From positions 1 through 51,488 of the forward strand of contig DASXMJ010000074.1 of assembly GCA_036495685.1 (NCBI GenBank): 51,488 nt of DNA, read 5' to 3'. Shown here piece by piece: positions 1 to 51,488 of this stretch; positions within the stretch are counted from its first letter, which is position 1; each line of letters starts with the position of its first letter. The DNA comes from Candidatus Binataceae bacterium. GTDB lineage: Bacteria > Desulfobacterota > Binatia > Binatales > Binataceae. The notes beneath the pieces were generated by a model. The model was not told the origin of the DNA, did not search any database, and saw only the letters and a list, made by a program, of their open reading frames with translations. Both the position numbers and the translations under genes were made by a program.

Positions 1-202
1 GACCAAGCGCATCGAACTCGAACCTGCCGAGACGGTGGAGAAGCGGATCGAGGAGGCGAGTCGCTTCTTCCCCCGCGAGCAGCTGGCGCTTTCGACCCAG
101 TGCGGCTTCGGAACGGTCTGGGAAGGAAACCCGATTCCCGAATCGACCCAGGAAGCGAAGCTGCGGCTGGTCGCCGATATCGCTCATCGCATTTGGAAAT
201 GA
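1..202 (+). CDS. MetE-like (cobalamin-independent methionine synthase family) protein, C-terminal fragment
   Basis: Only the last 66 codons are in the window; the frame begins at base 2 and ends at the TGA at 200-202. The visible tail carries the motif STQCGFGT followed by a conserved end (KLRLVADIAHRIWK). In the MetE/UROD-like TIM-barrel family the Cys of this motif is the third zinc ligand (Cys726 in E. coli MetE), so the metal site is probably intact. Free-standing MetE-like barrels without the N-terminal domain are common; whether this one makes methionine or acts on another methyl donor cannot be told from the tail. A second family member lies at 34116-35207 on the minus strand. Confidence 0.75.
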   Translation, partial: TKRIELEPAETVEKRIEEASRFFPREQLALSTQCGFGTVWEGNPIPESTQEAKLRLVADIAHRIWK

Positions 203-303
203 GGCATCCCAAGCGTTCGTGAGCGTGATTGCGAACCAGACGGGAACACGACCGCCTCCATGCGCCTGAGGACGAAGTGCGCGCACGCAAAATGGCATTC
301 ATC

Positions 304-335
304 AGGTCGTCGGTTTGAATCCGACGGGTGGCGAC
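304..335 (+). other. tRNA 3'-end-like fragment (T-arm)
   Basis: Bases 309-325 form a textbook T-arm: stem GTCGG, loop TTTGAAT, stem CCGAC, preceded by a five-base AGGTC typical of a variable loop and followed by GGGTGGC, which resembles an acceptor 3' strand. No matching 5' acceptor half (GCCACCC), D-arm or anticodon stem is visible upstream, so this is not a working tRNA. It could be a remnant left by integration or excision at a tRNA gene, or chance. Confidence 0.4.
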
Positions 336-413
336 AGAAAAACGGCGATTTCAACAAATCCAAGGCATGCTAGAAACGCTTCGTCGGAATGTCGCGATTG
401 CCCGAGAACGCAA

Positions 414-1454
414 TTAAAGCGCGGCTTCGCGCAGAATCGGTATAACGCGGGCGCCGAAGTCGCGATACCAACCCTTCTGCTCTTCTGGAGATATCCCGCG
501 GCCGAAAATCGCGGCGAAGTGGCCGGCTCCTGCGATGCGGCACTGATTCACGATCTGCTCGGCGACGGCGGCCGGCGTGCCGGCGATAAACTCCTCGTCA
601 CCGATCGAAAACGCATGCGCGGTCGGCGTATCGAGCAGCGCGGGACGCTCCGGCGTGTCGACGCGCGGATCGATTTCCAGAAACTTGCGGAAAATGCGGG
701 CTTGCGTCGATTTGATCGACTCGGCGTCGCGATCGCTATCCAACATCGTCACTACGCGGCGCAGGCAGATGTCTTCGGGTTCTACCGGGCGGCCGGCCTT
801 ATCGGCTTCGTCACGATAGGCGTCGAAGATCTCAACCACCTTGCTGAGCGGATGAAAGCCCGTGCAGATCTTGGCGCCGCGGCGCGCCGCCTTGCGCGCG
901 GACGCGATACTGACCACCGTCACCCATTTGGGCGGGGAGGGCTGCTGCAACGGGCGCGGGGTCAGGCGCAGGTTGTCGAAATTCCAGAAGCGGCCGTGAT
1001 GCGAAATCACCGGACTGGCGAGCGCCTGATCGATGATCTCGATCGCTTCGTCGTTGCGGGCTCGCGCTTCATCCGCGCCCAGCCCGACCTGCGCCATTTC
1101 CTGCGGGATGCCGGCCGCGGTGCCGATCTCGAGCCGCCCTCCCGTGAGATGGTCAAGCATGCCTATTTCCTCGACCATCTCCCACGGCGAATGATACGGC
1201 GGCACCACGCCCATCACACCGAGGCGAATCTTTTTGGTGCGCAGCGAGACGGCGGCGATCAGCAGGTTGGGCGCGGGCGAATAACTGAGTCCGAAATGGT
1301 GCTCGCTGAAAAAGATTCCTTCGAAGCCTGCCGGCTCGGCGCTCGCCCAGAGATCGAGATACGCATCGAAATACCGCTGCGATGCTTCCGGATCGAAATG
1401 CTGCCCGGGCGAGTGCGGCGAAGCAAAAAATTCAAAGATCCATGGTCTGATCAT
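414..1454 (-). CDS. LLM-class flavin-dependent oxidoreductase (bacterial luciferase-like)
   Basis: The 346-residue protein has the luciferase-like TIM-barrel pattern: an N-terminal strand (PWIFEFFASPHSP), FFSEHHFG, then TKKIRLGVMGVVPPYHSPWEMVEEIGMLDHLTGGRLEIG, the usual F420/FMN monooxygenase core. These enzymes use reduced flavin (FMNH2 or F420) and often O2; the substrate cannot be read from sequence. The ATG at 1454 is chosen over an in-frame start 30 codons upstream because GGAGT sits 6 bases before it and because the family begins near this point. It stands alone on the minus strand; a paralogue of the same superfamily is at 14361-15371. Confidence 0.85.
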   Translation of the reverse strand: MIRPWIFEFFASPHSPGQHFDPEASQRYFDAYLDLWASAEPAGFEGIFFSEHHFGLSYSPAPNLLIAAVSLRTKKIRLGVMGVVPPYHSPWEMVEEIGMLDHLTGGRLEIGTAAGIPQEMAQVGLGADEARARNDEAIEIIDQALASPVISHHGRFWNFDNLRLTPRPLQQPSPPKWVTVVSIASARKAARRGAKICTGFHPLSKVVEIFDAYRDEADKAGRPVEPEDICLRRVVTMLDSDRDAESIKSTQARIFRKFLEIDPRVDTPERPALLDTPTAHAFSIGDEEFIAGTPAAVAEQIVNQCRIAGAGHFAAIFGRGISPEEQKGWYRDFGARVIPILREAAL

Positions 1455-1801
1455 CGACTCACTCCTATCGCGGTCTTCCCGCTGCTTCAGCGCCGCGTCA
1501 ACTTCGCGCGAACATTTCATCGCGTTGCCATTTCGATCGCGCACAGGTCGCCGGCATTCAGAACCGGCTCCAATTCAGCTCCTTTATCATCTGCGCCGTT
1601 GCTGCTTCCGGCTCGAATGGTTAGTCGCTGCCGGAGAGAATATGGGAGGAATCGAAAATCGTAAACAAAGAAGCAAACGAATCGTCACGCCATGCGCGAA
1701 CGCTGTCGTAAGAGAATCTCTGCAACGCAGTGATAAATCCGTTGGCTTCGCGCCCGCTCTTCGCAGATTCATTCGGGCTGCCGCTCTTGCGATGCGTCTG
1801 G
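1455..1801. other. Intergenic stretch without a supported gene
   Basis: About 350 bases upstream of the flavin monooxygenase. It should contain that gene's promoter on the minus strand, but no convincing -35/-10 pair was identified. Short ORFs here have no recognisable motif. Confidence 0.4.
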
Positions 1802-2113
1802 CTAGAAACGGTAGCGTCCCCGAGCGGGCGGTACGATGATCCGCAAATCGCGGCAACGTTCCAGCATGCCGCTCATTACGAGGTTGGTGACTGTGCAGGT
1901 GCTGTCGAACGGAAATTCAATAATCGGGCGCGGCAGTCCATGCTCATGGTCGATGGCTTCGTGATGATGACGAACTGCTGCAGCGTTTATCTCGGCGACG
2001 CCAAGTTTGATTCGGAGTTCGACGAGCTCAACCGCCATCGCGCGATCATATTTACCCATTCGACTTCGCGCCGTGCCGGGAACATATAGGACTGGGCACG
2101 CCAGCGAATTCAC
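1802..2113 (-). CDS. Hypothetical protein downstream of a broken XRE regulator
   Basis: A 103-codon ORF with a GTG start at 2113, only 27 bases downstream of the stop of the degraded XRE gene and on the same strand, so the two may once have been one operon. Composition looks coding (balanced residues, GC-leaning third positions), with a His-rich centre (RHHHEAIDHEHG) and a basic C-terminus. I do not recognise the family. HEAIDH is one residue off a HExxH zinc motif, so an ImmA/IrrE-type peptidase, the usual XRE partner, is not supported. It may be a decayed gene. Confidence 0.3.
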   Translation of the reverse strand: MNSLACPVLYVPGTARSRMGKYDRAMAVELVELRIKLGVAEINAAAVRHHHEAIDHEHGLPRPIIEFPFDSTCTVTNLVMSGMLERCRDLRIIVPPARGRYRF

Positions 2114-2140
2114 CAGACAAGAGTTTTCGCGGCTTCGCTC

Positions 2141-2452
2141 TTACGATTGCCCGAGCACTCGGCGAAAAGCCCTGTAAGCAGCCTCAACCTCGGTATCGGT
2201 GGCATCATAAGGGATACCTGGCGGCAGCCGCTTCGCGTAGAAGTACAAAACGTCGGACGACAGGTTCAGGATCCTTTCCGAGTTGCTCTATCACGCTATC
2301 TTTGGCGGCTACCGGCGATCGTGCTCAAGGTCGTTGAGGAAGGGCGGCAGTACCCTTCGACCATCTCCTCGGCGGAGACTCTCTGCGACGCATTTCTGCG
2401 TGAGACCAGAGGCCTTGCGCGCCGCAACGATCGCTTGTCCGAAGCTTTTCAT
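2141..2452 (-). pseudogene. XRE-family helix-turn-helix regulator, frameshifted
   Basis: The N-terminal part reads MKSFGQAIVAARKASGLTQ, then KCVAESLRR and LNDLEHDRR, a Cro/C1-type HTH. It stops at a TAG just after DRR. Continuing on the minus strand, another frame gives AKDSVIEQLGK, and a third gives RILNLSSDVLYFYAKRLPPG, ending EAAYRAFRRVLGQS and a TAA at 2141-2143. These pieces join into one typical ~105-residue regulator (HTH, helical linker, YFYAKRLPP tail). Two indels are needed, one near the TAG and one extra G in AAGGATCC. Such regulators often control an adjacent toxin or ImmA/IrrE protease gene. Sequencing error could mimic this, but two shifts in 300 bases favour real decay. Confidence 0.7.
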
Positions 2453-2540
2453 CTCATCAGACCCTGATTCGGAGTTTCTGAGAACGAGCATTTGAAAACC
2501 ACATTTGCCGAAATCCGTTGGCGATTCGCGAGGGCAAAAC

Positions 2541-2560
2541 TGTGGGGGATTTTGTGGGGG
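2541..2560 (+). repeat. Short direct repeat TGTGGGGG, 12-base period
   Basis: Two exact copies of TGTGGGGG (2541-2548 and 2553-2560) separated by ATTT. Short spaced direct repeats of this kind can be arm-type sites of tyrosine integrases, but no integrase is nearby, so function is open. Confidence 0.45.
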
Positions 2561-2863
2561 GTCTCAATCATTTTCGATACAACTTGGTGCACATCGGTAA
2601 GCATGCGCCGCAACCTCGAAGTCCTTGGCAGAGAAGGGCTTGATGCGTATCGAACGATAACAAACGATCCCGACCGAAACCGGCCTTTAACGTCTGTTAA
2701 CCGTCGGAGCGCTGGTTCGCTTCGTCTGGGGGATCCAATTCGAAACCTCCTGTATACGTTTTTGTGACCGGAATTGGCCTGCAGCGGCCAAATTCTAAGC
2801 TCCAGAGAACCTTCATTTCCTAATGTTTTGTTGGTCATTTTGGCGGCGTTGGAGAAGCAAGAG

Positions 2864-2890
2864 GTTTTGAAGACCGGTGGGGCCACCGGG
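2864..2890 (+). repeat. Diverged direct repeat, copy A (left of PCMT-like gene)
   Basis: This 27-base stretch starts GTTTTGAAG and contains the inverted repeat CCGGTGG/CCACCGG (2874-2880 and 2883-2889). It matches copy B at 4748-4774 at 22 of 27 positions by eye, in the same orientation. Upstream flanks of both also share TTTGTT...ATTTTG and CCAA(A)TTCT. The two copies bracket the PCMT-like gene. Confidence 0.5.
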
Positions 2891-3298
2891 CCCCTTCCTC
2901 CTCCAGGATACTTCTAATCTATCGGCTTCTTGCCGATTTTGGCGGCGCATCATGTATCTCTGCTGGGGTTGTAACCTGCCACCTACGGTCTAATGTCCGT
3001 CAGTTTAGGGGCTAGGTTCGCCCAGCGCATTGGCGGGCCTGACCCAGCAGCTCGTCGCCAGTTTTGGATTTACGCCACATGATGACTACCTGGCCGACCC
3101 GATACCACCGGATTCTTCTGCAGAGAGCGAGAGGACACCGGGCATTGTTGGCTGATAACCATGAGCAACAGATGTCTGTAAGAGATACCAAAGTGTTGTG
3201 CATCGGGTCGGACCACACAGAATTCCTCGCGACTGCCTCGGTGGTTTGGTGACTCTATGGTGAATCGACTGAGGTAAGCTCGAGCCCGAGGTGCATCC

Positions 3299-4501
3299 GT
3301 GGACGCTATCGAGAAATATCAGAAGCAGCTTCTGGAACAGACGCTCAGCATCTACCGTGAGACGCCCATCAGTGAGGCCACCCAGCGAGCGTATCTGGCA
3401 ACCCCCCGCCATCGCTTTGTGCCGCGCTATCGGGAATGGGGCACCAAAGAATGGCACGAGATAGCGGAAGAAAATTTGACCGAGCACGTTCCGATTTTGT
3501 ACGCAGATCGGCCGTTGATCCTTCATGGAGACCAGGAGGAAGACGAAAACGTCCCCTCCACGATTTCACAACCCTCCTTCGTCCTTCGAATGCTCGACCT
3601 GCTGCAAATAAAGCCAGACCACCGCGTCTTCGAACTCGGGACGGGCAGCGGATGGAACGCGGCACTGATTGGTCAGCTAGTCGGACCGGGTGGGCACGTC
3701 CAGAGTGTTGAGATTATTCCGGAGGTGGCCCGCAGGGCGTCGAGCACCCTTCGGTCACTGGGAATTTCGAACGTTCGGGTAGTCGAGGGAGACGGAGCAG
3801 CAGGGTATCCCGACGCTGCTCCCTATGATCGTGCCATCTTCACGGCGGGTACGTTCGATCTACCGCGCCACTTCTACGAGCAGATCCGCGTGGAAGGATT
3901 GCTGCTGGTCGTGATCAAGACCCCCGGTGGCGGAGATAATCTATTTCTGCTGCGCAAAGCCGGCGATCACTTTGAGTCGGTCGAATCCATGATCTGTGGG
4001 TTTGTCCAGCTGCGTGGTAGCTACGAATTCAAGGATCTAGAACCTGCCCTCGTGGAAAAAGCGGTGCCGGAATGGAACGAGCTTAGGAGTCATGAGATCA
4101 GCAGACGGCGCTTTTGGTGGGGCAGCAAAGGAAAAGCGTTTTTCGTATGGGCGACCCTGGGTATCCGTTCCTTTCTTGGAATTGTCGAGCCCACTTTTCG
4201 TGCATTCAAGACCGCCAAGGACGACATCGGTAACAAGAGGGAACATCACTACTTCGGTCTTTGGGACGCCGAACATCATTCACTGGTCATCGCAAACGAT
4301 GACTGGCTGATCGCCTACGGCAACCCGCGTGCTGAGGAGCGGCTGTCGGAAAGGCTCCGCTCCTGGGTAGAGCTCGGCATGCCCACTGCGGCCTGTCTTG
4401 ACCTCAAGACGTATCCCATAGAGGTGCGATTGGAAGCTGACGATCACCAGTGGATTGTGAGACGAAGGGATTCGCAGTTTCTGTGGAGTTTGCAGAGATA
4501 A
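3299..4501 (+). CDS. Protein-L-isoaspartate O-methyltransferase-like protein with long C-terminal extension
   Basis: Residues 1-210 are a PCMT-type SAM methyltransferase: TPRHRFVP, TISQP at 88-92, SAM-binding motif I VFELGTGSG at 110-118, and PYDRAIFTAGTFDLP where PCMT has the YD-hhhTAA region. Ordinary Pcm ends near 210-220 residues; here about 180 more follow, with an aromatic/basic stretch (RRRFWWGSKGKAFFVW) and a conserved-looking end (NPRAEERLSERLRSWVELG). Repair of isoaspartate is the classic reaction. PCMT relatives with extensions also modify RiPP peptides (lanthipeptide or FxLD-type systems), but no precursor or cyclase is seen nearby. The GTG start has GAGG 5 bases upstream; no in-frame ATG exists near it. 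It is a single gene in gene-poor flanks with repeats on both sides, which suggests acquisition. Confidence 0.75.
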   Translation: MDAIEKYQKQLLEQTLSIYRETPISEATQRAYLATPRHRFVPRYREWGTKEWHEIAEENLTEHVPILYADRPLILHGDQEEDENVPSTISQPSFVLRMLDLLQIKPDHRVFELGTGSGWNAALIGQLVGPGGHVQSVEIIPEVARRASSTLRSLGISNVRVVEGDGAAGYPDAAPYDRAIFTAGTFDLPRHFYEQIRVEGLLLVVIKTPGGGDNLFLLRKAGDHFESVESMICGFVQLRGSYEFKDLEPALVEKAVPEWNELRSHEISRRRFWWGSKGKAFFVWATLGIRSFLGIVEPTFRAFKTAKDDIGNKREHHYFGLWDAEHHSLVIANDDWLIAYGNPRAEERLSERLRSWVELGMPTAACLDLKTYPIEVRLEADDHQWIVRRRDSQFLWSLQR

Positions 4502-4911
4502 GGAATTTCGTAGGCAACTTGCTGCATGGTCTGCAAAAGAGCATTTGACGGACCCCTCGAATGGCTTGGGGGATCGCCGCCCCCCCCGGGGTGCAAGTTC
4601 AAAGCTCAGGTTGCTGCGCCGCAAAATTAGCGTGGCGAATGGACGGCAGCAGTATATCTTTTCGTGACTCCAATTCTCCGGGTTCACGACTCACCGCCTT
4701 CAAGGAAGGGTTAGACTTTGTTAATTTTGCCCGGTCGGCGCGGCTTGGTTTTGAAGCCGGGCGGGGTCACCGGAGTCTTCTCACTTCATCGGTGATCCTG
4801 TTTGCGACCCGTCGACGGTCGAACCTTCGTGCAAAAACAGGACTACGCTTTGCCATATTTGGGATTGGGCAATATGGTTGGGTTGAAGTCTGACCGTGGA
4901 GATGAACCGCC
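4502..4911. other. Intergenic region between PCMT-like gene and CBS protein
   Basis: About 410 bases with no supported gene. It contains a C/G-rich run near 4570-4600 and repeat copy B. The final 60 bases should hold the promoter of the CBS gene, but no clear -35/-10 pair was seen. Confidence 0.4.
4748..4774 (+). repeat. Diverged direct repeat, copy B (right of PCMT-like gene)
   Basis: Starts GTTTTGAAG like copy A at 2864-2890 and shares the following GGGG-YCACCGG core; 22 of 27 positions agree by eye. The hairpin of copy A is weaker here. Copies A and B enclose about 1.9 kb, including the PCMT-like gene. Confidence 0.5.
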
Positions 4912-5442
4912 ATGCCTGTCGACGAAGATGAAGCGCTACGGCGCGAAGCCGAGGAATCCCCGGGCCCTTCTGAACTTGAATCTGCCTTGGCCAACGACAC
5001 GCTCGCTGATGTCGTTACCCAACCTCCACTGATCCTTGAGGGTGCCACTTCGCTAGCCGATGCGATTAGCAAGATGCGCGACGAGCGGCGCGCGTGCGTG
5101 CTGGTTGTTGAAGCGGGAAAGTTGGCAGGGGTTTTCACCGAACGCGACATCCTGATGAAGGTAGCGGCAACTTCGATGGACCTCGAACGCACGCGTCTCG
5201 AGGAGGTGATGACGCGCGATCCAGTTACGCTCCCCGCGGACTCCAGCGTCGCTTATGCTCTCAACCTCATGGTCATCGAGGGATTCCGCCACATTCCGAT
5301 GGTCGACGAGGACGAGCATCCAGTCGCCGTCGTCTCGATGCGCAGTCTGATCGAGTATTTGGGGTCTTTTTATAGCCGCGACCTTCTCACCATCGCGCCC
5401 CATCCACACTTGTCGCGCTTCAAGAATCGCGACGGCGCCTGA
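4912..5442 (+). CDS. CBS-domain pair protein
   Basis: The 176-residue protein is essentially two CBS repeats. The first runs from TLADVVTQPPLILEGATSLADAI to GVFTERDILMKVA, the second from LEEVMTRDPVTLPADSS to PVAVVSMRSLIEYL. The paired repeats form a Bateman module that binds adenosyl ligands (AMP, ATP, SAM) or NAD and usually regulates a partner. No catalytic domain is attached, so it probably acts as a stand-alone sensor or partner. The N-terminal 35 residues are acidic and probably flexible. The start ATG at 4912 follows GGAGATGAA. The next gene begins 63 bases downstream on the same strand and may be cotranscribed. Confidence 0.88.
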   Translation: MPVDEDEALRREAEESPGPSELESALANDTLADVVTQPPLILEGATSLADAISKMRDERRACVLVVEAGKLAGVFTERDILMKVAATSMDLERTRLEEVMTRDPVTLPADSSVAYALNLMVIEGFRHIPMVDEDEHPVAVVSMRSLIEYLGSFYSRDLLTIAPHPHLSRFKNRDGA

Positions 5443-5505
5443 AAGGAACGCACACGACCTGTAAGGGCGTTGTTCGAAAAGCGGCGGCCACACGGGAGTC
5501 GGGTC

Positions 5506-6864
5506 ATGAATATGCAAACCACAAATGCTGGCGTGACGTGCTCTTTGGTGCGCGCAGTTCGCGACATTCGCTGGGAAGAGAGCCCCGCGGACGCGCGCGA
5601 GGCAGCGCGTCAATGTCTTCTCGATTTTCTAGGCTGCGCGGTCGCAGGTTCGCGCCAACCGCTCGCGCAGATTCTGCTAACCGAGATCGCTGCGCGAGAA
5701 GGATCGTCCGAAGCGACACTGGTCGGCCGACAGGAACGGTGTTCGCGGTCAACGGCCGCTTTAGTCAATGGCGCGGCCGGCCACGCGCTCGACTTCGATG
5801 ACACCCACATGGCAATGGGTGGTCATCCGTCCGTTCCAGTAATTCCGTCCGCGCTGGCACTGGCGGAGACGATCGCAGCCAATGGCCAGTCCTTGCTGGA
5901 AGCAATCATCGCTGGCATCGAGCTTGAGTGTCGGCTGGGCGCGATCGTCGGCGGGGAACACTATGCAATCGGGTTCCACTCCACCGGCACCCTCGGCGCG
6001 TTTGGAGCGGCCGCGGCGTGCGCGCATCTCTTGCAACTGGACGAGGATGGGTGGCTCCGTGCGATGGGTCTTGCGGGAACCCAGGCGGCCGGACTCAAGT
6101 CGGCCTTTGGCACTATGGCGAAACCGCTGCACGCCGGGCGGGCGGCGTCGAACGGATTGTTGAGCGCGCTCGCGGCACGCGGCGGGTTTACCTCCAGTGC
6201 CGCTATCCTCGAGGCTGAGCAAGGATTTCTGGCGAGCCACGCCGGCGCAGCGCCCTCGGCGCAGCCGATCGATCAGGTCGCCGGACGCTTCCTGATTCGC
6301 GACACGCTCTTCAAGTACCACGCGTCCTGTTATCTTACGCATGCCCCCATCAACGCGGCGGCGCGTATTCAGGCGGAACAGCATCTCGACCCGAAAACGA
6401 TCGATGATGTGGAGGTTCGGGTGGCGCGCAGCTTGCTCAAGGTGTGCAATATCCAATCGCCAACCACCGGACTCGAAGGAAAGTTCAGCTTGCGCGCCAC
6501 CACCGCCATGGCGCTGCGCGGAGAAGACACCAGCGACCTTGGGACCTTTAGCGATGCTCGACTGACAGATCCGGATTTGGTGGGGCTTCGCGATCGCGTC
6601 CGTATCGTAACCATCGACAAGACGCCGCAGACACGGGCGCGCGTGATCGTTAGAGCCCGGGGACAGCAATTCGAAGCGGAATCTGATTCCGGACAACCCG
6701 CCTCCGACCTCGACCTTCAACGTGAACGACTCACGAGAAAGTTCCGTGGTCTGACGTCGCCAATTCTCGAGCGCTCCGGCGCCGAGGCCCTCGCGCGCGC
6801 TGTGATGGAGGTCGAAAAGCTAGCAACCGTATCCGAGCTGATGCGGTTGACGATGCCACACTAG
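5506..6864 (+). CDS. MmgE/PrpD family protein
   Basis: A 452-residue MmgE/PrpD-fold protein (2-methylcitrate dehydratase, iminodisuccinate hydrolase and relatives). Visible family signatures: CLLDFLGCAVAGS near the N-terminus, NGAAGHALDFDDTH, the GGHPSVPVIPSALALAE block, GFHSTGTLGAFGAA, GLAGTQAAGL, and KPLHAGRAASNGLLSALAARGG. The conserved acidic/His cluster of the active site (DFDDTH) is present. The substrate cannot be assigned; no prpB or prpC is adjacent, so a methylcitrate cycle role is not supported. The ATG at 5506 is preferred to an upstream TTG because GGGAG precedes it by about 8 bases. Confidence 0.88.
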   Translation: MNMQTTNAGVTCSLVRAVRDIRWEESPADAREAARQCLLDFLGCAVAGSRQPLAQILLTEIAAREGSSEATLVGRQERCSRSTAALVNGAAGHALDFDDTHMAMGGHPSVPVIPSALALAETIAANGQSLLEAIIAGIELECRLGAIVGGEHYAIGFHSTGTLGAFGAAAACAHLLQLDEDGWLRAMGLAGTQAAGLKSAFGTMAKPLHAGRAASNGLLSALAARGGFTSSAAILEAEQGFLASHAGAAPSAQPIDQVAGRFLIRDTLFKYHASCYLTHAPINAAARIQAEQHLDPKTIDDVEVRVARSLLKVCNIQSPTTGLEGKFSLRATTAMALRGEDTSDLGTFSDARLTDPDLVGLRDRVRIVTIDKTPQTRARVIVRARGQQFEAESDSGQPASDLDLQRERLTRKFRGLTSPILERSGAEALARAVMEVEKLATVSELMRLTMPH

Positions 6865-6956
6865 AATTCTCGCGCCCACCCCAGTCCCCTTCGACAGAGC
6901 GCCTTTCGTGTCCATCCGCCTATAGGCTAACCTGTCGGCGATTCATCGCCCTTAAA

Positions 6957-9260
6957 ATGCGCATCTACGCCCTCACGATTTTTGTCGGTGCCTTTCTTCT
7001 CTTCCAGATCGAGCCGATGATCGCGAAATACCTGCTGCCGTGGTTTGGTGGCACCGCGATGGTCTGGACGACCTGCCTGCTGTTTTTCCAGATTCTCCTG
7101 CTCGCCGGCTACACCTACGCTCACCTCATCGGCACGAAACTGGCGCAGCGCTACCAGTTCATCGTTCATGTGGGACTGATCGGGATATGCGTCGCCGCGA
7201 TGTTGCTCCTGGCGCTGCTGTCGAACTCTCCGGTGATGCCCAGCGCGAGCTGGAAGTCCGTGCACCCCGCTTTTCCAGTGCTGCGCATCCTGCTCGTACT
7301 CGGGGTGAGCGTCGGATTGCCATTCTTCGTGCTCTCGGCAACCGCGCCGCTGCTCCAGTCCTGGTTCGCAACCATCTATCCGGGCGCTTCCGTCTACCGT
7401 CTTTACGCGCTTTCCAATCTTGGTTCGTTGCTGGCGCTGCTCACCTATCCCTTCGTGGTGGAGCCGACTCTCGCTCTCCGAACCCAGGCGAATTTGTGGG
7501 CGGCGCTCTACGGGACGTTTGCGATCGGAATGCTGTTATGCGCGCTACCGCTTCGCAGCCGACAGGCGCTGGCGCGCGCAAGTGTGGACGAGTCCGCAGA
7601 TCCCAGCGTAGGTACCAAGGTGCTCTGGATAGCGCTCGCCGCCTGCGCTTCAGTCCTCCTCTATGGGGCCACCGGTCAGATGACCCAGGATGTGGCGCCG
7701 ATTCCGTTCCTGTGGATTCTGCCGCTCGCGCTTTATCTGCTCTCCTTTATCATTTGTTTTGACAGCGACCGCTGGTATCGGCGCGGAATTTTCCATCCGT
7801 TGCTGGGCATCGCGATCTTCGCAAGCTTCTTGATAGTCATCTACCTCAATGCGATCGCGCCGCCGATCGGGCATGTGTTTCTGTCGCCACAGATCGTCAC
7901 CCTCGCCATCGAGGTCGGAAATCTCTCGCTGCTGTTGTTCGCTGGATGCATGGTTTGTCACGGAGAGCTGGTCCGTCTGCGGCCGCATCGGCGCGATCTC
8001 ACAGTGTTTTACCTGCTGGTTTCCGTGGGCGGCGTGCTGGGTGGGGTTTTGTCGGTCGTCGTTGCGCCGCTCCTTTTCCGCGGGTTTTGGGACTTTCGCT
8101 TCGCCGTGTGGGCGAGTGTTGTACTGATGGCAATTGCACTGGTGCGCGATCGCGAATCGTGGATCTATCGCGGCCCGCCGGTGGTGGGCATCGCAATCCT
8201 GGCGGTGGCCCTGGCCTATCCGCTGGTGATCCGCGTAATTGAGCATGCCTGGATCTATTCGGTGCTTGTGCTGACCGTAATCGCCGCGGTCGCACTGCTG
8301 CCACGATGGAAGAGTCGGCCCCGGTGGCTGAGGCGACCGGGAATTGTCTCACAGCTTTCAATGCTGGCCGTGATCGCGGTGCTCGGTTTCATCTTCCTCG
8401 AAACCATCGAAGTGGCGCTCCACGACACGCTGTGGATCACGCGCAACTTCTATGGCGTATTTCGCGTGGTTGAGAACGAGGGCCCCAACCATCAGTGGCA
8501 TTCCTATCGGCTTCTCAACGGTCGCATCTCCCATGGCATGCAGGTGTATTCGGCGAGCGACCCGCAAGCGCGCTACTACCCGACTACCTACTATGACATC
8601 GACAGCGGGATCGGGCTGATAATGATGAACCATCCGCGACGCGCCGAAGACGGGAATTCAGGCTTGCGCGTTGGAATCGTGGGCCTGGGCGTCGGTACCA
8701 TAGCCGCGTGGGGCCGGCCGGGTGACTACTTCCGCTTCTATGAAGTGAATCCAGCCATCATCAAGCTGGCCAGCGACCCCAACGGGTACTTCAGCTATCT
8801 TCGCGATTCCAGCGCGAAGGTCGCCATCGTGCCCGGCGACGCGCGGCTTTCGATGGAGCGTGAACTAGCTGAAGGTCGTTCTCAGCAGTTCGACGTACTC
8901 GTCATTGATGCGTTTAACGGAGACTCGATCCCGACTCATCTGCTGACCCGCCAGGCGATGCTCATCTACCTGGCTGAGCTCGCTCCGGACGGCGTCCTGG
9001 CAGTTCACGTCTCCAACCTGTTTCTCGATCTGCGCCCGGTGCTCGCCGAAAACAGCCGGGCCCTGGATTTGCGTTACGGCTTCGTCAGCAGCGAGGAAAA
9101 GGACGCGATGAACTGGGCGAGCGACTGGGTCCTGCTTGCGCGCAATGACAAAGTGCTGGGACAGCCTCGAATTGCAAGCCGCCTGAAATCGCGCGATGGG
9201 CTACGGCGCGTGCGCCCCTGGACCGATGACTACAGCGATCTGTTCCAACTGCTCAAATAG
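6957..9260 (+). CDS. Fused membrane/spermidine-synthase-like protein
   Basis: The 767-residue protein starts with a multi-pass membrane region (about 14 hydrophobic segments through residue ~490, starting IYALTIFVGAFLLFQIEPMIAKYLLPWFGG) and ends with a Rossmann-like spermidine/spermine synthase domain of about 230 residues. In the C-domain the nucleotide-binding loop GIVGLGVGTIAAWG, the acidic FYEVNP and the catalytic-loop-like VIDAFNGDSIPTHLLT are visible. SpeE has an Asp-Ser-Thr-Asp-Pro loop here; IDAFNGDSIP keeps one Asp but loses others, so aminopropyl transfer is uncertain. This fused family is widespread and mostly uncharacterised. The gene stands between MmgE and the cupin gene on the same strand. 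Confidence 0.85.
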   Translation: MRIYALTIFVGAFLLFQIEPMIAKYLLPWFGGTAMVWTTCLLFFQILLLAGYTYAHLIGTKLAQRYQFIVHVGLIGICVAAMLLLALLSNSPVMPSASWKSVHPAFPVLRILLVLGVSVGLPFFVLSATAPLLQSWFATIYPGASVYRLYALSNLGSLLALLTYPFVVEPTLALRTQANLWAALYGTFAIGMLLCALPLRSRQALARASVDESADPSVGTKVLWIALAACASVLLYGATGQMTQDVAPIPFLWILPLALYLLSFIICFDSDRWYRRGIFHPLLGIAIFASFLIVIYLNAIAPPIGHVFLSPQIVTLAIEVGNLSLLLFAGCMVCHGELVRLRPHRRDLTVFYLLVSVGGVLGGVLSVVVAPLLFRGFWDFRFAVWASVVLMAIALVRDRESWIYRGPPVVGIAILAVALAYPLVIRVIEHAWIYSVLVLTVIAAVALLPRWKSRPRWLRRPGIVSQLSMLAVIAVLGFIFLETIEVALHDTLWITRNFYGVFRVVENEGPNHQWHSYRLLNGRISHGMQVYSASDPQARYYPTTYYDIDSGIGLIMMNHPRRAEDGNSGLRVGIVGLGVGTIAAWGRPGDYFRFYEVNPAIIKLASDPNGYFSYLRDSSAKVAIVPGDARLSMERELAEGRSQQFDVLVIDAFNGDSIPTHLLTRQAMLIYLAELAPDGVLAVHVSNLFLDLRPVLAENSRALDLRYGFVSSEEKDAMNWASDWVLLARNDKVLGQPRIASRLKSRDGLRRVRPWTDDYSDLFQLLK

Positions 9261-9333
9261 GTGGGGCGGTCGGTGGTCCCAGGATTAGAGGTGGACTTGA
9301 CGCAATCGAGCCCCACGCGCTAGAGGCGCCTTC

Positions 9334-10176
9334 ATGCAGGTGGCGCATGGATCGCGAATGACCTTCGCACCGGTCTCTGGGCATCGTTCAGGCGGTATCG
9401 ACTTTAAGCGCCTTATCCAGGGAACCCCCGGCGCTCTCGACAACTTTGAGTTGAGTCTCGTGCGCACGGCGGGCGACTATTACACGCCGCGCCATCGTCA
9501 CAACTTCGACCAGGTGCGTTTCTGCCTGGAGGGCGTCATGAACTACGCTCCGGACAAGAACCTGGAGAGAGGCGCGGTCGGCTATTTTCCCGAGGGAACC
9601 TTTTACGGTCCGCAACAGGACACCGCGGTGTCTGTAACGCTGGTGCTGCAGATTGTGGGGGCCAGCGGTCACGGCTTCATGAGCTACGACCAGTTGAGTG
9701 CCGGGTACCAGCAACTCTGCGACTACGGAAACTTCGAGGGGGGCGTATTCACGCGTACCACGGCCGACGGACGCATCGTTCGGAAAGACGGCTATGAAGC
9801 GGTCTGGGAGCATGTGATGCGCCGTGAGGTAAGGTATCCGGCGCCGCGCTTCGACGAGCCGGTCGTGATGTTCCCCGATAATTTTAACTGGATCGGGCTC
9901 GGCGGCGGGATCGAGGTCAAGCGACTGGGCGCATTTGGCGAGCGCGGCCTCGAACTAAGCTTCATCCACGCGCCGCGCGGCGCCAAACATGTTATTCACA
10001 ACCTGGCGACGTGCGAACTGCTGTTCGTGGTGAACGGCGCCCTGCACGCTTTCGCCTCTGACGATCCGATTGACGCGCATTCGGCTCTGCGCGTTGAGGC
10101 GACCGACTCCGGCATCATGCTGGAGGTCGACGAAGAGGCCCTGATCTTCGCGATAAGGCTGCCACTTTTCCGCTGA
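9334..10176 (+). CDS. Cupin-domain protein
   Basis: A 280-residue protein with a cupin metal motif in its first half: TPRHRHNFDQVRFCLEG (His-x-His, then Gln/Glu spacing) followed by the conserved Gly of the second cupin motif (YFPEGTFYGPQ). A second beta-rich half (GLELSFIHAPRGAKHVIHN, CELLFVVNGALHAF) looks like a second, less conserved cupin fold, so the protein may be bicupin. Such proteins bind Fe, Mn or Zn and act as dioxygenases, isomerases or sensors. It ends 26 bases before the Rieske oxygenase gene on the same strand, so the two are probably one operon working on the same compound. GAGGCG precedes the ATG. Confidence 0.75.
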   Translation: MQVAHGSRMTFAPVSGHRSGGIDFKRLIQGTPGALDNFELSLVRTAGDYYTPRHRHNFDQVRFCLEGVMNYAPDKNLERGAVGYFPEGTFYGPQQDTAVSVTLVLQIVGASGHGFMSYDQLSAGYQQLCDYGNFEGGVFTRTTADGRIVRKDGYEAVWEHVMRREVRYPAPRFDEPVVMFPDNFNWIGLGGGIEVKRLGAFGERGLELSFIHAPRGAKHVIHNLATCELLFVVNGALHAFASDDPIDAHSALRVEATDSGIMLEVDEEALIFAIRLPLFR

Positions 10177-10202
10177 AAGGCCGACACCATCGGGAGGAAA
10201 TC

Positions 10203-11192
10203 ATGGCAGCTGGAACAGCACGCTCATTGGCGCGATCGGGCCTATCGACCCGCACCGCCGCGTCTTCGCCGGGGTTCCATGCGAGCTGGTACGCGATCGC
10301 GCGCGCCGATGAAGTAACGCCAGGTCAGGTAGTTGGACGCGATTTCCTGGAAGGACGGGCGATTGTCTATCGGGGTGAGAGCGGGCGGGGGTCGGTAATG
10401 AGCGCCTACTGCCGTCACCTGGGCGCCGATCTCGGGGTCGGGAAAGTTATCGGCGAGGATGTGCGGTGCGGGTTCCATCATTGGCAATACGGTCCAGACG
10501 GCAGGTGCACCAAAATTCCGGCGTCCGACAAGATTCCCCGAGCGGCGCGTGTCTTCAAGTTTCCGACCGCGGAAAAATGGGGACTCGTCTGGGCGTTCAA
10601 CGGCGAACAGCCGCTGTTCGAGGTCCCCGATTTTGCGGGGTATCAGGAGGCCGAGCTCGAGTATCGCACCATCGAGGCCTTCGACCTTCCGGTCGAACCG
10701 TGGGTGCCGTTTACCAATTCGATGGACTTTCAGCATTTGCAGGTGCTGCACGGTCTGAAAATCGATTTCGATCCGAAGCAAATCCAGGTCGGCGACTACC
10801 AAATTCAATACGACGTGCGCTTCGAAGATCCTAACCTCGGAGTGTTCGATCAGTGCATTCGCGTGACCGGGACCAACACCATCGCGCTGGCCGGCAAACT
10901 CAACGGGATGAGCGTTTGCTCGATGGCCACCGGAACCCCCACCCCCGATGGGCGGACCATCGGCTGGATGGTCACCGCCACGCCGCGTTCGGAGGCGCCG
11001 CCGCAGCAGCGGGCCCGGCAGCTAGAGATTGGTGAGGCATTTTTTAAGCGCCTCATCGAGGAAGACACACCGGTGTTGAGCACCGCGCATTTTCGTGAGG
11101 GCGTTCTGATCGAGGCAGATCGAGCGCTCGCCATGTTCTTTCAGTATGTGAAGCGGTTTCCGCGCGCCCGACCCGCCGCCCGTTTCGCTTGA
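10203..11192 (+). CDS. Rieske non-heme iron oxygenase (alpha-subunit type)
   Basis: A 329-residue oxygenase. The Rieske 2Fe-2S ligands are Cys70, His72, Cys89 and His92 (YCRH ... CGFHHWQYG). The catalytic iron site shows Asp175-x2-His178-x4-His183 (MDFQHLQVLHG), the usual bridging Asp plus two His ligands. The size and layout match KshA/VanA/CarAa-like monooxygenases more than classical dihydroxylating alpha subunits. No ferredoxin or reductase is adjacent, so electron transfer must come from elsewhere. Strong Shine-Dalgarno GGGAGGAAATC precedes the ATG. The gene ends 11 bases before the convergent GH15 gene. The substrate is unknown; the cupin partner upstream suggests an aromatic, terpenoid or sterol-type compound. 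Confidence 0.88.
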   Translation: MAAGTARSLARSGLSTRTAASSPGFHASWYAIARADEVTPGQVVGRDFLEGRAIVYRGESGRGSVMSAYCRHLGADLGVGKVIGEDVRCGFHHWQYGPDGRCTKIPASDKIPRAARVFKFPTAEKWGLVWAFNGEQPLFEVPDFAGYQEAELEYRTIEAFDLPVEPWVPFTNSMDFQHLQVLHGLKIDFDPKQIQVGDYQIQYDVRFEDPNLGVFDQCIRVTGTNTIALAGKLNGMSVCSMATGTPTPDGRTIGWMVTATPRSEAPPQQRARQLEIGEAFFKRLIEEDTPVLSTAHFREGVLIEADRALAMFFQYVKRFPRARPAARFA

Positions 11193-11203
11193 AGGGCGCG
11201 AAG

Positions 11204-13000
11204 CTACTGCGCGGCTCGCTCTATCGCGGGTTTCCGCTTGCCGGCAAGATTGTGTGCGGTGTTCACTAGGCAGACGTGGGTGAATGCCTGCGGAAAATTC
11301 CCGAGCTGGAGCTTGCCGGTAGGATCGTATTCTTCCGCGAGCAAGCCAAGGTCGTTGGAGATCCCGAGCAGTCGTTCGAAAATAGCACGAGCTTCTTCGG
11401 TTCTGCCCAGCGCAGCCAGGTTGTCCGCATACCAATAGGTGCAGGCCAGAAAAGCGCCCTCGCCGCTGGGCAATCCATCGACGTTGCCGGAGCCCGAATA
11501 GCGCATCACGAACCCATCGACCATCAGTTCCTTCTCGATGGCCGCGACCGTGCCGACGACGCGAGCATCGGTTGCCGGAAGAAAACCAACCAGCGGCATC
11601 ATCAGGATCGAAGCATCCAGCGAGGTGGCGCCGTAATACTGCACGAAGGCGTTGCGGGTTGCATTGTAACCGTTGCGGCAAACGTCGTCGTGGATCTGCT
11701 GACGCAGCGAGCGCCATTGCTCGACCGGGCCATGGAGGTTGAACTTTTCGACCGCCTTGACTGCGCGATCGACCGCGACCCACGCCATGACCTTCGAATG
11801 GGTGAAATGGCGGCGCGGTCCGCGCACCTCCCAGATACCTTCGTCGGGCTGATCCCAGGCCGACTCCAGGTAGTCCATAAGCTTCTTCTCGAGCGCCCAC
11901 GCATAGTTCTGTTCGGGCACGCGATGCTTGCGCGCCACATGCATGGTGTCCATCACTTCGCCATACACGTCGAGCTGGAACTGCTCGTGAGCGGCGTTGC
12001 CGATGCGCACCGGCCGGCTATTGGAGTAGCCCGCCAGCCACGGCACTTCACGCTCGGTCAATTGGCGCTCGCCGGCGAGTCCGTACATGATCTGCATTTC
12101 TTGCGGGTGACCCGCCACCGCGCGAACCAGCCACTCCCGCCACGAACGAGCCTCCTGCGTGTAGCCCGCGATCAGCAACGCGTATAGCGTCAGAGTCGCG
12201 TCACGCAGCCAGCAGAACCGATAGTCCCAGTTGCGCACTCCGCCCAGGGCTTCGGGCAGCGAGGTGGTAGGTGCGGCAACGATACCGCCAGTCGGTGCGT
12301 AGCTGAGTGCTTTCAAGGTGATCAAGGAGCGCATGACGGGATCTCGCCATTCGCCCGTCCATTTGCATCTTGCAGACCAATCGCTCCACCACTTCTCATT
12401 TGTCGAGAGCAGCGCGTGGGCGTCGTCACCATGAGGAGTCGGGCGATGGGACGGATACCAAACCAGGGTGAAGGAAGCCTCTTGGTTAGCAGTGAGCGAG
12501 AATTCCCCTGTGTGAGCGAGGTCGTGGCCTACCAGTCGAATGGGCGACCGTAACTCGACAGCGTCCGGTCCTGCCATCGCACGCAGACCGTAGTCGGCAC
12601 GGCGCACCCACGGGATCTCGCGGCCATAGCCAAAGCGCAGGATGAATTCTGTGCGCATGGTCACGCTGCCCGAGTTGCATCGGACCAAACGGACCAGGTC
12701 GACACGATCTTCGCGCTTGGGAATGGGCATGAAATCGATCAGCGTGGCGGAGCCTTGAGGGGTCTCGAAAGTAGTCTCCAGGATCAGGGTGTCGCCCCGG
12801 TATCGGCGCGTCACCCGGTTTACGTCACCGGCCGGCTCGATTTGCCAGCGGCCATTGGTTCGATCGCCGAGCAGCGCGGCGAAGCATGCCCCCGAGTCGA
12901 ATCGTGGCACGCACAGCCAATCTATAGAGCCGTTGCGGCCGACCAGCGCGGCCGTGCGGGTATTGCCGATAAGGCCGTAGTCTTCGATCCTCAGGTTCAC
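11204..13000 (-). CDS. Glycoside hydrolase family 15 protein (glucoamylase/trehalase-like)
   Basis: About 598 residues. N-terminus IEDYGLIGNTRTAALVGRNGSIDWLCVPRFDS is typical of the bacterial GH15 N-terminal beta domain; the (alpha/alpha)6 barrel follows with LGGVRNWDYRFCWLRDATLTLYAL, EFQLDVYGEVMD-like (HEQFQLDVYGEVMD) and DEGIWEVRG, which supplies the acidic catalytic region. Members cleave alpha-glucosides (dextrins) or trehalose; cytoplasmic, no signal peptide. The GTG at 13000 (VNLRIEDYG) is taken as start because the family begins there; an upstream TTG at 13054 is possible. Codons and motif order are intact. It is convergent with the Rieske gene. Confidence 0.88.
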   Translation of the reverse strand: MNLRIEDYGLIGNTRTAALVGRNGSIDWLCVPRFDSGACFAALLGDRTNGRWQIEPAGDVNRVTRRYRGDTLILETTFETPQGSATLIDFMPIPKREDRVDLVRLVRCNSGSVTMRTEFILRFGYGREIPWVRRADYGLRAMAGPDAVELRSPIRLVGHDLAHTGEFSLTANQEASFTLVWYPSHRPTPHGDDAHALLSTNEKWWSDWSARCKWTGEWRDPVMRSLITLKALSYAPTGGIVAAPTTSLPEALGGVRNWDYRFCWLRDATLTLYALLIAGYTQEARSWREWLVRAVAGHPQEMQIMYGLAGERQLTEREVPWLAGYSNSRPVRIGNAAHEQFQLDVYGEVMDTMHVARKHRVPEQNYAWALEKKLMDYLESAWDQPDEGIWEVRGPRRHFTHSKVMAWVAVDRAVKAVEKFNLHGPVEQWRSLRQQIHDDVCRNGYNATRNAFVQYYGATSLDASILMMPLVGFLPATDARVVGTVAAIEKELMVDGFVMRYSGSGNVDGLPSGEGAFLACTYWYADNLAALGRTEEARAIFERLLGISNDLGLLAEEYDPTGKLQLGNFPQAFTHVCLVNTAHNLAGKRKPAIERAAQ

Positions 13001-13403
13001 TTGGTTAGCCCCGTTACGGAAAACTCGCGCCGCCAGACTACCATGCAAGGGCAATGTCTACGACGCGGAACCATCGCCCATCGCCTGGGGTTTGCCTGCG
13101 GCACCGGTCCCTTAACAGTTCGTGGCTCGGTGCGGGGTCAGCTTGCCCACTGCGCTTTCAGTACGCCATTTTGACGGCGCGCCCGATGGGCGTCGTGTTT
13201 TGAGAGTTTGCTTCACCAGGTTCGGCTCGCCCGTGAGGTTGTAGAGATTTCTGAGCTGGGCCGCAAACAGGGCAGCGCAAGCAGATCCTTTCACCTATGA
13301 GGCAGCTCTGCGTGTCGAAGGAAAGGCGACTTCGGCGTTTGCCCTATTCAAGTCCGCAGCGACTGCGCTATGTCTCAAGTCATCCACAGCAAAGGAGACG
13401 ACG
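13001..13403. other. Divergent intergenic region between GH15 and SDR genes
   Basis: About 400 bases between two divergent starts. It should carry both promoters. A 60-codon minus-strand ORF (13112-13294) contains LYNLTGEPN, a phrase that resembles the C-terminal part of arylsulfatases, but the rest does not fit, so it is not called as a gene. No other element was identified. Confidence 0.4.
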
Positions 13404-14183
13404 ATGGGTCGGCTCGACGGCAAGATTGCCTTGATCGTCGGCGGGGGCGCCGACGGACCCCCCAACACGGGTGAGACACTCGCCATCGGCAACGGGCGCG
13501 CGACCGCAATTATGTGCGCACGCGAAGGCGCAGCAGTGATGGTGTCCGATCTTAAGCTGGCGCTGGCGGAGGAAACCGCCGCCGCCATCCGGTCCGAAGG
13601 CGGCCGCGCCAAAGCAGTGACGTGCGATGCGAGCAAGGAGGAGGACTGTCGCGGGGCGGTCGAAGCGACGGTGCGCGAATTCGGCGGTCTGCAGCTGCTG
13701 GTGAACAACGTCGGAATCGGAATCGGTGGCAATTTGCTCAAAACCACGACCGAGCAATTTGACCGGATGGTTGCGGTGAATCTGAGGAGCCATTTCCTTA
13801 CGATGCGATACGCGGTACCGGAAATCGCGAAAGCAGGCGGCGGAGCGATTGTAAACGTCTCGTCGATGGCAGCACTAAGGAGCAATCGGCTGATTCCATA
13901 CGAGGCCACCAAGGCTGCGCTGCTGGGATTGTCACGCTCCGCTGCGGCGTCCCACGCGCGAGACAAAATCCGTGTTAACACGATTCTGCCCGGACTGATC
14001 AATTCCACCATGGTGCGGCGCGAAATCGGTGATCGCGAAGCGGCGGTCGCACCACGCATCCCGCTGCGGAGGCAGGGGACTCCCTGGGAGATCGCCAAAG
14101 CGATCGTGTTTCTGCTCTCCGACGACGCTTCCTATATCACTGGGACGGAACTGATCGTGGATGGCGGGCTGTCGATGGGGTGA
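13404..14183 (+). CDS. SDR-family oxidoreductase
   Basis: A 259-residue classical short-chain dehydrogenase/reductase. The catalytic set is Ser153, Tyr166 and Lys170 (VSSMAAL ... YEATK), with the NNVG motif of the adenine pocket stabiliser and the C-terminal ITGTELIVDGG. The nucleotide loop is unusual: instead of a compact TGxxxGxG it reads VGGGADGPPNTGETLAIGNGRA, about nine residues longer, suggesting an altered cofactor pocket while keeping GxG-like glycines. An AAAGGAG lies 7 bases before the ATG. The flavin monooxygenase follows 177 bases downstream on the same strand. Substrate is unknown. Confidence 0.88.
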   Translation: MGRLDGKIALIVGGGADGPPNTGETLAIGNGRATAIMCAREGAAVMVSDLKLALAEETAAAIRSEGGRAKAVTCDASKEEDCRGAVEATVREFGGLQLLVNNVGIGIGGNLLKTTTEQFDRMVAVNLRSHFLTMRYAVPEIAKAGGGAIVNVSSMAALRSNRLIPYEATKAALLGLSRSAAASHARDKIRVNTILPGLINSTMVRREIGDREAAVAPRIPLRRQGTPWEIAKAIVFLLSDDASYITGTELIVDGGLSMG

Positions 14184-14360
14184 GCGCGGGCGAGGAAACG
14201 CCGGCCGGTGCGTCAGGACCAGCCATAAAACGTGCGAGCGAGGACCCTGAGGATCTCAGTTCCGGGAGAACGGCCGCACGCCGCAAGTCGGTCCACGCGG
14301 CGGACCCTTGAAAACGTTCACGGACTTCCAGGAGCGGGAGAGGACGCATAGGTCGCGAAT

Positions 14361-15371
14361 ATGCGCAAAGTAAGATTCGGTTATCAGCTTGACTTCCGGA
14401 ATCCGCCTAGATCCGAGCGCAGTTTTGCCACGCTGTATGGTGATTCATTGGAGCAGGTGGAATTGGCCGAGGCCCTCGGCTTCGACTCCATTTGGCTAAC
14501 CGAGCATCACTTCACCGACGATGGTTATCTTCCCGCGATGCTCCCGGCTGCGGCTGCGATCGCGGCGCGCACCAAGCGCGTTACCATCGGGACCTTCGTG
14601 CTGCTTGCGCCATTTCAGCATCCACTCAAACTCGCTGAAGACGCGGCGGTGGTGGACGTTATTTCGAACGGCCGTTTGCGGCTGGGGTTGGGGCAGGGCT
14701 ACCGACAGGAAGAGTTCGATGGGTTCGGTGTACCCCGCGCGGAGCGGCTGGGACGTACCCTGGAGACCATCGAAATTCTAAAGCTGGCGTGGACCGGCCA
14801 GCGCTTCAGCTTCGACGGCAAATATTTTCACTTCAAAGACGTGCGGGTGCTGCCCACCCCGGCAAGCCATCCCTATCCGGAATTGCTGTGGGGGGCGGGA
14901 GCGCCGAAAGCGATTCGGCGTGCGGCGAAGATGGGATTGTCGTTTGCATGTGTCGGCGGACGCAAGGAAATGGGAATCTATACCGAGGCGCTCAAGGAGG
15001 CCGGGCGCAATCCGGCGGACTTCAGCCTGGTTAACAGCCGGGTCGTCTACATCGCTGCCACGGCGCAACAGGCCTGGAAGGAGGTCGGCGATGCGCTTAT
15101 GTATCAAGCCCAGCACTATGGCAAGTGGCTCAGCGCGGCGGCCGGCACGAGCGACATGAGCCAGGTGCTGATCCGGCCCGATCCGGAGCGGTTGAAGCGC
15201 ACCAGCATTCTGGGTCCGCCCGAGGAAGTCCGTGCGCGGATAACGGCGGTGATCGAGTCGGGCCCGATTACCGACTTGATTACGGTGGCGCAGCTACCCG
15301 GTCTGGATCCGGCCAAGGCGCGCCGATCTCTGGAACGCTTCGGCCGCGAGGTGCTGCCCGCATTCAAGTAG
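14361..15371 (+). CDS. LLM-class flavin-dependent oxidoreductase (bacterial luciferase-like)
   Basis: A 336-residue luciferase-like monooxygenase: MRKVRFGYQLDF, DSIWLTEHHFTDDGY, TKRVTIGTFVLLAPFQHPLKLAEDAAVVDVISNGRLRLGLGQGY, and WGAGAPKAIRRAA, in the order of F420- or FMN-dependent LLM enzymes. It differs clearly from the minus-strand member at 414-1454. Neighbours are an SDR upstream and a GST downstream, which would fit oxidation of a small organic compound, but the substrate is not determinable. Shine-Dalgarno is weak (GAGAGGA about 15 bases upstream). Confidence 0.87.
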   Translation: MRKVRFGYQLDFRNPPRSERSFATLYGDSLEQVELAEALGFDSIWLTEHHFTDDGYLPAMLPAAAAIAARTKRVTIGTFVLLAPFQHPLKLAEDAAVVDVISNGRLRLGLGQGYRQEEFDGFGVPRAERLGRTLETIEILKLAWTGQRFSFDGKYFHFKDVRVLPTPASHPYPELLWGAGAPKAIRRAAKMGLSFACVGGRKEMGIYTEALKEAGRNPADFSLVNSRVVYIAATAQQAWKEVGDALMYQAQHYGKWLSAAAGTSDMSQVLIRPDPERLKRTSILGPPEEVRARITAVIESGPITDLITVAQLPGLDPAKARRSLERFGREVLPAFK

Positions 15372-15539
15372 AAAACCGAGTCAGCCATCGAGCGTAAGGA
15401 CAGCCGCCAGGTCTGTCGGGATCTCCCGGGTTCCTGAGTGCCGTGATCTCGATTAACGTGCCGAAGTCACCGGTTGTACGCAGATGTTTCTGCAGCCCCG
15501 GGAGTTTATCTTTTCATCGGTTCGGCGAGGAGGAGATCG

Positions 15540-16310
15540 ATGCGACTGTTCACTTTCGCCACCAGTCCGTACGCGCGCAAAGTCCGCATGGCACTGGACT
15601 TCAAGGGCCTCAGCTACGAGCCTATCGAGCGCTGTTATTCCCTGGACCACAAACAGGACCTGTTCGCCGCCAGCCCGCGCGCGGAAGTTCCCGCCTTGAT
15701 TCTCGACGACGGCCGCACCCTCGCGGACTCCACGATCATCTGCGAATACCTGGAAGATGCGTTTCCCAGCCCGCCTCTGCGACCGTCCGATCCGTATCAA
15801 CGGGCGCGGATGCGCCAGGTCGAAGATTTGTGCGATCGCGTGTGTGACGCGGTCACCTATGGCTACTGGATAGCGGAGGCGCGAAAATCCGCACCGGAAG
15901 CGGCAGCGATGAGCCAGGCGTCGCGCGCGGAATTCGCCGAGCTGCTGCAAAAGCTTGAAGGCGAACTTGGCCAGGGCGACTTCTTCTGCGGCTCACCCAG
16001 CATCGCGGATTTGGCGGCCATCTGCCACGTGCCGGCGGCGCGGGCGATGGGCATTGACCTTGGCGGGATGCCGCGGCTGAAAGCCTGGATCGCCAGGATG
16101 ACGGCGATTCCCGCGGTGCAGGGCGATCGTCAGCGGCTAGTGCGGGCTCTTGCCAAGGTTCATGATATCAGCAGCGAGCTGGTGGGCCCCGACGGGCGAA
16201 TTCACTGGCGCGACAGCCGCCTTGAGTGGCCGGTGCGACGCGGGTTTATCGATTTCGTGGCGCGCGAATTTCACGCGGGCAAGATGATGTTCCCGCCCCA
16301 GGCCACCTAG
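15540..16310 (+). CDS. Glutathione S-transferase family protein
   Basis: 256 residues with a thioredoxin-fold N-domain (MRLFTFATSPYARKVRMALDFKGLSYE) including Ser-Pro-Tyr and the cis-Pro region EVPALILDDG followed by ADSTIICEYLEDAF, which binds the gamma-glutamyl part of glutathione. The helical C-domain follows (FFCGSPSIADLAAICH). It would conjugate or reduce substrates with glutathione. The ATG at 15540 is preceded by GAGGAGGAG. It lies only 23 bases upstream of the selenoprotein gene, and a MAPEG gene follows, so the three probably form one transcription unit dealing with thiol redox or electrophiles. The last ~50 residues (HWRDSRLEWPVRRGFIDF) extend past the usual GST fold. Confidence 0.88.
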   Translation: MRLFTFATSPYARKVRMALDFKGLSYEPIERCYSLDHKQDLFAASPRAEVPALILDDGRTLADSTIICEYLEDAFPSPPLRPSDPYQRARMRQVEDLCDRVCDAVTYGYWIAEARKSAPEAAAMSQASRAEFAELLQKLEGELGQGDFFCGSPSIADLAAICHVPAARAMGIDLGGMPRLKAWIARMTAIPAVQGDRQRLVRALAKVHDISSELVGPDGRIHWRDSRLEWPVRRGFIDFVAREFHAGKMMFPPQAT

Positions 16311-16333
16311 GCTCGCGACTGGAGGTTACCAGC

Positions 16334-17182
16334 ATGCCAGTGTCCTACATTCCGCGGACTCGGGAGCTGTATGCCGAGTTCAACAATCCGTATCGTTGGG
16401 TGACCAATGAGTCCGTGCCCTGGACGCCGCTCACCAAGCCGATCGCGCTGTGCAAGGTGGCACTCATGAGCTCCGGCGGCGTCATGTACCGTGATCAACC
16501 GCGGTTCCATCACGAGGATGCGTCCTACCGACGCATTCCCAAGAGCGCGACCCGCGAGGATTTGAACGTCTGGCACTTCGGATATCCAACCAAGGATGCG
16601 CAACTCGATCCCAACTGCGTGTTTCCGTGGGAACGGCTGAAGCAGCTCGAGCGCGAGAAAGTGATCGGTGAATTGCACGATCCATGCTTTAGCTTCATGG
16701 GCGGCATCTACTCCGCGCGCAAAGTGCGCACCGAACTCGCTCCGAAAATCGCGGCTGAACTCAAAGGCGCCAAAGTTGATGCTTTCTACCTGGTGCCCGC
16801 CTGACCCGTGTGCCATCAGTCCGTCGGACTGATAGCGCGCGCAGTCGAGGAGGCCGGAATCCCGACTTTGTGTATGACTTCGGCGATCGACATAACCAAG
16901 GCCGTCAAGCCGCCACGCGCGGTGTTTGTCAATTTTCCGCTGGGCCACCAGACGGGCAAACCCAATCAGCCCGAGTTGCAAAAACGTATCGTCGTGGATG
17001 CGATGCACGAATTTGAGGCCATTGCACAGCCGGGAACAATCGTCGAGTTACCCTACATCTGGGACGCCAACGATCGCAGCTGGGAAGAACGAGACTACAC
17101 GAAGGGCTGGATGCCGGAGAGGCCTTCGAAGGGAGCTGCAGACAGAGAGGAAGCGGAAAGGCGCGCGCGTTACTCGAGCTGA
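16334..17182 (+). CDS. Selenoprotein, GrdB-like (glycine/sarcosine/betaine/proline reductase selenoprotein B family), UGA decoded as selenocysteine
   Basis: Two adjacent ORFs (to 16804 and from 16808) are in the same frame, separated only by a TGA at 16802-16804. Read through, they give one 282-residue protein with Sec157 in the redox motif U-P-V-C (Sec157-x2-Cys160), within FYLVPA-U-PVCHQSVGLIARAVEEAGIPT. The sequence on both sides is continuous with the GrdB-like selenoprotein B family, whose members carry Sec at this place. A hairpin meeting the bacterial SECIS rules begins 8 bases after the UGA. The ATG at 16334 is preceded by GGAGG. Known members of the wider family handle amines with thiol reductants; for this short stand-alone type the reaction is unknown, but Sec-x-x-Cys points to a thiol/selenol redox step. 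The upstream GST and downstream MAPEG and Tpx suggest thiol-linked detoxification. Sel machinery (selA, selB, selC, selD) is not in the window. Confidence 0.9.
16812..16836 (+). promoter_or_regulatory. Bacterial SECIS element (selenocysteine insertion hairpin)
   Basis: Perfect 8-bp stem ATCAGTCC (16815-16822) with GGACTGAT (16826-16833), 3-base loop GTC, extended by GC/GC pairs at 16812-16813 and 16835-16836 around one C-A mismatch. The loop G is 19 bases from the last base of the UGA, inside the 16-37 base window known for SelB-binding bacterial SECIS elements, and the loop contains the required GU. Confidence 0.85.
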
Positions 17183-17232
17183 AGGGTTGCCTTGCGCGCA
17201 GCAGTCTGGCGTGGCGCAAAGAGGAGCGAACT

Positions 17233-17625
17233 ATGAATGGCGTGGCGGCAATTGTCGGCCTGGCAGTACTGGAATACATGATTTTCGGGGTCCTGGTGGG
17301 AAGAGCGCGCGGTACCTACCACGTACCGGCACCGGCAACGACCGGAGACCCAACCTTCGAGCGCTACTTTCGGGTACATCAGAACTCGATGGAAGCACTG
17401 GTAGTGTTCATTCCGTCGCTGTTGCTGTTTGCATACTATGTGAGCGTATCGCTGGCGATCGCGGTAGGGTTAATTTTTCTGGTCGGTCGGATCATCTACG
17501 GGACCGGCTACATCACTGCGCCCGAGAAGCGCGGCCCCGGGGCGATGATCACCTTTAGCGTGAATGCCGTTCTCGTGCTCGGTGCGATTATTGGACCGAT
17601 CGTTCATCACTTCCGGGTCCACTAG
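17233..17625 (+). CDS. MAPEG-family membrane protein
   Basis: A 130-residue protein with four hydrophobic segments and the MAPEG signature ERYFRVHQNSMEALVVFIPSL (Arg...Asn...Glu), the part that contacts glutathione in microsomal GSTs, LTC4 synthase and bacterial relatives. It is probably an inner-membrane glutathione-dependent transferase or peroxidase. Start ATG follows AGAGGAGCGAACT. It lies 50 bases after the selenoprotein gene on the same strand and probably shares its transcript, giving a soluble GST, a selenoprotein and a membrane GST-like protein together. Confidence 0.87.
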   Translation: MNGVAAIVGLAVLEYMIFGVLVGRARGTYHVPAPATTGDPTFERYFRVHQNSMEALVVFIPSLLLFAYYVSVSLAIAVGLIFLVGRIIYGTGYITAPEKRGPGAMITFSVNAVLVLGAIIGPIVHHFRVH

Positions 17626-17751
17626 GGTTTCTGGCCGCGTCGACTGGCGGCCAGCCACGACTTGAAGGTTTTCGCGCGTCCTCATCCGCCCCTCCTTAGG
17701 GAATTATCCCCGAAACGCGAAGAGAACTTCCGGCGCAGAGGAACTGGGAAC

Positions 17752-17780
17752 TTGGCAGATTTGGGGCGACCTACTAAAGT
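17752..17780 (+). promoter_or_regulatory. Predicted sigma-70-type promoter for tpx
   Basis: -35 TTGGCA (5 of 6 match) at 17752-17757 and -10 TAAAGT (4 of 6) at 17775-17780, spaced 17 bases, about 55 bases before the tpx ATG. The 210-base gap before tpx makes a separate promoter plausible. No operator or OxyR-like site was recognised. Confidence 0.5.
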
Positions 17781-17835
17781 CGGGTCTTCGGAATTCTGCT
17801 CCTAACTATCAATCCGGAATAAGGAGATTTTTCTC

Positions 17836-18360
17836 ATGGCGGAAGAACGCAAAGGCGTCGTTACGATGAGGGGTAACCCCATGACGCTGGTCGGTCCTGA
17901 ACTCAAGCCCGGCCAGAAGGCTCCGGGCTTCACCATAGTCGGTAAGGGACTGCAACCGGCGGGGCTCGACCAGTTCAAAGGCAAGGTCAAAGTCATCACC
18001 ACGGTTCCCTCGCTCGACACGCCGGTCTGCGATGCGGAGACGCGGCGCTTCAACGAAGAGGCATCCAAGCTTCCCGGCGACGTGCAGATTTTGAGCATCT
18101 CGATGGATCTTCCGTTTGCACAGGCGCGCTGGTGCGGAGCGGCCGGGGTAGACAAGGTGACGACACTGAGCGACTACCGGGGTGCGGAATTCGGCCAGAA
18201 ATATGGGGCCTTGATCAAGGAGCTTCATCTGCTGGCGCGCGCGGTGTTCGTGGTCGATAAGAACGACAACGTCACCTACGTCGAATACGTCAAGGAAGTC
18301 GCGGAGCATCCAAACTACGAAGCCGCGCTCAGCGCCGCTCGCAAGGCTGCCGCCGCATGA
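17836..18360 (+). CDS. tpx: Thiol peroxidase (Tpx)
   Basis: 174 residues matching atypical 2-Cys peroxiredoxin Tpx: TVPSLDTPVCDAETRRFNEEA contains the peroxidatic Cys in the (T/S)LDTPVC motif, and ARWCGAAGVDKV contains the resolving Cys about 35 residues later. It reduces H2O2 and alkyl peroxides using thioredoxin. Length is usual (about 165-175). AAGGAG lies 9 bases before the ATG. It stands after the MAPEG gene with its own apparent promoter, extending the thiol-redox cluster. Confidence 0.93.
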   Translation: MAEERKGVVTMRGNPMTLVGPELKPGQKAPGFTIVGKGLQPAGLDQFKGKVKVITTVPSLDTPVCDAETRRFNEEASKLPGDVQILSISMDLPFAQARWCGAAGVDKVTTLSDYRGAEFGQKYGALIKELHLLARAVFVVDKNDNVTYVEYVKEVAEHPNYEAALSAARKAAAA

Positions 18361-18372
18361 AAACCTCGGCCG

Positions 18373-18401
18373 GGGAGGTGCGCGTCCATAGCGCACCCTC
18401 C
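18373..18401 (+). terminator. Hairpin after tpx (weak terminator candidate)
   Basis: Stem GGTGCGC (18377-18383) and GCGCACC (18391-18397) with a 7-base loop, extended by GGGA/CTCC pairs with one bulge. No run of T follows, so it is a Rho-independent terminator only in a loose sense, or just a stable hairpin between tpx and bluB. Confidence 0.4.
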
Positions 18402-18432
18402 TGAGCTATTCGCCATCAGACGGAGCACAATC

Positions 18433-19206
18433 TTGCAGGAGAATGAAAATTCGCCGCGGTCTTTCGCGCATGGGCTTCCTTTCGCGGTGGGACTGAAGCG
18501 CGGCCTCTACGAGGCAATTTTTCGCCGGCGCGACATGCGCGAGTTTTTGCCCGATCCGATTCCTGACGAGGTCCTGGCGCGAGTGCTGATCGCGGCGCAC
18601 CATGCGGCCAGTGTTGGATTCACGCAGCCGTGGGACTTCGTCGTGATCCGTGATCTGGAGCGGCGCCGACGCGTGCATGCAATCTTTGACGAGGAGCGAA
18701 TCAAGAACGCCGATCAGTTCGTCGACGAACGCCGCGCGAATTTTCTGTCGCTCAAGCTCGAGGGAATCCTCGAGTCGCCCCTCAACGTGCTGGTGACCTG
18801 TACTCCGGGCCGTTCGGGTCCCGGGATACTCGGCAAGACCAGCATTCGCGACGTCGAGATTTATTCGTCGTGCCTGGCGGTGGAAAATTTCTGGCTGGCA
18901 GCGCGAGCCGAGGGATTGGGCGTGGGATGGGTGAGCATTCTCCGCAATGAGGCGCTGGTGGAGATTTTTTCGATTCCCGCTGGAACGATTCCTCTCGCAT
19001 ACCTCTGCGTGGGCTACGTTCGCAACTTTCCCGACCAACCCGTCCTCGCGACAAAAGGCTGGGCGCGCCGGCTACCTCCTCGAACGCTGCTGCACTTCGA
19101 TTCATGGCATGGAGACCATTCGTCCGGCGACGACCTGATCAAGGCGATCCAAAATCCGGACATCTGGCACGAGATCTTTCCCGACGAAGATCCTGGAGAG
19201 CACTGA
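18433..19206 (+). CDS. bluB: 5,6-dimethylbenzimidazole synthase (BluB)
   Basis: 257-residue BluB: RRRDMREFLPDPIPDEVLARVL, AAHHAASVGFTQPWDFVVI, and the flavin-destroying core LAVENFWLAARAEGLGVGWVSI are typical of this nitroreductase-fold enzyme, which fragments FMNH2 with O2 to make DMB, the lower ligand of vitamin B12. Start is a TTG at 18433, with no in-frame ATG until residue 33. Its TGA overlaps the CTG/first codons of the next gene, so bluB heads a tight B12 operon. The reaction needs O2, so the organism lives at least partly under oxygen. Confidence 0.93.
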   Translation: MQENENSPRSFAHGLPFAVGLKRGLYEAIFRRRDMREFLPDPIPDEVLARVLIAAHHAASVGFTQPWDFVVIRDLERRRRVHAIFDEERIKNADQFVDERRANFLSLKLEGILESPLNVLVTCTPGRSGPGILGKTSIRDVEIYSSCLAVENFWLAARAEGLGVGWVSILRNEALVEIFSIPAGTIPLAYLCVGYVRNFPDQPVLATKGWARRLPPRTLLHFDSWHGDHSSGDDLIKAIQNPDIWHEIFPDEDPGEH

Positions 19207-19214
19207 AGCTCGTC

Positions 19215-19886
19215 TTGGACCGCTCGATCCCCTGGCGGTGGGAGGTCCGTGACCGCACCCTGATAGTCCGGTTCGACACTCCGTTCCGCACCCTGGGATG
19301 GGCGCCTATGGGAGGTGGTTTTTCACGAGCCCGCGTCGTCGCCAACCACCAGGTGTCGGCTGACGATAGCGGAGCGACCGAAGCTCCCCTACGGTACCTT
19401 CGCCGCACGATTCGTCATCTTGCGATCGATCCTCGCGGCGTTGTTGCGATGATGACCGGTGCGAACGTCGGCCAGGCCGCATACGCTTTTGCCAGTCGCG
19501 GATCCCTGGTCGCAGGTGCGTGGTGCACGGCGGGGTGCACGAATGCCCTGCGGGTCGGAGACCGCGCGACCTTCGCTTCGGCGGCACCTGGTACGATCAA
19601 TCTAATCGTCGCGCTTAATGAGCCTTTTGATGACAGCGCTCTGACAGAGGCAGTGCAGATAACCACCGAAGCGCGGGTTGTGGCGGTTCAGGGAGCCAAA
19701 GTCGCCAGCACAAGATCCGGCAAGCCTGCTACAGGAACCGGAACCGATTGCCTCGTGGTTGCGACTCCCGTGGGAAAGGATGCTCATCGCTACTGCGGGA
19801 AGCATACGGTGGCCGGCGAATTGATCGGCCGCGCCGTACTGGCGAGCTGTGCAAGAGCCTTGGTGCGCGAGGCGAGGAATCGCTGA
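19215..19886 (+). CDS. cbiZ: Adenosylcobinamide amidohydrolase (CbiZ)
   Basis: 223 residues with CbiZ signatures: GVVAMMTGANVGQAAYA, WCTAGCTNALRVGD, GTINLIV, ITTEARVVAVQGAKVASTRSGKPATGTGTD, and YCGKHTVAGELIGRAV. CbiZ removes the aminopropanol from adenosylcobinamide to give adenosylcobyric acid, used in archaea and some bacteria to salvage and remodel cobamides. The start is uncertain: TTG at 19215 is chosen, just after the bluB stop at 19206; a CTG at 19203 overlaps the bluB TGA. No ATG is near. CbiZ in a cluster with CbiB and CobD suggests the cell rebuilds imported cobinamide or foreign cobamides into DMB-cobalamin. Confidence 0.9.
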   Translation: MDRSIPWRWEVRDRTLIVRFDTPFRTLGWAPMGGGFSRARVVANHQVSADDSGATEAPLRYLRRTIRHLAIDPRGVVAMMTGANVGQAAYAFASRGSLVAGAWCTAGCTNALRVGDRATFASAAPGTINLIVALNEPFDDSALTEAVQITTEARVVAVQGAKVASTRSGKPATGTGTDCLVVATPVGKDAHRYCGKHTVAGELIGRAVLASCARALVREARNR

Positions 19887-20030
19887 TGGTGCGGAAGAAT
19901 CCGCCGGATGCTCGGCCCCGACCTGGCCCCGGATTCGTTTCTGGGCTGGTGGAGCCAGCCGCGGCAATGACGCCATGGGGCGGTTTGCCGAGTCACCGGA
20001 CCGCTGGACTCGGGCTCGTCGGTTAGCGCG

Positions 20031-20993
20031 ATGACGCACGCGCTTCATCTCTCCACGACGTTGATCGCCTTGGCAATGCTGCTCGATGTGACTTTGGGTG
20101 ATCCGCGCTGGTTGCCGCATCCAGCGCGGATTATGGGGGCCGCCATCTCCTGGGGCGAGGACACTCTCCATACCGGCGATGGGCAACAGGACCTCCGACG
20201 AGGGGCGGTCTTGGCCACCGTGGTGGTAGTGCTCTCGGCGGGAGTGACGTGGGCAATCATCGAAATATGTGATCGCGTCGATCCAACCTTGGGCGCGCTT
20301 GCCGCGCTCGCGATTGCGTGGACCACGCTGGCTGCACGCGGGCTCGATTCAGCCGCGCGGGAAGTTCAAGATGCATTGTTGCGCGGCGATGAACCCGCTG
20401 CGCGTCGCGCGATGCCCGCGCTGGTGGGCCGTGATCCCGGATCGCTTGACCGTGACGCGATGATTAGAGCGACGGTAGAGTCGGTTGCGGAAAACGCGAG
20501 CGACGGAGTCATTGCCCCGCTGCTATTCCTGTTCCTTGGGGGGCCGGTGGGAGCGATCGCCTACAAGGCCATCAATACGCTGGATTCGATGATTGCCCAT
20601 CGCGATGAACGCTACACTTACTTCGGGCGGTTTGCCGCGCGCCTCGACGACGCCGCGAACTGGGTTCCCGCGCGAGTCACCGCGCTGTGCATCATAGGGG
20701 CGTCGGAGGCCTGGTCGCGTCGAGGTAGCGATGCCTACTCGGTGTGGCGGCGCGATGCAGGCAAACATGAAAGCCCCAACGCGGGTCATCCTGAAGCTGC
20801 GATGGCAGGCGCGCTCGGAATTCAACTCGGCGGTGCCGCTGTGTATGAAGGTAAAAAGATAGAGCGTGCGTTGCTCGGGGAGGCCGTGGGTCCGGCAAAA
20901 GTAGAAGCCATCGCGAGTGCGCGGACCATCCTCAAGGTCGCGACGCTCATCGCGTTCGTGGGCATCGCGACCATCCGAGCGGCCGTCGTATGA
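20031..20993 (+). CDS. cbiB: Adenosylcobinamide-phosphate synthase (CbiB)
   Basis: 320-residue membrane protein with CbiB motifs: DVTLGDPRWLPHPARIMG, VESVAENASDGVIAPLLF, AYKAINTLDSMIAHRDERYTYFGRFAARLDDAANWVPAR, and PNAGHPEAAMAGAL. It joins adenosylcobyric acid and (R)-1-aminopropanol phosphate. About five hydrophobic segments are visible. About 140 bases separate it from cbiZ; the last four bases (ATGA) are shared with cobD. Nomenclature: this is cbiB of Salmonella (called cobD in the Pseudomonas scheme). Confidence 0.95.
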   Translation: MTHALHLSTTLIALAMLLDVTLGDPRWLPHPARIMGAAISWGEDTLHTGDGQQDLRRGAVLATVVVVLSAGVTWAIIEICDRVDPTLGALAALAIAWTTLAARGLDSAAREVQDALLRGDEPAARRAMPALVGRDPGSLDRDAMIRATVESVAENASDGVIAPLLFLFLGGPVGAIAYKAINTLDSMIAHRDERYTYFGRFAARLDDAANWVPARVTALCIIGASEAWSRRGSDAYSVWRRDAGKHESPNAGHPEAAMAGALGIQLGGAAVYEGKKIERALLGEAVGPAKVEAIASARTILKVATLIAFVGIATIRAAVV

Positions 20994-22054
20994 CGAATCC
21001 GGTCCCCATAGATCGAACCCATGGCGGAGACCAGCCACCTGGCATCATCGATTGTAGTGTGAGCATCAACCCGCTTGGCCCACCCCCCGGCGCGGTCCAC
21101 GCGTACTCCACGGCACTGACTCGCATCACCTCATATCCTCCACCCAAGAGCGCCGCGCTGGAGAAACGACTGGCGACCTGGTTCGGCGTCGACCCGCGCA
21201 ACGTGCTGGCCGCCAATGGAACGACCCAATTGATCTACCTGCTGGCGCGGGTGCTGGAACCGGCGCGACCGTTCGTCGTGGTTCCGACTTTTAGCGAGAT
21301 CGCCAATGCCTTGGCGGGCGAGGGACTGCCGCCGGAGCCGATCTTTCTAGCCCCCGAACACCGGTACCAGCTCGACTTGCGCCAGATCGATGAGGCGCTG
21401 GCCGGTCACGCCGGTGCGATTTTTCTTGGCCGCCCCAATAGTCCGACCGGTACGATGGTGACGATGCTGGAGATTGGCGAGATCGCCGCGCGATGCGAGA
21501 GGCGCGGATGCTGGTGCGTGCTTGATGAGGCATTCATCGATTTCGTGGATCCTCCGGATTCTGCGGTGCAGATGGCCACCCAAAATCCGCGTGTGATCGT
21601 ACTGCGGTCGCTCACCAAGTCGTTTGCGATACCCGGCCTGCGCCTCGGCTGCGTGGTTGCGGCGGATGAAGTGGTCGACGCACTCCGCGACGCGATCGAA
21701 CCCTGGTCGGTGAATGTGGTCGCCGAGAGCGTCGGTCTTGCGTGTCTTGAACACTCCGACGAATACCTGGCGCGAACGCGCGCACTGATCGCGACAGAGC
21801 GTGCTTACTTGGCGGAGGCTTTGGCCGGCGCGGCCGGGGTGAGTGTGTTTCCCTCCGTGGCAAACTTTCTGATGCTCGAAGTCGAAGCTGAGATTACGCC
21901 GGGGAAGTTCGGCGCGCACATGTTGAGCCACGGCATCGCGGTTCGCGACCTGCGCACGATGCCAGGATGCAAGGTGGGCCTCTACCGAGTTGGAGTCCGG
22001 AATCGCGAGGACAATGAACGACTGGTGAATGAAGCAGGAAAGTGGAGGAAATAG
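20990..22054 (+). CDS. cobD: Threonine-phosphate decarboxylase (CobD, PLP-dependent)
   Basis: 354-residue class I PLP aminotransferase-fold enzyme that turns L-threonine phosphate into aminopropanol phosphate, the substrate of CbiB. Visible: CSVSINPLGPP near the N-terminus, ANGTTQLIYLLARVL, GRPNSPTGT, CVLDEAFIDF (PLP-contacting Asp), the PLP-Lys motif RSLTKSFAIPGLRLG, and a C-terminal VGVRNREDNERL. Length fits the family. It overlaps cbiB by ATGA, indicating translational coupling and the expected functional link. It resembles HisC, but the context settles the call. Confidence 0.9.
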   Translation: MTNPVPIDRTHGGDQPPGIIDCSVSINPLGPPPGAVHAYSTALTRITSYPPPKSAALEKRLATWFGVDPRNVLAANGTTQLIYLLARVLEPARPFVVVPTFSEIANALAGEGLPPEPIFLAPEHRYQLDLRQIDEALAGHAGAIFLGRPNSPTGTMVTMLEIGEIAARCERRGCWCVLDEAFIDFVDPPDSAVQMATQNPRVIVLRSLTKSFAIPGLRLGCVVAADEVVDALRDAIEPWSVNVVAESVGLACLEHSDEYLARTRALIATERAYLAEALAGAAGVSVFPSVANFLMLEVEAEITPGKFGAHMLSHGIAVRDLRTMPGCKVGLYRVGVRNREDNERLVNEAGKWRK

Positions 22055-22134
22055 GCGTTAGCCGACCAGAGCACCGGTCGGGAGTCGCGTCGAGAGATCC
22101 TTGGAGTGCGTAGGGCTTCCGAATTTTCCCGTCG

Positions 22135-23199
22135 ATGGAGTTGTTAGAAGAAACGCTCGGCTCGATTCGGCCGCTCGACTCCGACGCCGAGCGCGCAGCT
22201 GCTGCTCGTCTGGACTCGCTGACCAAGCCGCCCGGCAGTCTCGGATACTTGGAGAAGGCGATCCGCCGTTACGCCGCGATTCGCGGTGACGGTAGTGCGC
22301 ACATCGGGCGGGCCGCAATCGCGGTGTTCGTAGCCGATCATGGAGTCGCCGACGAAGGCGTCAGCGCATTTCCGCAGGCCGTAACGGTCGAGATGCTGCG
22401 CAACCTCGCCAGCGGAGGAGCCGCGATCAGCGTGCTCACGCGTCGGCTGGGCTACGATCTTCGAGTTATCGATGTAGGAGTGAAAACCGATACCAGCTCG
22501 GTACCGATTGGCGACGTTACATACCGGCGAATCGGCGCCGGCACGGCGAATTTTGTACGCGGTCTCGCAATGAGTCGGGAGCAAGTCAAGCGCGCTCTCC
22601 AAGTCGGAATTGAGGTTGCCCGCGAACTGGCCCAGGGTGGGGTGACGCTGATCGGAATCGGCGAAATGGGAATCGCCAACAGTACGGCGGCGGCCGCGGT
22701 ATTGAGCGCAATCACCGAAATCGCACCGAGCGGGCTGGCGGGGCGGGGGACCGGCCTGGATGAGGCAGGAGTGCGGCGCAAGGTCGCAATCATCGAGCAG
22801 GCACTCAAGCTCCATAGCGGCTCGCTCCAGACCGGAGAGTCCATTCTGGGCGCAGTCGGCGGTTTCGAGATCGCCGCGATGGCGGGGACGTGTCTTGCGG
22901 GTGCGGCACTGCGCGTCCCGGTGATCGTCGACGGATTCATCGCGACCGCGGCAGCAGCCGCGGCCGAGAAAATTCGTCCGGGCCTGTTCGAATATCTGTT
23001 TTTCAGTCATCGCTCGGCCGAAGGCGGTCACGCTCTGGCGCTCGAGCGGCTGGGAGTGCGTCCGATCCTCGATCTCGACATGCGTCTCGGCGAGGGAACC
23101 GGCGCCGCGCTCGCGATGAATGTTTTGGAGGCCGCGCTGGATTTATTTCACTCGATGGCCACCTTTTCATCGGCCGGAGTGTCGGGCAAGGTCCGATGA
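22135..23199 (+). CDS. cobT: Nicotinate-nucleotide--dimethylbenzimidazole phosphoribosyltransferase (CobT)
   Basis: 354-residue CobT: LTKPPGSLGYLE, FVADHGVADEGVSAFPQ, GIGEMGIANSTAAAAV, GLAGRGTGLDE and DMRLGEGTGAALAM, the last holding the catalytic Glu of GEGTGA. It makes alpha-ribazole phosphate from DMB and nicotinate mononucleotide, using the product of BluB. It starts 80 bases after cobD and overlaps cobS by ATGA. The Salmonella family is ~350 residues, so length is normal. Confidence 0.95.
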   Translation: MELLEETLGSIRPLDSDAERAAAARLDSLTKPPGSLGYLEKAIRRYAAIRGDGSAHIGRAAIAVFVADHGVADEGVSAFPQAVTVEMLRNLASGGAAISVLTRRLGYDLRVIDVGVKTDTSSVPIGDVTYRRIGAGTANFVRGLAMSREQVKRALQVGIEVARELAQGGVTLIGIGEMGIANSTAAAAVLSAITEIAPSGLAGRGTGLDEAGVRRKVAIIEQALKLHSGSLQTGESILGAVGGFEIAAMAGTCLAGAALRVPVIVDGFIATAAAAAAEKIRPGLFEYLFFSHRSAEGGHALALERLGVRPILDLDMRLGEGTGAALAMNVLEAALDLFHSMATFSSAGVSGKVR

Positions 23200-23990
23200 G
23201 CCCGCCCGATCAGGACAAGGGCCCGCTCGCGACGCTGCCTAACTTGTGGGAAGGAATCCTGTCCCAGCTGCGCCTTGCGGCGAGCTTCCTGACCATCTTT
23301 CCGCTCGGACCGGGCCTCGCCGACAACGCGATCGTCGCGGCGTCGTTTCGATGGTTCCCGCTAATCGGGTTCGCGATCGGCGCGACACTCGCCGTGGAAG
23401 ACAGTCTGCTCCGGATGCTATTCCCGGCGATGCTGCGTTCCGCGGTGGTGATTCTGTCGCTGGTAATCCTGACCGGCGCCGTGCATCTCGATGCGCTCGC
23501 TGACACCGCGGACGCCCTCGGAGCAGGACGCAATCGCCAACGCGCGCTCGAAATTCTTCGCGACAGCCGAATTGGCACGTTCGGCGCGGCGGCGGTCTTC
23601 CTTTCGTTGGCGCTGAAGATTTTCGCGCTGGGAACGTTGCCCGAGTCGCACCGCTTGGTGGCCCTGTTCGTCGCGCCGGGTCTTTCGCGCTGGTCAATGG
23701 TGGCGGTGGCGGCGGGTCTTGAGTATTTGCGTTCCGAAGGCGGCGCAGGCGCTACGCTGCTGCAGCGCGATTCGAGCAGCCTCTTCGTCGCGAGCACGGT
23801 CGCTGCGACGCTATTGTTAATTACGCTTTCGCTAAAAGCGATGGTCGCGGCCGGAGTGGCAATTGTGCTGGTGTTGGGGGCGCGATGGTTCTATCAGAGG
23901 TGGCTCGGCGGCGTGACTGGTGACCTGATAGGAGCGTGCGGAGAAGTGGTGGAGATCGCAGTGCTGCTGGTGTTTGCGGCGCTGCTTTAG
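23196..23990 (+). CDS. cobS: Adenosylcobinamide-GDP ribazoletransferase (CobS)
   Basis: 264-residue polytopic membrane protein with the CobS motif HLDALADTADAL and ILRDSRIGTFGAAAV; the acidic patch binds Mg for transfer of alpha-ribazole to the activated corrinoid, the last step of cobalamin assembly. The ATG at 23196 overlaps the cobT stop (ATGA). An upstream reading frame extends the ORF, but the coupled start fits family length (~250-260). With bluB, cbiZ, cbiB, cobD and cobT it gives a complete lower-half pathway except the kinase/guanylyltransferase CobU/CobP, which is not in the window. Confidence 0.93.
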   Translation: MSPPDQDKGPLATLPNLWEGILSQLRLAASFLTIFPLGPGLADNAIVAASFRWFPLIGFAIGATLAVEDSLLRMLFPAMLRSAVVILSLVILTGAVHLDALADTADALGAGRNRQRALEILRDSRIGTFGAAAVFLSLALKIFALGTLPESHRLVALFVAPGLSRWSMVAVAAGLEYLRSEGGAGATLLQRDSSSLFVASTVAATLLLITLSLKAMVAAGVAIVLVLGARWFYQRWLGGVTGDLIGACGEVVEIAVLLVFAALL

Positions 23991-24154
23991 CGGTCGGCGG
24001 CTGGCGTTCCGCGCCACCTCTACCCGGGGGCGCTTCGCCACCGGAACCGCGGTAGCGCCGGCTTGCGCTGACCATGATTTCCATGGGCTTCTTCTATACC
24101 AGTTCGTGCTGGTTCTCTTCTTGCGGAAGGTAGCAAACTTCAGGCTGACGGCAC

Positions 24155-24664
24155 GTGCGGAATCTCGAAGCAAAATTCCCGCTGGATGATTCGCGCAAAG
24201 CACGTGACCGTGCGGCTGTGATTGGGTACAGGCAACGGTCCGTCCTTCGCCAGCGTGATACGTTCTTTCGCAGCGCGAGCGGCAAGCTCAAGCTGCGCGA
24301 GGAAGACGGTCGCGCAATGCTTATTTACTATGGCCGCCGTACCGCCGACGCGCTGCAGCTCAGCACCTATGAGATCGTCGAAATCGTCGATCCTGAAAAT
24401 ACTCGCGCGATGCTGGCCGCTGCGCTGGGAGTAATTGCCGAAGTCCGCAAGGAACGCACGTTGCTGATGCGGGCCAATGTGCGGCTGCATCTCGATCGCG
24501 TCGAGGAACTCGGTGAGTTCGGTGAGATAGAAGCGGTGATTCCCGAGGGCAGTGATCCAGAGTGCAGCCGGGCTGCCGTAGATGAACTTCTGGCGGCGTT
24601 GCAGATCAGCCGAGAAACTCTGATCGACGTCTCATACTTCGAACTTGCTGCCCAAAGCCGCTAG
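24155..24664 (+). CDS. CYTH-domain (class IV adenylate cyclase-like) protein
   Basis: 169 residues starting VRNLEAKF, the CYTH signature strand (usually ExExK; here NLEAK as in many bacterial CyaB-like proteins). Further matching features: RQRDTFFRSASGKLKLREEDG, a YYGRRTADALQLSTYEIVEI region, then VRKERTLLMRANVRLHLDRVEELGEFGEIEAVI, the cationic-acidic ladder of the triphosphate tunnel. CyaB-like proteins bind triphosphates and may act as cyclases, thiamine triphosphatases or simple polyphosphatases; cAMP formation is unproven. Start GTG at 24155. It lies 164 bases after cobS and is probably separate. Confidence 0.88.
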   Translation: MRNLEAKFPLDDSRKARDRAAVIGYRQRSVLRQRDTFFRSASGKLKLREEDGRAMLIYYGRRTADALQLSTYEIVEIVDPENTRAMLAAALGVIAEVRKERTLLMRANVRLHLDRVEELGEFGEIEAVIPEGSDPECSRAAVDELLAALQISRETLIDVSYFELAAQSR

Positions 24665-24888
24665 TGCGGGTAACCCGCGCGGCGGCGCGAAAGCGCGTTC
24701 CCGTGACCCCAAAAGGTTTCCAGATTCTCGCGATGAGCGGCGCCGGCGATCGGCGGAGGGTGTTTGCACCTTGCTTAGTGGCGTTTAGGATGGGATCGAA
24801 ATTACCAACCGGATTGGCGCATGATTTTCTGCGCAGGAGCGCCCAGGTCCGGGGATTTACGCCACTCCGCGAAAGGTCAGCTCCCCGG

Positions 24889-26727
24889 TCAGGCTGCCCC
24901 CCCGAAATAGTCGTCAAACAGTCGGTCGGTTGCAGTGACCACCTGCTTGGTGGAAAAGGGATCGTTCGCCGTCGAGTCCCTGAGAGCGCTGGCCAGCGCG
25001 AGCATGTTTTCGCGAAAGCGCTGATGACGATCGCTGCTGATGTAGCCGAGAGGATCGTCGTCGCTTAGAAAACTGCCCATTTCGGCAAATCCCAAGGCGC
25101 GGTTGCGAAAGGATCTAGCGCTGCGGGGCGAAGTCGGTTCCAGCGCGTACCCATACACGAGGCAGGCCATTTCCATCCGACCCGCATGAAATCTCTGCAC
25201 GTCCATCCTGCTGCGCCGCGCCTGCAACGCGGCCGCGCCAATATTTTTGAGCAGCACGGCGGGGGGCGCCATCTGGTTGTTGCTCGCGTGATCGCCTAGC
25301 CAGTCCGCATTCTCCTCGAGAAGCTGCAAGACCATCGGGCGCAACGCGCCGGGGTCGCCTCGCTCGAGCAAGGTGACAACGGCGGTGTCGGGGGTGCCGC
25401 CCCAGACCCGAATCAGGCCGCGGAATTCCATCATGCGCAGTACAGGATCGTCAGGAGCCAAAGGTACGACGTAGAGCTTGACGCCGGCGGATAGTTCAAG
25501 AGCCGGGTCGATCTTGGGCTGAACCTCCACCCAGTGGCCACTTTGCAGGACCAGAGGAGTGAAGACCGCTATGGCCGGGCCGAATGAGTTCTGATAGACG
25601 GCGGCCAGCCGATCGTTCAGATGGTTGTGTGCGATCACATGGGCGACGGCGCTTGCCCGCTCCCAATCAAGCGAGCGCGGAAATTTGAGCCCGACGTCCC
25701 AGGTGAGCTCCGCGAGGAGGCTCGGAATACCGAGTGGAAATAGCGTCGCCAGCGTCACGATAACAGCGATGAAAGTCGCACGCAGGCGGGGAGCGGGGAG
25801 ATGGCGGGCGAGGTCAGCCAGAAACAGACCACCGAGAACGGAACCCGCCATCGTGGACTGCGCAGCGAAGCGACTGGGATCCTGCAGCAGCCAGGCGAGT
25901 GGCGCGAAGGTCCATGCAAAGAGAAAAGGGTTATTGGCCGGCCTGCGCAGATAGAGCACGAGGCCCGCGATCGCGAGCAGATCGATGAGCAGGTCAAAAT
26001 GCGTCGCTTCGTGGCCATGCTGGCCCCGATACCAAGCAAGATTGGAGAGAAAGTGAATCGAGTAGGGCGCCGTGAGCAGCGCGGTTGCAACTCCGACGAT
26101 GACCAAAGGACGCCATTTACGGGCAAGGATAGCCGCGATCGTAATCCCGACCGGCGCAGTGACGAATCCGCCGAGGTGCATGTAGCAGGACAGCGCGGTG
26201 ATCAGTGTCGCAAGAATGCGTCGCTCCTCCAGAAAGAAATAGATGGCCCAGGGAATCGAGATGAAAAGCCATCCGGAGGGTATTCCGATCGCAAATGACC
26301 CGGAGGCATAGGCGCTGCCCGCGAGCATCGCAACCGCGAACAACGCCGCGAAGTCGCCACCCAGGCGCCGAGCGAAATACATGACCGTTAGAAGTGCAGC
26401 GAGCCACTGAATCAGGCCGAGAAGCGCGTTGGCGAGGATAAACGCGTGCGGGCTGCCGCCGAATAGCAGACCGAGCGCCGCAATCGCGAGATGCAAGGCC
26501 GGACCCTGAAGATTGGGACGGCCAGCCGGGCCGAAATTGATGTGATCCCACCAGACTGCGCCGTGGGCGGCGTACTGCTCCGCGAGGGAAATGTGGTACC
26601 CGGCGTCGATCGCGACGCGATAATCAGGCAGGGCATAGAGAAGCAGTGCACCATTAAGGGCGACGATCGACCACATCACGGCGCGCGCGACGCGACTGTC
26701 AGTGCGCGGGAAGATTTCTCGGACCAT
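24889..26727 (-). CDS. Polytopic membrane protein (GT-C-like topology), function unknown
   Basis: About 612 residues. The first ~350 residues hold some 9-10 hydrophobic segments, interrupted by a short loop with an acidic residue after the first segment (LPDYRVAIDAGYHISLAEQYAAHG), reminiscent of the DxD/D-in-first-loop of GT-C glycosyltransferases, but no clear DxD occurs. The last ~250 residues are soluble, with no known motif (LLERGDPGALRPMVLQLLEENADWLGDHASNN). ATG at 26727 is taken as start (a TTG directly precedes it). The upstream 160 bases separate it from the end of the sulfatase on the same strand. I do not recognise the family; a cell-envelope or lipid-linked transferase is a guess. 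Confidence 0.55.
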   Translation of the reverse strand: MVREIFPRTDSRVARAVMWSIVALNGALLLYALPDYRVAIDAGYHISLAEQYAAHGAVWWDHINFGPAGRPNLQGPALHLAIAALGLLFGGSPHAFILANALLGLIQWLAALLTVMYFARRLGGDFAALFAVAMLAGSAYASGSFAIGIPSGWLFISIPWAIYFFLEERRILATLITALSCYMHLGGFVTAPVGITIAAILARKWRPLVIVGVATALLTAPYSIHFLSNLAWYRGQHGHEATHFDLLIDLLAIAGLVLYLRRPANNPFLFAWTFAPLAWLLQDPSRFAAQSTMAGSVLGGLFLADLARHLPAPRLRATFIAVIVTLATLFPLGIPSLLAELTWDVGLKFPRSLDWERASAVAHVIAHNHLNDRLAAVYQNSFGPAIAVFTPLVLQSGHWVEVQPKIDPALELSAGVKLYVVPLAPDDPVLRMMEFRGLIRVWGGTPDTAVVTLLERGDPGALRPMVLQLLEENADWLGDHASNNQMAPPAVLLKNIGAAALQARRSRMDVQRFHAGRMEMACLVYGYALEPTSPRSARSFRNRALGFAEMGSFLSDDDPLGYISSDRHQRFRENMLALASALRDSTANDPFSTKQVVTATDRLFDDYFGGAA

Positions 26728-26890
26728 CAAGAGTCTATGTGGGATGAAATGGTGATCGCGATCAATGCAGTGGAAAGTGTGCGGGCCCTACTTGAACGAA
26801 AGAGCAGCTACGGCAGCCGCCGTCCATTCCTTGCGCTACTCCCCAACCGCAAATATCGCCGCGACTACCGACAACCAATCGGGAGGGTCG

Positions 26891-28468
26891 TTACGCTGGG
26901 GCGTCGACCGAAAGCAGCGGGTCGCGCGGTTTGGGCAGATTGTCGTAGAGGTCGGCGATTAGGTCTGACCTCAGCTTTTTATAGCCCGCATCGCTCCAGA
27001 GGTTGCGCCACTGCAACGGATCCTCCGCAAGGTTGTAAAGCTCGCCCTCGGTTCCCTCGTAAAAGATGTTCGGGATGGGCGAGGTGCCACGCAACAGCGC
27101 GGGAATCTGCGCCATATCGAAGCCGATATCGCGGGTCGACCGTTCGTAGACGGTGCAGAGCCATCCATCGCGATAGATCGAACGCAGGTGCATACCGATC
27201 TGCTTGAACTGGCTGTCCCATTCCGTGATCACGCGCTCGCGGCGCGATGCGGTGGTGGTCGGCAGGGGCGAGCCCTCGGCCCAATCGGGAATCGGGACGC
27301 CGGCTATCTGGCAGAACGTCGGTGCGAGGTCGAGGTGACCGACCGGGTCGCTGATTTCGGCCGGGGCCACTCCTGCAGAAGGCGCGGGGCGCCAGATGAA
27401 TGGGACTCGCATGAGCGCGTCAACGTGGTACGGCCCTTTGTAGAGCAGGCCAAAGTCGCCTTGGAGTTCGCCGTGGTCAGTGGTGAACAGAACATCGGTG
27501 CGATCCAGCCACCCGCGGTCCGCGATCCGACTGAGCACCCGGCCCATGGCTTCGTCGATCAATTGGTTTTCGACGTGAACCAGTGCGTTGATCTCGCGGA
27601 CCTGATCGGTGGTCATTTTGCAAGGCACAAAAACCCCCGGGCCACCTTCATCGTTGCCGAAGCGGCCCTGGTACCAGTCGAGCCAGTGGTGCGGCTTCTG
27701 CCCGAGAATACTTTCGATTTTTTCGCGCGAGCCCGGGTAGCCGGGCGGGAGATCGAGGTCGCGCCAATTGATTCTGCGCGCTTCACTGGCGGGCGGGTCC
27801 CACGGGTGATGCGGGTCGGGAAAGCTCATCCACACAAACCAGTCGTCGCTGGCCTCCAGCGAATCGAGGTAAGCGATAGTCCGGTCAGCGACCCAATCGG
27901 TGTGGTAGTGCTCGCGCGGAATCGGATTGTAGGCGACCTCGGGAGCGCCGGTGTCGCCGCCGGGCGCAGCGCTGAGCACGCGCGAGAATCCACCAAGCTC
28001 GTTTGGATAGTTCTGCTGCAGCCACAGGGAATAGTGCCATCCACCAAGCGGCGCGTGCATCGCAAGTTCCATCCGTTCGAAGCCGCGATACGGACCGGTC
28101 GACCCTTCGCGTGCCATGCGGTTTTCGAACCAGCGCCCCGCGAAGTCAAAGGCCGGCTCGAAGTGGGCCTTGCCGATGAGCGCGGTGTGATAGACGGCCT
28201 TCTGGTGCAGCCACCCGGCGATGCTTGGTGCGTCGGGAGGCAGCGCGACGCCATTGGCGAACACGCCATGGGTGCGGACGTACTGCCCGGTAGCCATCGT
28301 CGATCGCGCTGGCATGCAGACCGTGTTCTGGTTGTGGGCCCGCCGATAGTTGATGCCCGCCGCTGCCAGACGATCCGCAACCGGGGTACGCGCGATCTTG
28401 CCGCCGTTGCAGCCCAGCGAGTCGTAGCGTTGCTGGTCGGTGGTGATGAAAAGAATGTTGCGACCCAT
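26891..28468 (-). CDS. Type I sulfatase (arylsulfatase/choline-sulfatase-like)
   Basis: 525 residues. N-terminal MGRNILFITTDQQRYD supplies the metal-binding Asp pair, and Cys51-Met-Pro-Ala-Arg55 (VCMPARSTMATG) is the CxPxR formylglycine motif, so Cys51 should be converted to formylglycine by an FGE-type enzyme encoded elsewhere. GKAHFEP, VWMSFPDPHHPWDPP and LFTTDHGELQGDFG give the remaining metal and sulfate ligands. No signal peptide is visible, so it appears cytoplasmic and may cleave an imported sulfate ester. GGAGGGAG precedes the ATG. The TetR gene lies 38 bases upstream on the same strand, so the regulator probably controls it. Confidence 0.9.
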   Translation of the reverse strand: MGRNILFITTDQQRYDSLGCNGGKIARTPVADRLAAAGINYRRAHNQNTVCMPARSTMATGQYVRTHGVFANGVALPPDAPSIAGWLHQKAVYHTALIGKAHFEPAFDFAGRWFENRMAREGSTGPYRGFERMELAMHAPLGGWHYSLWLQQNYPNELGGFSRVLSAAPGGDTGAPEVAYNPIPREHYHTDWVADRTIAYLDSLEASDDWFVWMSFPDPHHPWDPPASEARRINWRDLDLPPGYPGSREKIESILGQKPHHWLDWYQGRFGNDEGGPGVFVPCKMTTDQVREINALVHVENQLIDEAMGRVLSRIADRGWLDRTDVLFTTDHGELQGDFGLLYKGPYHVDALMRVPFIWRPAPSAGVAPAEISDPVGHLDLAPTFCQIAGVPIPDWAEGSPLPTTTASRRERVITEWDSQFKQIGMHLRSIYRDGWLCTVYERSTRDIGFDMAQIPALLRGTSPIPNIFYEGTEGELYNLAEDPLQWRNLWSDAGYKKLRSDLIADLYDNLPKPRDPLLSVDAPA

Positions 28469-28506
28469 AGGGCTCCCTCCAACTCCTCTGCAATTTGAGC
28501 GCTTCT

Positions 28507-29112
28507 CTAGTTTCCTCCGATCAGAATGGCGCGGACCATGTGCGCGACAATCCGGCTTGCCTGTTTGACGGAAAGTTCACTGCGCGTGCGCAGGAATTCC
28601 CATATCTCCCAGCTCGTGACGCCGTCCAACGCCGCGGCAACCTCTGCCCGCTGCCCCGCGGGAGCCCTTGCAATTTCGACAGCGAACGCGTGCAGGGTGT
28701 GTTCGCGTGCCAGCTGATGCTCCACCCGCATCCGGCGAGAGATCTCAGCCGATGAGGTCTCCCGGCGAAGGCTCGCGCGCCGCACCGGCGATACGTATTC
28801 GAAAACGCGGGCACGGATCTTTAGAAACGTCGCCACCCGTTCTTCGAAGGGCAGGGCGGAGTCGACCGGCTTGCTGAGGGTCCGCACCCGTTCGATCTGC
28901 AGATCCCCGGCGCTCGCATAGATGGCTTCGAGATCGTCGAAATGATGGAAGACCAGCCGCAGCGAGACGCCCGCCCGCTCCGCGATTTGCGCCGCGGTGG
29001 GTCGCTCCACCCCTTCGTTCAGGAGGTCCAGGAGAGCGTCGGCGAGTGCCAGGCGCGCGCGATAACTGCGCGCGGCACGTCCATCTTTAGGGACGACGCT
29101 GGTGGCGACCAC
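28507..29112 (-). CDS. TetR/AcrR-family transcriptional regulator
   Basis: 201 residues. N-terminal helix-turn-helix region RPTAAQIAERAGVSLRLVFHHFDDLEAIYA matches the TetR DNA-binding domain; the rest is a helical ligand-binding region without a recognised family. Start GTG at 29112. Its own promoter contains a 17-base near-palindrome exactly between -35 and -10, so it probably represses itself. The sulfatase follows 38 bases downstream; its ligand could be the sulfate ester substrate or product. Confidence 0.9.
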   Translation of the reverse strand: MVATSVVPKDGRAARSYRARLALADALLDLLNEGVERPTAAQIAERAGVSLRLVFHHFDDLEAIYASAGDLQIERVRTLSKPVDSALPFEERVATFLKIRARVFEYVSPVRRASLRRETSSAEISRRMRVEHQLAREHTLHAFAVEIARAPAGQRAEVAAALDGVTSWEIWEFLRTRSELSVKQASRIVAHMVRAILIGGN

Positions 29113-29119
29113 GCGGAGA

Positions 29120-29148
29120 TAATTATTACACTAAGAGTGCAAATACAA
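29120..29148 (-). promoter_or_regulatory. TetR promoter with overlapping operator; apparently leaderless transcript
   Basis: On the minus strand: -35 TTGTAT (29148-29143), -10 TAATTA (29125-29120), spacer exactly 17 bases. The spacer (29142-29126) is itself an inverted repeat, TTACACTaagAGTGCAA on the plus strand: 7-base half-sites with one mismatch and a 3-base centre. The GTG start at 29112 is only about 7 bases past the -10, and no Shine-Dalgarno is visible, which suggests a leaderless mRNA. Confidence 0.6.
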
Positions 29149-29155
29149 GAACCGG

Positions 29156-29764
29156 CTAAGGGACCGAATTCAGAATGGCGAGCAGGTTCTCGGTGATTCT
29201 GAGAGTTAATCCCCAGATAGTCTGCCCGCCGTACAGAATCGCGGGAAACTTGGAACGGTTGCCACCCCACTCGTAGTGACCGCGATAGCGGGGATCGCGC
29301 AGGGCGCCGAGAGGGACATCGAAAATCTCCGCTACTTCCTTGGGACAGGGGCGCAGCGCGGTCGTTGCCGGAATGACCCCCGCGAAGGGAGCGACGATAA
29401 TTCCGCTGGTCAGCGTACTCATCTCCGGAAACGCACCAAGCACGTCCACGGTGAGCGGATCGATCGCGACTTCTTCCTGTGCTTCGCGCAAGGCGGTCTC
29501 GAGCAGGGTGGCATCGCTAGGGTCGACTCGTCCGCCCGGAAAGGCAACCTGCCCTTGATGACTGGCGACATGGTCAGCGCGCCGAATGTAGACGACGTGA
29601 AGTTCGCCGTCACGTTCGAAAATCGGGACCAGTACCGCGGCCCCCTTGGCATTGTTGGCGAGCTTTGCGCGCGGAACCGGTATTTCCTTGGAGAGGACCT
29701 GGCGCAGCCGTTCTATATGATGGCGGTTGCGGCCCAGTTTCCCGGCGGTGGTGGGCAGACCCAT
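29156..29764 (-). CDS. Nudix hydrolase, CoA pyrophosphatase type (NudL/YeaB-like)
   Basis: 202 residues. The Nudix box GGRVDPSDATLLETALREAQEEVAI carries the Gly, Glu and REAQEE pattern, preceded by the CoA-specific hallmark SHQGQVAFPGGR. This subfamily cleaves CoA and acyl-CoA to phosphopantetheine and adenosine diphosphate parts. It lies upstream of and on the same strand as TetR with a 43-base gap, so it ends just before the TetR promoter. It is divergent from thiI with 87 bases between. Confidence 0.9.
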   Translation of the reverse strand: MGLPTTAGKLGRNRHHIERLRQVLSKEIPVPRAKLANNAKGAAVLVPIFERDGELHVVYIRRADHVASHQGQVAFPGGRVDPSDATLLETALREAQEEVAIDPLTVDVLGAFPEMSTLTSGIIVAPFAGVIPATTALRPCPKEVAEIFDVPLGALRDPRYRGHYEWGGNRSKFPAILYGGQTIWGLTLRITENLLAILNSVP

Positions 29765-29851
29765 CGCTCCAAATCATCACGCGACGGCTATCCCATGCAA
29801 GCGGTCTCATTGGATCACCGGCGATGCTGCGCGTAAGCTCGGGTTACCGCG

Positions 29852-31057
29852 ATGCGTTACCTGGTCGGGAGATATCATGAGATTGCCCTGAAGGGGCGCA
29901 ATCAGTGGCGCTTCGTAGAGCAGCTGCGGCACAACCTGCGTTCGGTATTCGCCGACGTGAGGCTCGGCAAGATACGCAGCGAGGGACCGCGCATCATCGT
30001 GGAGTTGCCCGACGAAATGGACGACGCGGCCGCGATTGCGCGGGCAGCGGGGATTTTCGGGTTGGCCAACTTCTCGCTCAGCTATCGCGTGCCCCTGGAT
30101 ATGGAAGCGATCAAGGCCGAGGCGATCGCGCGCGCGCGGGAACATCCGGCGCACAGCTTTCGGATAAGGACCCGGCGCGGTGACAAGCGCTTTCCGATGA
30201 ACTCGATGGAGGTGGACCGAGAAGTGGGCGCGGCGATCGTCGATGCGTTTGGCTACCGTGTCGACCTCCACGATCCCGAGCTGACAATCTCGATTGAAAT
30301 CCTGGCTGATGGCGCGTTCGTTTCGGCCGGCAAGATTCCCGGACCCGGCGGGTTGCCGGTCGGAATTTCGGGGCGAGCCTTGGCCCTGATCTCCGGCGGA
30401 ATCGATTCGCCCGTGGCAGCCTATCGCATGATGCGGCGCGGACTCATGCTCGATTTCGTGCATTTTCATGCGTATCCGCTGGTGTCGGCGGCGAGCCTTG
30501 AAAAAGCCTCCGACCTGGTTGCCCAGCTGACTCGCTACCAGACGCGATCCACGCTGGCGCTGGTGCCGTTTGGGATGCTGCAACGAGAAATCGTGGCACG
30601 TTCGGAGCGCCCGCTGCGGGTGGTGATGTACCGGCGCTTCATGATGCGCATCGCCAGCGCGTTAGCGGTCCGCTTTCGCGCACGCGCGCTGGTGACCGGT
30701 GAAAGCCTCGGGCAGGTGGCATCGCAGACCCTCGACAACCTGGCGGTGATTGAGAACGCGGCCCGCCTTCCGGTGATGCGTCCGCTGCTCGGGATGGACA
30801 AGAACGAGATAGTCGAACAGGCACGCGCGATAAGCACCTTCGAAACCTCAATCCTAGCCGACCAGGACTGCTGCACGCTGTTTGTTCCCGAACATCCGGA
30901 AACTCATGCGCGGTTGGCCGAGGTCGAAGCGATGGAGGCGCGGTTCGATGTCGATCGGATGGTGGAGGACGCGGTGAGCGCGACCGAGGTGAGACGATTC
31001 ACCTTTCCTCCGCGCCCGGAAGGGCCCGGCATCGTCCGGGAGTATCGCGATGGATAG
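29852..31057 (+). CDS. thiI: tRNA 4-thiouridine synthase / thiamine sulfur-transfer protein ThiI (no rhodanese domain)
   Basis: 401 residues: ferredoxin-like and THUMP domains (about 1-165), then the PP-loop ATPase with SGGIDSP (S181-G-G-I-D-S-P) and DQDCCTLF at Cys340-Cys341. E. coli ThiI is about 480 residues and ends with a rhodanese domain carrying the persulfide Cys456; this protein lacks it, as in Bacillus and archaeal ThiI, which obtain sulfur from a dedicated partner. It activates tRNA U8 with ATP and inserts sulfur. The ATG at 29852 is the only good start; the end overlaps the VOC gene by 8 bases. Confidence 0.93.
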   Translation: MRYLVGRYHEIALKGRNQWRFVEQLRHNLRSVFADVRLGKIRSEGPRIIVELPDEMDDAAAIARAAGIFGLANFSLSYRVPLDMEAIKAEAIARAREHPAHSFRIRTRRGDKRFPMNSMEVDREVGAAIVDAFGYRVDLHDPELTISIEILADGAFVSAGKIPGPGGLPVGISGRALALISGGIDSPVAAYRMMRRGLMLDFVHFHAYPLVSAASLEKASDLVAQLTRYQTRSTLALVPFGMLQREIVARSERPLRVVMYRRFMMRIASALAVRFRARALVTGESLGQVASQTLDNLAVIENAARLPVMRPLLGMDKNEIVEQARAISTFETSILADQDCCTLFVPEHPETHARLAEVEAMEARFDVDRMVEDAVSATEVRRFTFPPRPEGPGIVREYRDG

Positions 31058-31451
31058 ACCCCTCAAAGTCGCCGAGCTTGATCACGTTGTTCTCAGCTGC
31101 CGCAACCTGGAGCGGGCCCTTGATTTCTACACCCGCATTCTCGGACTCACCGAGGAGCGGCGCATCGCTCAGCTCGGTCTGGTTCAGCTTCGGGCTGGTC
31201 GGAGCATGATCGATCTGGTTCCCGCGAAGGCTGGGCGGGCGGAGGAGGGCCTCAACGTGGATCACTTCTGCCTCGGCGTGGAAGCGCACGACCTGAACGC
31301 GGCCGCAGTCTACCTGCGCGCCCGCGGAGTTGAGGTGATGGGAGAGCCGGCCGACCGCTACGGCGCGCGTGGAATGGGCAAGTCAATCTATGTGCGAGAT
31401 CCGGAGGGCAACGTCATCGAGCTGAAGCAGATGCTGGGGCAGGTTTCTTGA
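31050..31451 (+). CDS. VOC-family (glyoxalase/bleomycin resistance/dioxygenase fold) protein
   Basis: 133 residues with paired beta-alpha-beta-beta-beta repeats: ELDHVVLSCRNLERALDFYTRILGL in the first half and VDHFCLGVEAHD ... GKSIYVRDPEGNVIELKQ in the second. The His/Glu metal ligands (LDHVV, VDHFC, NVIELK) are present. It is the one-module two-repeat form typical of glyoxalase I and many resistance proteins. The ATG lies 8 bases before the thiI stop, so the two are translationally coupled; the functional link to tRNA thiolation is unclear. Confidence 0.9.
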   Translation: MDRPLKVAELDHVVLSCRNLERALDFYTRILGLTEERRIAQLGLVQLRAGRSMIDLVPAKAGRAEEGLNVDHFCLGVEAHDLNAAAVYLRARGVEVMGEPADRYGARGMGKSIYVRDPEGNVIELKQMLGQVS

Positions 31452-31858
31452 GCATGGCGAGCCGCTGGCACACGACCCTACGGCACACGACAGGACATCC
31501 CGCCACTATGAGCACTCGCGCTACTACGTTTCGCGATGAGCAAGAGTAGCCAGAGGAGCGCGCGAGGACGCAAAGCCGGTGCACGCGCGCTTTGCTGGAT
31601 CGTTCGAACGACCGCACTCAAGGCGGGCGCACGAAACCTGAAGGATCGCGCGACCACGAGGCTTGGGAGGCAGTGCCCTGGTCACGTCATTCGGTGGCCG
31701 CTTCTCGAAATCGACGCCTCGACATAACGAAGCGAGACCCGTTTGAGCCTCCCCTGCTGAGCCGCCCTGAGGGCCATTCACTCAACCGGAACTTGTTTTT
31801 GGGCGGCGAGGCATTAGAATCCGTAGCGTTTGGCGACCCTGGGGAGGGGAGTTCTACC
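31452..31858. other. Intergenic region upstream of the lipoprotein
   Basis: 407 bases without a supported gene. The final 70 bases contain a sigma-70-like promoter (see entry). ORFs elsewhere lack family motifs. Confidence 0.45.
31793..31820 (+). promoter_or_regulatory. Predicted sigma-70-type promoter for the lipoprotein gene
   Basis: -35 TTGTTT (31793-31798), 16-base spacer, -10 TAGAAT (31815-31820; 5 of 6 match), about 39 bases before the ATG at 31859, which has GGGGAGGGGAG as ribosome-binding site. Confidence 0.45.
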
Positions 31859-33064
31859 ATGCGCAAACCTGGATTTCCTGTACCGCGTCTATACCTATGC
31901 CTGGCCGCGATCGCTTCGGGGCTGGTCGTCGGATGCATGGGGAAAACGCCGCAGCATAGCGCCCAGTCTTATTTGGAGGCCCTCAAATTTTACAACTATC
32001 CGGCCGCCTACCAGCTGCTGTCGCATCAGGACCAGCTCGACCGGACGATGGATCAATTTCTGACTGAGGTTCCTCTGGCCGCCGACGTCAGCCGCGATTG
32101 GTTCAAAACCGTTCTTCACGCGACCGACTATCAGGTTGGCGACGCGAAGGTGGAGGGCGACAAAGCGAACGTTACGGTCAAAGTTACGCGGCCGGACCTG
32201 GCACTGTGGGAACGGACCATCGATGCCACCATGGGTCCCAACGACGCCGCCAGTTCCATCGCGCAGAAACAGGTTAACGACCAGACCTATCCGAAGCTCG
32301 TTTACGACGACAACATCGCCCTGACAAAGGTAGGCGATGACTGGAGGGTGTACGTGGACTTTCCGGCTAAGGAAAGCATCGCCAAGATGCGCAAGGACGC
32401 CATCGACGCGTTCCACAAATACGACTACGACAAGGCGCTCTCCATCTACCAGAATGCAATAACTGAACTGGACAAGGAGCAGGCTACCGGAAACGCGGGG
32501 TTGAAGTTCCTCTACAATCGCGAAATGCAAACGATTCAAAACGTCAAGAACCAGCTCCCCGAGTCACAGGCATACATTTCCAAGATCGGGCTCACCGACG
32601 TGGATATGAAGATGGCGGCCTCGCGGGTGCCTGGAATCTTCGGCAAGCTCACCAACACTGGCGACAAAGCGATTGACGAGATCCAGTTCACCGTCACCTA
32701 CTACGAGGGCAAGGGAGCCAAGAAGAAGTCCGTTTACTCGGAAACCCACACACCGGTGGCGACGCCGTTTGAATTTACCGATTTCGTTCGTCCGGTCACA
32801 CCATTTGTTCCCGGCGAGACCCGCACCTTCGGTTTCCGTCTGAGTGCACCGGCCGATGTGCAGCAGAAGGCGACGCCCGACCTGAACGTGAGCCAGGTTG
32901 TGTTCACGCAATCGTCCGCACCGCTGCCCAAGCCCCCGACGCCGACTCCTTCGCCGGAGGCCAGCGCGTCCGCGAGCCCGGGTGCACCCCCTGCCGCAAG
33001 CGGCTCGCCTGCCGCAGCCGCCGCGCCATCGATGCCGCCGCTGCCATCACCACCCAAGCATTAG
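31859..33064 (+). CDS. Lipoprotein, unknown family, with Pro/Ala/Ser-rich tail
   Basis: 401 residues. Residues 1-25 form a type II signal peptide ending in the lipobox LVVGC with Cys26 as the predicted lipidated residue. The mature part has a charged helical region (AQSYLEALKFYNYPAAYQLLSHQDQLD; FHKYDYDKALSIYQNAITELDKEQ resembles a tetratricopeptide-like hairpin), then a beta-rich domain (GKLTNTGDKAIDEIQFTVTYYEGKG) and, from about residue 345, a Pro/Ala/Ser-rich tail to the end, likely a flexible wall linker. NTF2-like DUF4878-type lipoproteins have a similar N-region (short peptide, then folded domain), but I cannot name the family. Strong Shine-Dalgarno and a promoter precede it. It would sit at the outer leaflet of the inner membrane or the outer membrane. 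Confidence 0.75.
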   Translation: MRKPGFPVPRLYLCLAAIASGLVVGCMGKTPQHSAQSYLEALKFYNYPAAYQLLSHQDQLDRTMDQFLTEVPLAADVSRDWFKTVLHATDYQVGDAKVEGDKANVTVKVTRPDLALWERTIDATMGPNDAASSIAQKQVNDQTYPKLVYDDNIALTKVGDDWRVYVDFPAKESIAKMRKDAIDAFHKYDYDKALSIYQNAITELDKEQATGNAGLKFLYNREMQTIQNVKNQLPESQAYISKIGLTDVDMKMAASRVPGIFGKLTNTGDKAIDEIQFTVTYYEGKGAKKKSVYSETHTPVATPFEFTDFVRPVTPFVPGETRTFGFRLSAPADVQQKATPDLNVSQVVFTQSSAPLPKPPTPTPSPEASASASPGAPPAASGSPAAAAAPSMPPLPSPPKH

Positions 33065-33096
33065 CTGGGGCAGTCACTGGCGCTCGGACAAATGGT

Positions 33097-33125
33097 GCGC
33101 GACGCCCGGTCCTCCGGCGTCGCGC
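33097..33125 (+). terminator. Strong GC hairpin downstream of the lipoprotein gene
   Basis: Perfect 10-bp stem GCGCGACGCC (33097-33106) with GGCGTCGCGC (33116-33125), 9-base loop, 33 bases past the lipoprotein stop and followed by GCTGTTT. The U-tract is short, so termination may be partial. It separates the lipoprotein from the glycosyltransferase. Confidence 0.5.
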
Positions 33126-33170
33126 GCTGTTTCGCTAGTATGGCCGCTGCGCGGTGAAGCGCTCTCGCCG

Positions 33171-34076
33171 TTGACAACTACGATCACGACAGCAGTTCCG
33201 ACGCACAATCGCGCGGCCACCCTGGGCGACACGCTGGCGAGTATCGCCGCACTGAAGATCCCGTCAGGAACGGAGCTCGATTGCCTGGTCATTGACAATG
33301 CATCAACTGACGCAACCGCCGAGGTGGTGGAATCGTCGGCAAGTGCAGCGCCATTCGCGATGCGCCGGATTCTCGAGCCTCACCTGGGATCCAGCTTCGC
33401 GCGGAATCGCGCGATAGCGGAAGCGGCGAGCGATTTCATTTTTTTCATCGACGACGACGCCACCGCGGAAGCATCGTGGGCTATAGAGATGCTGGCAGCG
33501 CTCCAGAGCCGCGGCCTCGATGGCGCCTGCGGGATGGTACTGCCGCGCTGGTCTTCGCCGCCGCCCGCCTGGCTAGGGCCAAGCCTGTGGGTCAAGCTCG
33601 CGGTCCACGTTCGCGAGCAGATCGAAGCCGTCCCGGTCGAGCAGGCAGAGGTGCTGGCCAACTATTACAGTGCCAACGTCGGGTTTCGCAGGTCAGCTTT
33701 CGAACGCTTCGGCAAGTTTCGCGAAGACCTTGGAGTCGTGGGCGGGAATCCGATCTCAGGTGAGGACACCGAGCTGTTCGAACGAATACTCGCTCACGGT
33801 GGCGCGATGGGGCTGGCGCCGCGCGCCATCGTGCATCACCTGATTGCGCCCGAACGGATGACGCGAGCCTATTTGCTCCGCAAAAGTTTCGCCTACGGAT
33901 TCGGCAGTGCGATCGCAGGTGGACGGAGTCACAATCGAATTGACAAGCTCGTAAAGAACCTGGTGCGAATGACCGCCGCGGCACTACGTGGAAATGCAGA
34001 GCGCACGATTTATCACGAGTTGGAATGCGCGAACTTCATCGGCTATTGGCGCGGCCGACTGGCACAAAGGCGCTAG
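33171..34076 (+). CDS. Glycosyltransferase family 2
   Basis: 301 residues of GT-A fold: ITTAVPTHNRAATLGDTLASI at the N-terminus, LVIDNASTDATAEVV, and the metal-binding DxD-type FIDDDAT, then GEDTELFERILA (the general-base ED motif). This is a cytoplasmic or membrane-associated sugar transferase acting on lipid or glycan. TTG at 33171 is the start: it matches the family N-terminus, and no ATG or GTG is in frame closer. The gene converges on the MetE-like gene with 39 bases between. Confidence 0.87.
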   Translation: MTTTITTAVPTHNRAATLGDTLASIAALKIPSGTELDCLVIDNASTDATAEVVESSASAAPFAMRRILEPHLGSSFARNRAIAEAASDFIFFIDDDATAEASWAIEMLAALQSRGLDGACGMVLPRWSSPPPAWLGPSLWVKLAVHVREQIEAVPVEQAEVLANYYSANVGFRRSAFERFGKFREDLGVVGGNPISGEDTELFERILAHGGAMGLAPRAIVHHLIAPERMTRAYLLRKSFAYGFGSAIAGGRSHNRIDKLVKNLVRMTAAALRGNAERTIYHELECANFIGYWRGRLAQRR

Positions 34077-34115
34077 GATGTGGCCTAGAGCTAACGCGCC
34101 AATGTTGTGTTCGTC

Positions 34116-35207
34116 TTAGAATCGACGCGCTAGCCGATCTGCTACCTCTCGGTGGATGCGCAGAACGTCGACCAGTGTTTCACTGGGGCGCCGGCCGAGA
34201 CCGCATTCGGTCGCTACACCGAAATTTTGAAGATAGCTCTTTGCTGCTTCCGCCCGCTTGACCGAACCCTCGACCCCGTCGTGCAAATGAATGAGCCCGA
34301 GAAAGACGGCAGTGTCGCGGCTCGAGAGCTCGCGCAATGGCGCGAAATACGCTTCGTCGGCTCGGCCTATCGGCACGGGCATATGAATCCAGCTGACCGG
34401 CCGAACTGAGTGGGAAATCGCCAGATTCGCCATCCGAACTGATAGTGCGAGGTTTTCTGGCTCTACCAGATGATGATGCGCCAGGTCCCCGTAACAGAAG
34501 TGAAAGCCAAGCATCACTGCTGGCGGGACAGCCGTGCTGATCCGCTCGAATTGAGCGGCTGCCCGGATCCAAGGGTCGGGCGTCAAGAGGTTAGCGAGAC
34601 TCGGTCCGTCACCGGCATGGGTTTGCGTTTGCTCGGCAGCAGCGATCTCCAGAATCTCGACGCACACGTCCCATTGAATAGCCAGATCTTCATACGGAAT
34701 CCGGCGACAGATTTCACCAACCTCGCGCATCATCGCGAGTTCGTAAGCATCGCAAACGCGCTCGCGGTCCCGCGGCTGGTCGAAGAACGGAGTAGAGCCG
34801 CCCACCGGAGTTGGCAAACTTACTTGGAAACGTGCTCCTCGGGGAATAGCACCTTGCGCGCGCAACCTATGGAAAGTCGCGTACGACTCGCTCGCCCAGC
34901 CCGCGTATTTGAGGTCGTCAAACTGGATGCCCTCTGTGCCGGACCGTAATCGGAAGGTCCAATTATCGTCGTACTCTCTTGGAAATCCATCGTCCGAGCG
35001 CGGCCGTTTGACAGTGTCGATCGCCGGATGGCGGTCGAAAACAAATTTTGCCTGACATTGGATCCAGTTCTTGCGCGCGCCGACTTCACCATCAGGGTAG
35101 AGTTTGAGGTGGTCGCCCAAACCCTCCGCGCAGGTTTTGAATACCTCCTCGGCCGAATCGAGCGGCACACTTCCGACCAGCAAGACCTCGCCAACTGATT
35201 GTGACAT
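34116..35207 (-). CDS. MetE-like (cobalamin-independent methionine synthase superfamily) protein
   Basis: 363-residue single TIM barrel. Zinc ligands typical of MetE are visible: His236-x-Cys238 (FHFCYGD, like HMCYG in E. coli MetE) and Cys335 (TECGLG, like TQCGFG). The Glu ligand may be in the segment MPVPIGRADEAYF. Spacing His-to-last-Cys is 99 versus 85 in E. coli MetE. E. coli MetE is ~750 residues with a duplicated N-domain; this is only the catalytic-like half, a type seen in methyltransferases of unclear substrate. A MetE-like tail also opens the window. Neighbours give no substrate hint. Confidence 0.8.
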   Translation of the reverse strand: MSQSVGEVLLVGSVPLDSAEEVFKTCAEGLGDHLKLYPDGEVGARKNWIQCQAKFVFDRHPAIDTVKRPRSDDGFPREYDDNWTFRLRSGTEGIQFDDLKYAGWASESYATFHRLRAQGAIPRGARFQVSLPTPVGGSTPFFDQPRDRERVCDAYELAMMREVGEICRRIPYEDLAIQWDVCVEILEIAAAEQTQTHAGDGPSLANLLTPDPWIRAAAQFERISTAVPPAVMLGFHFCYGDLAHHHLVEPENLALSVRMANLAISHSVRPVSWIHMPVPIGRADEAYFAPLRELSSRDTAVFLGLIHLHDGVEGSVKRAEAAKSYLQNFGVATECGLGRRPSETLVDVLRIHREVADRLARRF

Positions 35208-35393
35208 TCGATTCGTCCTCCGATTGTTGACGATGGCCGCTCGTCCACCAGATTGAGCTAAGAAGGCCTTTAAGCACGATTACTATTTTCAGGTTGGATG
35301 AGCCTCGCATTAACACTCTGCGGTTGGCAAACGCGAGAATGCTGGCCGGGGTCGAGTCCACGGAGGCCGGACCGGTGCCTCAGGAGGGAATAG

Positions 35394-35804
35394 TCATTTC
35401 ACATACGCCAAGATTCCGCGCGTGAGGATTTGCTTCAGGTATGGAATCAGCTCGAGGTCTTCCATTTCTGCCGGCGACACCCAACGCGCTTCGAGATGTT
35501 CCTCTGGTTGAAGTTTCAGGCTTCGATACACGGTCAGCCTACAGGCGTACAGGGCTTGCATATAGGGTTCATCGATCATGTTGTGGAGCCCGAGCAGCCG
35601 ATCGACTGCCACGTCGAGCGAGGTCTCTTCCTTGATTTCGCGAAGCAAACCTTCCTCGGCGCTCTCGCCCAACGACAGATGACCGCCGGGCAGATCCCAG
35701 GTGCCGGGACAATAGTTCGCGCGATGCGAGCGCTTGAGCACCAGCAATCGCCCCCGGTTCGCGATCACCCCGTGCACGCCCACAAAAAATTGCGTCTCAG
35801 CCAT
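35394..35804 (-). CDS. Nudix hydrolase
   Basis: 136 residues beginning MAETQFFVGVHGVIANRGRLLVLKR; Nudix box GGHLSLGESAEEGLLREIKEETSLDV is complete, preceded by the CPGTWDLPGG motif. A house-cleaning hydrolase of nucleoside diphosphate derivatives; the substrate class is not determined. ATG at 35804 chosen because the fold begins there, although no Shine-Dalgarno is seen; the ORF extends 31 codons upstream. It is divergent from the CoA-transferase at 35926. Confidence 0.85.
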   Translation of the reverse strand: MAETQFFVGVHGVIANRGRLLVLKRSHRANYCPGTWDLPGGHLSLGESAEEGLLREIKEETSLDVAVDRLLGLHNMIDEPYMQALYACRLTVYRSLKLQPEEHLEARWVSPAEMEDLELIPYLKQILTRGILAYVK

Positions 35805-35925
35805 GGAAAGAGAAGCGCTCCGAAACGACCTAAGGCTAGCCTGCGGGCGAAATCCTCGCCAGTCGGTTTGTCCGATCGCCGCGATGCGCAGTAACATCCG
35901 CGGGTCTTCGAGAAAGGAGCGGTCG

Positions 35926-37155
35926 ATGGAAAAGTCGGACTTTTATCGCGATGCGCGCCAGGACCTGCCGGGACCGCTTGCCGGGATCCGCGTGCTCGAG
36001 GCCACCACCAGCTGGGCGGGTCCGATGTGTGGATGCGTGCTGGCCGATCTCGGCGCGGATGTCATTAAGGTCGAAGACCCAGCCGGGGAAGTGGGGCGTC
36101 GAATCCCGCCATTTCTGCCGGGCGCTAACCGCCCGATAAGCTTTCTTCAGGCCACGGTAAATCGCAACAAGCGCAGCCTCACACTCGATTTGCGCACACC
36201 GCAAGGGCGCGAGATTTTCTTGAAGCTCACCCGGAAGGCCGACATCGTGGTGCAGAACTTCCGACCCGGCACCTTCGACAGGTGGGGAGTTGGCTATGCC
36301 GCGTGTTGCGGCGTCAAGCCCGACATCATCTATGTTTCGATCAGCGGCTTCGGACAGTTCGGCCCCATTCACGACCGAGTCGGCTACGATCCACTTGCGC
36401 AGGCCATGTCCGGATTCATGTCGCTCAATGGGCCGGTCGAGGGAGGGCCCAGCAAGGCTCCAACTTTTCTCTGCGATGACCTGGCGGGACTGCACGGCGC
36501 GATCGCAGCGCTCGCGGCGTTGCAACATCGCGCGCGCACCGGCGAGGGACAGCACTGCGATGTGTCGCTGCTGGACGCGGCCATTTTTCAATCCAACGGT
36601 TACCTCACGCTGGGCGCGCTCGGGGCGCCGATGCCGCGGATGGGCAACGAATTTACCTTCTCCATTCCCTGCAACACGTTTCATTGCCGCGATGGCATCG
36701 TGATGATGGGAATCCTGCTGGATACGCACTGGAAAGTGCTGGCGCGAATCTGCGAACGCGATGACCTGGCGGACGATCCTGAATACGCGACTATCCCGGG
36801 TCGTATGAAGCATCGCGCTGAATGCAATGCGATGGCCGCGAAGTGGTGCGCAGATCTGACGGTCGACGAGGTGGTGGCGATTTGCGCGCGGGAAGGTATC
36901 GCATGTGCTCCGGTCAATACCTACACGCAAGCGGCGCAGGACCCGCATGTGCATGAGCGCGACATGTTACAGGAGACGATTCAGGAGGACGGCTCCCGCG
37001 CCCCGATCACCGGACCGGCCGCGAAATTTTCCCGCACACCCGTGCGCATACGGAACGGATCGCCCGCCCTCGGGGCGCACAATGACCAGATTCTGGACGA
37101 ACTCGGAATCGATGCGGCTGCCTGCGCGCGCCTGCGCAACGCCAAAGTCATCTGA
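35926..37155 (+). CDS. Type III (CaiB/BaiF) acyl-CoA transferase
   Basis: 409 residues: LPGPLAGIRVLEATTSWAGPMCG, LGADVIKVEDP, NRNKRSLTLDLRTPQGREIF, GVKPDIIYVSISGFGQFGP, then APTFLCDDLAGLHGAIAAL where the catalytic Asp (formyl-CoA transferase Asp169) lies, and TGEGQHCDVSLLDAA. Type III transferases move CoA between carboxylic acids through an aspartyl-CoA thioester. AGAAAGGAGCGG precedes the ATG. The gene converges with hyuB. CoA donor and acceptor are unknown. Confidence 0.9.
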   Translation: MEKSDFYRDARQDLPGPLAGIRVLEATTSWAGPMCGCVLADLGADVIKVEDPAGEVGRRIPPFLPGANRPISFLQATVNRNKRSLTLDLRTPQGREIFLKLTRKADIVVQNFRPGTFDRWGVGYAACCGVKPDIIYVSISGFGQFGPIHDRVGYDPLAQAMSGFMSLNGPVEGGPSKAPTFLCDDLAGLHGAIAALAALQHRARTGEGQHCDVSLLDAAIFQSNGYLTLGALGAPMPRMGNEFTFSIPCNTFHCRDGIVMMGILLDTHWKVLARICERDDLADDPEYATIPGRMKHRAECNAMAAKWCADLTVDEVVAICAREGIACAPVNTYTQAAQDPHVHERDMLQETIQEDGSRAPITGPAAKFSRTPVRIRNGSPALGAHNDQILDELGIDAAACARLRNAKVI

Positions 37156-37227
37156 ACGGCGCGCAGTCTTCGAACCCGCCAAGCGGGCGTGAACCGTGGT
37201 CGGCGGGCGCGGGTGAGATGGGTTTTC

Positions 37228-38793
37228 TCAGGGACGACCCCAGCCACCGCCGCCGGGGGTTTCAATCCGCACCCGATCGGTCGGCTGCAGGGTCGCGTTG
37301 GTCTTGGCGGCTAGCCCGGTGCGCCGCTTGCCACGCACCAGATAGTTCGCGCCGGAGGCGCCCGCGCCACCTCCCGCGAGTCCCCAGGGTCGCAGCGCGC
37401 GTCGCTCGGTCAACAGGCTGACGTTGGATTCGACCAGGCATTCGAGCTCGCGAACCAATCCATCACCACCTGGCGCTTTTCCTCGTCCACCTGAGCCGCG
37501 GCGGATCCGATACTCAGTAATCCGCATCGGATAGTACGCTTCGAGGGCTTCGATCGGCGTGTTGAGAGTGTTGGTCATATGCGTATGGATGCCAGAGGCG
37601 CCCGCATGGCCCGGAGCACCGCCGGCGCCACCCGCGATAGTCTCATAGTAGGAGAAATGACGATTTCGAAAGCGATCAAATCCGCCAATCGTCAGATTGG
37701 ACATCGATCCCGAACTTGCCGCGGGCACTTTAGCTGGTGCGGCCTTGGCTAGTGCACGGAACAGGACATCGACTATGCGTTGCGAGGTTTCCACGTTGCC
37801 GCCCGCTACCGCAGCAGGGGGAAGCGCATTCACGACCGATCCCAAGGGCGCGACCAGCTTGATCGGCTGCATCAGCCCTTCGTTTGCGGGAACGGCTTCC
37901 GAGGCCAGGCACTTCATAACGTAGAAGGTGGCGGACAGGGTGATCGCGTAGTTGGCGTTAACCGAGCCGCGGACCTGGGGCGCCGATCCCGTAAAATCAA
38001 CGAGCGCACGACCCTCGCGAATCCGGACGCTTACCTGAATCCGAATTCGTCGGGTGCCGAAGCCGTCGTCGTCGAGAAAGTCGCGGGCCCGGTACAACCC
38101 AGGCTTGAGAGCGCGCAAGGAGGACCGCATCAGCCGTGCCGCATAGTCTTTGAGCTCGTTCATCGCGGTACTGACCACCATGCGTCCCGAGTTCCCGACC
38201 AATGCGCGGAGACGGTCGGCGCCGACTCGAAGCGCGGCGATTTGCGCGCGCAGGTCGCCTTCACGTTCCTCGCGCACTCTGGTGTTGGCGAGAAAGAGTG
38301 CCATCACATCACGCGACACGGTGCCACGCTCGACGACTTTCACGGGCGGCAGGCGAAATCCTTCCTGGTAGATCTCAGTGGAGAGGGCCATTGACCCCGG
38401 GGCCATGCCGCCGATGTCGGCGTGATGCGCGCGGTTGGCCGCGTACGCAAATGGGCGGCGGTCTCTGCCGAGAAAAATCGGCATCACCAGGGTGAGATCT
38501 GGAAGATGGGTGCCGCCGGCGAAGGGATCGTTGAGCGCGGCGATGTCGCCTGGGTAGAGTTCGAGGTGCTGGATCGCGGCACGTACCGATAGCGGCGTGG
38601 ATCCAAGATGAACGGGTATGTGCGCGGCCTGCGCGACCAACTCACCCTGCGCATCGAACAAGGCGCAAGAAAAGTCGTGGCGCTCCTTGATATTGGGTGA
38701 GTAGCCGGTCTGACCGAGCACCACTCCCATTTCCTCCGCAATCGCGGCCAGCCGGTTGTTCATTACCGCGAGCGCCACCGCATCGAGCTTCAT
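37228..38793 (-). CDS. hyuB: Hydantoinase/oxoprolinase B-subunit family protein
   Basis: 521 residues matching HyuB: LGQTGYSPNIKERHDFSCALFD, PVHLGSTPLSVRAAIQHLELYPGDI, LNDPFAGGTHLPDLTLVMPIF, and EAYYPMRITEYRIRRGSGGRGKAPGGDGLVRELE. Coupled with HyuA by an ATGA overlap, forming the two-subunit enzyme that hydrolyses 5-oxoproline or hydantoins with ATP, or an acetone/acetophenone-carboxylase relative. A third subunit (gamma, small zinc subunit of acetone carboxylase) is absent, favouring the oxoprolinase/hydantoinase type. Confidence 0.9.
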   Translation of the reverse strand: MKLDAVALAVMNNRLAAIAEEMGVVLGQTGYSPNIKERHDFSCALFDAQGELVAQAAHIPVHLGSTPLSVRAAIQHLELYPGDIAALNDPFAGGTHLPDLTLVMPIFLGRDRRPFAYAANRAHHADIGGMAPGSMALSTEIYQEGFRLPPVKVVERGTVSRDVMALFLANTRVREEREGDLRAQIAALRVGADRLRALVGNSGRMVVSTAMNELKDYAARLMRSSLRALKPGLYRARDFLDDDGFGTRRIRIQVSVRIREGRALVDFTGSAPQVRGSVNANYAITLSATFYVMKCLASEAVPANEGLMQPIKLVAPLGSVVNALPPAAVAGGNVETSQRIVDVLFRALAKAAPAKVPAASSGSMSNLTIGGFDRFRNRHFSYYETIAGGAGGAPGHAGASGIHTHMTNTLNTPIEALEAYYPMRITEYRIRRGSGGRGKAPGGDGLVRELECLVESNVSLLTERRALRPWGLAGGGAGASGANYLVRGKRRTGLAAKTNATLQPTDRVRIETPGGGGWGRP

Positions 38794-40826
38794 CGCCCTG
38801 CCTCCAGATGCAGATTACCGTAGTCATCCACCCGCAGCGTGAATTCGGGCGCGACGTAGGCGGTCGCGCTCAGCTCGACCACAATCGCGGGGCCGCGGAT
38901 GCGCGCGCCCGCGCCCAGCGAGTCACGTGCAAACACCGGGGCACGGCGTTGGCGGGAGCGGACGAGCACGTCGGCCCGCCCAAGTGGAGATGCGGCCCCC
39001 CGCTGGCGGGGGATCTTCGCGAGCGAAGGGGGCTTGTCTGCGGCGCTGGCGCGCAACCGCAGATTAACCACCTCGACCGCGGCTTCTGATGCGCTGTGTC
39101 CGAAAGTTCGACGATGGGCGGCATGAAAGGCATCTTTGAAATTCCGCGTTAGCGGCACTTCGAGCTCGTAGGATTGTCCGCGATAGCGCATGTCGAGATG
39201 GACCTCGGCCGCGAACGCCGAGCGGGGTGCGCCCTCGCCTGCAAGCTCGCGCCGCGCCCGGACGATCAGCGGCCGCGCGCGCTGCATGAGGCGCGCGTAT
39301 GGAGGATCGACCTCGCGCACCGTCGTCGAGTATTCCCGCCCCAGCGGCGCGCCAATTGCTCCCCAAGCGCATAACAGCCCTGGATTTCTCGGAAACACAA
39401 CGTGCCGGATACCCAGATCCAGCGCGAGCTCGGCCGCGTGCATCGGCCCCGCGCCGCCAAAGCCGAGCAACACGAAATCGCGGGGATCGAAACCGCGCTC
39501 CACAGTGATCACGCGAAGGGCGCGCTCCATGTTGGCATTGACGACTTGAATCACGCCGCGGGCAGCCGCAATCAGGCTGGTCTTCATCACGGCCGCGATC
39601 TTGCGCACGGCAGTGCGGGCCCGGTCCGGATATAGGCGCATCCGACCGCCTAGAAAATTCCCTGCGACCAGGCGGCCCGCGATCAGATCCGCGTCGGTTA
39701 CCGCTGGCGCGGTCCCACGTCCGTAGCAGGCGGGTCCGGGGTCCGCGCCCGCGCTCTCAGGGCCGACGCGAAGAGAGCCGCCTGCATCGACCCGCGCGAT
39801 CGATCCGCCCCCCGCCCCGACCGTATGAATGTCGATTACCGGCGCGCGGACCGCATATCCGTCCGGATAGCTCAGCGTTCGGACGCGGGCTGCAGTGTAA
39901 AAGAGGGAAACGTCGGTGGAAGTACCACCCATGTCGAAGGTAATGAAACGATCGGTACCGATGACGCGGGCCAGCGCGGCGGCGCCGACTACGCCCGCGG
40001 CCGGACCTGACAGAATAGTCCGGATTGGTTCGGCGCGCGCCAGTTCTACCCCGGTGGCGCTGCCGTTCGATTGCATGATGCGCAAGCGCGCGCCGCGGAG
40101 ATTGCGACGCAGATTTTCCAGATGCGACGCCATCTTCGGCGCGACGTAGGCGTTGACCACCGCGGTCGAAAAGCGTTCGTACTCGCGGTATTCCGAGAGC
40201 AAACGGTGCGAGACCGACAACGGCCGGCGAAGTGCGGCCAGTGCGCGCGCCAGCCCCTCTTCCGCCCTTGGATTCGCGTAGGAGTGCAGGAGGCAGACGG
40301 CGAACGAGTCTGCGCCGGAACGTCGCGCGAGATTGGCGACGCGTGCGATTTCGCGCCGGCTCAGCTTGGTGAGCGACCTACCGTCATAGAGGGTCCGCTC
40401 ATGGACACCGATTCGCCGCATGCGCGGCACCAGGGGCTCAGGTCGCGATGGCGCCAGCGCATAGAGATCGTCACGATTCTGTCGGCCGATTTCGATCAAA
40501 TCTTCGAACCCGGCGTTAGTAAGGATCGTGACTCGCGCTCCCTTGCGCTCCAGGAGGGCGTTGGTCGCGACCGTGGAGCTGTAGGTGACCAGGCTGGGCC
40601 AAGTGTCGGGAAGCATCTCGCGCAGGCCCTTCAGGACCGCTCGTGCGGGATCGTCGGGGGTCGACGGAACCTTGTGAACACGCAGGGCTCCGTCGACGAT
40701 GGCAATCAAGTCGGTGAAAGTTCCACCGGTATCGATGCCGACCGCAATGTTGGACGAAGCATGTCGAAGCCTTGATGGCATGATGGCGGGACGAGCCGAC
40801 GCTTTTCGAACGACCCGCTCGCTCAC
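38790..40826 (-). CDS. hyuA: Hydantoinase/oxoprolinase A-subunit family protein
   Basis: 678 residues. N-terminal VGIDTGGTFTDLIAI is the phosphate-1 motif of the ASKHA ATPase fold, followed by VATNALLERKGARV, GTSTDV (FDMGGTSTDVSLF) and GFGGAGPMHA. This is the ATP-dependent subunit of hydantoinase/5-oxoprolinase and of acetone-type carboxylases. Start GTG at 40826 overlaps the stop of the upstream dehydrogenase by four bases (GTGA). A slightly later ATG (residue 16) is also possible, as the fold starts near residue 26. Confidence 0.9.
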   Translation of the reverse strand: MSERVVRKASARPAIMPSRLRHASSNIAVGIDTGGTFTDLIAIVDGALRVHKVPSTPDDPARAVLKGLREMLPDTWPSLVTYSSTVATNALLERKGARVTILTNAGFEDLIEIGRQNRDDLYALAPSRPEPLVPRMRRIGVHERTLYDGRSLTKLSRREIARVANLARRSGADSFAVCLLHSYANPRAEEGLARALAALRRPLSVSHRLLSEYREYERFSTAVVNAYVAPKMASHLENLRRNLRGARLRIMQSNGSATGVELARAEPIRTILSGPAAGVVGAAALARVIGTDRFITFDMGGTSTDVSLFYTAARVRTLSYPDGYAVRAPVIDIHTVGAGGGSIARVDAGGSLRVGPESAGADPGPACYGRGTAPAVTDADLIAGRLVAGNFLGGRMRLYPDRARTAVRKIAAVMKTSLIAAARGVIQVVNANMERALRVITVERGFDPRDFVLLGFGGAGPMHAAELALDLGIRHVVFPRNPGLLCAWGAIGAPLGREYSTTVREVDPPYARLMQRARPLIVRARRELAGEGAPRSAFAAEVHLDMRYRGQSYELEVPLTRNFKDAFHAAHRRTFGHSASEAAVEVVNLRLRASAADKPPSLAKIPRQRGAASPLGRADVLVRSRQRRAPVFARDSLGAGARIRGPAIVVELSATAYVAPEFTLRVDDYGNLHLEAGR

Positions 40827-41773
40827 GACGGTTTGAGAAGAATTTTGAAATTGGAAGATTTTGCCGCCGCTTCCATTGCCGCAGCGCCTTCCTCGAGCGG
40901 AAAAGTCCCATCGATCAGCGGCCGGGGATCGAGCCTGCCGCTTTCAAGTGCCGCCAGCGCCGGCGCTAACCGTCCGCATCGCGACCCGACCACGGTGATT
41001 TCGTTTACTACCAGGGGCGCCAGGTTGAGCGTCGCGCCGGTCGCCGCTGTGCTCTTCAGGACTATCGTGCCGCGCGGTTTGACCAACTCGGTTGCGCGGC
41101 GCAATCCGTCACCGTGGCCGGTGCAATCGACCACGTAATCGAACCTTTCCTTCAGATCCTGCTCGAGGGAAGTGGAAAGTCCCAGCGACACAAGCCGGCC
41201 GAGCTTTTGGGGATGGTGGCCCGCCACGATGGGCAGGTAGCCCTCGCGCTTCAGCGCCAGGGCAATCAACGCACCCAGCCGTCCATCACCCAACACGACG
41301 ATGGTACGATCGCGGGCGACGTGGAGCTGCTCGAAGATCTCGTAGGCGGCCGCCAGCGGTTCCGTGAAGACCGCAGTTTCGTCCGGGATGGAATCCGGAA
41401 CTGGGAGCAAATTTTCGTTTGGGAGGCACAGGTATTCAGCGAAGGCGCCGTCGCGGCCGAGAATCCCGAGCACTGTGCGGTCCGGGCAATGACGCGCGAG
41501 GCCGTTACGGCAATAGGGGCAGCGGCCGCAAGCGGTGTTGATTTCGCCAACCACGCGTTGGCCGCGAAGTTTCGGATCGTTCGTCGCTGTCACTCGACCG
41601 ACGAATTCGTGGCCCGGTACTCCCCGATAACCCATGTACCCGCGCATAAGCTCGAGGTCGGTGCCGCAAATTCCCGCCATGGAGACACGCACGATGGTTT
41701 CACGCGCGGTCGGGGCCGGATTCGGGCTATCAGATCGGAAGATCAGTTTTGGGTCGACCACGAGCGCGCGCAT
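40823..41773 (-). CDS. Zinc-dependent MDR alcohol/sorbitol dehydrogenase-like protein
   Basis: 316 residues. Catalytic zinc region GICGTDLELMRG and GHEFVGRV are intact, and the structural zinc loop CGRCPYCRNGLARHC has all four Cys. The Rossmann part reads VVLGDGRLGALIALALK, deviating from the strict GxGxxG. It fits the medium-chain dehydrogenase family (NAD(P)-dependent alcohol or polyol oxidation). It is the first gene of a tight minus-strand operon, overlapping hyuA by GTGA, so it probably acts on the same pathway as the hydantoinase-like pair, e.g. a hydroxy-acid or amide-derived alcohol. Weak ribosome-binding site. Confidence 0.87.
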   Translation of the reverse strand: MRALVVDPKLIFRSDSPNPAPTARETIVRVSMAGICGTDLELMRGYMGYRGVPGHEFVGRVTATNDPKLRGQRVVGEINTACGRCPYCRNGLARHCPDRTVLGILGRDGAFAEYLCLPNENLLPVPDSIPDETAVFTEPLAAAYEIFEQLHVARDRTIVVLGDGRLGALIALALKREGYLPIVAGHHPQKLGRLVSLGLSTSLEQDLKERFDYVVDCTGHGDGLRRATELVKPRGTIVLKSTAATGATLNLAPLVVNEITVVGSRCGRLAPALAALESGRLDPRPLIDGTFPLEEGAAAMEAAAKSSNFKILLKPS

Positions 41774-41841
41774 GGCTAGGAGCGGCGCGAATCAAATTCG
41801 CGCGATCGGCCCCATTCAAACAGAAAGAGCGCGGGACATGC

Positions 41842-41864
41842 CACCCCACGTGACGGTTGGGGTG
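41842..41864 (-). terminator. Hairpin just after fmdB stop
   Basis: Arms CACCCC (41842-41847) and GGGGTG (41859-41864) around an 11-base loop, beginning right next to the fmdB stop codon. There is no T-run, so it is only a weak end-of-operon candidate. Confidence 0.3.
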
Positions 41865-42212
41865 CTAATCTGCAGACTTAGCGGGGGTCGTCTTCTCGGA
41901 AGAGGAAGGCTTGGACTCGGTAGAAGTCTTTGCCTCGCTCTTGGCTTCAGTTTTGGACTCGCTCTGCGACTCGCCCTTCGGGCTGCCGTTCGGTGCCGAT
42001 GCGCCGTCTTCAGACGCCGGAGCGTGGTCCTTGCCCTTGTTTGCATAGTCGGTGGCGTACCAACCGGTGCCTTTGAGCACGAAGGAGCTCCGCGACATCA
42101 TCCGCTCCACCTTGCTCTTGCAGTTTGGACACTTTTTTAGCGGCGCCTCAGTGATACGCTGCATCACCTCGACGACGCCGCATTTGTTGCACTTGTATTC
42201 GTAAATTGGCAT
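41865..42212 (-). CDS. FmdB-family zinc-ribbon protein
   Basis: 115 residues. The first 40 are the FmdB zinc ribbon: [12 protein letters not shown] with Cys8-x2-Cys11 and KKCPNCKS with Cys28-x2-Cys31. About 75 low-complexity, Lys/Ser/Glu-rich residues follow ([20 protein letters not shown]), a charged disordered tail. FmdB proteins are putative regulators or small nucleic-acid/Zn binding proteins with no firm function. It lies 148 bases after yggT, last of the maf-group operon. Confidence 0.9.
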
Positions 42213-42360
42213 TTGCGGTCTCAGACTGCCAGTCGCGCGAATGCGACCCTACTCACCATTTAGGTAATCACCCTCGCCTACCGTGTCAACGTCGAGGGAA
42301 AGAATTCGGTTTTGATTCGCCTGAAAGCCAGCACTCCTCGGCTTGGAGTGCCGATCAAGG

Positions 42361-42663
42361 TCATGCGAACCCCGGAACGAGAACGTGGACCACGGTGGGA
42401 ATCAGCCACATTTGGACGAACTCTATGGCGACGATTACGACCAGAGGGGAAAAATCGATTCCGCCAAAGAACACCGGCAGGTGATCCCGCACCCACCCGA
42501 AGAGCGGTTCCGTCACACCGTAGAGGAAGCGGACGATTGGGTTGTAGGGGTTCGGTTCAATCCAGGTGAGCAACGCCGCGATTATCACAATCCAGAAGTA
42601 GATGTTGAGCAATCCTTCCAGGACGTTCCTGAAGAAGAGGACTAGATTTACCCAGGGACTCAA
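42361..42663 (-). CDS. yggT: YggT-family membrane protein
   Basis: 100 residues with two to three hydrophobic segments and the family phrases LLTWIEPNPYNPIVRFLYGVTEPLFGWVR and FFGGIDFSPLVVIVAIEFVQMWL. YggT proteins lie in the inner membrane; in some bacteria (and as plastid CCB3 relatives) they are linked to osmotic tolerance or cell-division/photosystem assembly, but the role is not firm. Start is a TTG at 42663, 15 bases after proC ends, same strand. This yggS-proC-yggT order is widespread. Confidence 0.9.
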   Translation of the reverse strand: MSPWVNLVLFFRNVLEGLLNIYFWIVIIAALLTWIEPNPYNPIVRFLYGVTEPLFGWVRDHLPVFFGGIDFSPLVVIVAIEFVQMWLIPTVVHVLVPGFA

Positions 42664-42678
42664 GTGCGACGCTTCGCC

Positions 42679-43500
42679 TCAGCTTACCCGGCCAAGTTCG
42701 CGAGAGCGATCGGCCGCGGCGTGAATTGCGCGGGCCACGATATCAGAAAATCCGCTCTCCGCGAATCGGCGGAGCGCGGCTTCGGTGGTTCCGCCCGGCG
42801 ATGCGACCACCCGGATAAGCTCGGCCACCTCGCGCTTTGACCCTCGCATCACGTGTTCAGCGCCGCGAAGGGTTTGCAGCGTCATACGTAGCGCCAGGTC
42901 GCGTGGGAGACCCTCATTGATAGCGCTATCGACCATCGCTTTGGCGAATACATAGACATATGCGGGGCCGCTACCGGAAAGCGCAGTGACCGCATCGAGC
43001 AGGCGTTCGTCACTGACGGCGACCGCGTCCCCCACTGCTTGGAAAATGCGCATTGCGAACGACTCGTCGGCCTTGCTGGCACCTTTGCTGCGGACTAGGG
43101 CGGCCATTCCCTGTCCCACCATCGCGGGCGCGTTCGGCATCACGCGGATGACTCGGGCGCGGGCGCCGAGAAACCGGCATATGCGTTCGCTGGGAACTCC
43201 GGCTGCGATCGAAATGAAAAGATGGCTTTTCGCGTCTGGCTTCAGAGCGGCCCCGATTTCGCTCAGGACCTCATCAATGATCTGTGGCTTTACCGCAATC
43301 ACGATTGCGCGCGCCTGACGGATGATCAGCAAGTTATCAGCGGTGGTTTCAACCTTGAGCCTGCGCTTGAGGGCGCTGCGCCGCGCCGGCGCGATATCAG
43401 AGACGATCAAATCACTGGCGCGGAATACCTTGTGCTCGACCAGCCCGTGCGCGAGCGCCTCCGCCATATTGCCGCCCCCGATGAAGCCAAGTTTTTTCAC
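42679..43500 (-). CDS. proC: Pyrroline-5-carboxylate reductase
   Basis: 273 residues: nucleotide-binding KLGFIGGGNMAEALAHGL, AVKPQIIDEVL, and the P5CR signature ALSGSGPAYVYVFAKAMVDSAINEGLP. It makes proline from P5C with NAD(P)H. GTG start at 43500 overlaps the yggS stop by four bases (GTGA). Length and motifs are complete. Confidence 0.95.
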   Translation of the reverse strand: MKKLGFIGGGNMAEALAHGLVEHKVFRASDLIVSDIAPARRSALKRRLKVETTADNLLIIRQARAIVIAVKPQIIDEVLSEIGAALKPDAKSHLFISIAAGVPSERICRFLGARARVIRVMPNAPAMVGQGMAALVRSKGASKADESFAMRIFQAVGDAVAVSDERLLDAVTALSGSGPAYVYVFAKAMVDSAINEGLPRDLALRMTLQTLRGAEHVMRGSKREVAELIRVVASPGGTTEAALRRFAESGFSDIVARAIHAAADRSRELGRVS

Positions 43501-44186
43501 CGCGGTCTTTCGCCGAACACCGCGCGTCCTACCCGCACGATGGTGGCGCCTTCTTCGATCGCGACTTCGAAATCATCCGTCATACCCATCGAAAGCTCGG
43601 CGAGGCGCAATCCGCTGCGCGCGGCGAGAGTATCGCGCATTTCGCGCAGGCGCGAGAAGTACCGCCGGGAGTGCTCGGCGCGTGGCGCCGGCGGCGGTAT
43701 CGCCATCAGCCCAGCGACCTGAACCTGGTCGCGGATTTCCGCGACCAGCCGCTCGGCATCGCCCGGCGGGATTCCGCGCTTGCTCGTCTCACCGCCGAGA
43801 TTGATTTCGAGCAGTACGCGGATTGGGGGTATGGGGTGCACTTTGTGCAATGCCTGCGCGAGCCGCTTGCTATCAAGGCTGTGAATCAGTTCGAACATCG
43901 AGGCGGCGGGTCGCGCCTTGTTGCTTTGCAGGTGGCCAATCAGGTGCCATCGAAGGTCGGCTAAGTCCTGAAGCCTGGTCCGCTTGGCCATGGCTTCCTG
44001 CACGTAGTTTTCACCGAAGTGTCGCGCCCCAGCGCGATAGGCGGCGACAATCGCTTCCGGATGCTGGGTTTTGCTGGCAAGGACCAGACAGATAGCGCCC
44101 GGATCCCGCGGCGATCGTCGAGCTGCTGCGGAGATGCGATCGTTCACTTCGGCAAGTCGGCGCCCGATTTCATGCTCTGACAACAT
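43497..44186 (-). CDS. yggS: PLP homeostasis protein (YggS/PROSC family)
   Basis: 229 residues with PLP-binding Lys39 in LVLASKTQ, GARHFGENYVQEA, LRWHLIGHLQSNK, and LSMGMTDDFEVAI, the family signature. It is a non-catalytic PLP buffer of the alanine racemase fold; loss disturbs amino acid and vitamin B6 balance. Start ATG at 44186 shares one base with the Maf stop (TGATG), so translation is coupled; an upstream ATG at 44210 would overlap Maf further. Confidence 0.93.
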   Translation of the reverse strand: MLSEHEIGRRLAEVNDRISAAARRSPRDPGAICLVLASKTQHPEAIVAAYRAGARHFGENYVQEAMAKRTRLQDLADLRWHLIGHLQSNKARPAASMFELIHSLDSKRLAQALHKVHPIPPIRVLLEINLGGETSKRGIPPGDAERLVAEIRDQVQVAGLMAIPPPAPRAEHSRRYFSRLREMRDTLAARSGLRLAELSMGMTDDFEVAIEEGATIVRVGRAVFGERPR

Positions 44187-44764
44187 CAGGTGGGACTGGC
44201 GACTCCACATCGCTGCAGCGCGGCCAGAACCTTCTCCACAGGAAGCCCCATCACGTTGTCGCGGGATCCGTTGACTCTAGATATGAAGCTTCCCCCGATG
44301 CCCTGAATTCCATATGCGCCGGCCTTGTCGAATGGCTCGCCACTGGCGATATAGTCGCGGATTTCCGTCTCGGACAAGGGACGAAAAAAAACCTCGCTCT
44401 CCACTGCTTCGCTTTCGACGAGGCGCCTGTCGTGGGCAACCGCGAAAGCGGTTATGACCACGTGCCGGCGGCCGGCGAGAAGAGTCAACATGCGCTGCGC
44501 GTCAGCGGCGTCGACGGGTTTCTCGAGGATTTCGGCCTCGCATTCCACCACGGTGTCCGCGCCCAGGACGATAAAATCGGGATGACGGCGCGCAACTGCC
44601 AGGGCTTTAGTTTGTGCCATCCGTAGCGCGTATTCGCGGGCGTGTTCCTGGGGCTGACGACGTTCTTCGACCCCGCTCTCAGCGAGCTCGAAGCTCAGGC
44701 CTGCTGCGCTGAGCAATTGCCGCCGACGCGGCGATGCTGATGCGAGAATGAGTTTGCGCGACAT
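44186..44764 (-). CDS. maf: Maf-family nucleoside triphosphate pyrophosphatase
   Basis: 192 residues: LILASASPRRRQLL, LGADTVVECEAEILEKPVDAADAQRML, and DKAGAYGIQGIGGSFI, matching Maf/YhdE. It hydrolyses dTTP/UTP or related (including modified) nucleotides and in some species influences septation. First gene of the minus-strand group maf-yggS-proC-yggT-fmdB. ATG at 44764. Confidence 0.95.
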   Translation of the reverse strand: MSRKLILASASPRRRQLLSAAGLSFELAESGVEERRQPQEHAREYALRMAQTKALAVARRHPDFIVLGADTVVECEAEILEKPVDAADAQRMLTLLAGRRHVVITAFAVAHDRRLVESEAVESEVFFRPLSETEIRDYIASGEPFDKAGAYGIQGIGGSFISRVNGSRDNVMGLPVEKVLAALQRCGVASPT

Positions 44765-44980
44765 GGTGGTGAGGGCTGGGTCGAGTGTTGCCAGACGGAA
44801 ATGGGTCTCGCAAGCGATCGCGGATCAATCCGCGCTGAGGAATTGAAAGACAGTCGTCGTTCGAACGGAGTGGCGATGATCTTGGAACATGGAGCCCGCC
44901 CCCTTCCCTCGAAGAGGACGCGCGGGTCGGAACCGAACCCCCAATTGAAGCGGATTGATTGGTACGCTAACCACGATCCA

Positions 44981-47161
44981 GTGGAAATACACCGCAGACC
45001 CGGGATCGCGCTCACCATTCTCCTTGCAATCGCGATTGCCGGGTGCGCTACCGCGACCGCCCGATCGCAGCCGGTGACCTCTGAGCCGATGCCTGCCAAG
45101 ACGACCCCCGGCGCCGCGGCCGCGTCCCCCGCCGCACAGCCACTGCCACCTGAAATCGTGTCGGCCGACGCGAGGCAGGCTTTTGCCACCGGGTACAAGG
45201 CCTTCATGAACCATGACTACGCGCGCGCGATCAAAGATCTGACCCTGGCCGCTGACCACTACCCTGGGCTGGGCGACTACGCACTTTTCTATCTGGCCGA
45301 GTCGCAGGCGGCGCAGGCGGACTTTACGGGCGCGTCGGCAACTTTGGAGAGGTTGCGGGCGGAATATCCGCAAAGTGTTTTGACCCCGCCTGGGGAACTA
45401 AAGCTGGCGCAGATATTTCTCAACCTCGGCCGCAATGCCGACGCACTGTCGGTAGCGACGCATGTGGTTGCCACCACGAGCGACGCTTCCCTGGGCCAGA
45501 ATGCACGATTCGTGCAGGCGCAGGCGGAGCGCGCGATGGGGCTGGACAAAGAAGCCTACCAGCACGCGATGGCCATTCGCGAAAGTTACCCACGGAGCGA
45601 CGCGGACTCCAAGGCGCGGGGGCTGGCTTACTCGATTCGGGCCGCAAACCCCTCGGTCTCTACCGTCCCAGCCTTCACCTACCATCGAAGCGAAGCTGCC
45701 CTGCTGTTGCGAGAAGGACTCGCCTCGTTGGCGTTTGATGAGGCTCAACGGGCGCTCGCTCTGGCACCCACGAGCTCGGATCGCGCAGAGCTTCTGTGGA
45801 TCCAAGCGCAAGCCTCGAAGTCCGACAGCGATCGCCAGAAGCGCGCCTTGCTCGATTACCTTTCAATCGCGCCACTCGGCCCCGAGGCATCGGCGGTGCT
45901 CTATGACCTCGCGCTGGTTTACTGGAAGGAAGATGAGCCCGATCGCGCGCGTGCCCTGTTCGAAAAGGTAATCGCGGAGTTTCCGTCGAGCAGCCACGCG
46001 TCGGCGGCAATGCTTCGAATCGGCCGAATTTACGAAGAACAGCAAAACTATGATGCTGCCCGGGCCGAAGATGGCCGGCTGGTTGAGCGCTATCCGGGGA
46101 CCGAAGCGGCGGAAGACGCCCGTTTTCGCATTCCCTGGTCGCTGTACATGGCGCACCAGTACCCGCGAGCAATCGCGAGTTTCACCGCGATGCGCAAGCG
46201 AGCCGAGGGTCCGGGGGAGCGCGAAATGTTTGACTATTGGCGTGCGCGCTCGCTGGAAAGAATCGGCGACACCGCCGGCGCGCACGAAATCTATGCGCGC
46301 CTCGCGCAGAGCGTGGAAAGCAATTACTATCCGGCGCTGGCCGCAGAGCATGTGCCCGCGGTGCACGCAGAGCTTGCGGCGGCGTCGCTGCCCGAGTTGA
46401 GCATCGAGCCCACGCCCCCGAGCGCGTCGCCCACGGTACGCTTTCATTTAAGCCGCATTCTGGCGTTGCGGGCGCTTGGCATTTCGGACCTTCAGGCGGG
46501 CGAATATCGCGCCCTGGAAGATGCGGCTGGCGAGGAACATTCCCTGCGGGAATTTATCCTGGCAGGACTACAAGCGGCGGACGCCTGGTATGACGCAATC
46601 GTTGCTGCGACCCGGATGTCGAAGAATGGACATCTGACCGCCGGGGTGGCGGAACGAGTTCGCTATCCACGCGCGTACTGGGCACTCTTCTCGCACCTGG
46701 CGGAGCAGCAATCGCTCGATCCGTGGCTGGTGCTCGCCCTGGCCAGGCAGGAAAGCCTGTTCAACCCGCGCGCGCGGTCGGTTTCCGACGCGCGCGGGCT
46801 CATGCAGCTGCTGCCCTCGACCGGGGACCGAGTTGCTCACCAGGTGGGCGAACAGTCGTCACCCGATCTGTTTGATCCCGAGACCAACGTCAGACTCGGT
46901 ACCGCATATCTGAAAAATCTTTTTGAGCTGTTCCAGGGAGATCGGTTCAAAGCGGTAGCTGCTTATAATGGGGGCGAGCATGCGGTCGAGGGGTGGACCC
47001 GCAGATTTCCCGGAGACGACGACGAATGGGTCGAGAATATCGGCTATCGAGAGACGCGCGATTACGTGAAGAAGGTTATCGGTGGGCGCCGCGAATACCT
47101 GCTGCTGTATCCCTCCCAGGACGAATCACCCGCTATGCGATCGGTTCCACCCAGCCGGTAG
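44981..47161 (+). CDS. Slt-type soluble-like lytic murein transglycosylase, lipoprotein
   Basis: 726 residues. Signal peptide with lipobox IAGC, Cys22 as the lipidation site, then a Pro/Ala-rich linker and an alpha-superhelical domain (repeated FxxGYKAFMNHDYARAI-type helical pairs, 20-40-residue units), as in Slt70. The C-terminal goose-type transglycosylase domain has the catalytic Glu591 in ARQESLFNP, plus SDARGLMQLLPST and AAYNGGEHAVEGW. It cuts peptidoglycan glycan strands in the periplasm. GTG at 44981 is chosen because it puts the signal peptide at the N-terminus; an upstream ATG (44876) would add 35 residues before it. The end overlaps the DUF429 gene. Confidence 0.9.
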   Translation: MEIHRRPGIALTILLAIAIAGCATATARSQPVTSEPMPAKTTPGAAAASPAAQPLPPEIVSADARQAFATGYKAFMNHDYARAIKDLTLAADHYPGLGDYALFYLAESQAAQADFTGASATLERLRAEYPQSVLTPPGELKLAQIFLNLGRNADALSVATHVVATTSDASLGQNARFVQAQAERAMGLDKEAYQHAMAIRESYPRSDADSKARGLAYSIRAANPSVSTVPAFTYHRSEAALLLREGLASLAFDEAQRALALAPTSSDRAELLWIQAQASKSDSDRQKRALLDYLSIAPLGPEASAVLYDLALVYWKEDEPDRARALFEKVIAEFPSSSHASAAMLRIGRIYEEQQNYDAARAEDGRLVERYPGTEAAEDARFRIPWSLYMAHQYPRAIASFTAMRKRAEGPGEREMFDYWRARSLERIGDTAGAHEIYARLAQSVESNYYPALAAEHVPAVHAELAAASLPELSIEPTPPSASPTVRFHLSRILALRALGISDLQAGEYRALEDAAGEEHSLREFILAGLQAADAWYDAIVAATRMSKNGHLTAGVAERVRYPRAYWALFSHLAEQQSLDPWLVLALARQESLFNPRARSVSDARGLMQLLPSTGDRVAHQVGEQSSPDLFDPETNVRLGTAYLKNLFELFQGDRFKAVAAYNGGEHAVEGWTRRFPGDDDEWVENIGYRETRDYVKKVIGGRREYLLLYPSQDESPAMRSVPPSR

Positions 47162-48063
47162 CCGGTATCGATGTCGGCGAAGACTATCTCGATGTCGCGA
47201 TGCTGGACGGCAGAGCGAACTCGCTCCGCCTGGCGCGCGTACCGATCTTCCCCGCGACCACGCATCCGGTTGCCCAAATCGCTGAAAGTATCTCGAAATT
47301 TTTCCCCGAACTCGGGCCGGGGTCGCTCGCGCTGGTCGATTCACCGCGTGCGCCATGCGTCGTCCGGAGCGAGTCGCGCCAGCGTGATCTGGATCTCATG
47401 CTCCGCCGCGTGGTTGCCGCAATAAATCGCGCCCGAAGTTCCGCAGAGTACCTCCGGCTCGCGCTCTTTCCGACCCCAGCGGCTGACTACTTCGCTCGAT
47501 GTGCGAGCGCGACAGCGTGCAAGCCGCACCTCATCCGCATCGCCCACGAGCTTCGCCTGACCGACAAGGGAACAATGTCGGTGCCCAGAGGTCGCGGGTG
47601 GCTCTTCACGCGCTTCATGCTCGCGGGCTTTGCCACCCACCGGGCGCTCGAACAGCTCGGCGTCGACAGCTTCGAGTCGTACCCGTATCTGGTGTTTTCG
47701 TTGTGGAAGGCTGCGTCCGAGCGATTACCGCCCAAGTCTGATCGGCGGGCGGCTTTAAAAGCGAGACGGGCGATCCTTGCGCGACTGACCCGGAGTTGCC
47801 GGTTGACCGCACCGGCGGCGAAATCTCTGGATGAAGCTGATGCGGCAGTCTTGGCTGTCACGGCGCACTTGTCGGCCATCGGGCGCGGCGGTGCCCTGAT
47901 GTTTCACAGCCAAATGCACGGCAGATTCCTGCTGGCGCTGAGGAAGCGCGACCTGGCAACCGCCCTGGCGTTGGGCATTGTTTCGCTACCTCCCCTGGGT
48001 GTCGTCGATGGTCCCGCGGCGAGGGAGGGAAGCGGAGGAGGACGAGGTTTTTCCCCGAGGTAG
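47026..48063 (+). CDS. DUF429-like protein (RNase H-fold predicted nuclease family)
   Basis: About 345 residues. The core starts VAGIDVGEDYLDVAMLDG (the strand carrying the first acidic residues of the RNase H fold), with LALVDSPRAP, DSFESYPYLVFSLW and EADAAVLAVTAHLSAIG, which match the DUF429 pattern (D...DSP...EsYP...DAxxAxxta). Acidic residues fit a two-metal nuclease, but activity is unproven. The start is unusual: no start codon lies near the core; the nearest is ATG 47026 (or GTG 46993), inside the slt gene, giving a 45-residue lead and ~135 bases of overlap. A non-canonical start near 47158 is an alternative. Confidence 0.7.
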   Translation: MGREYRLSRDARLREEGYRWAPRIPAAVSLPGRITRYAIGSTQPVAGIDVGEDYLDVAMLDGRANSLRLARVPIFPATTHPVAQIAESISKFFPELGPGSLALVDSPRAPCVVRSESRQRDLDLMLRRVVAAINRARSSAEYLRLALFPTPAADYFARCASATACKPHLIRIAHELRLTDKGTMSVPRGRGWLFTRFMLAGFATHRALEQLGVDSFESYPYLVFSLWKAASERLPPKSDRRAALKARRAILARLTRSCRLTAPAAKSLDEADAAVLAVTAHLSAIGRGGALMFHSQMHGRFLLALRKRDLATALALGIVSLPPLGVVDGPAAREGSGGGRGFSPR

Positions 48064-48192
48064 AGACTCGTCGGAGGCTTTTGGGCAGCTCTCGTTCGAT
48101 CAACCGGGGAGCGCTTTTTCGATGCGAGCTTGACAAGTTGCGAAGCAAAAGGGTTCAAAAGGGCAACGCATCAGGGGACCCGGACCAGCAGG

Positions 48193-48888
48193 TTGGCTGC
48201 ACGCGAATTCAAGGCGATTTTCTTCGATCTCGACGGAACCCTCGTCGATATACACGGGCCGCTCTACATCGCCGCGCGCAACGCACTCAGAGACATCGGG
48301 CACCACTCCGATCTCACGCCCGAGCAATACCGCGAGGCACTGAACCGCAACGAGGTGTGGCTTGGCGTGCCGGAGAATCGTCGACCCGAGTATGTCCAGC
48401 TGGCCTTTGCCTATTTCATGACGGAAATCGACAAGACCGAGCGACTGGAGGTCCTGCCGCACGTGGCGGAGACGCTGGCCGAACTCAAACGAAGACGCTA
48501 CGCGACTGCAGTGGTGACCAGTCGTCCAGGAGAGGCTCGGCGGCTGATCGAGAAGCTTGCGATGGTGGGCCTGGCCGCATACCTGGACCACGTCGTCACA
48601 CAACCGACCTCATCGATGAAAGACTTGCTCGACAAAACCGAGTTGCTGAAGCAGACCGCAATGAGGGTATCGGTACTGCCGCCGGCGTGCCTGTACGTGG
48701 GCGATGAGCCTCGCGACATAATGGCCGCGCAGCAAGCCGGGTTTGGAGGGACAGTTGGAGTTGCGACCGGAGCTGCGTCGTTTTCGTATCTTAAGAATCA
48801 TCCACAGCACCGGCCCGACCACGTGATCAATTCGATGGCTCAGCTCTTGGGTCTCCTCGAGGCTATGCGTCAGGGAGTGCCACGGTGA
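48193..48888 (+). CDS. HAD-superfamily hydrolase (phosphatase-like)
   Basis: 231 residues: motif I FFDLDGTLVD at residues 10-19 with nucleophile Asp12 and acid-base Asp14, motif II TSRP, Lys region, and motif IV YVGDEPRDIMAAQQAG. The cap is C1-type helical. It probably removes phosphate from a small molecule (phosphoglycolate-, sugar- or nucleotide-type). The start TTG at 48193 is an estimate; a TTG at 48130 is also in frame. The stop overlaps the next CoA-transferase (GTGA), suggesting an operon. Confidence 0.85.
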   Translation: MAAREFKAIFFDLDGTLVDIHGPLYIAARNALRDIGHHSDLTPEQYREALNRNEVWLGVPENRRPEYVQLAFAYFMTEIDKTERLEVLPHVAETLAELKRRRYATAVVTSRPGEARRLIEKLAMVGLAAYLDHVVTQPTSSMKDLLDKTELLKQTAMRVSVLPPACLYVGDEPRDIMAAQQAGFGGTVGVATGAASFSYLKNHPQHRPDHVINSMAQLLGLLEAMRQGVPR

Positions 48889-50141
48889 GCCGCCAACCGC
48901 TGCCTGAAGCGCTCGAGGGCCTTCGCGTGGTCGAGCTTCCCTGCCTCGACTCGATGCCATTTCTGGCTGCGGCGATGGCGGCGAAGTCGTTTGCCGATTT
49001 CGGAGCTGAAGTTATCAAGGTCGAGCCGCCGCGGGGCGGCGCGCAAGAGCGTCAGCTCGGGCCCTTCCGCGACGATCGGCGCGATCTGGAGACGGGAGGG
49101 CTCCACTTGTTTTTGAACACCAACAAACTCGGCGTCACGCTCGACCTCGAAAACTCCTCGGCCCGCAGAATCCTCTTTTCGATGCTGGAGCAAGCCGACG
49201 TCCTCTTCAATCCCAACCCTCCATCGCTCAACGACCGAATCGATCTCTCGTGGCAAAGGCTGACCGAGCATTTTCCAAAACTCATCGTCGTTTCGCTGAC
49301 CCCGTTTGGAGAAGACTCCCTGTACCGGAATCTTCGGGGCGGAGATCTGGTTGCCACCCATATGAGCGGCGTCGGTTACGAAACGCCTTGGCATCAGGTT
49401 ACGGATCCAGCCACTCAGCCGCCCCTCAAGCTCGCAGGGCGTCAGTCGGACTATCTCACCGGGTACACCGCTGCAGCGGCAGCGATGGTGGCGGTGTTCG
49501 ATCGCGCGCGCAATGGCTCGGGCCAACATGTGGACGTAAGCCAGTGGCTGGCGATGGTTAGCATGGTCCGGCCCAATCTCGGAGGCTCGACTCACGAATC
49601 TCCTCGGGCGCCCGCATACCAGCGGCTTAGCATTCGCAAAAAGGCGGGCGCACAGTGGGTCTATCCATGTGCAGATGGCTGGGTGAGCTTCAACGCGGGA
49701 ACGCAGAGATTCTGGAATGGATGGAAAGCGGCCATAGGCCAGCCCGAGTGGATGGAGGCCGAGATTTTTGCAACTGCCGCTGACCGAGCCGCGCATGTCG
49801 ACGTCATCGAGGCCGCCATTCACGACTGGCTATCGAACATCACCAAGAAGGAGGCCTTCCAGCGCGCGCAGGCTCAGCACGTACCATGTTTTCCGGTGCA
49901 TACGGTTCGTGAGGTAGCGGAGAACGAGCAATACCAGGCGCGCGACTTTTTCCAGGAGCATGACCATCCGAGCGCGAAGCAGATTCGTACGCCCGGTGCA
50001 CCGTGCAGATTTGGAAGGACACCCTGGCGAATCAAGCGCCCTGCGCCGCGCCTGGGCGAGCACAACCGCAAGATCTTTGGAGAACGCTTGGGTCTCGACC
50101 AGGTCGAGCTAGAGCGACTGGCTACGGAGCACATCGTGTGA
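48885..50141 (+). CDS. Type III (CaiB/BaiF) CoA-transferase, first of a tandem pair
   Basis: 418 residues: LEGLRVVELPCLDS, FGAEVIKVEPPRG, NTNKLGVTLDLE, VVSLTPFG, and AGRQSDYLTGYTAAAAAMVAVFDRARNGSGQHVDVS, in which the catalytic Asp of family III is at SDYLTG. It is divergent in sequence from the following paralogue. The GTG start at 48885 overlaps the HAD stop, and the end overlaps the next CoA-transferase by GTGA; such a pair (as in BbsE/BbsF benzylsuccinate transferase) may form a heteromeric enzyme. Confidence 0.9.
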   Translation: MSRQPLPEALEGLRVVELPCLDSMPFLAAAMAAKSFADFGAEVIKVEPPRGGAQERQLGPFRDDRRDLETGGLHLFLNTNKLGVTLDLENSSARRILFSMLEQADVLFNPNPPSLNDRIDLSWQRLTEHFPKLIVVSLTPFGEDSLYRNLRGGDLVATHMSGVGYETPWHQVTDPATQPPLKLAGRQSDYLTGYTAAAAAMVAVFDRARNGSGQHVDVSQWLAMVSMVRPNLGGSTHESPRAPAYQRLSIRKKAGAQWVYPCADGWVSFNAGTQRFWNGWKAAIGQPEWMEAEIFATAADRAAHVDVIEAAIHDWLSNITKKEAFQRAQAQHVPCFPVHTVREVAENEQYQARDFFQEHDHPSAKQIRTPGAPCRFGRTPWRIKRPAPRLGEHNRKIFGERLGLDQVELERLATEHIV

Positions 50142-51349
50142 AAAAGCGTCTGCCGCTCGACGGAGTCCGCGTGCTCGACTTTGGATGGATCTTTGCAGTC
50201 CCGCACGCCACCGCCTGGTTGGGAGCGCTGGGGGCGGAGGTAATACGGGTTGAAAGCATGCGCGCGCCTGATCTGGTGCGGTTTTTGACCGGCACCGACG
50301 GCGTGATCGGACCGAACCTCTCGGGCGTGTTTCATTCGATAAATTTCTCCCGCAAGAGCCTGGCGCTCGATCTATCGCGGCCCGAGGCGCAGGAAATCGC
50401 GCGACGGCTGGTCCAATACAGCGACATCGTTACCGAGAATTTCACGGTGGGTAACATGCAGAAGTACGGACTCGATTACGAAAGTATCCGCCGGCTCAAG
50501 CCTGACATCATCATGTTGTCGGGCACTCCGCTGGGTCAGAATGGACCCTTCGCGCGTACGGTAGGATTTGGACCCACGACGCAGGCATTCGCAGGACTGT
50601 GTCATCTGACCGGCTACCCGCAGAGCTTTCCATGCGGAATAGGGGGGACCTGGCCGGATTTCGCGGTGGGAACCGCGATGGTCTTCTTTCTGCTCGCTGC
50701 GCTCCACTACCGAGACCGCACCGGGGAAGGCCAGTATCTGGATCTGTCGATGGCCGAAATGGTGACGACGATGATCCCGGAGGCGATGATGGATTTCTTC
50801 TTGAACGGGCGCGAACAGAGCCCGCAGGGAAATCGAACTCCATCGATGGCGCCGCACGGTGTCTTTCCCGCGGCCGGGGAAGATCGATGGGTCGCAATTG
50901 CAATCGCGAGCGACGCTGAATTTGCGGCTTTGTGCGAGGTGCTCGGTGTGCCTTCGCTTGCATCGGATAGCGCCTACGCGCACCTTCCCGAGCGGCTTGG
51001 CAATGTGGAGATGCTCGAAAATGAAGTTGCCGCCCGCACGCGCGATCTCGACCGCGACGAGTTGGTGCGGCGGCTGCGTGAACGAGGACTGGCAGCCGGA
51101 CCGGTGTACAATACCCACGAGTTGGCCGCCGACCAGGCGTTCCGCGCCTCGGAGATGATGATCACGCGAGAGCATGGCGAGTCCGGTGCGCGCGCCGTGC
51201 CTGGGCTGCCGGTGAAGTTTAGCGCCATTGAACCCGACTATCGCGGTGCACCGCGAATCGGCGAGCACAGCGATGAAATTTTGGCAACCTTGCTGGGAAT
51301 GGACTCTGAAGAGATCGCCCGGTTAAAGGAAGGCAAGGTCATATTTTGA
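50138..51349 (+). CDS. Type III (CaiB/BaiF) CoA-transferase, second of a tandem pair
   Basis: 403 residues: LDGVRVLDFGWIFAVPHATAWLGALGAEVIRVES, NFSRKSLALDLSRPEAQ, MLSGTPLGQNGPFA, and WPDFAVGTAMVFFLLAALHYRDRTGEGQYLDLSMAE, with the catalytic Asp at PDFAVG. Its GTG start overlaps the previous gene's stop by four bases (GTGA). As both partners keep the Asp, each may be active; a heteromer or two separate acyl specificities is possible. Substrates are unknown. Confidence 0.9.
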   Translation: MKKRLPLDGVRVLDFGWIFAVPHATAWLGALGAEVIRVESMRAPDLVRFLTGTDGVIGPNLSGVFHSINFSRKSLALDLSRPEAQEIARRLVQYSDIVTENFTVGNMQKYGLDYESIRRLKPDIIMLSGTPLGQNGPFARTVGFGPTTQAFAGLCHLTGYPQSFPCGIGGTWPDFAVGTAMVFFLLAALHYRDRTGEGQYLDLSMAEMVTTMIPEAMMDFFLNGREQSPQGNRTPSMAPHGVFPAAGEDRWVAIAIASDAEFAALCEVLGVPSLASDSAYAHLPERLGNVEMLENEVAARTRDLDRDELVRRLRERGLAAGPVYNTHELAADQAFRASEMMITREHGESGARAVPGLPVKFSAIEPDYRGAPRIGEHSDEILATLLGMDSEEIARLKEGKVIF

Positions 51350-51413
51350 CCGCCCTGTCTGTCTCCCATGCGGATAGGGTTCTGCGAAAATTCTGCGGTC
51401 CGCGGCGGTCTGG

Positions 51414-51488
51414 TCAAGAGGTGACGAGTTTGAGGCGCTTGGGGATGAGCTCACTAAATCTGTGCCCGCCAGCTGACCCCATCGAGAT
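51414..51488 (-). CDS. C-terminal end of an unidentified minus-strand ORF (partial)
   Basis: At the right edge, a minus-strand frame enters the window and ends at TGA (51416-51414) with the tail HRFSELIPKRLKLVTS. It would be convergent with the CoA-transferase pair. Only 24 residues are visible, so neither coding nature nor family can be established. Confidence 0.3.
   Translation of the reverse strand: MSMGSAGGHRFSELIPKRLKLVTS

Follow-up and report, generated by a model that had tools for sequence, protein, structure and literature searches.

A predicted stand-alone selenoprotein of the PrdB/GrdB type among glutathione- and peroxide-related genes of a Binatota genome

The gene studied here lies in a window (the whole stretch of DNA analysed, 51,488 nucleotides) from a genome of the uncultured phylum Binatota, where it is flanked by oxidoreductase and glutathione-related genes and followed by a cobalamin block. 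The features below are all on the + strand, and their counts refer to 21 orthologous loci that all come from one Binatota family, so that conservation of neighbours may partly reflect close kinship.

13404..14183, + strand: SDR oxidoreductase, upstream, a conserved neighbour
14361..15371, + strand: luciferase-like (LLM) oxidoreductase, upstream, conserved in some relatives
15540..16310, + strand: glutathione S-transferase (GST) family gene, directly upstream (upstream in 12 of 21 loci)
16321..16325, + strand: GGAGG ribosome-binding site, 8 bases 5′ of the ATG, read from the sequence
16334..17182, + strand: predicted selenoprotein gene of a stand-alone PrdB/GrdB-like family, 282 residues including Sec157 (from ORFs, translation and profile matches)
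16802..16804, + strand: UGA, predicted selenocysteine codon Sec157 (from conservation, and Cys in homologues L086/L087)
16807..16841, + strand: predicted SECIS hairpin, with an 8-bp apical stem (16815-16822/16826-16833), a GUC loop (16823-16825) and a weaker outer stem
16811..16813, + strand: codon for Cys160, the Cys in UxxC (clade B relatives have Asp here)
17233..17625, + strand: MAPEG family membrane protein, a glutathione-related family (8 of 21 loci)
17836..18360, + strand: thiol peroxidase (Tpx), downstream in 17 of 21 loci
18433..19206, + strand: BluB, 5,6-dimethylbenzimidazole synthase, start of the cobalamin block

The gene opens with the ATG at 16334 and runs for 282 codons plus a stop, its final TGA ending at 17182, with another TGA in frame at codon 157. 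Standard gene calling breaks it there into two ORFs (16226-16804 and 16808-17182), and ORF calling and translation confirm both the extent of the gene and the single in-frame TGA that an earlier, sequence-only reading of this DNA had described. Both ORF halves hit the NCBIfam profile for PrdB, TIGR04483, in order, at positions 14-142 and then 151-236, and the joined protein scores higher (165 bits) than the halves (94 and 55). The continuous protein carrying Sec157-x-x-Cys160 that had been proposed is borne out by this ordered match of both halves to one PrdB profile.

Matches to the family occur in 37 of 41 genomes of the order, and practically all of the strong ones contain one in-frame TGA. 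When the homologues were aligned, as the earlier reading had suggested, they read on past the UGA with Sec at that site or, in two of them (L086 and L087, with motifs NCPICHQ and NCPVCHQ), with Cys. A maximum-likelihood tree, built quickly from 88 proteins and unsure in its deep branching order because of long branches, places the Sec157 gene in clade A (31 members, support 96, motif UPVCHQS), and the UGA stands at the identical place in all 31. Sister clade B has the motif UPLDHQ, with Asp for Cys160 in 17 of 17 members (Sec-P-L-Asp-H-Q, for instance at loci L120, L121, L122 and L124), and clade C has UPVCHQTV, mostly with Ser next, and includes both Cys homologues. Sec, His161, Gln162, Arg169, Glu172 and Arg195 are conserved across clades A-C. 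The remaining groups in the tree are a UGxCNQ group, the reference PrdBs and the distant true GrdBs (UGTSTRC). One genome of the set also holds two GrdB-like stretches with several in-frame stops (G037:C30:13539-13985 and G037:C101:238-897), which are probably decayed copies.

Directly behind the UGA, the predicted SECIS has an apical stem of eight perfect pairs, AUCAGUCC (16815-16822) against GGACUGAU (16826-16833), closed by the GUC loop at 16823-16825, and an outer stem is also predicted (16807-16813/16835-16841). The sequence-only reading was right about the perfect 8-bp stem and the GU in the loop, but it had started the hairpin 8 bases after the UGA, and the apical stem starts 10 bases 3′ of it. 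Folding the 40 bases from the UGA, another check that had been proposed, gave a strong hairpin of -22.9 kcal/mol with z = -4.7, which none of 200 shuffles equalled. When all 1311 TGAs in the window were scanned on both strands, such a hairpin was found behind the Sec157 TGA only, and the chance expectation in simulated sequences was 0.15. Across the 31 clade A members the apical pairs are kept in 247 of 248 cases and the loop starts with GU in all, with compensatory swaps in the second pair (U-A to C-G) and the sixth (U-A to A-U); such swaps are commoner in clades B and C, and conservation of the outer stem is partial only. The codons that form the stem are near-fixed among the 21 nearest orthologues, with a mean major-codon frequency of 0.93 versus 0.67 at other invariant residues (p = 6e-4). 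The two Cys homologues retain the residues CHQ and have lost the hairpin. Loss of the hairpin in the Cys homologues, frozen stem codons and covariation together match what is predicted for a selected SECIS.

The genome (245 contigs, 96.4% complete) was searched for the selenocysteine machinery, and selA (584.6 bits), selB (328 bits, or 351 with neighbours, against a cut-off of 242), selD (385.6 bits, with an in-frame TGA of its own) and tRNA-Sec (70 bits, with ARAGORN in agreement and anticodon TCA) are all present. Absence of this machinery, which the earlier reading had named as evidence that would count against it, was thus not found. The selD gene, at L018:1501-2427 (G000:C29:8622-9548), has its TGA where the catalytic loop is encoded (CKAAG-U-AGKLGP), a hairpin follows this codon, and selB adjoins the gene; because of this TGA, the SelD of the same genome is very likely, as far as the sequence tells, a selenoprotein itself. 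A tRNA-Sec match of at least 66 bits occurs in 34 of 40 genomes of the order, but this co-occurrence adds little, since tRNA-Sec is missing in only 2 of the 4 order genomes that have no homologue of the gene. At 2851-2904 on the - strand of the window there is a weak match to the tRNA-Sec family (32 bits against a cut-off of 47, with ARAGORN disagreeing), which is probably due to chance.

The splitting of the gene by ordinary calling would fit a genuine stop, or an error in sequencing, at the UGA, with the downstream similarity a remnant. This reading is opposed by the recurrence of the TGA in dozens of genomes, the covariation in the SECIS, the full Sec machinery and the conservation past the UGA, and we regard it as extremely improbable; the conservation of the TGA in dozens of genomes led us to reject it. 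From these comparisons, we conclude that the UGA at codon 157 almost certainly encodes selenocysteine.

By profile score, the protein lies nearest to PrdB, the 26-kDa selenoprotein subunit of D-proline reductase (TIGR04483, 165.3 bits, E 1.5e-48). This score falls short of the equivalog cut-off of 300 bits, which two reference PrdBs pass at 424.7 and 310.2 bits, so by score the protein is not a PrdB. It does belong to the broader GRDB superfamily (PF07355, 51.7 bits versus 22; TIGR01918, 65.8 versus 65.45), but it is not a GrdB, GrdF or GrdH, having 282 residues versus about 430 and scoring 58-62 bits versus specific cut-offs of 602-800. The "GrdB-like family" of the sequence-only reading therefore holds for the superfamily and fails for full-length GrdB, the nearest relatives being PrdB-like and corresponding to the C-terminal half of GrdB. 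In the same way, the protein is indeed shorter than GrdB, as had been remarked, but its length is normal because the nearest family is the PrdB-like branch and not GrdB.

Searches of the 96% complete genome returned no match to PF09338 (the PrdA/GrdE-type pyruvoyl subunit) or to PF04723 (GrdA), and PrdA was not found near the gene, which agrees with the earlier remark that it stands without the other glycine-reductase subunits. As a positive control, the same PF09338 and PF04723 searches recover grd-type operons in four genomes of the order; no PF09338 protein was found in the other 36 of 40, and no PrdA was found beside the UGxCNQ homologues within the roughly 1.5 kb of flank at those loci. 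The four classical operons (L088-L093; G008, G021, G022 and G028) comprise a GrdA with TGA, a GrdE-like gene and a long GrdB with UGTSTRC, and would be unexpected if these bacteria are aerobes; their GrdBs form a clade distant from the Sec157 protein.

These results bear on whether the protein could still be a subunit of an amino-acid reductase, for D-proline or another amino acid, with a pyruvoyl partner whose gene lies elsewhere or has diverged beyond recognition. PrdB is the best-matching family at E 1.5e-48, and the position of UxxC is common to true PrdB together with D92, P98, R169, E172, R195, G204 and G208. The score of 165 is, however, far under the cut-off that the reference PrdBs pass at 425 and 310, PF09338 is missing from this genome and from 36 of 40 in the order, no PrdA-like gene was found beside the gene or its homologues, and true PrdB sits on a separate branch of the tree, all of which makes this reading very unlikely. 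Judged by its profile matches, the protein is a PrdB-type domain, the counterpart of GrdB's C-terminal half, and is not a D-proline or glycine reductase as these are known.

The GST gene lies within about 130 bases upstream in 11 of its 12 loci, and the neighbours found in the 21 loci are not those of the next-nearest relatives, at about 50% identity. In clade C, a sister clade, 7 of 13 loci have a glutaredoxin gene 20-71 bases behind the selenoprotein gene (L128:8301-8573, with equivalents in L129, L130, L134, L135, L137 and L138). An acyl-CoA dehydrogenase gene is also found downstream in L128 and L130, and a SAM-dependent methyltransferase gene lies upstream in 4 members of clade B. Genes for glutathione synthetase and a GCS2-type ligase are present in the genome, which by its gene content is probably able to make glutathione. 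Clades A and C thus stand beside different glutathione or peroxide genes, which suggests a link to glutathione, although the link is circumstantial and falls short of proof because the orthologues are close kin.

Other neighbours admit other readings. Behind Tpx, the window holds a compact block for cobalamin lower-ligand and salvage functions (18433-23990: bluB, cbiZ, cbiB, cobD/cobC, cobT and cobS). On Haematobacter massiliensis plasmid pOT1-1 (L086, 5153-8888), the Cys homologue adjoins a cluster of cob genes and follows, after about 100 bases, a 2.7-kb gene of class III aminotransferase fold. A role in cobalamin lower-ligand or salvage chemistry would account for the bluB-cbiZ-cbiB-cobD-cobT-cobS block downstream in about 12 of 21 loci and for the cob cluster adjoining the Haematobacter homologue. 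Against this, the Tpx gene intervenes between the Sec157 gene and the block, the other clades lack the block in their vicinity, cobO of Haematobacter runs on the opposite strand and the Roseomonas homologue has no cob neighbours, so we consider such a role unlikely.

Sec in GrdB-type proteins is a nucleophile that acts on the activated alpha-carbon of Schiff bases. A reductive dehalogenase or other C-X bond cleaver, with Sec attacking an activated alpha-carbon, would fit this family chemistry, and the GST, SDR and LLM neighbours would suit the breakdown of xenobiotics; a study of fluoroacetate dehalorespiration in Synergistota (PMC10838667) reportedly mentions a GrdB-like protein, which we counted in its favour. 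Constant neighbours for dehalogenation or transport were nevertheless not identified around the gene, and we hold this reading to be unlikely.

An AlphaFold2 model of middling confidence (pLDDT 69, pTM 0.73) places Sec157 at the start of helix 158-173, behind strand 150-154 of a predicted alpha/beta fold, which in the model would be a usual place for a nucleophile. A sequence search for solved structures of relatives found none, Foldseek returned no match under E 0.001, and VIA-align gave Z values of at most 8.2 (LacI-type, FtsZ). Because these Z values are within the range of ordinary alpha/beta layouts, we draw no function from the fold. A possible likeness to the CNT motif of Asp/Glu racemases was not supported.

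The reading we favour, and hold tentatively, is that of a selenol enzyme that acts without a partner and is recharged by glutathione or glutaredoxin. The SECIS hairpin within the coding sequence almost certainly directs SelB and tRNA-Sec to place selenocysteine at the UGA, and the PrdB-type domain would then work without a pyruvoyl-bearing PrdA/GrdE subunit and without GrdA. The Sec157 selenolate may attack an electrophilic small molecule, either a peroxide- or disulfide-type substrate or one with an activated carbon, after which the oxidised or bound selenium would be freed by Cys160 or, in proteins that lack this residue, by an outside thiol. Glutathione, acting through glutaredoxin- or GST-type partners, would restore the selenol. 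Asp for Cys160 in all 17 members of clade B argues against an obligatory internal selenenylsulfide in the family. Because the usual partner is missing and glutathione and peroxide genes adjoin, the reaction of the Sec157 branch is probably different from that of an amino-acid-splitting enzyme. As a whole explanation, decoding by SelB and tRNA-Sec, a PrdB-type domain without its partner and a selenol recharged by thiol appear rather probable; that the partner-less branch of PrdB/GrdB consists of glutathione- or glutaredoxin-coupled selenoenzymes with a reaction unlike amino-acid reduction is a possibility we put forward with some doubt.

The kind of protein is already known, ocean metagenomes having yielded counts of short "PrdB" selenoproteins from 2005 onwards: 42 with UxxC in the Sargasso Sea (PMC1088965), and 235 Sec and 110 Cys forms in the GOS data, where the paper names the short "PrdB" a proline reductase and makes no mention of PrdA (PMC2398784). 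Reviews (PMC9312934, PMC13188914) count PrdB/TIGR04483 among the standard selenoprotein families, and our literature search found no paper on Binatota selenoproteins or on the function of a stand-alone PrdB. Less appreciated are the missing partner of the PrdB-like protein and the redox company of its gene. "PrdB" is among the most abundant selenoproteins of marine surveys, a setting in which D-proline fermentation makes little sense, and a nearly complete genome without the partner, together with the redox context, indicates that the assigned name is probably wrong for the Sec157 branch. If the glutathione- or glutaredoxin-coupled reading is true, ocean surveys have probably misnamed their abundant "proline reductase" selenoproteins, and the Sec-x-x-Asp clade would reset its selenium by an outside thiol only. 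Such a clean partner-less case makes a specific biochemical test possible.

Among known systems, PrdB (TIGR04483) has the same domain over nearly the whole length, UxxC in the same place and a similar size, whereas the Sec157 protein has HQS behind the Cys, is about 20 residues longer at the N-terminus and about 40 at the C-terminus, scores 165 bits versus a cut-off of 300 and comes from a genome without PrdA. With GrdB, GrdF and GrdH (PF07355, TIGR01918), the aligned part is their C-terminal half (positions about 199-429) together with the Sec site, but the Sec157 protein is without some 200 N-terminal residues, without GrdE and GrdA and without UGTSTRC, and falls in a separate clade. The Haematobacter and Roseomonas proteins, which PGAP names "glycine/sarcosine/betaine reductase selenoprotein B family protein", are full-length relatives (residues 2-248, 32-35% identity) that likewise have no Grd partners next door; unlike the Sec157 protein, they have Cys for Sec and no SECIS hairpin, and group in clade C. 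The marine short "PrdB" proteins resemble the Sec157 protein in having Sec in UxxC and an assignment to pfam07355; their surface-ocean habitat was listed as a likeness, and the bearer of Sec157 is a member of the Binatota that is called a soil bacterium. Going by their descriptions, the marine proteins and the Sec157 protein most probably belong to the same broad group.
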